From contig NZ_JAPSIW010000010.1 in assembly GCF_031178505.1 (NCBI RefSeq), positions 1 through 32,928 on the forward strand: 32,928 nucleotides of DNA, given 5' to 3'. The stretch comes from Streptomyces sp. GTDB lineage: Bacteria; Actinomycetota; Actinomycetes; Streptomycetales; Streptomycetaceae. The position numbers and the translations under genes are program-made. Shown piece after piece: positions 1 to 32,928 of this stretch; positions within the stretch are counted from its first letter, which is position 1, and every line of letters starts with the position of its first letter. Below the pieces are notes generated by a model. The model ran no database searches, was not told the DNA's origin, and was given only the letters and a program-made list of their open reading frames with translations.

Positions 1-550
1 AGACGCGGATCATCGCGCGTGCGTACGGCCCGTAGGAGCAGCGGCAGAGGGGGACCTGGTTGGTGATGGCGGCGCCGTCGACGAGCCAGCCGATGGCGCC
101 GACGTCGGCCCAGGTGAGGGTGGGGTAGTTGAAGATCGAGGAGTACTTCTGGCGCCCGGAGTGGAGCTTGTCGAGGAGCTCGTCCCGGTTGACGCCGAGG
201 GTTTCGGCGGCGCTGTAGAGGTAGAGGCCGTGGCCCGCCTCGTCCTGAACCTTGGCCATGAGGATGGCCTTGCGGCGCAATGAGGGCGCGCGGGTGATCC
301 AGTTCGCCTCGGGCTGCATGCCGATGATCTCGGAGTGGGCGTGCTGCGCGATCTGGCGGATGAGCGTGGCCCGGTAGGCCTCGGGCATCCAGTCGCGCGG
401 CTCGATGCGCTCGTCCGCGGCGACGGCTGCGTCGAACACCGCCTCGTACGCGGCCTGCTCGGCTTCCGAGGCGACGTACGACACGCCGTGCGCGCCGGAC
501 CCGCCCGGCGTGCCCGCGGTCACTGCCGTCCCTGCCGTCCCTGCGGTCAT
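1..550 (-). CDS. paaA: Phenylacetyl-CoA 1,2-epoxidase subunit A, 5' part only
   Basis: Catalytic subunit of the cytoplasmic multicomponent oxygenase PaaABCE, which epoxidises the ring of phenylacetyl-CoA. The first 183 residues are readable without a stop and the gene leaves the window at base 1. Seen: residues 72-81 [10 protein letters not shown], then [13 protein letters not shown] with the diiron-ligand signature DEAGH at 103-107, and [15 protein letters not shown] further on, all typical of PaaA. The ATG at 548-550 is chosen because AGGGGG (554-559 on the + strand as CCCCCT) lies just upstream. The first 20 residues are a Thr/Ala/Gly-rich leader with a short tandem repeat, so the mature family core starts near residue 24. 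The palindromic operator 562-579 sits against the ribosome site. The rest of the paa operon presumably continues outside the window to the left. Confidence 0.93.
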
Positions 551-561
551 CGGACCCCCTA

Positions 562-579
562 CCGACCGATCGTTCGGTT
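562..579 (-). promoter_or_regulatory. PaaR-type operator upstream of paaA
   Basis: Read toward paaA, this is AACCGAACGATCGGTCGG, whose core is ACCGA-N4-TCGGT. The same 18 bases occur at 5133-5150, and a 15/18 match occurs at 8152-8169. It lies 12 bases before the paaA start, downstream of a possible -35 (TTGACA on the minus strand, 615-620), so a bound repressor could block elongation. The core fits the ACCG-N6-CGGT form I recall for corynebacterial PaaR. Assignment to the TetR gene at 6789 is inference from location. Confidence 0.75.
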
Positions 580-621
580 GAATGACTTCAATGGTGAGTC
601 GGCGGCCCGTATGGTGTCAAC

Positions 622-632
622 CCTGTGGATAA
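622..632 (-). promoter_or_regulatory. TTNTCCACAGG element, paaA/DUF5819 intergenic region
   Basis: On the minus strand this reads TTATCCACAGG. Its first nine bases are a perfect consensus DnaA box. The same 11-mer with one free base occurs at 5170-5180 and 8110-8120, always in an intergenic region that also carries the PaaR-type operator, and always upstream of the operator with respect to paaA, paaN or bkdA. Here it directly precedes the possible -35 of paaA. Which protein binds it is unknown. Confidence 0.5.
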
Positions 633-662
633 GTGGTGTGGGCCGATCGGGATCGGGGCGGG

Positions 663-1352
663 ATGGACACACACGTCGACGAGGACCGGAACGCCGCAGG
701 CATCCTGGCGCTGTCCCTGCCCTACCAGGTCGTCGCGGCCGTGGCGCTGGCCGTCGTCGGCGTCCTCACCTGTGCGCACCTGACCATGGTGTTTCTGCAC
801 GTGGCGCCGTCGAACACGCTGACCAAGCGGCACGGTCAGGCGGTCGACGACTGGATCTACCCGGAGTTCGAGCAGAACTGGAAGCTCTTCGCCCCGAACC
901 CGCTCCAGCAGAACGTCTCCGTCGAGGTCCGGGCCGAGCTGGCCACCGAGGGCGGGGCACACACCACCACCTGGATCGACCTCACCGCCCAGGACGCGCG
1001 GGCGATCCGCCACCATCCGTTCCCCAGCCACACCCAGCAGAACCAGCTCCGCCGGGCCGTGGACTTCTACCTCGGTTCGCACTCCGACGAGGACGTGGCC
1101 GACGGGCCGCGCGGGCGGCTCTCCGAGGAGTACATGCACCGCATCGCGGTCCTCCGCCTCGTCCGCCTCGCCGCGCAGGGCGACCGGCGGCTCGACGGGG
1201 ACCTGCGGCGCGTGCAGCTCCGGTCCGTCACCCGGCCCGTACCGGCCCCCGCGTGGAGCACCGAGACGACCGCGACCACGCCGTCCTACCGCGACTTCCC
1301 CTGGTGGCCGGTGAGCCGGGCCGACCGCGGGCCGGCGGAGGGCGTCCGATGA
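663..1352 (+). CDS. Single-pass membrane protein, probably DUF5819 family
   Basis: 229 residues from the ATG at 663, which follows a G-rich stretch (GGGGCGGG). A GTG at 633 is in frame but would add ten residues without a ribosome site. One hydrophobic segment at about residues 17-42 suggests an N-terminal anchor with the rest outside the cytoplasm. The motif NWKLFAPNP follows soon after, then a mostly hydrophilic domain rich in His and Arg. I recall this arrangement as DUF5819, an actinobacterial family of unknown function usually next to an HTTM-domain gene, as here. The stop overlaps the next start (ATGA at 1349-1352), so the two are probably translationally coupled and may work together. 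No function is proposed. Confidence 0.75.
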   Translation: MDTHVDEDRNAAGILALSLPYQVVAAVALAVVGVLTCAHLTMVFLHVAPSNTLTKRHGQAVDDWIYPEFEQNWKLFAPNPLQQNVSVEVRAELATEGGAHTTTWIDLTAQDARAIRHHPFPSHTQQNQLRRAVDFYLGSHSDEDVADGPRGRLSEEYMHRIAVLRLVRLAAQGDRRLDGDLRRVQLRSVTRPVPAPAWSTETTATTPSYRDFPWWPVSRADRGPAEGVR

Positions 1353-2620
1353 GCACGCCGGACGATCTGACGAGGACCACGGCAACCGGGGCGCGGGACG
1401 GGAAGGCAGGCCTCGACCAGCGGCTCGCGCGCGCCGTGCAGGCCGTCACCGCCCGGGCCCTCGGCCCGTACCAGACCGCGATCGTCCGGATCGGTTTCTC
1501 CCTGACCTGGCTGGCCTTCCTGCTGCGCGAGCTGCCCCACCGGCACGAGCTGTACGGCCCCGACGGGCCCTGGTCCCTCGAACTGGCCCGCCGGCTCGTC
1601 GCCGACAACCGCGCCTTCTCCGTGCTCCTGTGGACGGACGGACGGCTCTGGTTCGAGTTCGTGTACGGCGTCGCCGTCCTCTCCGCCGTCCTGCTGCTCC
1701 TCGGCTGGCACACCCGCGCCGTCTCCGTCGTCTTCATGGCGGGAGTGCTCTCCCTCCTCAACCGCTCCGTCTTCGTCGGCGACGGCGGCGACAACGTCCT
1801 CCACCTCGCGTCGATCTACCTCGTTCTCGTCCGCTGCGGACAGGTCTGGTCCCTCGACGCCCGGCGGGCCGCCCGGCGCGCGCGCGAGGCAGCCGCAGGA
1901 CCGCCCCCGCGCCGTGATCTGGCCGGGCCCCTCCTGTGGACCGTCCTCGGCGGTTTCCTGCTCGCCACCACGTGGTTCCACGACGTCACGGGTGAGTGGT
2001 GGGTGGTCGTGCTGCTGTGGGTGCTGTGGCTCGGGCACGGGCTGTGGTGGCTGGTGAGCCGGTACGGGGCGGGCGAGGCGCGCGTCCTGCTCGACGTGCT
2101 CGCCAACCTGGCGCACAACGCCGCGCTCATCGTGCTCATGGCCGAGGTCTGTCTGATCTACGCCACCGCCGGCTGGTACAAGGTCCAGGGGTCCCGCTGG
2201 CAGGACGGCACCGCCCTCTACTACCCGCTCCACCTGGACTACTTCACGCCCTGGCCCGCCCTTTCCGAGCTGCTCGCCTCCGGCGGGGTGATGGTCATGC
2301 TGGTGACCTACGGCACCGTGGCCGTCCAGGTCGCCTTCCCCTTCACGCTCCTGCACCGCGGGACCAAGAACGTCCTGCTGGTCGTCATGATGCTGGAGCA
2401 CGCCGGCATCGCCGTGCTCCTCGGGCTCCCCGTCTTCTCCCTCGCGATGATCTCCGCCGACGCCGTCTTCCTGCCGACCGCCTTCCTGGTCGCGGCGGGG
2501 GCCAGGGCGGCGCGGATGCGGGACCGGCTCCTGCGCATCCGCCCCGGAGGGGTGCCGGGGCAGCGCCGTACGGGTGAGGGGAAGGCGTCCGGGGCCGGTC
2601 CCCGTACCCTCGTCGGGTGA
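1349..2620 (+). CDS. HTTM-domain integral membrane protein
   Basis: 423 residues starting at the ATG that overlaps the previous stop. The sequence has many hydrophobic segments (for example around residues 49-60, 105-123, 130-150, 190-230, 250-275 and 310-400) and the pattern LGPYQTAIVRIGF near residue 38, typical of the start of an HTTM domain. That domain is related to vitamin K-dependent gamma-carboxylase but in bacteria usually has no proven activity. Further features are VGDGGDNVLH (about residues 143-152) and the conserved AGWYKVQGSRWQDGTALYY segment, where bacterial HTTM proteins carry a conserved Tyr-Lys patch. The partner is the upstream DUF5819-like gene. The stop overlaps the methyltransferase start (GTGA at 2617-2620). 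Enzymatic function is unknown. Confidence 0.85.
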   Translation: MSTPDDLTRTTATGARDGKAGLDQRLARAVQAVTARALGPYQTAIVRIGFSLTWLAFLLRELPHRHELYGPDGPWSLELARRLVADNRAFSVLLWTDGRLWFEFVYGVAVLSAVLLLLGWHTRAVSVVFMAGVLSLLNRSVFVGDGGDNVLHLASIYLVLVRCGQVWSLDARRAARRAREAAAGPPPRRDLAGPLLWTVLGGFLLATTWFHDVTGEWWVVVLLWVLWLGHGLWWLVSRYGAGEARVLLDVLANLAHNAALIVLMAEVCLIYATAGWYKVQGSRWQDGTALYYPLHLDYFTPWPALSELLASGGVMVMLVTYGTVAVQVAFPFTLLHRGTKNVLLVVMMLEHAGIAVLLGLPVFSLAMISADAVFLPTAFLVAAGARAARMRDRLLRIRPGGVPGQRRTGEGKASGAGPRTLVG

Positions 2621-3291
2621 GCACCACCGAAGAACAGTCCGAGCCGATCGCGCACGTCGAGCCCGTTCAGTACGACGAGGGGTTCGGCCCCGAGATCGGC
2701 GTCGGGCCGCACCCGCTGCCCTGGCCGGAGGACGAGCGGTACGACCCCGAGCTGCTGGCCGGCGGCGACCGGCGCAACGTGGTCGACCGCTACCGGTACT
2801 GGACGCGGGAGGCGATCGTCGCCGACCTGGACACCCGGCGGCACGACTTCCACGTCGCCGTGGAGAACTGGGGCCACGACTTCAACATCGGGTCGGTGGT
2901 CCGGACCGCCAACGCCTTCCTCGCGAAGGAGGTCCACATCGTGGGGCGGCGGCGCTGGAACCGGCGCGGAGCCATGGTCACCGACCGCTACCAGCATGTC
3001 CGGCACCACCCCGACACGGAGTCCCTGACCGCCTGGGCCGCGGCCGAGGGCCTGCCCATCATCGGCATCGACAATCTGCCCGGGGCCGTACCGCTGGAAC
3101 GGACCGTGCTGCCGCGACGCTGCGTCCTGCTGTTCGGGCAGGAAGGGCCGGGGCTGACGGAAGAGGCGCGGAAGCGGGCGGAGATGGTCTGCTCGATCGC
3201 GCAGTTCGGGTCGACGCGGTCGATCAACGCGGGGGCGGCGGCGGCGATCGCCATGCACGCCTGGGTGCAGCGGTACGCGGAGATCGGCTGA
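2617..3291 (+). CDS. SpoU/TrmH family RNA 2'-O-methyltransferase
   Basis: 224 residues from a GTG that overlaps the HTTM stop. It is a SPOUT-fold S-adenosylmethionine-dependent enzyme expected to methylate a ribose 2'-hydroxyl of tRNA or rRNA in the cytoplasm. The three family motifs are present: NIGSVVRTANAF (90-101) with the catalytic Asn and Arg, LLFGQEGPGLT (171-181), and SINAGAAAAIAMHAW (202-216), which closes the cofactor knot. The first 60 residues are an acidic, Pro-rich extension with no recognised RNA-binding domain. The target nucleotide cannot be told from sequence. Despite coupling to membrane-protein genes, no functional link is evident. The gene ends against a hairpin shared with convergent paaN. 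Confidence 0.9.
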   Translation: MSTTEEQSEPIAHVEPVQYDEGFGPEIGVGPHPLPWPEDERYDPELLAGGDRRNVVDRYRYWTREAIVADLDTRRHDFHVAVENWGHDFNIGSVVRTANAFLAKEVHIVGRRRWNRRGAMVTDRYQHVRHHPDTESLTAWAAAEGLPIIGIDNLPGAVPLERTVLPRRCVLLFGQEGPGLTEEARKRAEMVCSIAQFGSTRSINAGAAAAIAMHAWVQRYAEIG

Positions 3292-3348
3292 CGGGCGCGG
3301 GGGCGGGAAGGGGATCCCTCCCACCCCGCCCCTTCGCGGGATCCTGAC

Positions 3349-3374
3349 GGGACCGGGGGCCTGCCCCCGGTCCC
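3349..3374. terminator. Bidirectional hairpin terminator between the methyltransferase gene and paaN
   Basis: GGGACCGGGGGC and GCCCCCGGTCCC form a perfect 12-bp stem with a two-base nominal loop, placed between two convergent stop codons. No T-tract follows, as is usual in Streptomyces. It would serve both transcripts. Confidence 0.75.
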
Positions 3375-3380
3375 GGGGCC

Positions 3381-5078
3381 TTACGCCTGGCGGCGGACTT
3401 CCACCACCCGGAAGCGGTTGGCGACGAAGGCGGCGTCGCACAGGGCCGCGTTGGCGGCGGGGTTGCCGCCGGAGCCGTGGAAGTCGGAGAAGGCGGCCGT
3501 CTGGTTGACGTAGACGCCGCCCGTGAGGTTGAGGGAGAGCTGGGCGGACTCCTCCAGGCAGACCTCCTCGACGGCGCGCTCGACGTCGGGGGAGGTGGTG
3601 TAGGCGCCGACCGTCATGGCGCCCTTCTCGCGGACCGTGCGGCGCAGCAGGTCCAGGGCGTCGGTGGTGGAGTCGACGGAGACGGCGAAGGAGACGGGGC
3701 CGAAGCACTCGGAGAAGTAGGCGGCCTCGGCGTCGGGCTTGGAGCCGTCGAGCTTGACCATGACCGGGGTGCGGACGACGGCCTCGGGGAAGTCGGGGTT
3801 GGTGATCTCGCGGGAGGCGAGGGCCACCTCGCCGAGGTCGGCGGCGGCCTCCAGGCGGGCCTTGACGTCCGGGTTGACCAGGGCGCCGAGCAGGGCGTTG
3901 GCACGCGCGTCGTCGCCGAGCAGGCCGCCGACCGCCGTCGCGAGATCGGCGACGACCTCGTCGTACGACCTGGGCCCCTGGTCGGTGGTGATGCCGTCGC
4001 GGGGGATCAGCAGGTTCTGCGGGGTGGTGCACATCTGGCCGCTGTACAGGGACAGCGAGAACGCCAGGTTGGAGAGCATGCCCTTGTAGTCGTCGGTGGA
4101 GTCGATCACCACCGTGTTGACGCCGGCCTTCTCCGTGTACACCTGGGCCTGGCGGGCGTTCGCCTCCAGCCAGTCGCCGAAGGCGGTGGAGCCGGTGTAG
4201 TCGATGATCCGGATTTCGGGGCGGACCGCCAGGGTCTTGGCGATGCCCTCGCCCGGCCGCTCGGCCGCGAGCGCGACCAGGTTCGGGTCGAAGCCGGCCT
4301 CGGCGAGCACCTCGCGGGCGACCCGCACGGTGAGGGCGAGCGGCAGCACGGCGCGCGGGTGGGGCTTCACCAGGACGGGGTTGCCGGTGGCGAGCGAGGC
4401 GAACAGACCCGGGTAGCCGTTCCAGGTGGGGAAGGTGTTGCAGCCGATGACCAGGGCGATGCCGCGGCCGACCGGGGTGAACTCCTTGCTCAGCTCCAGC
4501 GGGTCGCGCTTGCCCTGGGGCTTGGACCAGGCGGCGCGGCCGGCGGGGGTGCGGGTCTGCTCCGCGTACGCGTAGGCCACGGCCTCCAGACCGCGGTCCT
4601 GGGCGTGCGGTCCGCCGGCCTGGAACGCCATCATGAACGCCTGACCGCTGGTGTGCATGACGGCGTGGGCGAACTCGTGGGTGCGGGCCGAGATCCGGCC
4701 GAGGATCTCCAGGCAGACGAGGGCGCGGGTCTCCGGACCGGCGTCGCGCCAGGCACCCATGCCGGCGCGCATGGCGGGCAGCAGGACGTCGAGGTCGGCG
4801 TGCGGGTACTCGACGCCGAGCGCCGGGCCGTAGGGCGAGACCTCGCCGCCGGTCCAGCCGTCGGTGCCGGGCTGGTCGAGCTCGAAGCGGCTGTTCAGCA
4901 CGGCCTGGTGCGCGGCGAGGCCGGCCGCCGCGTCGAGGGAGCCGTCCTCCCCGTACGCCTTGGGGTGCTCCGGGTGGGGCGACCAGTAGGCGCGGGTGCG
5001 GATCGTGTCGAGTGCCCGATCGAGCGTGGACCGGTGCTTCTCGGCCAGACGGTCGGTGGTCAGCTGAGCGGTGGCCAT
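3381..5078 (-). CDS. paaN: Phenylacetic acid degradation aldehyde dehydrogenase PaaN
   Basis: 565 residues, matching the long PaaN form (about 550 residues) without a fused hydratase. In the pathway it oxidises the ring-opened semialdehyde to the CoA-linked acid. Seen: an aldehyde dehydrogenase fold with GCNTFPTWNGYPG (212-224), the cofactor-side segment DYTGST (293-298), and the catalytic cysteine in SGQMCTTPQN (Cys350). The C-terminal part contains the ECFGPVSF motif of the family. In PaaZ-type organisms the hydratase is fused; here a separate enoyl-CoA hydratase would be needed and is not in the window. The ATG at 5076-5078 begins MATAQ. It is divergent from paaH, and the promoter spacer holds a PaaR-type operator. 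The gene ends with TAA, rare in this window. Confidence 0.93.
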   Translation of the reverse strand: MATAQLTTDRLAEKHRSTLDRALDTIRTRAYWSPHPEHPKAYGEDGSLDAAAGLAAHQAVLNSRFELDQPGTDGWTGGEVSPYGPALGVEYPHADLDVLLPAMRAGMGAWRDAGPETRALVCLEILGRISARTHEFAHAVMHTSGQAFMMAFQAGGPHAQDRGLEAVAYAYAEQTRTPAGRAAWSKPQGKRDPLELSKEFTPVGRGIALVIGCNTFPTWNGYPGLFASLATGNPVLVKPHPRAVLPLALTVRVAREVLAEAGFDPNLVALAAERPGEGIAKTLAVRPEIRIIDYTGSTAFGDWLEANARQAQVYTEKAGVNTVVIDSTDDYKGMLSNLAFSLSLYSGQMCTTPQNLLIPRDGITTDQGPRSYDEVVADLATAVGGLLGDDARANALLGALVNPDVKARLEAAADLGEVALASREITNPDFPEAVVRTPVMVKLDGSKPDAEAAYFSECFGPVSFAVSVDSTTDALDLLRRTVREKGAMTVGAYTTSPDVERAVEEVCLEESAQLSLNLTGGVYVNQTAAFSDFHGSGGNPAANAALCDAAFVANRFRVVEVRRQA

Positions 5079-5127
5079 GGATGGACCAACTCCTCATCGA
5101 GCTGGGCAGGGAGACGCGTACGGAGTT

Positions 5128-5155
5128 AGAGTAACCGAACGATCGGTCGGGACAA
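5128..5155 (-). promoter_or_regulatory. Probable paaN promoter with the operator in its spacer
   Basis: On the minus strand, TTGTCC (5150-5155) and TACTCT (5128-5133) are 16 bases apart. The operator fills the spacer and overlaps both boxes slightly, the geometry of a repressor that excludes RNA polymerase. The boxes are only fair matches to consensus, so the promoter is inferred. Confidence 0.5.
5133..5150 (+). promoter_or_regulatory. PaaR-type operator between paaN and paaH
   Basis: AACCGAACGATCGGTCGG, identical over 18 bases to the paaA operator in opposite genomic orientation. It lies 53 bases before the paaH start and 55 bases from the paaN start, so one site can control both divergent units, including paaR itself at the end of the paaH unit. 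Confidence 0.78.
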
Positions 5156-5169
5156 GGGGGTCCGTCGAT

Positions 5170-5180
5170 CCTGTGGAAAA
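5170..5180 (-). promoter_or_regulatory. TTNTCCACAGG element, paaN/paaH intergenic region
   Basis: On the minus strand this reads TTTTCCACAGG. It lies 19 bases from the operator, upstream of the inferred paaN -35 box, the same relative order as in the paaA and bkdA regions. Confidence 0.45.
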
Positions 5181-5202
5181 CCCATCGGGGAGGATCACTC
5201 CT

Positions 5203-6792
5203 ATGAGCGCCAACGTGACCGTCAGGGGGAGCGACGACGTGACCGCCCGTGAGTCCGCCGCCCTCGCCGTGGCCGCCCTCGCACAGGACCGGACCGTCGC
5301 CGTCGTCGGCACGGGCACCATGGGCCAGGGCATCGCCCAGGTCGCACTGGTCGCCGGTCACCCCGTGCGCCTCCACGACAGTGCCCCCGGCCGGGCCGTG
5401 GAGGCCGTCGCCGCCATCGGTGCCCGGCTCGACAGGCTCGTGGAGAAGGGCCGCCTCGACGGCGCCGCCCGGGACGCGGCAGTCGGCCGGCTGCACGCCG
5501 CCGCCGACCTGGAGGAACTGGCCGACGCCGCGCTCGTCGTCGAGGCGATCGTCGAGCACCTCCCCGTCAAGCGGCAGCTCTTCGCCGACCTGGAGAAGGT
5601 CGTCGGCGACGACGCGGTCCTCGCGACCAACACCTCCTCCCTGTCCGTCACGGCCATCGCGGGCGGTCTGCGGCTGCCGGGCCGCTTCGTCGGGCTGCAC
5701 TTCTTCAACCCGGCGCCGCTCCTGCCCCTCGTGGAGGTCGTCAGCGGCTTCGCCACCGATCCGGACGTCGCCACGCGCGCGTACGTCACGATGAAGGCCT
5801 GGGGGAAGACGCCCGTGCGCTGCGCGGACACCCCCGGGTTCATCGTCAACCGCATCGCACGGCCCTTCTACGCCGAGGCCCTGCGGGTGTACGAGGAGGG
5901 CGGGGCCGATCCGGCGACGATCGACGCGGCGCTGCGCGAGTGCGGCGGGTTCCGGATGGGCCCGTTCGAGCTGACCGACCTCATCGGGCAGGACGTGAAC
6001 GAGGCCGTCACCCGCTCGGTGTGGGAGGCCTTTTACCAGGACCCGAAGTTCACGCCCTCGCTCGCGCAGCGGCGGCTCGTCGACTCGGGCCGTCTCGGAC
6101 GCAAGGCGGGGCACGGCTGGTTCTCGTACGCCGAGGGCGCCGAGCGGCCCGAGCCGCACACCGCGCCGCCGGCCGAGGCGCCCCGTCGGATCGTCGTCCA
6201 CGGCGACCTGGGACCCGCCGAACCGCTCGTCGGCCTCTTCGAGGAGGCCGGGATCGGCGTCCGGCGCACCGCGCGGGCCGGCGACGGACACGGGTACGTG
6301 GCCCTGCCGGGCGGCGGTGAGCTCCACCTCGCCGACGGCGAGACCTCCTTCGAGCACCCCACCGAGGACATCGTCCACTTCGACCTCGCGCTCGACTACG
6401 CGGCAGCGAGCCGGATCGTGCTGTCGAGCCGTGAGGACATCGCCCCCGAGGTCCTCACCGAGGCGGTCGGGCTCTTCCAGGCGCTCGGCAAGCGGGTCTC
6501 GGTCATCGGTGACGTGCCCGGCATGATCGTGGCCCGTACGGTCGCGATGCTGGCCGATCTCGCGGCCGACGCGGTCGACCGGGGCGTCGCCACCGCCGAG
6601 GACGTCGACACCGCGATGCGACTGGGTGTGAACTACCCGGCCGGACCGTTGGAGTGGGCGTCGAAGGCGGGTCACCGGCGACTGTCCGGTCTGCTCCACT
6701 CGCTGCACGAGCGGTACCCGACGGGCCGGTACGCCCCGAGCCCCGCCCTCATGCGGCGTGCCTACGCCGAGGACCGGGAGGACGCCTCGTGA
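5203..6792 (+). CDS. paaH: 3-hydroxyacyl-CoA dehydrogenase of the phenylacetate pathway
   Basis: 529 residues from the ATG at 5203, chosen because GGGGAGGA (5187-5194) lies eight bases before it; the longer reading from 5071 would run through the operator. Cytoplasmic NAD-dependent enzyme expected to oxidise 3-hydroxyadipyl-CoA to 3-oxoadipyl-CoA. Seen: Rossmann motif GTGTMGQG (36-43), VEAIVEHLPVK, TNTSSLS, and the catalytic-His segment GLHFFNPAP (His166). Two C-terminal 3HCDH domains follow: one with TPGFIVNRI and GPFELTDLIGQDVN, and a second near residues 440-525 with VPGMIVARTV and NYPAGPLEWA. The duplicated C-terminal domain and the length of just over 500 residues are typical of PaaH rather than of the 280-residue beta-hydroxybutyryl-CoA enzyme. 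Its stop overlaps the paaR start. Confidence 0.9.
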   Translation: MSANVTVRGSDDVTARESAALAVAALAQDRTVAVVGTGTMGQGIAQVALVAGHPVRLHDSAPGRAVEAVAAIGARLDRLVEKGRLDGAARDAAVGRLHAAADLEELADAALVVEAIVEHLPVKRQLFADLEKVVGDDAVLATNTSSLSVTAIAGGLRLPGRFVGLHFFNPAPLLPLVEVVSGFATDPDVATRAYVTMKAWGKTPVRCADTPGFIVNRIARPFYAEALRVYEEGGADPATIDAALRECGGFRMGPFELTDLIGQDVNEAVTRSVWEAFYQDPKFTPSLAQRRLVDSGRLGRKAGHGWFSYAEGAERPEPHTAPPAEAPRRIVVHGDLGPAEPLVGLFEEAGIGVRRTARAGDGHGYVALPGGGELHLADGETSFEHPTEDIVHFDLALDYAAASRIVLSSREDIAPEVLTEAVGLFQALGKRVSVIGDVPGMIVARTVAMLADLAADAVDRGVATAEDVDTAMRLGVNYPAGPLEWASKAGHRRLSGLLHSLHERYPTGRYAPSPALMRRAYAEDREDAS

Positions 6793-7382
6793 CCACGGCC
6801 AGACGCGACACCTACACCCCCGAGACACTGCTCTCGGTCGCGGTGCGGGTCTTCAACGAGCGCGGTTACGACGGCACCTCCATGGAGCACCTGTCCAAGG
6901 CGGCCGGGATCTCCAAGAGCTCGATCTACCACCACGTCGCGGGCAAGGAGGAGCTGCTGCGGCGGGCGGTCAGCCGGGCGCTCGACGGGCTGTTCGCCGT
7001 CCTGGACGAGCCGGACGCCGGCCGCGGCCGGGCCGTGGACCGGATCGAATACGTCACCCGCAGGACCGTCGAGGTGCTCATCGCCGAGCTGCCGTACGTG
7101 ACGCTGCTGCTGCGGGTGCGGGGCAACACGTCCACCGAGCGGTGGGCGATGGAGCGGCGCCGCGAGTTCGACCACCGGGTGGCCGAGCTGCTGAAGGCGG
7201 CCGCCGCCGAGGGGGATCTGCGGGCCGACGTGGACAGCCGGCTCGCCACCCGGCTCCTCTTCGGCATGATCAACTCGCTGGTGGAGTGGTACCGGCCCCA
7301 GCAGGCGACCGCCGAGGAGCGGGACGAGCTCGCCGGGACGGTCGTACGGCTGGCCTTCGACGGGCTGCGGACGGCCCGCTGA
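6789..7382 (+). CDS. paaR: TetR family repressor, probable PaaR
   Basis: 197 residues from the GTG that overlaps the paaH stop (GTGA); a longer in-frame reading exists but lies wholly inside paaH. An N-terminal TetR helix-turn-helix is clear at about residues 14-62 (RVFNERGYDGTSMEHLSKAAGISKS, IYHHVAGKEELL). The remainder is a helical ligand-binding domain ending in a TetR_C-like segment. Translational coupling to paaH and the operator at 5133 make it the natural candidate for the repressor that recognises ACCGA-N4-TCGGT and releases it on binding phenylacetyl-CoA, the known PaaR effector in other bacteria. Since its own unit carries the operator, it should be self-limiting. The assignment rests on context rather than a diagnostic motif. 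Confidence 0.82.
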   Translation: MTTARRDTYTPETLLSVAVRVFNERGYDGTSMEHLSKAAGISKSSIYHHVAGKEELLRRAVSRALDGLFAVLDEPDAGRGRAVDRIEYVTRRTVEVLIAELPYVTLLLRVRGNTSTERWAMERRREFDHRVAELLKAAAAEGDLRADVDSRLATRLLFGMINSLVEWYRPQQATAEERDELAGTVVRLAFDGLRTAR

Positions 7383-7472
7383 CCACCTGAATCCCGGGCC
7401 GCCGGGTGCCTGCGGGCCCCCGGGGCCGGGGCGGGCCTGCCTTCCGGGGCCCATGGTTCGCGTGCGCCCCTC

Positions 7473-8051
7473 TCAGGGCTGCGGGTCCGCGTCCAGGTCC
7501 GTCTCCTCGAAGACCAGCAGCGTGCGCGTGGACAGCACCTCGGGGATCGACTGGAGGCGGGTGAGCACCAGCTCCCGCAGCGTCCGGTTGTCCGGCGTGT
7601 GGACCAGCAGCAGGACGTCGAAATCCCCGCTGACCAGCGCGATGTGCGCGGCTCCCGGCAGCTTTCTGAGCTGCTCGCGCACCGTCCGCCAGGAATTCTG
7701 GACGATCTTGAGCGTGATGTAGGCGGAGGCGCCGTGGCCCGCCCGCTCGTGGTTGACCCGGGCGCTGAACCCGCGGATCACCCCGTCGTCGATGAGCCGG
7801 TTGATCCGCGCGTAGGCGTTGGCCCGCGAGACGTGCACCCGCTCGGCCACGGACCGTACCGAGGCACGGCCGTCCGTCTGGAGCAACCGCAGGATGTCGC
7901 GGTCGATCGCGTCGAGCGGCCGCGCCGGGGCGGCGTACGCCGGCGTGCCCACCGGGGTGCTCAGGAGTTCACCCGGGGGTTCGGCCCCGGCCTCGTCCCG
8001 TTCCCCGCCCGGAACCGTGCTCCGGTCGACGGCCATTTGTTCATCCGCCAT
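7473..8051 (-). CDS. bkdR: Lrp/AsnC family regulator, probable BkdR
   Basis: 192 residues from the ATG at 8049-8051, with a G-rich ribosome site (GGGGGG) upstream. Residues 1-45 form a poorly conserved Pro/Gly/Glu-rich extension. Residues 46-95 (LDAIDRDILRLLQTDGRASVR, then VHVSRANAYARINRL) are the Lrp-type helix-turn-helix. Residues 105-185 are the RAM effector domain (ALVSGDFDVLLLVHTPD). In Streptomyces a regulator of this family is transcribed divergently from a bkd cluster and is called BkdR; the same arrangement is seen here, with 186 bases between the two starts. It probably senses branched-chain amino acids or their oxo acids and acts on bkdABC and itself. The inverted repeat at 8095-8120 is a candidate site. 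It is convergent with paaR. Confidence 0.85.
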   Translation of the reverse strand: MADEQMAVDRSTVPGGERDEAGAEPPGELLSTPVGTPAYAAPARPLDAIDRDILRLLQTDGRASVRSVAERVHVSRANAYARINRLIDDGVIRGFSARVNHERAGHGASAYITLKIVQNSWRTVREQLRKLPGAAHIALVSGDFDVLLLVHTPDNRTLRELVLTRLQSIPEVLSTRTLLVFEETDLDADPQP

Positions 8052-8094
8052 GTCCCCCCGCCTCTCTCCGCTGGACGACCTGCTCCTATCCCAG

Positions 8095-8120
8095 GCTGTG
8101 GAGAACCGTTTGTCCACAGG
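8095..8120. promoter_or_regulatory. Inverted pair of TCCACAG elements in the bkdR-bkdA spacer
   Basis: Arms CTGTGGA (8096-8102) and TCCACAG (8113-8119) are separated by ten bases. The right copy, TTGTCCACAGG (8110-8120), matches the elements at 622-632 and 5170-5180 and contains the Streptomyces DnaA-box form TTGTCCACA. The left copy is TTCTCCACAGC in reverse. It overlaps a possible bkdA promoter: TTGTCC at 8110-8115 and TAGCCA at 8134-8139, 18 bases apart. It could bind BkdR, DnaA or an unknown factor. Confidence 0.5.
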
Positions 8121-8151
8121 CTGGAGGTGCCTGTAGCCAAAATGCCTCCAC

Positions 8152-8169
8152 GACCGAACAATCGGTAGG
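8152..8169 (+). promoter_or_regulatory. PaaR-type operator upstream of bkdABC
   Basis: GACCGAACAATCGGTAGG. Both half-sites of ACCGA-N4-TCGGT are intact; 15 of 18 bases match the paa operators. It lies 68 bases before the bkdA start and just downstream of the inferred promoter, so it could act as a roadblock. This places the dehydrogenase operon in the same regulon as paa by sequence. Confidence 0.6.
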
Positions 8170-8237
8170 TGAGGCGCGCCACACTCGCGCCACCCGCCTT
8201 CGGGTCTTGTGCCCGCTCCCACGAGGAGGTGGACTCG

Positions 8238-9389
8238 TTGCAACAGCGCAGTTCGACAGTCCAAGAGCCGCCCGGTGACACCGCCGCCTACCGGCCCACC
8301 CCGCCGCCGGCGTGGCAGCCGCGCACCGACCCCGCGCCGCTGCTGCCCGAGACCGAGCCGCTGCGCGTGCTCGGTACGGACGCCGTGGCCGACGCCGACC
8401 CCGCGCTGCTGCGCCGGCTGTACGCGGAGCTGGTCCGCGGCCGCCGGTACAACGCCCAGGCGACCGCCCTCACCAAGCAGGGCCGGCTCGCCGTCTACCC
8501 GTCCACCACCGGACAGGAGGCGTGCGAGGTCGCGGCCGCGCTCGCCCTGGAGGAGCGGGACTGGCTCTTTCCCTCCTATCGGGACACGCTGGCGGCCGTC
8601 GCCCGAGGTCTCGACCCCGTGCAGGCCCTGACGCTGCTGCGCGGCGACTGGCACACCGGTTACGACCCGCGCGAGTACCGGGTGGCGCCGCTGTGCACAC
8701 CGCTCGCCACGCAGTTGCCGCACGCCGTGGGCCTCGCCCACGCGGCCCGGCTCAAGGGTGACGACGTGGTCGCGCTCGCCATGGTCGGCGACGGCGGCAC
8801 CAGCGAGGGCGATTTCCACGAGGCGCTGAACTTCGCCGCCGTGTGGCAGGCCCCGGTGGTGTTCTTCGTGCAGAACAACGGCTTCGCGATCTCCGTGCCG
8901 CTGGCCAAGCAGACGGCGGCCCCCTCCCTCGCCCACAAGGCCGTCGGGTACGGCATGCCGGGCCGCCTGGTCGACGGCAACGACGTGGTCGCCGTCCACC
9001 AGGTGCTGACCGAGGCCGTGGCCCGTGCCCGGCGCGGTGGCGGTCCCACCCTCGTGGAGGCCATCACCTACCGGATCGACGCCCACACCAACGCCGACGA
9101 CGCCACCCGCTACCGCGCGGACGGCGAGGTCGAGGCGTGGCGGGCCCACGACCCGATCCTGCTGCTGGAGAGGGAGCTGACCGAGCGCGGGCTGCTCGAC
9201 GAGGACGGCAGGCGCGCGGCGGCCGAGGCCGCCGAGACGATGGCCGCGGAGCTGCGCGAGCGGATGAACGCCGACCCGGTGCTCGACCCGATGGCGCTGT
9301 TCTCCCACGTGTACGCGGAGCAGACCGCGCAGCTGCGCGAGCAGGCGGCCCAGCTGCGGGCCGAGCTCGAAGCCGAGGGTGAGGCGTGA
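8238..9389 (+). CDS. bkdA: Branched-chain 2-oxoacid dehydrogenase E1 alpha, cluster 1
   Basis: 383 residues if it starts at the TTG at 8238, preferred because GAGGAGG (8223-8229) ends eight bases before it; an in-frame GTG at 8229 overlaps that site. The protein pairs with E1 beta to decarboxylate 2-oxo acids on thiamine diphosphate and acylate the E2 lipoyl arm. Seen: the thiamine diphosphate motif from GDG (184-186) to NN (213-214), the GQEA segment near 92-95, and YRIDAHTNADDATRYR, where the serine phosphorylated in mitochondrial E1 is replaced, as in other bacteria. Residues 1-45 form a Pro-rich leader. Substrate choice among branched-chain and aromatic oxo acids cannot be read from sequence. 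Its operon carries a PaaR-type operator, unlike cluster 2. Confidence 0.9.
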   Translation: MQQRSSTVQEPPGDTAAYRPTPPPAWQPRTDPAPLLPETEPLRVLGTDAVADADPALLRRLYAELVRGRRYNAQATALTKQGRLAVYPSTTGQEACEVAAALALEERDWLFPSYRDTLAAVARGLDPVQALTLLRGDWHTGYDPREYRVAPLCTPLATQLPHAVGLAHAARLKGDDVVALAMVGDGGTSEGDFHEALNFAAVWQAPVVFFVQNNGFAISVPLAKQTAAPSLAHKAVGYGMPGRLVDGNDVVAVHQVLTEAVARARRGGGPTLVEAITYRIDAHTNADDATRYRADGEVEAWRAHDPILLLERELTERGLLDEDGRRAAAEAAETMAAELRERMNADPVLDPMALFSHVYAEQTAQLREQAAQLRAELEAEGEA

Positions 9390-10426
9390 TGACGACGGCG
9401 ACGACCGGTCCTGCGGCGGCCAAGGCGGCCGGGAAGCCGAAGCCGGCCACGATGGCGCAGGCGCTGCAGCGGGCCATGCGCGACGCGATGGCGGAGGACC
9501 CCACCGTCCATGTGATGGGTGAGGACGTCGGCACGCTCGGCGGCGTCTTCCGGGTCACCGACGGCCTCGCGAAGGAGTTCGGCGAGGACCGCTGCACGGA
9601 CACCCCGCTGGCCGAGGCGGGCATCCTCGGCACGGCCGTCGGCATGGCCATGTACGGGCTGCGGCCCGTCGTGGAGATGCAGTTCGACGCCTTCGCGTAC
9701 CCGGCGTTCGAGCAGCTGATCTCGCACGTGGCGCGGATGCGGAACCGGACGCGTGGCGCGATGCCGATGCCGATGGTCATCCGTGTGCCGTACGGCGGCG
9801 GGATCGGCGGCGTCGAGCACCACAGCGACTCCTCCGAGGCCTACTACATGGCCACGCCCGGCCTGCACGTGGTGACCCCGGCGACCGTCGAGGACGCGTA
9901 CGGGTTGCTGCGGGCGGCCATCGCCTCCGACGACCCGGTGGTCTTCCTGGAGCCGAAGCGGCTCTACTGGTCCAAGTCCGACTGGTCGCCCGAGGCGCCG
10001 GCGGCGGTCGAGCCGATCGGGAAGGCCGTGGTGCGGCGGCACGGCACCAGCGCCACCCTGATCACGTACGGCCCCTCCGTGCCGGTCTGCCTGGAGGCGG
10101 CCGAGGCCGCCACCGCCGAGGGCTGGGACCTGGAGGTCGTCGACCTCCGCTCGCTCGTGCCCTTCGACGACGAGACCGTCGCCGCCTCCGTGCGGCGCAC
10201 CGGCCGCGCGGTCGTGGTCCACGAGTCGAACGGTTTCGCCGGCCCGGGTGCCGAGATCGCCGCCCGGGTGACCGAGCGCTGCTTCCACCACCTGGAGGCG
10301 CCGGTCCTGCGGGTCGCGGGCTTCGACATCCCCTATCCGCCGCCCATGCTGGAGCGGCACCACCTGCCGGGCGTGGACCGCGTCCTGGACGCGGTGGCGC
10401 GGCTCCAGTGGGAGGCGGGGAGCTGA
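9389..10426 (+). CDS. bkdB: Branched-chain 2-oxoacid dehydrogenase E1 beta, cluster 1
   Basis: 345 residues from the ATG overlapping the bkdA stop by one base (TGATG); a GTG three bases earlier is an alternative, and GAGGGTGAGG lies upstream of both. It is the transketolase-like pyrimidine-binding half of E1. Seen: MGEDVGTLGGVFRVTDGL, RCTDTPLAEAGI, RPVVEMQFDAFAYPAFEQL, the PYGGGIGGVEHHSDSSEAYY loop, and the C-terminal transketolase domain with VVHESNGFAGPGAEI. An Ala/Lys-rich leader of about 25 residues precedes the core and is absent from the cluster 2 paralogue. It is identical in design to bkdG at 30322 and clearly paralogous. The stop overlaps the bkdC start. Confidence 0.9.
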   Translation: MTTATTGPAAAKAAGKPKPATMAQALQRAMRDAMAEDPTVHVMGEDVGTLGGVFRVTDGLAKEFGEDRCTDTPLAEAGILGTAVGMAMYGLRPVVEMQFDAFAYPAFEQLISHVARMRNRTRGAMPMPMVIRVPYGGGIGGVEHHSDSSEAYYMATPGLHVVTPATVEDAYGLLRAAIASDDPVVFLEPKRLYWSKSDWSPEAPAAVEPIGKAVVRRHGTSATLITYGPSVPVCLEAAEAATAEGWDLEVVDLRSLVPFDDETVAASVRRTGRAVVVHESNGFAGPGAEIAARVTERCFHHLEAPVLRVAGFDIPYPPPMLERHHLPGVDRVLDAVARLQWEAGS

Positions 10427-11856
10427 TGGCCCAGGTGCTCGAATTCAAGCTGCCCGACCTCGGTGAGGGACTCACCGAGGCGGAGATCGTCCGCTGGCTC
10501 GTGGACGTCGGGGACGTCGTGACGATCGACCAGCCGGTCGTCGAGGTCGAGACGGCCAAGGCGATGGTCGAGGTGCCCTGTCCGTACGGAGGGGTCGTCA
10601 CCGCCCGGTACGGGGAGGAGGGCACCGAACTCCCCGTCGGCGCCCCGCTCCTGACCGTCGCCGTCGGAGGGGCCGAGACCGGACAGGCGACCGGCCCGGA
10701 GGCCTCCACCGCCCCGGCCGGCGCGGCGGCCTCGGCCGCCGTCTCCTCGGAGTACTCGGGCAACGTGCTCGTCGGGTACGGCACGGCGGGCCCCACCGCC
10801 CGCCGCCGCCGTGTCCGCCGGGACAACCCCGCAGCTCCCTCAGCTCCCGCGGCCCCCGCCCCCGCCCCCGCGGCCCCCGCCCCCGCGGCCTCCGCCGCGG
10901 CGCCGGCGCCCGCCCCGGCCCCCGCCGAGGCGCCCGCCCCGGTCGCCATGGCGTCCGCGAACGGGGCCGTCCATGACGGGCCCGTGCCGGTCATCTCGCC
11001 GCTGGTGCGGAAGCTGGCCCGTGACCGGGGGCTCGACCTGCGGCAGGTCCGCGGTTCGGGGCCCGAGGGCCTGATCCTGCGGGCCGATGTCGAGCAGGCC
11101 CTCGCGGCCCTGGAGCGGCCCGCCGTCCCGGCTCCCGCGGCCGTCCCGGTTCCCACCCCGGTGGCCGGCGGCGAGCGGGTCCCGCTGCGCGGCCTGCGCG
11201 GCGCCGTGGCCGACAAGCTGTCCCGGAGCCGTACCGAGATCCCGGACGCGACCTGCTGGGTCGACGCCGACGCCACCGAACTCATGGCGGCGCGGGCGGC
11301 GATGAACGCGGCGGGCGGTCCGAAGATCTCGCTCCTCGCCCTCCTCGCGCGGATCTGCGTCCACGCGCTCGGCCGGTTCCCGGAGCTCAACTCCACGGTC
11401 GACACGGCCGCCCGGGAGATCGTCCGGCTGCCGTCGGTGCACCTCGGTTTCGCGGCCCAGACCCCACGCGGACTGGTCGTCCCCGTGGTCAGGGACGCCG
11501 GGGCCCGCACGGCCGAGTCGCTGACCGAGGAGTTCGCCCGCCTCACCGAGTCGGCACGGCAGGGCACGCTCACCCCCGCCGATCTGACGGGTGGCACCTT
11601 CACCCTCAACAACTACGGGGTGTTCGGCGTCGACGGCTCCACACCGATCATCAACCACCCGGAGGCCGCCATGCTCGGCGTCGGCCGGATCATCCCCAAG
11701 CCCTGGGTCCACCAGGGCGAACTGGCCGTCCGTCAGGTGGTGCAGCTCTCGCTCACCTTCGACCACCGCGTCTGCGACGGCGGCACGGCCGGCGGCTTCC
11801 TGCGGTACGTCGCGGACTGTGTGGAACAGCCCGCGGTCCTGCTCCGCACGGTCTGA
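10426..11856 (+). CDS. bkdC: Dihydrolipoyl acyltransferase E2, cluster 1
   Basis: 476 residues from the ATG overlapping the bkdB stop (TGATG), with GGGAGG upstream. It forms the core of the dehydrogenase complex and moves the acyl group from the lipoyl arm to CoA. Domains: one lipoyl domain (1-78) with the lipoylated lysine in VETAKAMVE (Lys45); an Ala/Pro linker (about 138-180); a peripheral-subunit-binding domain (about 186-222, VISPLVRKLARDRG); a second Pro-rich linker; and the catalytic domain with LTFDHRVCDGG (His447, Asp451). A single lipoyl domain is usual for branched-chain E2. Its E3 partner is not in the window. A 12-bp terminator follows 17 bases after the stop. Confidence 0.92.
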   Translation: MAQVLEFKLPDLGEGLTEAEIVRWLVDVGDVVTIDQPVVEVETAKAMVEVPCPYGGVVTARYGEEGTELPVGAPLLTVAVGGAETGQATGPEASTAPAGAAASAAVSSEYSGNVLVGYGTAGPTARRRRVRRDNPAAPSAPAAPAPAPAAPAPAASAAAPAPAPAPAEAPAPVAMASANGAVHDGPVPVISPLVRKLARDRGLDLRQVRGSGPEGLILRADVEQALAALERPAVPAPAAVPVPTPVAGGERVPLRGLRGAVADKLSRSRTEIPDATCWVDADATELMAARAAMNAAGGPKISLLALLARICVHALGRFPELNSTVDTAAREIVRLPSVHLGFAAQTPRGLVVPVVRDAGARTAESLTEEFARLTESARQGTLTPADLTGGTFTLNNYGVFGVDGSTPIINHPEAAMLGVGRIIPKPWVHQGELAVRQVVQLSLTFDHRVCDGGTAGGFLRYVADCVEQPAVLLRTV

Positions 11857-11872
11857 CCGGCGCCGCGCCCGC

Positions 11873-11903
11873 CCGGCCCGTCTCCCTGGATGAGACGGGC
11901 CGG
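11873..11903 (+). terminator. Terminator after bkdABC
   Basis: CCGGCCCGTCTC and GAGACGGGCCGG form a perfect 12-bp stem with a seven-base loop, 17 bases after the bkdC stop. Its right arm abuts the start region of mobA, so mobA must have its own promoter close by. Confidence 0.85.
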
Positions 11904-11925
11904 ACAACCGCGGCCCGGTCCGGCC

Positions 11926-11937
11926 CATACTGCTGGA
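11926..11937 (+). promoter_or_regulatory. Possible leaderless promoter of mobA-moeA
   Basis: CATACT (11926-11931) lies six bases before the GTG start, with no proper ribosome site at the right distance. This spacing is typical of leaderless actinobacterial transcripts. The -35 is unclear; CGGACA at 11901-11906 is 19 bases upstream. Inferred from spacing alone. Confidence 0.35.
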
Positions 11938-12798
11938 GTGACCACCGCATACGACGCCGTCGTCCTCGCCGGCGGCTCCGCCAGGCGCCTGGGCGGGGCC
12001 GACAAGCCCGGCGTACGGGTCGGGGGCCGGCCCCTGCTCGACCGGGTCCTCGCGGCCTGCCCCGACGCCGGCCGGACCGTCGTCGTCGGAGAACCGCGCC
12101 CCACCCTCCGGCCCGTCCTGTGGACACGGGAGGAGCCGCCCGGCGGAGGCCCGGTGGCCGCCCTCGACGCCGGCGCGGCCGAGACCGGCGCCGACGTGCT
12201 GGTGGTTCTCTCCGCCGACCTGCCCTTCCTCGGCCGCGACACCGTCCCCCGCCTGCTGGGCGCCCTCACCGGCGCCCCCGACGCCGAGGCGGCGCTCCTC
12301 ACCGACCCCGGCGGCCGCGACCAGCCGCTCGTCGCCGCCTACCGGGCCGCGCCGCTGCGCCACGCGCTGGACCGGCTCCGCCACGATCACCGTGGTCTCG
12401 CTCACATGCCGCTGCGGCATCTCACCGGTTCCCTGCGTCTCACCAGGACCACCGCGGACCCGCTCGCCTCCTTCGACTGCGACACCTGGGAGGACATCGT
12501 CACGGCCCGCGCCCGCATCAGGGAGCATGGGACCGTGCTGGACGAATGGATCACCGCAGTCAAGGACGAGCTGGGCATCGAGCTGGACGTCGACACCGGC
12601 GTCCTGCTGGACCTGGCCCGGGACGCCGCTCACGGAGTGGCCCGCCCCGCCGCCCCCCTCACCACCTTCCTGGTGGGGTACGCGGCCGCACAGGCCGCCG
12701 CCGGAGGCGAAGGCGGGCCGCGGGCCGTCGCCGAGGCCGCCCGCAAGGCGGCGGCCCTGGCGCAGCGCTGGGCGGCCGAACAGGACGAGGCCGGATGA
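11938..12798 (+). CDS. mobA: Molybdenum cofactor guanylyltransferase MobA fused to a DUF6457 domain
   Basis: 286 residues from the GTG at 11938. The N-terminal 190 residues are a nucleotidyltransferase of the MobA type, which adds GMP to molybdopterin: VVLAGGSARRLGGADKPGVRVGG (the LAGG-x-SxRxG-x2-K loop), the VVLSADLPFL segment with a metal-binding Asp, and RDQPLVAAYR. The tail from about residue 200 (TVLDEWITAVKDELGIELDVDTGVLLDLARDAAHGV) is an extra helical domain that I recall as DUF6457, often found alone beside molybdenum genes. A normal MobA has about 195 residues, so this is a two-domain protein. The role of the extra domain is not known. ATGA couples it to moeA. Confidence 0.85.
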   Translation: MTTAYDAVVLAGGSARRLGGADKPGVRVGGRPLLDRVLAACPDAGRTVVVGEPRPTLRPVLWTREEPPGGGPVAALDAGAAETGADVLVVLSADLPFLGRDTVPRLLGALTGAPDAEAALLTDPGGRDQPLVAAYRAAPLRHALDRLRHDHRGLAHMPLRHLTGSLRLTRTTADPLASFDCDTWEDIVTARARIREHGTVLDEWITAVKDELGIELDVDTGVLLDLARDAAHGVARPAAPLTTFLVGYAAAQAAAGGEGGPRAVAEAARKAAALAQRWAAEQDEAG

Positions 12799-14261
12799 CC
12801 TCCTCCTCCCGGGCCCCTCAGGAGCCCCCGCCCACCCCGGCCGCGCCCGCCGCCCCCGCGTGGACTCCTGGCGAGGGCGACCCCGTTCGGGCTCCGGCGC
12901 AGGCCGGGCCCGTACCCGGCGGAGCTCCCGAAGCACACCGGGCCACCCCCTGGCCCGAGGCGCGGGTCGCCGCCGTGCGGGCCGGGAGCGCCGCCCGGGC
13001 CGGGCGCGCGCCGGTGCGCGTCCCGCTGGGCGGGGCGCTCGGCCGGTTCCTCGCCGAACCGCTCCTGGCCCTGACCGACCTGCCGTCCTTCGACACCTCG
13101 GCCATGGACGGCTGGGCCGTCGCGGGCGACGGTCCCTGGACCGTCCACGAGGGGGGTGCCGTGCTCGCCGGGCACGGGCCCACCGGTGCTCTCGCCCCCG
13201 GCGAGGCCGTACGGATCGCCACGGGTGCCCGCGTCCCGGCCGGGACGACCGCCGTCCTCCGTACCGAACACGCGCGTACGGAGCCCGGGGCGGCGGGGCC
13301 TTCCGCGTCGCGGCCCGACCGGACGGGGAGCCTGGACCCGAGGGAGGGACCGGCGCTCTCCGACGCCCCGCCCCCCACCGCCTCCGCCGGTCACGTGCTC
13401 CACGCGCTGCGCGAGGTCGTGGCGCGGCAGGACATCCGGCCGCGGGGGCAGGAGTGCCGGACCGGTGACGTGCTGCTGCCCGGGGGCGCGCCGGTGACCC
13501 CGGCCGTGCTCGGCCTCGCCGCGGCCGCCGGGTACGACGAACTCGCCGTCCTGCCCCGCCCCCGCGTGGAGGTCCTGGTCCTCGGCGACGAACTGCTCAC
13601 GGAGGGCCTGCCGCACGACGGCCTCATCCGGGACGCGCTCGGTCCGATGCTCGGCCCCTGGCTGGAGGCGCTCGGCGCGGAGGTGCTCGCCACCCGCCGG
13701 ATCGGCGACGACGCCGAGGCGCTGTACGCGGCGGTCACCGGCTCCGCCGCCGATCTCGTCGTCACCACCGGCGGTACGGCGGCCGGGCCCGTGGACCACG
13801 TCCACCGTGTGCTCGACAAAGCGGGGGCCACGCTCCTCGTCGACGGCGTGAAGGTCCGGCCCGGCCACCCCATGCTCCTTGCGTCGCTCGGCTCCGGCCG
13901 GCATCTGGTCGGTCTGCCGGGCAACCCGCTCGCCGCGGTCTCCGGCCTCCTCACCCTCGGGGCGCCGCTCCTCGCGGCCCTCGCCGGTACCCCGGCGCCC
14001 GCCCCGTACCGCGCGCCCGTCGCCGACGCGGTGCACGGCCATCCCCATGACACCCGGCTCGTCCCGGTCGTACGCCGGGACGGGCGGGCCGTTCCTCTGC
14101 ACTACAACGGCCCGGCCATGCTCCGCGGCATCGCCGCCGCGGACGGTCTCGCCGTCGTTCCGCCCGACGGCGCCCACGCGGGCCAGGAGCTGGACATCCT
14201 CGATCTTCCCTGGCCGGTGGCGGCGGGGGCCTCCCCGGCCCAAGGAGCGTGTTTCACGTGA
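12795..14261 (+). CDS. moeA: Molybdopterin molybdenumtransferase MoeA with extra segments
   Basis: 488 residues from the ATG overlapping the mobA stop. MoeA inserts molybdate into adenylylated molybdopterin in the cytoplasm. Family motifs: SFDTSAMDGWAVAG in domain 1, VRIATGARVPAGTTAVLRTEH, RPRGQECRTGD, VLGDELLTEG, TTGGTAAGPVDHVH (a variant of the usual GGVSxGxxD), GVKVRPGHPM and GLPGNPLAA. It is about 75 residues longer than the typical 410-residue enzyme because of a Pro/Ala-rich N-terminus (about 50 residues) and a low-complexity insertion of about 35 residues after the TEH motif. Its last codons and stop lie within parS 14251-14264, and its stop overlaps the next start. Confidence 0.92.
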   Translation: MTSSSRAPQEPPPTPAAPAAPAWTPGEGDPVRAPAQAGPVPGGAPEAHRATPWPEARVAAVRAGSAARAGRAPVRVPLGGALGRFLAEPLLALTDLPSFDTSAMDGWAVAGDGPWTVHEGGAVLAGHGPTGALAPGEAVRIATGARVPAGTTAVLRTEHARTEPGAAGPSASRPDRTGSLDPREGPALSDAPPPTASAGHVLHALREVVARQDIRPRGQECRTGDVLLPGGAPVTPAVLGLAAAAGYDELAVLPRPRVEVLVLGDELLTEGLPHDGLIRDALGPMLGPWLEALGAEVLATRRIGDDAEALYAAVTGSAADLVVTTGGTAAGPVDHVHRVLDKAGATLLVDGVKVRPGHPMLLASLGSGRHLVGLPGNPLAAVSGLLTLGAPLLAALAGTPAPAPYRAPVADAVHGHPHDTRLVPVVRRDGRAVPLHYNGPAMLRGIAAADGLAVVPPDGAHAGQELDILDLPWPVAAGASPAQGACFT

Positions 14262-14264
14262 AAC
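14251..14264. other. parS chromosome partitioning site, overlapping a stop and a start codon
   Basis: GTTTCACGTGAAAC, a perfect 14-bp palindrome equal to the Streptomyces ParB-binding site parS. Such sites cluster around oriC in this genus. It covers the moeA stop codon (14259-14261) and the GTG start (14258-14260) of the potassium channel gene, so it constrains the coding sequence of both. Confidence 0.9.
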
Positions 14265-15343
14265 TTCCCAACCGTGACGTCATGGCCCGCCATGCGGACG
14301 AGAAGGTCACCGGGTCACGGATCAGACTGCCCCGGCAGGTGGTCGAGAGACCCCTGCGGCAGGTCACCAAGCGGCTCGTCATGGCGCTCGCCGTGCTCGC
14401 CCTCACGGTCCTCATCGTCTACCTCGACCGGGCGGGCTACCACGACAACGCCAACGAGACGCTCGACTTCCTCGACTGCGTCTACTACGCGACCGTGACC
14501 CTCTCCACCACCGGTTACGGCGACATCGTGCCGCACAGCGACTCGGCGCGGCTCGTCAACGTCCTGCTCGTCACGCCCCTGCGCGTCCTGTTCCTGATCA
14601 TCCTGGTCGGCACCACTCTCGAAGTCCTCACCGAGCGGACCCGGGAGGAGTGGCGACTGAACCGCTGGAGGTCCACCTTGCGCGACCACACCGTCATCGT
14701 CGGCTTCGGCACCAAGGGGCGGTCCGCGATCCAGACCCTCTGCGCGACCGGACTGCGCAAGGAGCAGATCGTCATCGTCGACCCCTCGGAAAAGGTCATC
14801 GCCACGGCGAACGCGGACGGGTTCGCCGGTGTCATAGGAGACGCGACCCGCAGTGACGTGCTCATCCGCGCCGAGGTGCAGAAGGCGCGTCAGATCGTCA
14901 TCGCCACCCAGCGGGACGACACCGCCGTCCTCGTCACCCTGACGGCCCGCCAGCTCAACCGCGGAGCGAAGATCGTCGCCGCCGTCCGCGAGGAGGAGAA
15001 CGCGCCGCTGCTGCGCCAGTCCGGCGCCGACGCCGTCATCACCAGCGCCAGCGCCGCCGGACGCCTTCTCGGCCTCTCCGTCCTGAGCCCCAGCGCGGGC
15101 ACCGTGATGGAGGACCTGATCCAGCAGGGCTCCGGACTCGACCTGGTCGAGCGCCCGGTGACGAAGGCCGAGGTCGGCAAGAGCGTCCGTGAGACCGACG
15201 ACCTGGTGGTCACCGTCCTGCGCGGTCACCGGCTGCTCGGCTACGACGACCCGGCCGCCAGTCCGCTCCAGTCCCTGGACCGGGTGATCACGATCGTCCG
15301 TGCCGCTCCCGTCACCCCGCTCAGCACACCCCCGGAGGACTGA
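14258..15343 (+). CDS. Two-TM potassium channel with a cytoplasmic TrkA-N (RCK) domain
   Basis: 361 residues from the GTG at 14258, ten bases after AAGGAG (14242-14247) and overlapping the moeA stop; the in-frame GTG at 14249 is only one base from that site. Seen: a first membrane segment at 38-56, a pore helix and selectivity filter TTGYGD (84-89), a second membrane segment at 98-121, then an RCK Rossmann domain with IVGFGTKGRSA (147-157) and IGDATRSD, and an RCK-C domain from about 270. This is the MthK layout: potassium conduction gated by a ligand on the cytoplasmic ring. It is probably co-translated with mobA-moeA, though no functional link with molybdenum is evident. The start region lies inside parS. 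Confidence 0.9.
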   Translation: MKLPNRDVMARHADEKVTGSRIRLPRQVVERPLRQVTKRLVMALAVLALTVLIVYLDRAGYHDNANETLDFLDCVYYATVTLSTTGYGDIVPHSDSARLVNVLLVTPLRVLFLIILVGTTLEVLTERTREEWRLNRWRSTLRDHTVIVGFGTKGRSAIQTLCATGLRKEQIVIVDPSEKVIATANADGFAGVIGDATRSDVLIRAEVQKARQIVIATQRDDTAVLVTLTARQLNRGAKIVAAVREEENAPLLRQSGADAVITSASAAGRLLGLSVLSPSAGTVMEDLIQQGSGLDLVERPVTKAEVGKSVRETDDLVVTVLRGHRLLGYDDPAASPLQSLDRVITIVRAAPVTPLSTPPED

Positions 15344-15404
15344 CCCGCCTCCGCCCACCACGCCCCGCGGGAGACCGAGCCCGCCGTCCGGTGGGGCGCG
15401 GGAG

Positions 15405-15417
15405 TAGCCTCGCCGGC
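15405..15417 (+). promoter_or_regulatory. Possible leaderless promoter of the quinone oxidoreductase gene
   Basis: TAGCCT (15405-15410) lies seven bases before the ATG and no ribosome site is visible, which suggests a leaderless transcript. I see no convincing -35. Confidence 0.35.
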
Positions 15418-16404
15418 ATGCATGCGATCACGATTCCGGAACCCGGTGGTCCCGAGGCCCTCGTCTGGGCGGAGGTACCCGATCCCGTGCCCGGCGAGGG
15501 CGAGGTCCTCGTCGAGGTGGTGGCCGGCGCCGTCAACCGCGCCGATCTGCTCCAGCGCCAGGGCTTCTACGACCCGCCGCCCGGCAGCTCCCCGTACCCC
15601 GGCCTGGAATGCTCGGGCAGGATCGCCGCACTCGGCCCCGGTGTGTCCGGCTGGTCGGTCGGTGACGAGGTCTGCGCGTTGCTCACCGGCGGGGGTTACG
15701 CCGAACGGGTGGTCGTGCCCGTCGGCCAGCTCCTGCCGGTGCCGGAGGGGGTCGACCTCGCCACGGCCGCCGCGCTCCCCGAGGTGACCTGCACGGTCTG
15801 GTCCAACGTCTTCATGATCGCCCACCTGCGGCCGGGCGAGACCCTGCTCGTGCACGGTGGCGCCAGCGGAGTCGGCACGATGGCGATCCAGCTCGCCAAG
15901 GCGGTCGGCGCCCGTGTCGCGGTGACGGCCGGAAGCCCCGAGAAGCTGGCCCGGTGCGCCGAACTGGGCGCGGACGTCCTCATCGACTACCGCGAGCAGG
16001 ACTTCGTCGACGAGGTGCGCAAGGCGACCGACGGGGCGGGCGCCGATGTCGTCCTCGACATCATGGGCGCCAAGTACCTGGAGCGGAACGTGAAGGCGCT
16101 GGCGGTCAACGGCCGCCTCGTGATCATCGGTCTCCAGGGCGGCGTGAAGGCCGAGTTGAACCTGGGGGCGCTGCTGGCCAAGCGCGCCGCCGTCATGGGC
16201 ACCACCCTGCGCTCGCGGCCCCTGCAGGAGAAGGCCGCGATCGTCGCCGCCGTCCGCGAGCACGTCTGGCCGCTGATCGGCGCCGGAACGGTCCGGCCCG
16301 TGGTCGACCGCACGGTGCCGATGCCCGAGGCGGCCGAGGCGCACCGGGCCCTGGAGACCGGCTCCCCGGTCGGCAAGGTCCTGCTGCTCACGCCCGGGAA
16401 CTGA
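15418..16404 (+). CDS. NAD(P)H quinone oxidoreductase, zinc-independent MDR family (PIG3-like)
   Basis: 328 residues from ATG 15418 (ATGCATGCG). Medium-chain dehydrogenase/reductase of the quinone oxidoreductase type, cytoplasmic, probably reducing quinones or other alkenals with NADPH. Seen: the GroES-like N-terminal domain with AGAVNRADLLQRQGFYDPPPG (36-56), which is the PIG3-type pattern, GLECSG (62-67), and the nucleotide-binding loop VHGGASGVGTMAIQLAK (145-161), followed by AELGADVLIDYREQDF. The catalytic-zinc ligands of alcohol dehydrogenases are absent. It stands alone between two terminator-bounded units, and its physiological substrate is unknown. Confidence 0.88.
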   Translation: MHAITIPEPGGPEALVWAEVPDPVPGEGEVLVEVVAGAVNRADLLQRQGFYDPPPGSSPYPGLECSGRIAALGPGVSGWSVGDEVCALLTGGGYAERVVVPVGQLLPVPEGVDLATAAALPEVTCTVWSNVFMIAHLRPGETLLVHGGASGVGTMAIQLAKAVGARVAVTAGSPEKLARCAELGADVLIDYREQDFVDEVRKATDGAGADVVLDIMGAKYLERNVKALAVNGRLVIIGLQGGVKAELNLGALLAKRAAVMGTTLRSRPLQEKAAIVAAVREHVWPLIGAGTVRPVVDRTVPMPEAAEAHRALETGSPVGKVLLLTPGN

Positions 16405-16415
16405 GCCCGGACACC

Positions 16416-16458
16416 GGAACGGGCCCGGCATCACCCGTGGTGACGCCGGGCCCGTTCC
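16416..16458. terminator. Strong terminator after the quinone oxidoreductase gene
   Basis: GGAACGGGCCCGGC (16416-16429) pairs perfectly with GCCGGGCCCGTTCC (16445-16458). An inner TCACC/GGTGA pair makes the hairpin about 19 bp with one mismatch and a three-base loop. It starts 12 bases after the stop and faces the convergent bpa gene. Confidence 0.9.
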
Positions 16459-16524
16459 TCCCGACGGCCGTACGACTCCGGGAGGTACGCACCTTGGGGG
16501 TGCGGCATTCCGGAGGTACGGCTC

Positions 16525-17070
16525 CTAGAGGTACGGTCCCGAGCGGGCCGCGTGACCGCGGCCGTGGTCGTCGTCCTCGTCGTGCGAGGCGCCCGGGGGC
16601 AGCGCCCGGCGCATCTGCTCCAGTTGGGCACGTGCCGCCATCTGCTGGGCGAACAGCGCCGTCTGGATCCCGTGGAACAGACCCTCCAGCCAGCCCACCA
16701 ACTGCGCCTGCGCGATCCGCAGTTCCGCCTCGGACGGCACCGTCTCGTCGGTGAACGGGAGCGACAGCCGCTCCAGTTCCTCCACCAGTTCGGGTGCCAG
16801 ACCGTCCTCCAGCTCCTTCACGGAACTGGCGTGGATCTCCTTCAGCCGTACGCGGCTCGCCTCGTCCAGAGGGGCCGCCCGCACTTCCTCCAGAAGCTGC
16901 TTGATCATGCTGCCGATGCGCATGACCTTCGCAGGCTGCTCGACCATTTCCGTCACCGGGACCTCGCGGGATTCGTCGTCACCCTGGCGGCCACCGAGCG
17001 CCATTCCGTCCTGTCCCACGACGAGGACCTGGGGGCTCTCCTGCGACCTGTCATTCCTCGGCATATCCAT
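16525..17070 (-). CDS. bpa: Bacterial proteasome activator Bpa (PafE), DUF2587 family
   Basis: 181 residues from the ATG at 17068-17070 (MDMPRN); a second ATG two codons later is possible. Bpa forms ATP-independent rings that open the gate of the 20S proteasome for degradation of unfolded or Pup-independent substrates. Seen: the core helical bundle from about residue 38 to 158 (EMVEQPAKVMRIGSMIKQLLEEVR, then QAQLVGWLEGLFHGIQTALFAQQM), an acidic His/Asp linker, and the C-terminal tail SGPYL. The last four residues, GPYL, correspond to the GQYL tail that docks into proteasome alpha-ring pockets in Mycobacterium, with Gln replaced by Pro. The length is close to the mycobacterial 174 residues. 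The gene is monocistronic, convergent with the oxidoreductase gene. Confidence 0.9.
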   Translation of the reverse strand: MDMPRNDRSQESPQVLVVGQDGMALGGRQGDDESREVPVTEMVEQPAKVMRIGSMIKQLLEEVRAAPLDEASRVRLKEIHASSVKELEDGLAPELVEELERLSLPFTDETVPSEAELRIAQAQLVGWLEGLFHGIQTALFAQQMAARAQLEQMRRALPPGASHDEDDDHGRGHAARSGPYL

Positions 17071-17106
17071 GCCGCCATTCTCTCGCACACATGCCTCTCC
17101 GGACGG

Positions 17107-17149
17107 TGTGCCCCGGGAGGAGAGTGATCCACCCTCCTCCCGGGGCACA
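17107..17149 (-). terminator. Terminator after the ABC permease gene
   Basis: TGTGCCCCGGGAGGAG (17107-17122) and its exact complement (17134-17149) form a 16-bp stem with an 11-base loop, 18 bases after the permease stop and just upstream of bpa. It isolates bpa from the ABC unit. Confidence 0.88.
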
Positions 17150-17167
17150 GGACGGCAACGAAGAACG

Positions 17168-20032
17168 TCAGGTCACGGCGCGCCGCGCCACGGCCCCCCG
17201 CGAGCGGGTCACCAGGGCCGCCAGGAGGGCTGCCCCGAGCGGAACGGCGACCAGGAGGACGGCCAGCGTCTCCCAGGGGATGACGATCGGCACGTACGGC
17301 GGGGTGACGTCGAGGCTCCAGCCCTCGGCGAGAGCCTCCTCGTGGAAGCGGATCTCCTGGCGCTCCTCGGTGAGCCGCAGCCCCATCGCGGGCAGGACGC
17401 CGGCTGCCGAGCCGAGGACGACACCCATGGTGGCGACCACTCCGCACTGGAAACCGCTGAGCGTACGGCGCACGCGGGGCGGGGCGCCGACAGCCGCGAG
17501 GGTCTTCAGGTCCGCCTCGGCGTCCGCCTGGGCGAGGCCGGTGGCGATGGCGGCCGCGCCGATGGTGACCAGACCGGCGAAGACGGCCAGCGAGAGCAGG
17601 ACGATGCTGGACTCGTCGGTGAAACCGGTCTCCACGTGGACCTCGGCGGAGCCGCCGAGCTTGGCGAGTTCGGCGTCCAGCTTCTGGCGCTGCTCCTCGT
17701 CGGGCATCCGGTCGGTGCTGAAGTAGGAGCCGTACGGGACCGTGGTGAGTCCGGCGGCCTTGGCGGTGGCGGGGGTCATCAGCGCCTGGAGGCCGTACGA
17801 CGTCGGCTCGCCCCGCACCAGGTAGGCCGGTATCGGGCTGACCTCGCCGGGGGCGGGAAGGCCCTTCTCCATGGCCTTGTCGGCGGCGACCGTGTCGGTG
17901 ACGCGCTTGATGCCGAGGGTGCCGTTCCTGTCGATCAGCGGCCGGTGGAAGGTGACGATCTTCCCCTCGGCGAGAGCCTTCTCGGCGCCGGCGTCGTCGA
18001 TGCCGAGGACCTTGAGCAGCTTGGCGTCACCCACCAGCAGACCGCCTTCGACGTGCATGTTCCCGCCGTTGCCGTTCTGCTCGCACCGCCAGTCCTCGGT
18101 GAGGAGCTTGCGGCGCTGCTCGGGCGCGTACTTCTCCGAGGCGTCGCCGCCGCCGGGGACCCTCACGTACAGCGGGCACTCGTTGGCCTTGGGGACGACC
18201 AGTTCGTAGCGGCCGCAGCCCGGTCCGCCGCCCCACGGCGGGCAGCCGAGCTTGCCGACCTGGACGCGCTCGACGTCGGCCCGCACATCGACGGGCAGGT
18301 TCCGCTCGACGGCCTCGCGGACCGCCGGGACGTCCCGGCCGCCCTCCTCCAGGACGACGGCGGAGACGGCACCGTGCGGCAGCATGGCCTCGTACTCGGC
18401 CCGGGACTGGGCGTCCCGGCTCGCGCCGTAGGTGGAGACGGCGACCGTGCCCGCGACGGCGGCGAGGACGGCGGCGACGGCCGGGGCCGTACGTCCCCGG
18501 TTGCGTACCGCGTCGCGCAGGGCGAGGCGGGGGGCGAGCGGCAGCCAGCGGCCGAGCCGGCCGAAGAGGCCGACGAGGGCCGGGGTCATGGCGACCACAC
18601 CCAGCTCGGCGATGGCGGAGCCGCCGGCCACGATCATGAACTCGTCGCTCATCACGGAGCCGTAGAGGGCGATCGTTCCGCCGAGGAGCAGCGCGCCGAG
18701 ACCGACGAGCGGCAGGACCCTGCTGCTCCGGCGGACACCGCGGCGGCCGGTGAGCGAGGCCAGGACGGTCTGGCGCGAGGCGGTGACGGCCGGGACGACG
18801 GCGGCGAGCAGACCGGTCAGGACGGCGATCAGGGCGATGCCGAGGAGTTCGAGCGGCCGGATGTCGAAGGCGCCGAACCGCTGGCCCATCAGCTCCTCGA
18901 GATACGGCTCCAGAGCGAGGGTCAGGATCAGGGCGAGGACCGTGCCGACCAGGGCGGCGGCGACACCGATGACGAGTCCGCCGCTGAGGACGATGGCCCG
19001 GATGTGGCTGCGGGCACCGCCGTTGGCGCCGACCAGGCCGAGCTGACGGCGGGAGCGGCGGGCGCCGACCGCGAAGGCGGGACCGGCGAGCAGACCGATC
19101 TCCAGCATCGCCAGGCCCACGACGGTACCGGCGGCGGCGAGCTCGGCGGCGTTGGCCGCGGCACTGGTCCCGTAGTTGCCCCAGCCCTCCTTCTTGTAGA
19201 GCGGCACCTCGGAGTCGGCGGGCGGGTCCAGGACCACGGCGCGCGACATGACCACGACGCCCATGGCGTTGATCTGCTGGACCGTGTTCCACGTGAAACC
19301 ACCACGGTGGCGCACCAGATACGAGGTGGAGGACTCGGGCGCGGGGAGGCCGGACTTCTCGACGGCCTTCGCGTACGGAGCGAGGAACGCTCCGGGCAGC
19401 GCGTTGATCTGGAGGCTCTCGAGCTCGTCGGGAAGTTCGTAGGAGCCGACGATCCGATACGGACGGTCGAAATTGCGGGCGGAAACGGTCGAGCCGACCG
19501 TCAGACCACTCGTCTTCAGGAAGTGCGAGGTCGCCATGACCTCGTCGGGCTTCCCGGGGTGACGGCCGTCGAGGAGGGTCATGATGCCCCGGGCGACCGG
19601 ATCACCGGCCTGGAGCTCGCGCACCTCGGCCTGGAGCAGCCCGTGACGCGTGGTCAGCCTGGCCGAGCCCGTGGAGTCGGTGAGCACCGAGGCGCCCCGG
19701 GGGACGGCCCGGTCGAGGTCGGTGGGACCCGTCGGCCACGCGCCGTCCCCGGTGTCCTTCGCCGGGGCGTAGTTGTCCCCTTCGGGGGTCTGGAGAAGCG
19801 GAACACCACCCATCCTGGCGTCGAGGAAGCGGGCGTCCGCGGCACCGATGCTCCGGTCCATCTGCTCGGCCGGGGACAGCTCGGAGCTGCGGTAGGTCAG
19901 GTCGAAGGCGCTGACGCCGAGGATGGGCAGGGCGATCATCGCGAGGACGAGGGCGCTGCGGCCCTTGGCGCGCCAGGCGTCGCGGCGGGCGATGCGTATC
20001 GCGGCCCGCCAGGAGTGGAACCAGGTCTTCAC
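17168..20032 (-). CDS. ABC transporter permease, FtsX-like
   Basis: 954 residues. The start is the ATG at 20030-20032, overlapping the ATPase stop by four bases. Layout: a short basic cytoplasmic N-terminus, membrane segment about 28-46 (SALVLAMIALPILGVSAFDL), a large extracytoplasmic domain to about residue 270, a block of membrane segments (about 275-420) forming a first FtsX core, two more segments near 440-490, then ALRDAVRNRGRTAPAVAAVLAAVAGTVAV starting a second extracytoplasmic domain, and a final FtsX core near 800-945. This is the 10-TM macrolide or antimicrobial-peptide exporter style. The substrate is unknown. PadR control suggests a response to a small toxic compound. A one-mismatch parS lies within the gene at 19286-19299. 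Confidence 0.9.
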   Translation of the reverse strand: MKTWFHSWRAAIRIARRDAWRAKGRSALVLAMIALPILGVSAFDLTYRSSELSPAEQMDRSIGAADARFLDARMGGVPLLQTPEGDNYAPAKDTGDGAWPTGPTDLDRAVPRGASVLTDSTGSARLTTRHGLLQAEVRELQAGDPVARGIMTLLDGRHPGKPDEVMATSHFLKTSGLTVGSTVSARNFDRPYRIVGSYELPDELESLQINALPGAFLAPYAKAVEKSGLPAPESSTSYLVRHRGGFTWNTVQQINAMGVVVMSRAVVLDPPADSEVPLYKKEGWGNYGTSAAANAAELAAAGTVVGLAMLEIGLLAGPAFAVGARRSRRQLGLVGANGGARSHIRAIVLSGGLVIGVAAALVGTVLALILTLALEPYLEELMGQRFGAFDIRPLELLGIALIAVLTGLLAAVVPAVTASRQTVLASLTGRRGVRRSSRVLPLVGLGALLLGGTIALYGSVMSDEFMIVAGGSAIAELGVVAMTPALVGLFGRLGRWLPLAPRLALRDAVRNRGRTAPAVAAVLAAVAGTVAVSTYGASRDAQSRAEYEAMLPHGAVSAVVLEEGGRDVPAVREAVERNLPVDVRADVERVQVGKLGCPPWGGGPGCGRYELVVPKANECPLYVRVPGGGDASEKYAPEQRRKLLTEDWRCEQNGNGGNMHVEGGLLVGDAKLLKVLGIDDAGAEKALAEGKIVTFHRPLIDRNGTLGIKRVTDTVAADKAMEKGLPAPGEVSPIPAYLVRGEPTSYGLQALMTPATAKAAGLTTVPYGSYFSTDRMPDEEQRQKLDAELAKLGGSAEVHVETGFTDESSIVLLSLAVFAGLVTIGAAAIATGLAQADAEADLKTLAAVGAPPRVRRTLSGFQCGVVATMGVVLGSAAGVLPAMGLRLTEERQEIRFHEEALAEGWSLDVTPPYVPIVIPWETLAVLLVAVPLGAALLAALVTRSRGAVARRAVT
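19286..19299. other. parS-like site with one mismatch inside the permease gene
   Basis: GTTCCACGTGAAAC differs from parS at one position (C for T at the fourth base), in codons for HVEH of the permease. Degenerate parS copies are known to be bound by ParB in Streptomyces, but binding here is inferred. The cluster of two perfect and one near-perfect site in 33 kb makes it credible. Confidence 0.45.
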
Positions 20033-20787
20033 CGCTCGGCCACCTGTCCCCAGGACGGGCCCTGGCCCTGGCCCGTGAGCAGCGAGTCGGCCTCGCTGCG
20101 GACGGTCTGGTCCACGATGGCCCCGTCGCGCAGGAACACGACCCGGTCGGCCCAGGCGGCGAACCGGGGCTCATGGGTGACGAGGACGCCGGCGGCTCCC
20201 GCGTCGCAGCGGGAGCGGAGCAGGGCGAGGACGGACTCGCCGGTCTCGGAGTCGAGCGCGCCGGTGGGCTCGTCGGCGAGGACCAGTCGGCGGTCACCGA
20301 CGAGGGCGCGGGCGATGGCCACCCGCTGCTGCTGGCCGCCGGACATCTCGTCGGGGAAGCGGTCGGCGAGATGGCCGAGGGACATCTCCTCCAGGGCGGC
20401 GAGCGCCTCGACGCGGGCCTTGCGGGCGGAGACACCGTCGAGCTCGCGGGGGAGGGCGACGTTCTCGGCGGCCGTGAGGGCCGGGATGAGGTTGTAGTCC
20501 TGGAAGACGTAGCCGATGCTGCGGCGGCGCAGGGCCGCGAGCTCCTTGAGGCCGGCGGTGGTGATGTCGGTGTTCTCGACGATCACCCGGCCCGAGGTCG
20601 GCATGTCGAGGCCGCCGGCGATGGTGAGCAGCGTCGACTTGCCGGACCCGGAGGGTCCCATCACGGCGACCAGCTCGCCCGGGTGGACGGCGAGGTCGAT
20701 GCCGCGCAGGGCGTGCACCTCGGTGGCGCCCGAGCCGTGCACCCGGACGAGGTTCTGGAGTTGCAGCACGGGCTGCTGTGTGGACAT
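20029..20787 (-). CDS. ABC transporter ATP-binding protein, MacB/LolD-like
   Basis: 252 residues from ATG 20787, after a GGGGGA ribosome-site candidate. It is the nucleotide-binding subunit for the FtsX-like permease downstream. Seen: Walker A GPSGSGKS (44-51), Q-loop at Gln96 (YVFQDYNLIPALTAAENVALP, a MacB-type sequence), signature MSGGQQQR (148-155), Walker B LVLADE (168-173) and the switch histidine (His205). All catalytic residues are intact. It overlaps the permease gene by four bases and follows padR by 241 bases on the same strand, so all three may form one operon read from the padR promoter or from a separate one in the gap. Confidence 0.93.
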   Translation of the reverse strand: MSTQQPVLQLQNLVRVHGSGATEVHALRGIDLAVHPGELVAVMGPSGSGKSTLLTIAGGLDMPTSGRVIVENTDITTAGLKELAALRRRSIGYVFQDYNLIPALTAAENVALPRELDGVSARKARVEALAALEEMSLGHLADRFPDEMSGGQQQRVAIARALVGDRRLVLADEPTGALDSETGESVLALLRSRCDAGAAGVLVTHEPRFAAWADRVVFLRDGAIVDQTVRSEADSLLTGQGQGPSWGQVAER

Positions 20788-21028
20788 GGAGGGGTCCCCC
20801 TTGGTCGTACGCGGCGGTGGGCCGGTACGGAGCGAGCGATGAACGGTGCGGTGGTGTACGGGGCGGGGCGGCCGGCCGGGGCGCGGGCAGGTCGGGCCGG
20901 TTCCGGGCCGGTCCCCCGCCGGGCGGCGTGGGCGCGCGGGGCGTCGACGCGGCGGGCGTCGCGGCTGCGTGCCGTGGCGCGGGACGGCGGGGTGCGGGGC
21001 CTGCTTGCCCCGGCGGGAGTGGAAGCGG
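20788..21028 (-). other. 241-bp spacer between padR and the ATPase gene
   Basis: Very G-rich, no credible gene. I see no copy of the padR palindrome and no clear promoter boxes. It may only be a long untranslated segment of a padR-ABC transcript. Confidence 0.5.
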
Positions 21029-21646
21029 TCAGATACGGCGGCCCTGGGGCGCCGGTTCCGGCACCTTGGTCCGTGCCGGGGCCGGGTCGGTGCCGGGGGC
21101 CGGGGTGGAGAGGCGGATCAGGCGCGCCTCGCAGTGGTCCAGCCAGCGCGCCTCGGCCTCGGTCTGGAAGATCAGCTGCTCCAGGACGAGGAGCCAGGCC
21201 ACGTCGTCCCGTTCCCGTGAGCCGCCCGCCTCGACGGCGGTGAGCGCCTGGGCCTTGAGCCGGGTGTAGTCCTGCATCGCCTTCACGGTGTGCCGGCGCT
21301 GGGACTGGATGACCTCGCGGATGTCGACACCCGGCGCCCCGACCGCCATGGCCAGCTTGATGGCCAGCTCGTCACGGGCCGGGCTGGTGCGGTCCACCGG
21401 ACGTTCGAACCAGGTCCTCAGCTCGGCCCGGCCGCCGTCGGTGATCGCGTACAGGACGTGCCCGGCCTCGTCCTGCCCCTGCTGGACGACCAGGCCGTCC
21501 CGCTCCAGGCGGCCCAGGGTCGTGTAGACCTGGCCGACGTTGAGGGGCCACGTGGCACCGGTGCGGGACTCGAACTCCGTACGGAGCTGAGAGCCGTAGC
21601 GCGGGCCGCGTTCGAGGAGGGCGAGGAGCCCGTGGCGGATCGACAT
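21029..21646 (-). CDS. PadR family transcriptional regulator
   Basis: 205 residues from the ATG at 21644-21646 (MSIRHGLLALLERGPRYG); the upstream in-frame reading would translate the operator. The N-terminal PadR winged helix is clear, with TWPLNVGQVYTTLGRLERDGLV (about 32-53) and the wing at YAITDGGRAEL. The C-terminal half is an antiparallel-helix dimer domain of the Vir_act_alpha type (about residues 90-170), so it is a full PadR-s1-type protein. A Pro/Ala-rich tail of about 25 residues follows. The 28-bp palindrome on its own start codon implies autoregulation. The adjacent ABC exporter is the likely target, the common pairing for this family. Confidence 0.9.
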   Translation of the reverse strand: MSIRHGLLALLERGPRYGSQLRTEFESRTGATWPLNVGQVYTTLGRLERDGLVVQQGQDEAGHVLYAITDGGRAELRTWFERPVDRTSPARDELAIKLAMAVGAPGVDIREVIQSQRRHTVKAMQDYTRLKAQALTAVEAGGSRERDDVAWLLVLEQLIFQTEAEARWLDHCEARLIRLSTPAPGTDPAPARTKVPEPAPQGRRI

Positions 21647-21682
21647 ACTCAGTATGTATACCGAGTATGTCCGCGGGAACAA
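21643..21682 (-). promoter_or_regulatory. padR promoter with imperfect palindromic operator over the start codon
   Basis: Palindrome 21643-21670 has 14-base arms ACATACTCAGTATG and (reverse) ACATACTCGGTATA, with 12 of 14 bases paired. Within it, ACATACT-C-AGTATGT (21643-21657) is itself a perfect inverted repeat. The padR ATG is inside. On the minus strand TTGTTC (21677-21682) and TATACA (21655-21660) are 16 bases apart, and the -10 lies eight bases before the ATG, so the transcript should be leaderless. Binding here would block RNA polymerase. Confidence 0.7.
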
Positions 21683-21688
21683 CCGTCC

Positions 21689-21715
21689 TGAGACGGAAGC
21701 GGCGGGTCCGTCTCA
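21689..21715 (-). terminator. Probable terminator after the Pro/Thr/Ala-rich protein gene
   Basis: TGAGACGGA and TCCGTCTCA form a perfect 9-bp stem with a nine-base loop, 27 bases beyond the stop at 21743 and just upstream of the padR promoter. Confidence 0.6.
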
Positions 21716-21742
21716 AGGGGGACCCGGACAGGGGCGGCGGGG

Positions 21743-22459
21743 TCAGCGGCGGCGCATCCGCAGTCCCAGAAAGCCGATGCCGAGGCCCATGAGGGCCAGT
21801 CCCACACCCAGCGTGAGGACGGGAATCCGCTGGTGAACGAGGGGGAGGGTGCTGTCGGGCGCCATCCGGGGCACGGCGGCGGGCCGGCTGGCGGGCGCCG
21901 CCTCCGGCCGGGCCGCGTCCTTCTCCGGTACCGCGGCGGGCGTCTCCTCCGGCTCCTCCGGGACCTCCTCGGCTGTTGCCGTTTCGGTACGAACGGTCTC
22001 GGGCGACGGGTCCGCGGCGGTCTCCGGCGGTGCGGTGGGCTCGGGCCGCCCCGGGCGCGCCCGCCCCTCCCCGGCGGGCCGTCCCGCGAACGAGGGGGAG
22101 CCGGTGGGGGTGGGCGCGTCACTGGGCTCGGCCGCGTCGGGCCCCCGGCCGGGGAGGACCGGCGGCGGGGGCGTGGCGGGCCGGGTGGGCCGGGCGGGCG
22201 GCGTGGACGCCGGGGGCGTGGTCGGCGCGGTGGAGGAGGGTGCGGGGGGCGCCGGGGCGCCGGTGGTCGGGGTGGCGGGGACCGTTCCCGTGGCGGCCGG
22301 AGGACCCGCCGGGGCCGCCGTCGCCGTCGGCGCCCGGGGGACGGGCGGCTCCCCCGCGGGGGCGGACGCCGCCGCGCCAAGAACCGTCGCGCAGGTGAAC
22401 GCGCAGGCGAGCACGGGTGTCAGGACCCGCGCCCGTGCCCTGCGGAGTGCTGGAGTCAC
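21743..22459 (-). CDS. Secreted, membrane-anchored Pro/Thr/Ala-rich protein
   Basis: 238 residues from the GTG at 22457-22459, eight bases after GGGAGGGGG; a longer reading begins in non-coding sequence. N-terminal signal: basic start MTPALRRARAR, a hydrophobic stretch to about residue 28, and a likely cleavage after AASAPA. Then come about 160 residues of Pro, Thr, Ala and Glu-rich low complexity without a fold. The C-terminus has one membrane segment (IPVLTLGVGLALMGLGIGFLGL) and the basic tail RMRRR. This tail resembles a sortase signal in layout, but where LPxTG would be expected the sequence is LPLVH, so it is probably a plain C-terminal anchor. It looks like a wall-spanning stalk. Function unknown. 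Confidence 0.72.
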   Translation of the reverse strand: MTPALRRARARVLTPVLACAFTCATVLGAAASAPAGEPPVPRAPTATAAPAGPPAATGTVPATPTTGAPAPPAPSSTAPTTPPASTPPARPTRPATPPPPVLPGRGPDAAEPSDAPTPTGSPSFAGRPAGEGRARPGRPEPTAPPETAADPSPETVRTETATAEEVPEEPEETPAAVPEKDAARPEAAPASRPAAVPRMAPDSTLPLVHQRIPVLTLGVGLALMGLGIGFLGLRMRRR

Positions 22460-22766
22460 CGGGTGACCCCCTCCCGTACCGAGCCGCCGAGCTGTCCGAC
22501 TCAGCGTCACATGACCGGACATCTCCGGCACCCGGGGTGGTGCGGGAGGTGTACGGGGGTGCCCGCGGCGCGGCCGGGGAGGGGATACCGGGGGCCGAGG
22601 GACGCTGACGGGGTGCGGCCGCCCATCGCTCGGGGCGGTCGCTGCGACCTCGCCGGGGTCCGGACCCTCCGGCGCCGTGGGCCGGGCGCCGGCGACTCGT
22701 CGGGCGCCGCCGGGCCGGTGCGCCCGCGTGCCCCGCGCGGCGCTCGCGGCCACGTACGGGAAGGGG
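22460..22766. other. Non-coding spacer upstream of the secreted-protein gene
   Basis: About 300 bases, very GC-rich. It holds the ribosome site of the secreted-protein gene and presumably its promoter. Readings through it on either strand have no recognisable protein features. I see no further structure. Confidence 0.5.
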
Positions 22767-22790
22767 CCCCGGAGCCGGCGCCCTCCGGGG
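22767..22790 (-). terminator. Probable terminator of the PASTA kinase gene
   Basis: CCCCGGAG and CTCCGGGG form an 8-bp stem with an eight-base loop that itself reads CCGGCGCC, beginning two bases after the kinase stop. Confidence 0.6.
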
Positions 22791-22791
22791 T

Positions 22792-24432
22792 CTACTGCGG
22801 CGGGTTGCCCGTCGAGATCTTCAGGGTGAACTCGGCGTCGTCGGCGGTGATGTCCTCACCCGCCGGCGGGTACTGCTCCAGGACCGTGCCCTCGCCGTAG
22901 GTGGACTCGTCGACCGGGGTCTGGGTCATGATCTTCCAGCCGGCGGCCTGGACGCAGTCCTTCACGGACTGGATGTTCTTGTAGGTGAAGTTCGGCACCT
23001 CGAACTTGCTGGGGTCGTCGCTCGACTCCGTCGGCTGGGTGCACTTCTTCACGTCGATGGTCTTGGTCAGGTCGGGGCCCTTGTGCCCGGGCTTCGCCGA
23101 AGGGCTCCCCTCCGAGTCCGTGCCGGCCGTGCTGCCGCTGGTGGTGCCGCCGGCGCCGGCCTCGGGGGCCGGGTCGTCCTTCTGGCTGAGGGCGATGACC
23201 AGGCCGCCGACGGCGAGCAGGGCGACGATGATCGCGCCGAGCAGGAGGGGCGTGTTCCGGCGGGAGCCGCCGCCACGGACGGGAGCGGGCGCGTGCGTCT
23301 GGTAGACCGGCGCGGCGGCCGGGGTCGGGTAGCCGCCGGGCGCGGGCGTCGGGGCCTGCTGCGGGTAGCCGTACGCCGGGGCGGGCGCGTGCGTCGCCGG
23401 GCCGTAGGGGCCGGGCTGCGGGTGCGGCGTCGGCGGCAGGTAGGACTGCGGGCCCGGCGGCGGGGTCTGGCCGACCGGCGGGAAGACCGCCGAGCTGACG
23501 CCCGAGCCGCTGCCCACGGGGGCGCCCGGCACGATGACGGGGGCGGCGGTCTGGCCGGCGGAGAGCACCCGCAGGCACTCCTGGCGCATCGCGTCCGCGC
23601 TGGGGAACCGCTCGTTCGGGTTCTTCCGCAGCGCCCGCGCGACCAGCGCGTCCATCGCCGGCGTCACCGACCGGTTCACGGAGGACGGCGCGACCGGCTC
23701 CTCCTGCACGTGCGCGTAGGCGATGGCCAGCGGCGAGTCGGCGTCGAACGGCAGCCGGCCCGTCAGCAGCTGGAACAGCATGATGCCGACCGAATAAAGG
23801 TCGGAGCGGGCGTCCACGGCCCGCCCGAGGGCCTGCTCGGGGGAGAGGTACTGCGGGGTGCCGACGACCATGCCGGTCTGGGTCATCGAGGTGACGCCGG
23901 ACTGCATGGCCCGCGCGATGCCGAAGTCCATGACCTTCACGACGCCGCGCTTGGTCATCATCACGTTGCCGGGCTTGATGTCGCGGTGGACCAGGCCCAT
24001 CTCGTGGCTGGTCTCCAGGGCCGCGAGCACGTCGGCGGTGACCTTCAGCGCCTTGTCGGCCGGCATCGCGCCGAACTGCGCCACGTCGGAGGCGAGGACC
24101 GAGCCGAGCGGCCGGCCCTCCACGTACTCCATGACGATGTACGGCATGACGGCGCCGTCGAGGGTGTCCTCGCCGGTGTCGAAGACCGAGACGATGTTGG
24201 TGTGCGACAGCTTCGCGACGGCCTGCGCCTCACGGCGGAACCGTTCGCGGAAGGACTGCTCGCGGCCGAGCTCCGTGTGCAGCGTCTTGATCGCGACCTG
24301 GCGGTCGAGCGCGGTGTCGTAGGCCAGGTACACCGACGCCATGCCGCCCTCGCCGAGCAGGTCGCGCAGCTGGTACCGGCCGCCCGCGACCGAACCGCCC
24401 GCATAGCGGCCCTGTGCGCCGTCCTGGCTCAT
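22792..24432 (-). CDS. PknB-type Ser/Thr protein kinase with one PASTA domain
   Basis: 546 residues from ATG 24432, with GGGGGAAG upstream. It is a membrane receptor kinase. The kinase domain spans about 20-290 with a glycine-rich loop GEGGMASVY (27-35), Lys49, HRDIKPGN (149-156, catalytic Asp151), DFG (169-171), an activation loop SMTQTGMVVGTPQYLSPE and ARSDLYSVG. A Pro/Gln/Tyr-rich juxtamembrane linker (about 295-390) follows, then one membrane segment (395-415) and an external Ser/Gly linker. A single PASTA domain (about 475-546, KFEVPNFTYKNIQSVKDCVQAAGW, then GEGTVLEQYPPAGE) probably binds peptidoglycan or lipid II. Typical PknB has four PASTA repeats. All catalytic residues are present. 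The gene is divergent from a second kinase gene. Confidence 0.93.
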   Translation of the reverse strand: MSQDGAQGRYAGGSVAGGRYQLRDLLGEGGMASVYLAYDTALDRQVAIKTLHTELGREQSFRERFRREAQAVAKLSHTNIVSVFDTGEDTLDGAVMPYIVMEYVEGRPLGSVLASDVAQFGAMPADKALKVTADVLAALETSHEMGLVHRDIKPGNVMMTKRGVVKVMDFGIARAMQSGVTSMTQTGMVVGTPQYLSPEQALGRAVDARSDLYSVGIMLFQLLTGRLPFDADSPLAIAYAHVQEEPVAPSSVNRSVTPAMDALVARALRKNPNERFPSADAMRQECLRVLSAGQTAAPVIVPGAPVGSGSGVSSAVFPPVGQTPPPGPQSYLPPTPHPQPGPYGPATHAPAPAYGYPQQAPTPAPGGYPTPAAAPVYQTHAPAPVRGGGSRRNTPLLLGAIIVALLAVGGLVIALSQKDDPAPEAGAGGTTSGSTAGTDSEGSPSAKPGHKGPDLTKTIDVKKCTQPTESSDDPSKFEVPNFTYKNIQSVKDCVQAAGWKIMTQTPVDESTYGEGTVLEQYPPAGEDITADDAEFTLKISTGNPPQ

Positions 24433-24484
24433 CTGTGCTTCCCCCTACGCGCGCGTGGCGGCGTTGATCCGGATTTTCCTGGCC

Positions 24485-24513
24485 AAGTCTGCCCGAGGGC
24501 CCCGACACGTCAA
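24485..24513 (-). promoter_or_regulatory. Probable promoter of the PASTA kinase gene
   Basis: On the minus strand TTGACG (24508-24513) and AGACTT (24485-24490) are 17 bases apart, about 50 bases before the start codon. The -35 is near consensus; the -10 is weak. Confidence 0.5.
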
Positions 24514-24564
24514 GCCGGGTGCCCGTTCCGTGACCCTCCGCACAAGAAGCGTCTCGGAAGCGTT

Positions 24565-24626
24565 ATGGGAATCCCATCGAATTTGCACAGGTGTACACGG
24601 AGAGGATGGGATGGCCGGTCCATCCC
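24565..24626. promoter_or_regulatory. Two inverted repeats between the divergent kinase genes
   Basis: ATGGGA-A-TCCCAT (24565-24577) is a perfect odd palindrome, and GGGATGG-ccggt-CCATCCC (24608-24626) is a second one built from the same TGGGAT/ATCCCA elements. They lie in the 264-bp spacer upstream of both kinase genes and are candidate operator sites. The + strand -10 of the right-hand kinase may be TAGCGT near 24652. Confidence 0.4.
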
Positions 24627-24696
24627 GGACCGTGATGTCGCACGGAGCCTGTAGCGTGACGACTGGACACGGCACGACAGACGACGGCGAGGACTG

Positions 24697-26352
<1,656 letters not shown>

Positions 26353-26375
26353 CCCGGCCCCGGGACCGTATCCGC

Positions 26376-27392
26376 TCAGGCGGCGAAGGCGTCACGTACG
26401 GCGTCGTACTCCCGGGTCCACCAGACCGCCAGGGCCGACACCGCGGGAAACTGCGGGTCGGCCCTGCGGTCGTGCAGCTGGTAGCGCCAGCGCAGGGTCC
26501 AGAAGTCGTTGAGCCGCTCCCACCACACCCGGTGGGCCGCCGCGGCCAGCTCGGCGCCGTCCGCCCCCGTCGCCCGCCGGTACGCGCGCGCGTAGGCCCG
26601 GACCTTCTCCAGGGCCAGCTCTCCCCCGGGCCGTACGAAGAAGATCGCGGCGGCCCGGACGGCCTCCTCGGCGCGCGGGCGGACGCCGAGGCGGTCCCAG
26701 TCGACGATGGCGGCCGGCTCCGCGCCCCGGTACAGCAGGTTGAGCGGGTGGAAGTCGCCGTGCACCCAGCCCGAGGCGGGGGCGGGCGGCGGCCGGTGGT
26801 GGGCGTGCTGGGCGAGGAGGCGGCGCCGTTCCCGCAGGCGGTGTTCGGCCAGCACGTCGAAGCTGTCGTGGGGGCGGTGGGCGCGGACGAGGCGGATCAG
26901 CTCGTCGATGACGCGGAAGGTGTCCTCGGGGCGGGCGCTCTCGTGCGCGGCACCCGGCCGGGGGCTGTCCATGACCCGGTCCAGGCAGGTGTGGACGTGG
27001 CCGAGGAGGGTGCCGAGGCGACGGGAGCCGCCGGGGGAGAGCTGGGCGCCGTCGCGGTGGCGGCCCTCGACCCACGGGTGGAGGGCGTAGCAGTGGCCGC
27101 CGACGACGGCGACGGTGCGGCCCCTCCGGTCGGCGAGGGGCGGGGCGACGGGCAGGCCGAGGCCGTGCAGGCGCTGGATGGCCCGGTGCTGGCGGAGGAT
27201 GGTGGCCCGGTCGGCGGTGGGGGCGTCGAGGTGCTGCTTGAGGAAGTAGGAGCCGCGGGTGGTGGAGAGGCGGTAGCCGCGGTTGAGCAGTCCCTCGGTG
27301 ACGGGTTCGCAGGAGAGCGGTTCACCGGCCTGCGGGTAACGGCGCAGCACGGCGCCGACCGGAGGAGCGAGTGTTGCAGATGAGCGCGGCAC
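26376..27392 (-). CDS. Aminoglycoside phosphotransferase (APH) fold protein
   Basis: 338 residues from the GTG at 27390-27392. It is an APH/choline kinase-like enzyme with an intact catalytic loop WVHGDFHPLNLLY (209-221; Asp213) and metal-binding IVDWDRLGVRP (229-239). The N-lobe has NRGYRLSTTRGSYFLKQH with a probable ATP-binding Lys52, then HPWVEGR. The C-terminus is Arg/Trp-rich. This resembles homoserine kinase type II or CotS-type metabolite kinases more than true resistance enzymes; the substrate is unknown and resistance should not be assumed. It lies 15 bases after the split-barrel gene on the same strand, so they may be one unit. TACCAT seven bases before the GTG could also give a leaderless start of its own. 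It is convergent with the repeat-tail kinase. Confidence 0.85.
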   Translation of the reverse strand: MPRSSATLAPPVGAVLRRYPQAGEPLSCEPVTEGLLNRGYRLSTTRGSYFLKQHLDAPTADRATILRQHRAIQRLHGLGLPVAPPLADRRGRTVAVVGGHCYALHPWVEGRHRDGAQLSPGGSRRLGTLLGHVHTCLDRVMDSPRPGAAHESARPEDTFRVIDELIRLVRAHRPHDSFDVLAEHRLRERRRLLAQHAHHRPPPAPASGWVHGDFHPLNLLYRGAEPAAIVDWDRLGVRPRAEEAVRAAAIFFVRPGGELALEKVRAYARAYRRATGADGAELAAAAHRVWWERLNDFWTLRWRYQLHDRRADPQFPAVSALAVWWTREYDAVRDAFAA

Positions 27393-27407
27393 TCCACATA
27401 TGGTAGA

Positions 27408-27863
27408 TCACGCAGCGTGTCGGGAGTGTCGCTCTGTGAAATCGGCGGGAGCGGCCGGCCCTGTGGAGCCCCCGGCCGCGTACTCGAGGACGTGGACCGA
27501 CACGAACTGCGGGGTGATCCGCAGGAAGACCGGGACGAAGGGCTCCCCGTCCACCCGGACGGGTTCGGGCCCGAGGGCGGCGCGCTCGTCCTCCACCGGC
27601 TCGACGGCCTCCGCCGTGCCGGTGAACTGGACGGACCACGGGGAGGTGAGGCCGGTGGCGAGGTTGTCCGCCTCGTACGCCACGACGCCGCCGTGGCAGG
27701 CCCGGTGGTAGCCGAAGCCCTGGTGGAGCCGGACCAGGACGCACCGGCCGGTCACCACGTGCCGGGCGGGGGCGACGAACGGCAGGGCGCGCATGCTGGT
27801 CGCCAGGCGGCCGTACGGCACCCGGCCGAGCAGTTCGAGGGCGCGGCTCTCCTCGGAGGACAT
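27408..27863 (-). CDS. Pyridoxamine 5'-phosphate oxidase-like flavin split-barrel protein
   Basis: 151 residues from the ATG at 27861-27863 (MSSEESRALELLGRVPYGRLATS); a GTG nine bases earlier is also possible. The fold family binds FMN, F420 or haem. Seen: the entry helix and GRLATS strand, PARHVVTGRCVLVRLHQG, and SPWSVQFTGTAEAV in the barrel. It belongs to the short class of putative flavin-binding proteins of unknown substrate, not to the vitamin B6 biosynthetic enzyme, which is longer and has a defined substrate loop. A DosR-like box lies 57 bases upstream, and the next gene beyond it encodes a DosR-family regulator. Proteins of this fold are frequent members of DosR-type dormancy regulons, so hypoxia or redox control is plausible. 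Confidence 0.82.
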   Translation of the reverse strand: MSSEESRALELLGRVPYGRLATSMRALPFVAPARHVVTGRCVLVRLHQGFGYHRACHGGVVAYEADNLATGLTSPWSVQFTGTAEAVEPVEDERAALGPEPVRVDGEPFVPVFLRITPQFVSVHVLEYAAGGSTGPAAPADFTERHSRHAA

Positions 27864-27919
27864 GGCCCTCACTCTGCGCGACCGCGTACCGCGCCGGAAG
27901 GGACGGGCGCCCCCCGCCG

Positions 27920-27939
27920 ACGGGGACGTAGGTCCCGAA
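27920..27939 (-). promoter_or_regulatory. DosR/DevR-like box upstream of the split-barrel gene
   Basis: Palindrome GGGAC-GTAG-GTCCC (27923-27936) flanked by CGAA on the right. It fits the TTSGGGACTWWAGTCCCSAA form of DosR boxes at about 16 of 20 positions, with both GGGAC arms and the 4-base spacer intact. It sits 57 bases before the start codon. Binding by the regulator at 28101-28760 is inference from family and proximity. Confidence 0.55.
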
Positions 27940-28100
27940 TTCCGTACCCCGGATGGCGCGGGACGGGCCGTTTTCCGGACCCGGGGGGCGAAATGAATGA
28001 TTCCGACCTTGCTTCGCGCGGCCGGGCCGCCGCCCCGGGACCCGTTGCGTTCCGGCCGCCCGGCCCCGACCTGCCGAATCCCGGCCTGCCGGTTCGGCCG

Positions 28101-28760
28101 TCAGTGGCGTTCGGCCTGCAGCCGCGCCACGTACGCCGCGGCCTGCGAGCGGCGCTCCATGCCCAGCTTGGACAGCAGGCTGGAGACGTAGTTCTTGATG
28201 GTCTTCTCCGCCAGGTGGAGCCGCTCGCCGATGGCCCGGTTGGTCAGGCCCTCGCCGATCAGGTCCAGGATCCTGCGCTCCTGCTCGGTGAGGTGGGCGA
28301 GCCGGTCGTCCCCCTTGGGGCCGTTGCCGTCGCGCAGCCGCTCCAGGACCCGGGCGGTGGCCACCGGGTCGAGCAGGGACCTGCCCGCCGCCACGTCCCG
28401 TACCGCGTTGAGCAGTTCGTTGCCGCGGATCGCCTTGAGGACATAACCCGAGGCCCCGGCCATGATCGCGTCGAAGAGGGCCTCGTCGTCCGCGTAGGAG
28501 GTCAGCATCAGGCATTTGATCGACTCGTCCTGGGAGCGGACCTCCCGGCAGACCTCCACACCGCTGCCGTCGGGGAGCCGGACGTCGAGCACGGCCACGT
28601 CCGGGCGGGTCGCCGGGATCCTGACCAGGGCGTCCGCCGCCGTACCGGCCTCTCCGACCACCTCGATGCCGTCCTCCACGGAGAGCAGCTCGTGGACGCC
28701 GCGCCGGACGACTTCGTGGTCATCCAGCAGAAATACCCGGATTTTTCCTTCTTCGCGCAC
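28101..28760 (-). CDS. Orphan NarL/DevR-type response regulator
   Basis: 219 residues from the GTG at 28758-28760 (MREEGKIRVFLLDDHEVV). The receiver domain has acidic residues at 13-14, phospho-acceptor Asp59 (VAVLDVRLPDGSG), Thr87 and Lys109 (GYVLKA), so phosphorylation should work. The C-terminal LuxR helix-turn-helix is at about 155-212 (LTEQERRILDLIGEGLTNRAI, then AEKTIKNYVSSLLSKLGMERRSQAAAY), closely DosR/DevR-like. No histidine kinase gene adjoins it in this window. From memory, the S. coelicolor counterpart next to bkd is an orphan regulator reported to take phosphate from a non-cognate kinase. It probably controls a redox or hypoxia set including the gene with the box at 27920. It is divergent from bkdFGH, 362 bases away. 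Confidence 0.9.
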   Translation of the reverse strand: MREEGKIRVFLLDDHEVVRRGVHELLSVEDGIEVVGEAGTAADALVRIPATRPDVAVLDVRLPDGSGVEVCREVRSQDESIKCLMLTSYADDEALFDAIMAGASGYVLKAIRGNELLNAVRDVAAGRSLLDPVATARVLERLRDGNGPKGDDRLAHLTEQERRILDLIGEGLTNRAIGERLHLAEKTIKNYVSSLLSKLGMERRSQAAAYVARLQAERH

Positions 28761-28881
28761 GCGGACAGTCTCACATATTGACTCTTCCCGCGCCCGGGGT
28801 CCGCGGGATAACGTGCCGCATGTTCCGACGACGGCGTCGGGTCGTTGTCCATGCGCTGACCAGCGGCGTGTCCCCTTTTTT

Positions 28882-28910
28882 CGATTTACTTGGAAATCCA
28901 AGCAAAATCG
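28882..28910. promoter_or_regulatory. Nested palindrome in an A+T-rich patch upstream of bkdFGH
   Basis: Inner arms CTTGGA (28889-28894) and TCCAAG (28897-28902) are separated by AA. Outer arms CGATTT (28882-28887) and AAATCG (28905-28910) flank them at one and two bases. Six T's precede it. A sequence this rich in A and T stands out from its surroundings. It looks like an operator for a dimeric regulator rather than a terminator, since the T's are on the wrong side for bkdF and no gene ends here. Confidence 0.5.
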
Positions 28911-29046
28911 CAGGTCAAGCGGGGTTACGCAGGAATGCCGCACTATGGGTAACGTGCCTATGACGGCGCTCGCCGGGGCACCTGTCACGCCCGACTCCGG
29001 CCGCGTCGCACCCACCCCGTGCGAAGGGTACGGATAGGGCGGAGCC

Positions 29047-29069
29047 TCCCCTTACTCGCAGTAGGGGGG
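29047..29069 (+). promoter_or_regulatory. Hairpin or inverted repeat in the bkdF leader
   Basis: TCCCCTTACT (29047-29056) and AGTAGGGGGG (29060-29069) pair over ten positions, two of them wobbles, with loop CGC. It ends 40 bases before the ribosome site. It may be an RNA structure in the leader or a TTACT-cgc-AGTAG protein site; I cannot tell which. Confidence 0.4.
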
Positions 29070-29122
29070 ACCCCAGGCCTCACCGGCGAACCCGGGGGCC
29101 GGACCGACGGAGGAGCACGCAC

Positions 29123-30319
29123 GTGACCGTGGAGAGCACTGCCGCGCGCAAGACGACGCGACGCAGCAGCGGCACCAAGCGCACCGCAAGCGCGAGCACG
29201 AGCACCACCAAGAAGACGAGCCCGCGCGCGGCCGGGGCCGGCGCCACGGAGCCCGAGCTCGTCCAGCTGCTGACGCCCGAGGGAGAGCGCGTCCAGCACC
29301 CCGACTACGACATCGACCTGAGCGCCGAGGAGCTGCGCGGGCTCTACCGCGACATGGTCCTCACCCGCCGTTTCGACGCCGAGGCCACGTCCCTCCAGCG
29401 GCAGGGCGAGCTGGGCCTGTGGGCCTCGCTGCTCGGCCAGGAGGCCGCCCAGATCGGTTCCGGCCGGGCCCTGCGCGACGACGACTACGTCTTCCCGACC
29501 TACCGGGAGCACGGTGTCGCCTGGTGCCGCGGGGTCGACCCGACCAACCTGCTCGGCATGTTCCGCGGGGTGAACAACGGCGGCTGGGACCCCAGCAGCA
29601 ACAACTTCCACCTCTACACGATCGTCCTCGGCTCGCAGACGCTGCACGCCACCGGCTACGCCATGGGCATCGCCAAGGACGGGGCCGACTCCGCGGTGCT
29701 CGCCTACTTCGGCGACGGCGCCTCCAGCCAGGGCGACGTCAACGAGTCGTTCGTCTTCTCCGCGGTCTACAACGCCCCCGTCGTGTTCTTCTGCCAGAAC
29801 AACCAGTGGGCCATCTCCGAGCCCATCGAGAAGCAGACCCGCGTCCCGCTCTACCAGCGCGCCCGCGGCTTCGGTTTCCCCGGCGTGCGGGTCGACGGCA
29901 ACGACGTCCTGGCCTGCCTGGCCGTGACGCGCGACGCCCTGGAGCGCGCCCGGCGCGGCGAGGGCCCCACGCTCATCGAGGCGTTCACCTACCGCATGGC
30001 CGCCCACACCACCTCCGACGACCCGACCCGCTACCGCCGCGACGCGGAGCGCGAGGCGTGGGAGGCGAAGGACCCGATCCAGCGCCTCAAGGTGTACCTG
30101 GAGAACGCGGGCCACGCCGACGCCGCCTTCTTCGAGGCCCTGGAGGAGGAGAGCGAGGCGCTCGGCAAGCACGTCCGCGAGGTCGTCCGTGCCATGCCCG
30201 TTCCCGACCACATGGCGATGTTCGACCACACGTACGCGGACGGGCACGCGCTCGTCGACGAGGAGCGCGCGGAGTTCGCCGCCTACCAGGCGTCCTTCGA
30301 GGGCGGAGAGGGCGAGTAA
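29123..30319 (+). CDS. bkdF: Branched-chain 2-oxoacid dehydrogenase E1 alpha, cluster 2
   Basis: 398 residues from GTG 29123, seven bases after GGAGGAG. It has the same reaction and fold as bkdA at 8238. Seen: the thiamine diphosphate motif from GDG (197-199) to NN (226-227), LLGQEAAQIGSG, and YRMAAHTTSDDPTRYR near the loop phosphorylated in mitochondrial E1. The first 35 residues are a basic Lys/Arg/Ser/Thr-rich leader (TTRRSSGTKRT, then STTKKTSPR) of low complexity, quite different from the Pro-rich leader of bkdA. In Streptomyces the corresponding cluster supplies branched-chain acyl-CoA starters for fatty acids and polyketides. bkdFGH is a tight operon with 2- and 10-base gaps. No E3 gene follows within the window. 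Confidence 0.9.
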   Translation: MTVESTAARKTTRRSSGTKRTASASTSTTKKTSPRAAGAGATEPELVQLLTPEGERVQHPDYDIDLSAEELRGLYRDMVLTRRFDAEATSLQRQGELGLWASLLGQEAAQIGSGRALRDDDYVFPTYREHGVAWCRGVDPTNLLGMFRGVNNGGWDPSSNNFHLYTIVLGSQTLHATGYAMGIAKDGADSAVLAYFGDGASSQGDVNESFVFSAVYNAPVVFFCQNNQWAISEPIEKQTRVPLYQRARGFGFPGVRVDGNDVLACLAVTRDALERARRGEGPTLIEAFTYRMAAHTTSDDPTRYRRDAEREAWEAKDPIQRLKVYLENAGHADAAFFEALEEESEALGKHVREVVRAMPVPDHMAMFDHTYADGHALVDEERAEFAAYQASFEGGEGE

Positions 30320-30321
30320 TC

Positions 30322-31302
30322 ATGGCTGTCCAGAAGCTTCCCCTCGCGAAGGCGCTCAACGAGTCGCTGCGCAAGGCCCTGGAGACCGACCCGAAGGTCG
30401 TCGTCATGGGCCTGGACGTCGGCAAGCTGGGCGGTGTCTTCCGGATCACCGACGGTCTGCAGAAGGACTTCGGCGAGGACCGGGTGGTCGACACCCCGCT
30501 CGCCGAGTCCGGCATCGTCGGCACCGCTATCGGTCTCGCGCTGCGCGGTTACCGGCCGGTCGTGGAGATCCAGTTCGACGGGTTCGTCTTCCCGGCGTAC
30601 GACCAGATCGTCACCCAGCTGGCGAAGATGCGGGCCCGTTCGCTCGGCACCGTGAAGATGCCGGTCGTCATCCGCATCCCGTACGGCGGCGGCATCGGCG
30701 CCGTCGAGCACCACTCGGAGTCCCCCGAGTCGCTGTTCGCGCACGTCGCGGGCCTCAAGGTGGTCACCCCGGCGAACTCCTCCGACGCCTACTGGATGCT
30801 CCAGCAGGCGATCCAGAGCGACGACCCGGTCATCTTCTTCGAGCCCAAGCGCCGCTACTGGGACAAGGGCGAGGTCGACACCGAGTCCATCCCCGGCGAG
30901 CTGCACAAGGCACGGGTGGCCCGTGAGGGCACCGACCTGACGCTCGCCGCGTACGGCCCGATGGTGAAGACCTGTCTGGAGGCGGCCGCGGCCGCCGCCG
31001 AGGAGGGCAGGTCGATCGAGGTCCTGGACCTGCGCTCGATCTCCCCGCTCGACTTCGACACCATCCAGGCATCCGTGGAGAAGACCGGCCGCCTGGTCGT
31101 CGTCCACGAGGCACCGGTCTTCTTCGGCTCCGGCGCGGAGATCGCCGCCCGCATCACCGAGCGCTGCTTCTACCACCTGGAGGCCCCCGTCCTGCGGGTC
31201 GGCGGCTACCACGCGCCGTATCCGCCGGCGCGCCTGGAGGAGGAGTACCTGCCGGGCCTGGACCGCGTGCTCGACGCCGTCGACCGCTCGCTGGCGTTCT
31301 GA
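30322..31302 (+). CDS. bkdG: Branched-chain 2-oxoacid dehydrogenase E1 beta, cluster 2
   Basis: 326 residues from ATG 30322, two bases after the bkdF TAA stop, with GGAGAGGGCGAG upstream. It is the beta half of the thiamine-dependent E1. Motifs parallel bkdB: MGLDVGKLGGVFRITDGL, DTPLAESGIVGTAIGLAL, EIQFDGFVFPAYDQ, PYGGGIGAVEHHSES, VIFFEPKRRYWDKG and the C-terminal VVVHEAPVFFGSGAEI. It lacks the Ala/Lys-rich leader of bkdB, so it is about 20 residues shorter. Many of the same stretches are shared with bkdB, supporting duplication of the whole operon followed by divergence. Confidence 0.92.
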   Translation: MAVQKLPLAKALNESLRKALETDPKVVVMGLDVGKLGGVFRITDGLQKDFGEDRVVDTPLAESGIVGTAIGLALRGYRPVVEIQFDGFVFPAYDQIVTQLAKMRARSLGTVKMPVVIRIPYGGGIGAVEHHSESPESLFAHVAGLKVVTPANSSDAYWMLQQAIQSDDPVIFFEPKRRYWDKGEVDTESIPGELHKARVAREGTDLTLAAYGPMVKTCLEAAAAAAEEGRSIEVLDLRSISPLDFDTIQASVEKTGRLVVVHEAPVFFGSGAEIAARITERCFYHLEAPVLRVGGYHAPYPPARLEEEYLPGLDRVLDAVDRSLAF

Positions 31303-31312
31303 GGAGAGCACC

Positions 31313-32764
31313 GTGACGATCCGCGAATTCAAGATGCCCGACGTGGGCGAGGGCCTGACCGAGGCCGAGATCCTCAAGTGGTACGTCCAGCCGGGTGACA
31401 CCGTCACCGACGGGCAGGTCGTGTGCGAGGTCGAGACGGCCAAGGCGGCCGTGGAGCTGCCGATCCCGTTCGACGGCACCGTCCACGAGCTGCGCTTTCC
31501 CGAGGGCACGACGGTCGACGTCGGCGAGGTCATCATCTCGGTGAACGTGGGCGGCGGCGCCGCCCCGGCGGCCCCCGCCGCCGCGTCCGCCCCGGCCGAG
31601 GCGCCGGCTCCGGCCGCCGCCGTTCCCGCCGCGTCCGCTCCGGCCGCCGCGTCCGCTCCGGCCGCCGAGGCCGCTCCGGCCGCCGAGGCCGAGCAGGCGG
31701 CCGAGGGCCGTCAGCCGGTCCTCGTCGGGTACGGCGTGGCCGCGTCCTCCACCAAGCGGCGGGCGCGCAAGGGCGCCGTGGTGCCCGGCCAGGCCTCCGC
31801 CGCCATCCAGGGCGAGCTCAACGGGCACGGTGGTACGGCCACCGCCACCGCCGCCCGTCCGCTGGCGAAGCCGCCGGTGCGCAAGCTCGCCAAGGACCTC
31901 GGCGTGGACCTGGCGAGGGTCGTCCCGACCGGTCCGGACGGGGTCATCACCCGCGAGGACGTGCACAAGGCGGCCACGCCCGCGCCCGCGCCCGTCGTGG
32001 AGGCTCCGGCCCCCGCGCCGGCCGCCCAGGCCCAGACCCCGGCCCCCGCGCCGGCGGCGGACGCGCGGGAGACCCGCGTCCCGATCAAGGGCGTGCGCAA
32101 GGCCACGGCGGCGGCGATGGTCGGCTCGGCCTTCACCGCCCCCCATGTCACCGAGTTCGTGACCTTCGACATCACCCGCACGATGAAGCTGGTCGAGGAG
32201 CTCAAGACCGACAAGGACATGGCGGGGCTGCGGGTCAATCCGCTCCTGCTCATCGCCAAGGCCGTCCTGGTCGCGATCAAGCGCAACCCGGAGATCAACG
32301 CGGCCTGGGACGAGGCGGCGCAGGAGATCGTCCTCAAGCACTACGTGAACCTGGGCATCGCCGCGGCCACCCCGCGCGGGCTGATCGTGCCGAACATCAA
32401 GGACGCGCACGCGCAGACCCTGCCCGAGCTCTCGCGGTCGCTGAGCGAGCTGGTCGCCACGGCCCGCGAGGGGAAGACCACCCCGGCGGCGATGCAGGGC
32501 GGCACCTTCACGATCACCAACGTCGGCGTCTTCGGCGTCGACACCGGCACGCCCATCCTCAACCCGGGCGAGTCCGCGATCCTGGCGGTCGGTGCGATCA
32601 AGCTCCAGCCGTGGGTCCACAAGGGCAAGGTGAAGCCGCGTCAGGTCACCACGCTGGCACTCTCCTTCGATCACCGGCTGGTCGACGGCGAGCTCGGCTC
32701 CAAGTTCCTGGCGGATGTCGCCGCGATCCTGGAGCAGCCGAAGCGCCTCATCACCTGGGCCTGA
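31313..32764 (+). CDS. bkdH: Dihydrolipoyl acyltransferase E2, cluster 2
   Basis: 483 residues from GTG 31313, after GAGGAGAG. Domains: one lipoyl domain (1-77) with Lys44 in VETAKAAVE; an Ala/Pro/Ser linker with imperfect tandem coding repeats (about 31636-31690); the peripheral-subunit-binding domain (about 186-222, KPPVRKLAKDLGVDLARV); a second Ala/Pro linker; and the catalytic domain ending in LSFDHRLVDGELGSKF (His454, Asp458). The catalytic HxxxDG motif is the standard LVDG form, whereas bkdC has VCDG. Like bkdC it needs an external E3. The operon ends here, followed by parS and a 15-bp terminator. Confidence 0.92.
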   Translation: MTIREFKMPDVGEGLTEAEILKWYVQPGDTVTDGQVVCEVETAKAAVELPIPFDGTVHELRFPEGTTVDVGEVIISVNVGGGAAPAAPAAASAPAEAPAPAAAVPAASAPAAASAPAAEAAPAAEAEQAAEGRQPVLVGYGVAASSTKRRARKGAVVPGQASAAIQGELNGHGGTATATAARPLAKPPVRKLAKDLGVDLARVVPTGPDGVITREDVHKAATPAPAPVVEAPAPAPAAQAQTPAPAPAADARETRVPIKGVRKATAAAMVGSAFTAPHVTEFVTFDITRTMKLVEELKTDKDMAGLRVNPLLLIAKAVLVAIKRNPEINAAWDEAAQEIVLKHYVNLGIAAATPRGLIVPNIKDAHAQTLPELSRSLSELVATAREGKTTPAAMQGGTFTITNVGVFGVDTGTPILNPGESAILAVGAIKLQPWVHKGKVKPRQVTTLALSFDHRLVDGELGSKFLADVAAILEQPKRLITWA

Positions 32765-32834
32765 CGGTCCTGTCGCACCCGGCGGGGGCCGGTCCGCGTT
32801 CCGGCGGGCCATGACCTCCCGTACGGGGGTGGCC

Positions 32835-32848
32835 GTTTCACGTGAAAC
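32835..32848. other. parS chromosome partitioning site downstream of bkdFGH
   Basis: Perfect GTTTCACGTGAAAC, 70 bases after the bkdH stop. This one is intergenic, in contrast to the copy at 14251. It overlaps the left arm of the terminator by two bases. Confidence 0.92.
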
Positions 32849-32880
32849 ATCCGGCGGTGGCGTCCGCCACCGCCGGATGT
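32847..32880. terminator. Strong terminator of bkdFGH, abutting parS
   Basis: ACATCCGGCGGTGGC (32847-32861) pairs perfectly with GCCACCGCCGGATGT (32866-32880), a 15-bp stem with a four-base loop, followed by CTTTCC. It is the best hairpin in the window. Confidence 0.9.
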
Positions 32881-32928
32881 CTTTCCGCGCGCTCGTTCGC
32901 GAACAGGTCAGGCTGTCCCGCTTCACGC

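Follow-up and report, generated by a model that had tools for sequence, protein, structure and literature searches.

Which protein reads the short element that stands beside each PaaR-type operator in a Streptomyces catabolic locus, and does it act on the promoters there? We addressed this question in a window of 32,928 nucleotides (the whole stretch of DNA analysed), in which an earlier note had described an 11-mer, TTNTCCACAGG, accompanying three such operators. Its three sites, at 622–632 (minus strand), 5170–5180 (minus) and 8110–8120 (plus), are exactly the matches found in the window, and each lies beside a PaaR-type operator on the upstream side relative to paaA, paaN or the E1-alpha gene (the earlier note's bkdA). 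The number of copies expected by chance, previously put at about 0.02, is 0.01 for the window in our recalculation, and three copies were reached in none of 100 shuffles. The gaps of 42, 19 and 31 bases given between element and operator could not be reproduced; counted from the 14-base operators, they are 43, 22 and 32 bases. The features are as follows, the promoter hexamers at paaA, paaN and bkd being putative and read from conservation.

1–550, minus: paaA, 5′ part, running off the window (TIGR02156, 273.8 bits with E 1.4e-81; this truncated piece stays under the model's cut-off of 280)
565–578, no strand: PaaR-type operator of paaA, ACCGAACGATCGGT as read on the minus strand (exact pattern match)
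591–596, minus: putative −10 of paaA, CACCAT, at offset 36 relative to the initial T of the box
615–620, minus: putative −35 of paaA, TTGACA, two bases after the box
623–632, minus: DnaA-type box of paaA, TTATCCACAG (11-mer 622–632; exact match, conservation)
3381–5078, minus: paaN (TIGR02288, 962.9 bits)
5128–5133, minus: putative −10 of paaN, TACTCT, at offset 47 relative to the initial T of the box
5134–5147, no strand: PaaR-type operator of paaN, occupying the spacer of the putative promoter
5150–5155, minus: putative −35 of paaN, TTGTCC (alignment of relatives)
5171–5180, minus: DnaA-type box of paaN, TTTTCCACAG (11-mer 5170–5180; exact match, conservation)
5203–6792, plus: 3-hydroxyacyl-CoA dehydrogenase of PaaH type, divergent to paaN (NF006124 above its cut-off, TIGR02279 below)
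6789–7382, plus: TetR-family regulator (TetR_N, TetR_C_24), a PaaR candidate by neighbourhood
7473–8051, minus: Lrp/AsnC-family regulator, the earlier note's BkdR (HTH_AsnC-type, AsnC_trans_reg)
8096–8105, minus: further DnaA-type box in inverted orientation, TTCTCCACAG, separated from the bkd box by 4 bases
8110–8119, plus: DnaA-type box of the E1-alpha (bkdA) operon, TTGTCCACAG (11-mer 8110–8120; exact match, conservation); the TTGTCC within it may double as a −35
8134–8143, plus: conserved TAGCCAAA(A/T)T at bkd, with possible −10 hexamers TAGCCA (8134) and CAAAAT (8138)
8153–8166, no strand: PaaR-type operator of the E1-alpha operon, ACCGAACAATCGGT (exact pattern match)
8229–9389, plus: 2-oxo acid dehydrogenase E1 alpha (the earlier note's bkdA), putative start (TIGR03181 above its cut-off, a model named pyruvate dehydrogenase E1 alpha)

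A scan of positions 5000–8300 for the sigma-70 consensus found no promoter, and no PaaR family model matched the TetR protein at 6789–7382. At the level of sequence, PaaR-type palindromes at the paa promoters next to a TetR gene show the pattern of a PaaR regulon.

The unit of the element and its operators

The first nine bases of the element, TTNTCCACA, had been said to fit a DnaA box, and they agree with the published Streptomyces consensus, in which the third base is variable with G or A preferred. The eleventh base differs between species and was discarded as part of the motif; since it is not conserved in relatives, we take the 10-mer TTNTCCACAG as the unit. The statement that the window holds no further copy thus applies to the 11-mer but fails for this 10-mer core, which has an inverted fourth copy (TTCTCCACAG) at 8096–8105 on the minus strand. 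Together with the third (bkd) box it makes an inverted pair, the only paired or clustered boxes in the window. Genome-wide, there are 31 copies of the 11-mer (4 of the reversed pattern), three of them within this 33 kb, and 48 copies of the 10-mer (5 of the reversed pattern).

Exact matches to ACCGA-N4-TCGGT occur in the window only at 565–578, 5134–5147 and 8153–8166. The palindrome ACCGAACNATCGGT, a pattern picked after the three sites had been seen and counted alone among the N4 variants, has three copies in the draft genome (7.27 Mb, 84.6% complete), all in this window and each with a box. In S. pristinaespiralis and C. glutamicum the regulator PaaR is likewise of TetR type, and the putative S. 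pristinaespiralis site given in a review, AACGA-N4-TCGGT, resembles the operators described here; the passages on PaaR available from that review make no mention of a DnaA box (PMC10933834). In the present locus the operator also occurs at the E1-alpha operon. There the 14-mer ACCGAACAATCGGT, with its own centre, is exact in 79 of 81 loci, so PaaR may also control the branched-chain acid dehydrogenase as part of its regulon. In the paaA operator region (561–578), two palindromes overlap (ACCGACCGATCGTTCGGT), their registers offset by four bases; relatives show this arrangement too.

Conservation and placement on the three promoters

The earlier note had held that lack of conservation in related species would speak against its reading; the element turned out to be strongly conserved in relatives. 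Of 150 genomes examined in the genus (our own included), 145 contained TTNTCCACA followed after 15–45 bases by the operator; the reversed control occurred in none. In a class-wide sample, this composite was found in 21 of 22 genomes of the genus and in 1 of 224 others, the single case being taken as chance by eye. A family-level sample yielded it in 26 of 28 genomes of the genus, in every one of the 36 genomes from six sister genera and in none of 57 genomes from ten others.

We then aligned 80 named loci and the window, anchoring the alignment on the operator rather than on the box. Among named paaN loci, the nearest 80 comprise 78 titled Streptomyces or [Kitasatospora] papulosa and two titled Microtetraspora glauca and Actinobacteria bacterium. 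The Microtetraspora glauca record (L068) encodes a PaaN 92% identical to that of the window and carries the same three boxes; it may be mislabelled. The exact box is kept at 79 of 79 bkd, 77 of 80 paaN and 39 of 54 paaA loci, and the G that follows the 9-mer at 79/79, 76/80 and 39/54, respectively. The three deviating paaN loci (L107, L109 and L117) show one-letter changes. Among the 15 deviating paaA loci, four (L062, L079, L087 and L117) have one changed letter with the box in place; the other 11, seemingly one clade, retain only a weak core, 48–49 bases from the −10 instead of 36–37. In the aligned rows (79 for bkd, 78 for paaN and 33 for paaA), box letters are 99–100% conserved, as compared with 78–86% between box and operator, a comparison biased in favour of the box because rows that had two or more box mismatches, or a different spacing, were dropped. 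At paaN, the third base of the box varies between T, G, A and C while the other letters are constant; the element thus behaves like a binding site. The inverted pair at bkd, TGTGGANAA-N4-box, is present in 56 of 79 loci.

The position of the box relative to the promoter is nearly rigid. In all 23 distinct paaA promoters of the genome loci in which the pattern was recognised (two further rows being second, upstream boxes), a TTGACA-like −35 begins 12–13 bases after the box start, and a −10-like CACCAT or GACCAT follows at 35–37 bases. The operator starts 44 bases from the box start in seven of these promoters and 54–56 bases from it in sixteen, depending on the clade. Because the operator shifts by ten bases while the spacing from box to hexamers stays constant, the box appears tied to the promoter; judging from these sequences, a shift of one helical turn is tolerated for the paaA operator. 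Across 54 paaA promoters, the core TCCACAG lies 36–37 (43 cases), 48–50 (12), 59–60 (9) or 70 (1) bases from the −10, at stations about one helical turn apart. At paaN, the distance from box to TACTCT is 47 bases in 75 of 77 cores counted. At bkd, TAGCCA follows the box by 24 bases in the 78 cores counted; the −10 is ambiguous there, and this promoter falls outside the placing at 37 or 47–50. A role of the box as a general −35 hexamer was rejected, as the −10-like hexamer at promoter-type boxes starts at least 26 bases after the box, and the box as −35 is kept as a possibility for bkd alone.

Placing before −10-like hexamers across genomes

The preferred distances recur at boxes dispersed over the chromosome. 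In a first set, comprising 35 of the 48 boxes of our own genome and all 50 of a second (G057), hexamers of the form TANNNT peaked at offsets of 36–39 and 47–51 from the box start and were absent at 40–45 and 52–57. Offsets of 36–38 or 46–50 were then fixed as a prediction before two fresh genomes were tested. The first (G093, 50 boxes) gave 8 hits with 1.03 expected (P 1e-5) and the second (G080, 67 boxes) 16 hits with 1.29 expected (P 7e-13). Since the four genomes share some orthologous promoters, these P values overstate independence. Hexamers inside the gaps of the first set appeared once each at 53, 55 and 57 (G093) and at 43 (G080). Over the four genomes, 28 of 201 boxes have a hexamer at 36–39, and no −35 consensus was found between box and hexamer in these. 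A hexamer at either station (about 37 or 47–50) follows 43 of the 201 boxes and is absent from the remaining 158.

Several of these promoter-type boxes precede the same gene in different genomes, genes being named by Pfam, with partial proteins used and some start codons guessed. The box lies at offset 49–50 before recA in all four genomes, and at offset 37 before a DUF2252 gene in all four and an aldo/keto reductase gene in three. M48 peptidase and DUF1707 genes follow such boxes in two genomes each, and uvrC, a RecD2-type helicase gene, an Mfd-like gene (UvrB-interaction domain), rimP, argS and others in one genome each. In all four recA promoters (L013:1501, L147, L283 and L335), the box is followed downstream by TTGTCAGTGG before TAGCGT; this resembles the RecA-NDp/PafBC motif.

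An E. coli-like double-box reading was rejected for promoter-type boxes, which show no pairing signal: a second box lies within 40 bases of 9 of 43 promoter-type boxes as compared with 73 of 158 others, and 34 of the 43 are single. Among the 158 boxes that have no hexamer at either station, 21 are followed, precisely three bases beyond the 9-mer, by an inverted partner matching in at least 6 of 8 letters (TTNTCCACAGGCTGTGGA type), a pair geometry that recurs.

Place on the chromosome, candidate binders and interpretation

The composites lie close to the replication origin, 41–92 kb from dnaA in the 13 genomes of the genus in which both are on one contig and 54–115 kb from it in ten genomes of sister genera. 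In many genomes that were searched, paaA is present in a second type or solely in a distant one. Thirty paaA loci were examined among 38 match rows, six second copies and two further pieces being left aside. The box is present at 17 of 18 loci of the near-origin type (the exception being L205), including 10 of the 11 measured at 40–72 kb from dnaA, and at none of 12 loci of the other type (L208–L219). Nine of the distant loci could be measured, all at least 3.5 Mb from dnaA (two contigs look rotated), and none of the nine has the box. In two distant-type loci (L211 and L219), the PaaR-type operator and a promoter of TTGACA type are retained without the box. Since distant copies are also more divergent (71–80% identity to the paaA of the window vs 82–92% for the near-origin type), place and lineage are confounded in this comparison. 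Among six sister genera that lack the composite (paaN identity 57–77%), the operator is present in five and the box in none, and the one paaN measurable among them (G397) lies 2.67 Mb from dnaA and has no box. Data on place and on lineage both agree with a box that would be useful only near the origin.

As candidate binders, the earlier note had listed BkdR, a catabolic activator and DnaA. DnaA is the best supported, given the crowding of the element around oriC, its oriC-like flanking bases and the published consensus, and we regard it as the best candidate, though not as proven. In three chromosomes, 20 of 48, 16 of 50 and 19 of 67 copies of TTNTCCACAG lie within 150 kb of oriC, where 1.9, 1.8 and 2.7 are expected; after clusters are collapsed, the counts are 11/37, 9/38 and 10/53, with 1.5, 1.4 and 2.2 expected (6 kb on either side of dnaA–oriC excluded and two boxes on the second contig of G057 omitted). 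For S. coelicolor, TTGTCCACA has been published as the high-affinity DnaA box (PMC4285127), and the boxes of Streptomyces oriC share with the element the 9-mer and the favoured flanks, G before and G after. In five genomes, G follows the 9-mer in 68 of 86 oriC boxes and precedes it in 51 of 86; the paaA and bkd boxes of the window have C and T, not G, before the 9-mer. G precedes the 10-mer in 24 of 28 promoter-type and 133 of 173 other boxes, and G at base 11 is found in 23 of 28 promoter-type boxes vs 107 of 173 others. By our own reading of a table of E. coli DnaA ChIP sites, 9 of 13 distinct double boxes have a G directly after the stronger of the two boxes (PMC11317965).

The explanation we favour, with slightly better than even confidence, is that the element is a DnaA box and that DnaA, bound directly ahead of the −35 or, at bkd, possibly over it, would modulate transcription beside repression by PaaR. 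Positioned at about −44 (paaA) or −55 (paaN), DnaA would touch RNA polymerase and probably help it, and the TetR-type PaaR candidate would repress from an operator inside or downstream of each promoter, shutting it from the spacer or the start region. At bkd, DnaA would sit on or beside the −35, and as the box may overlap that hexamer, DnaA could also repress there. A further activator besides DnaA may act at the boxes. Expression would then depend on relief from PaaR together with DnaA at the promoter, which would tie phenylacetate and branched-chain acid catabolism to the replication state. DnaA as the binder, its action on transcription and the sign of that action (activation at paaA and paaN) are what we infer from sequence and position. 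Several observations speak against this reading. Most promoter-type boxes are single, although E. coli DnaA prefers pairs (PMC11317965); Streptomyces DnaA reportedly requires two boxes as well. The exact box has gone from 15 of 54 paaA promoters, the bkd promoter does not fit the common offsets, 158 of 201 boxes lack a −10-like hexamer at the two stations, four hexamers in the fresh genomes fell into the gaps of the first set, and five sister genera have the operator but no box. A wider version, which we put forward tentatively and hold to be possible rather than probable, is that DnaA, or a partner sharing its reading head, serves as a genome-wide activator from single boxes in Streptomyces and the six sister genera. 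It would act from a station at about −44 or one turn further up, on promoters with a weak −35 (recA, DUF2252, aldo/keto reductase) and on the origin-proximal paa and bkd operons, whose expression would follow the replication state.

Two other accounts also take the boxes seriously as binding sites, and we consider either of them unlikely, though deserving of weight. The boxes could bind DnaA chiefly as titration sites near oriC that regulate replication, the promoters being only convenient intergenic places and their transcription staying unaffected. The crowding around oriC and the multi-box clusters fit this account, as does the absence of the box from paaA copies at least 3.5 Mb from dnaA (0/9) and from the G397 paaN 2.67 Mb away, and origin-proximal DnaA-box clusters reportedly restrain replication in S. 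coelicolor, a result attributed to Smulczyk-Krawczyszyn in 2006. However, titration requires neither a near-fixed distance to promoter hexamers nor the placing at 37 or 47–50 at dispersed promoters, and the distant paaA copies that speak for it are of a divergent type as well, which leaves place and lineage confounded. Alternatively, an activator with DnaA-like recognition might occupy the single promoter-type boxes (at about −44 or −55), leaving the clusters near oriC to DnaA. Promoter-type boxes are indeed mostly single, with others often paired, many of them are far from oriC, and they favour G at base 11 more strongly. Yet the same 10-mer and the same preceding G occur in promoter-type, other and oriC boxes, no candidate gene for such an activator is known, and the paa and bkd boxes are part of the oriC neighbourhood.

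A site for BkdR or another regulator specific to PaaR-controlled operons is very improbable. All three ACCGAACNATCGGT operators carry the element, and an Lrp/AsnC gene lies beside one of them, but the genome has 31 copies, including those at recA, aldo/keto reductase and DUF2252 genes and in multi-box clusters. BkdR was rejected as the binder because the element is spread over unrelated promoters and clusters near oriC instead of being confined to bkd or the genes of that regulon; the site is also asymmetric, unlike the usual Lrp sites. Frequent occurrence at unrelated promoters had itself been named beforehand as a point against the element, and the box does occur at such promoters, recA and others among them. 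A special tie to PaaR therefore holds in part: the three operators carry the box, but so do recA and other genes. The box is also not essential to the operator, as five sister genera have a PaaR-type operator at paaN without it. Chance, or plain inheritance of a conserved intergenic stretch, is scarcely credible: neighbouring bases are partly conserved too, but the letters of the box stay constant whereas its third base at paaN varies and the stretch separating it from the operator drifts, and chance would have to account for 0/100 shuffles and for a composite present in 145 of 150 genomes and in 36 of 36 from six sister genera.

If the favoured reading is correct, the replication initiator would directly set the output of catabolic operons, and solely for origin-near copies. 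These operons supply and drain acyl-CoA precursors, which are relevant to membrane lipids and polyketides. TTNTCCACAG followed by a −10 about 37 or 47–50 bases on would provide a candidate list of DnaA-controlled Streptomyces promoters, and the placing would make a tie between metabolism and replication in Streptomyces testable with a few promoter mutants.

Parts of this picture have known counterparts. In S. coelicolor, H69, H24 and D78 are said to be origin-proximal multi-box DnaA clusters, known already and studied as replication control; they are alike in lying near oriC and in DnaA-box sequence, whereas the paa and bkd boxes keep phase with a promoter and are coupled to a PaaR-type operator. 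The oriC itself is a long array of boxes, in contrast to the single or paired boxes on catabolic promoters here. DnaA boxes as such are known already, and so is DnaA as a transcription factor (PMC8203912). The DnaA-bound promoters of E. coli (nrdA, polA, purH, nrdD and others) are similar in having a box near the promoter and in including some repair genes (PMC11317965, PMC8203912). They differ in that DnaA prefers, in vivo, pairs of boxes 2–3 bases apart (PMC11317965), while the boxes described here are mostly single, at preferred distances from the −10 and on catabolic operons. The inverted pair at bkd is spaced by 4 bases, and pairing of the E. coli type at 2–3 bases is not seen at promoter-type boxes. 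A precedent for a tie between acyl-CoA catabolism and DnaA is PrpR of M. tuberculosis, which represses dnaA (PMC3982210); there the regulator acts on dnaA, whereas here DnaA would act on catabolic genes. Among titles and beginnings of abstracts from a collection sparse in subscription journals, none describes DnaA boxes at paa or bkd promoters or a Streptomyces DnaA regulon. The placing at 37 or 47–50 was likewise not found in the literature searched, including the available parts of PMC3411110, PMC13270200 and PMC13186573. Matches to the motif letters were apparent primers and unrelated papers, two of the latter dealing with DnaA in E. coli or Caulobacter.

Finally, the number of boxes per genome is exceptional in one case. 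Among 24 genomes searched, G400 (genus g117) holds 342 copies of TTNTCCACAG in 6.6 Mb, with 5 for the reversed control, which is about five times the next highest count (69).
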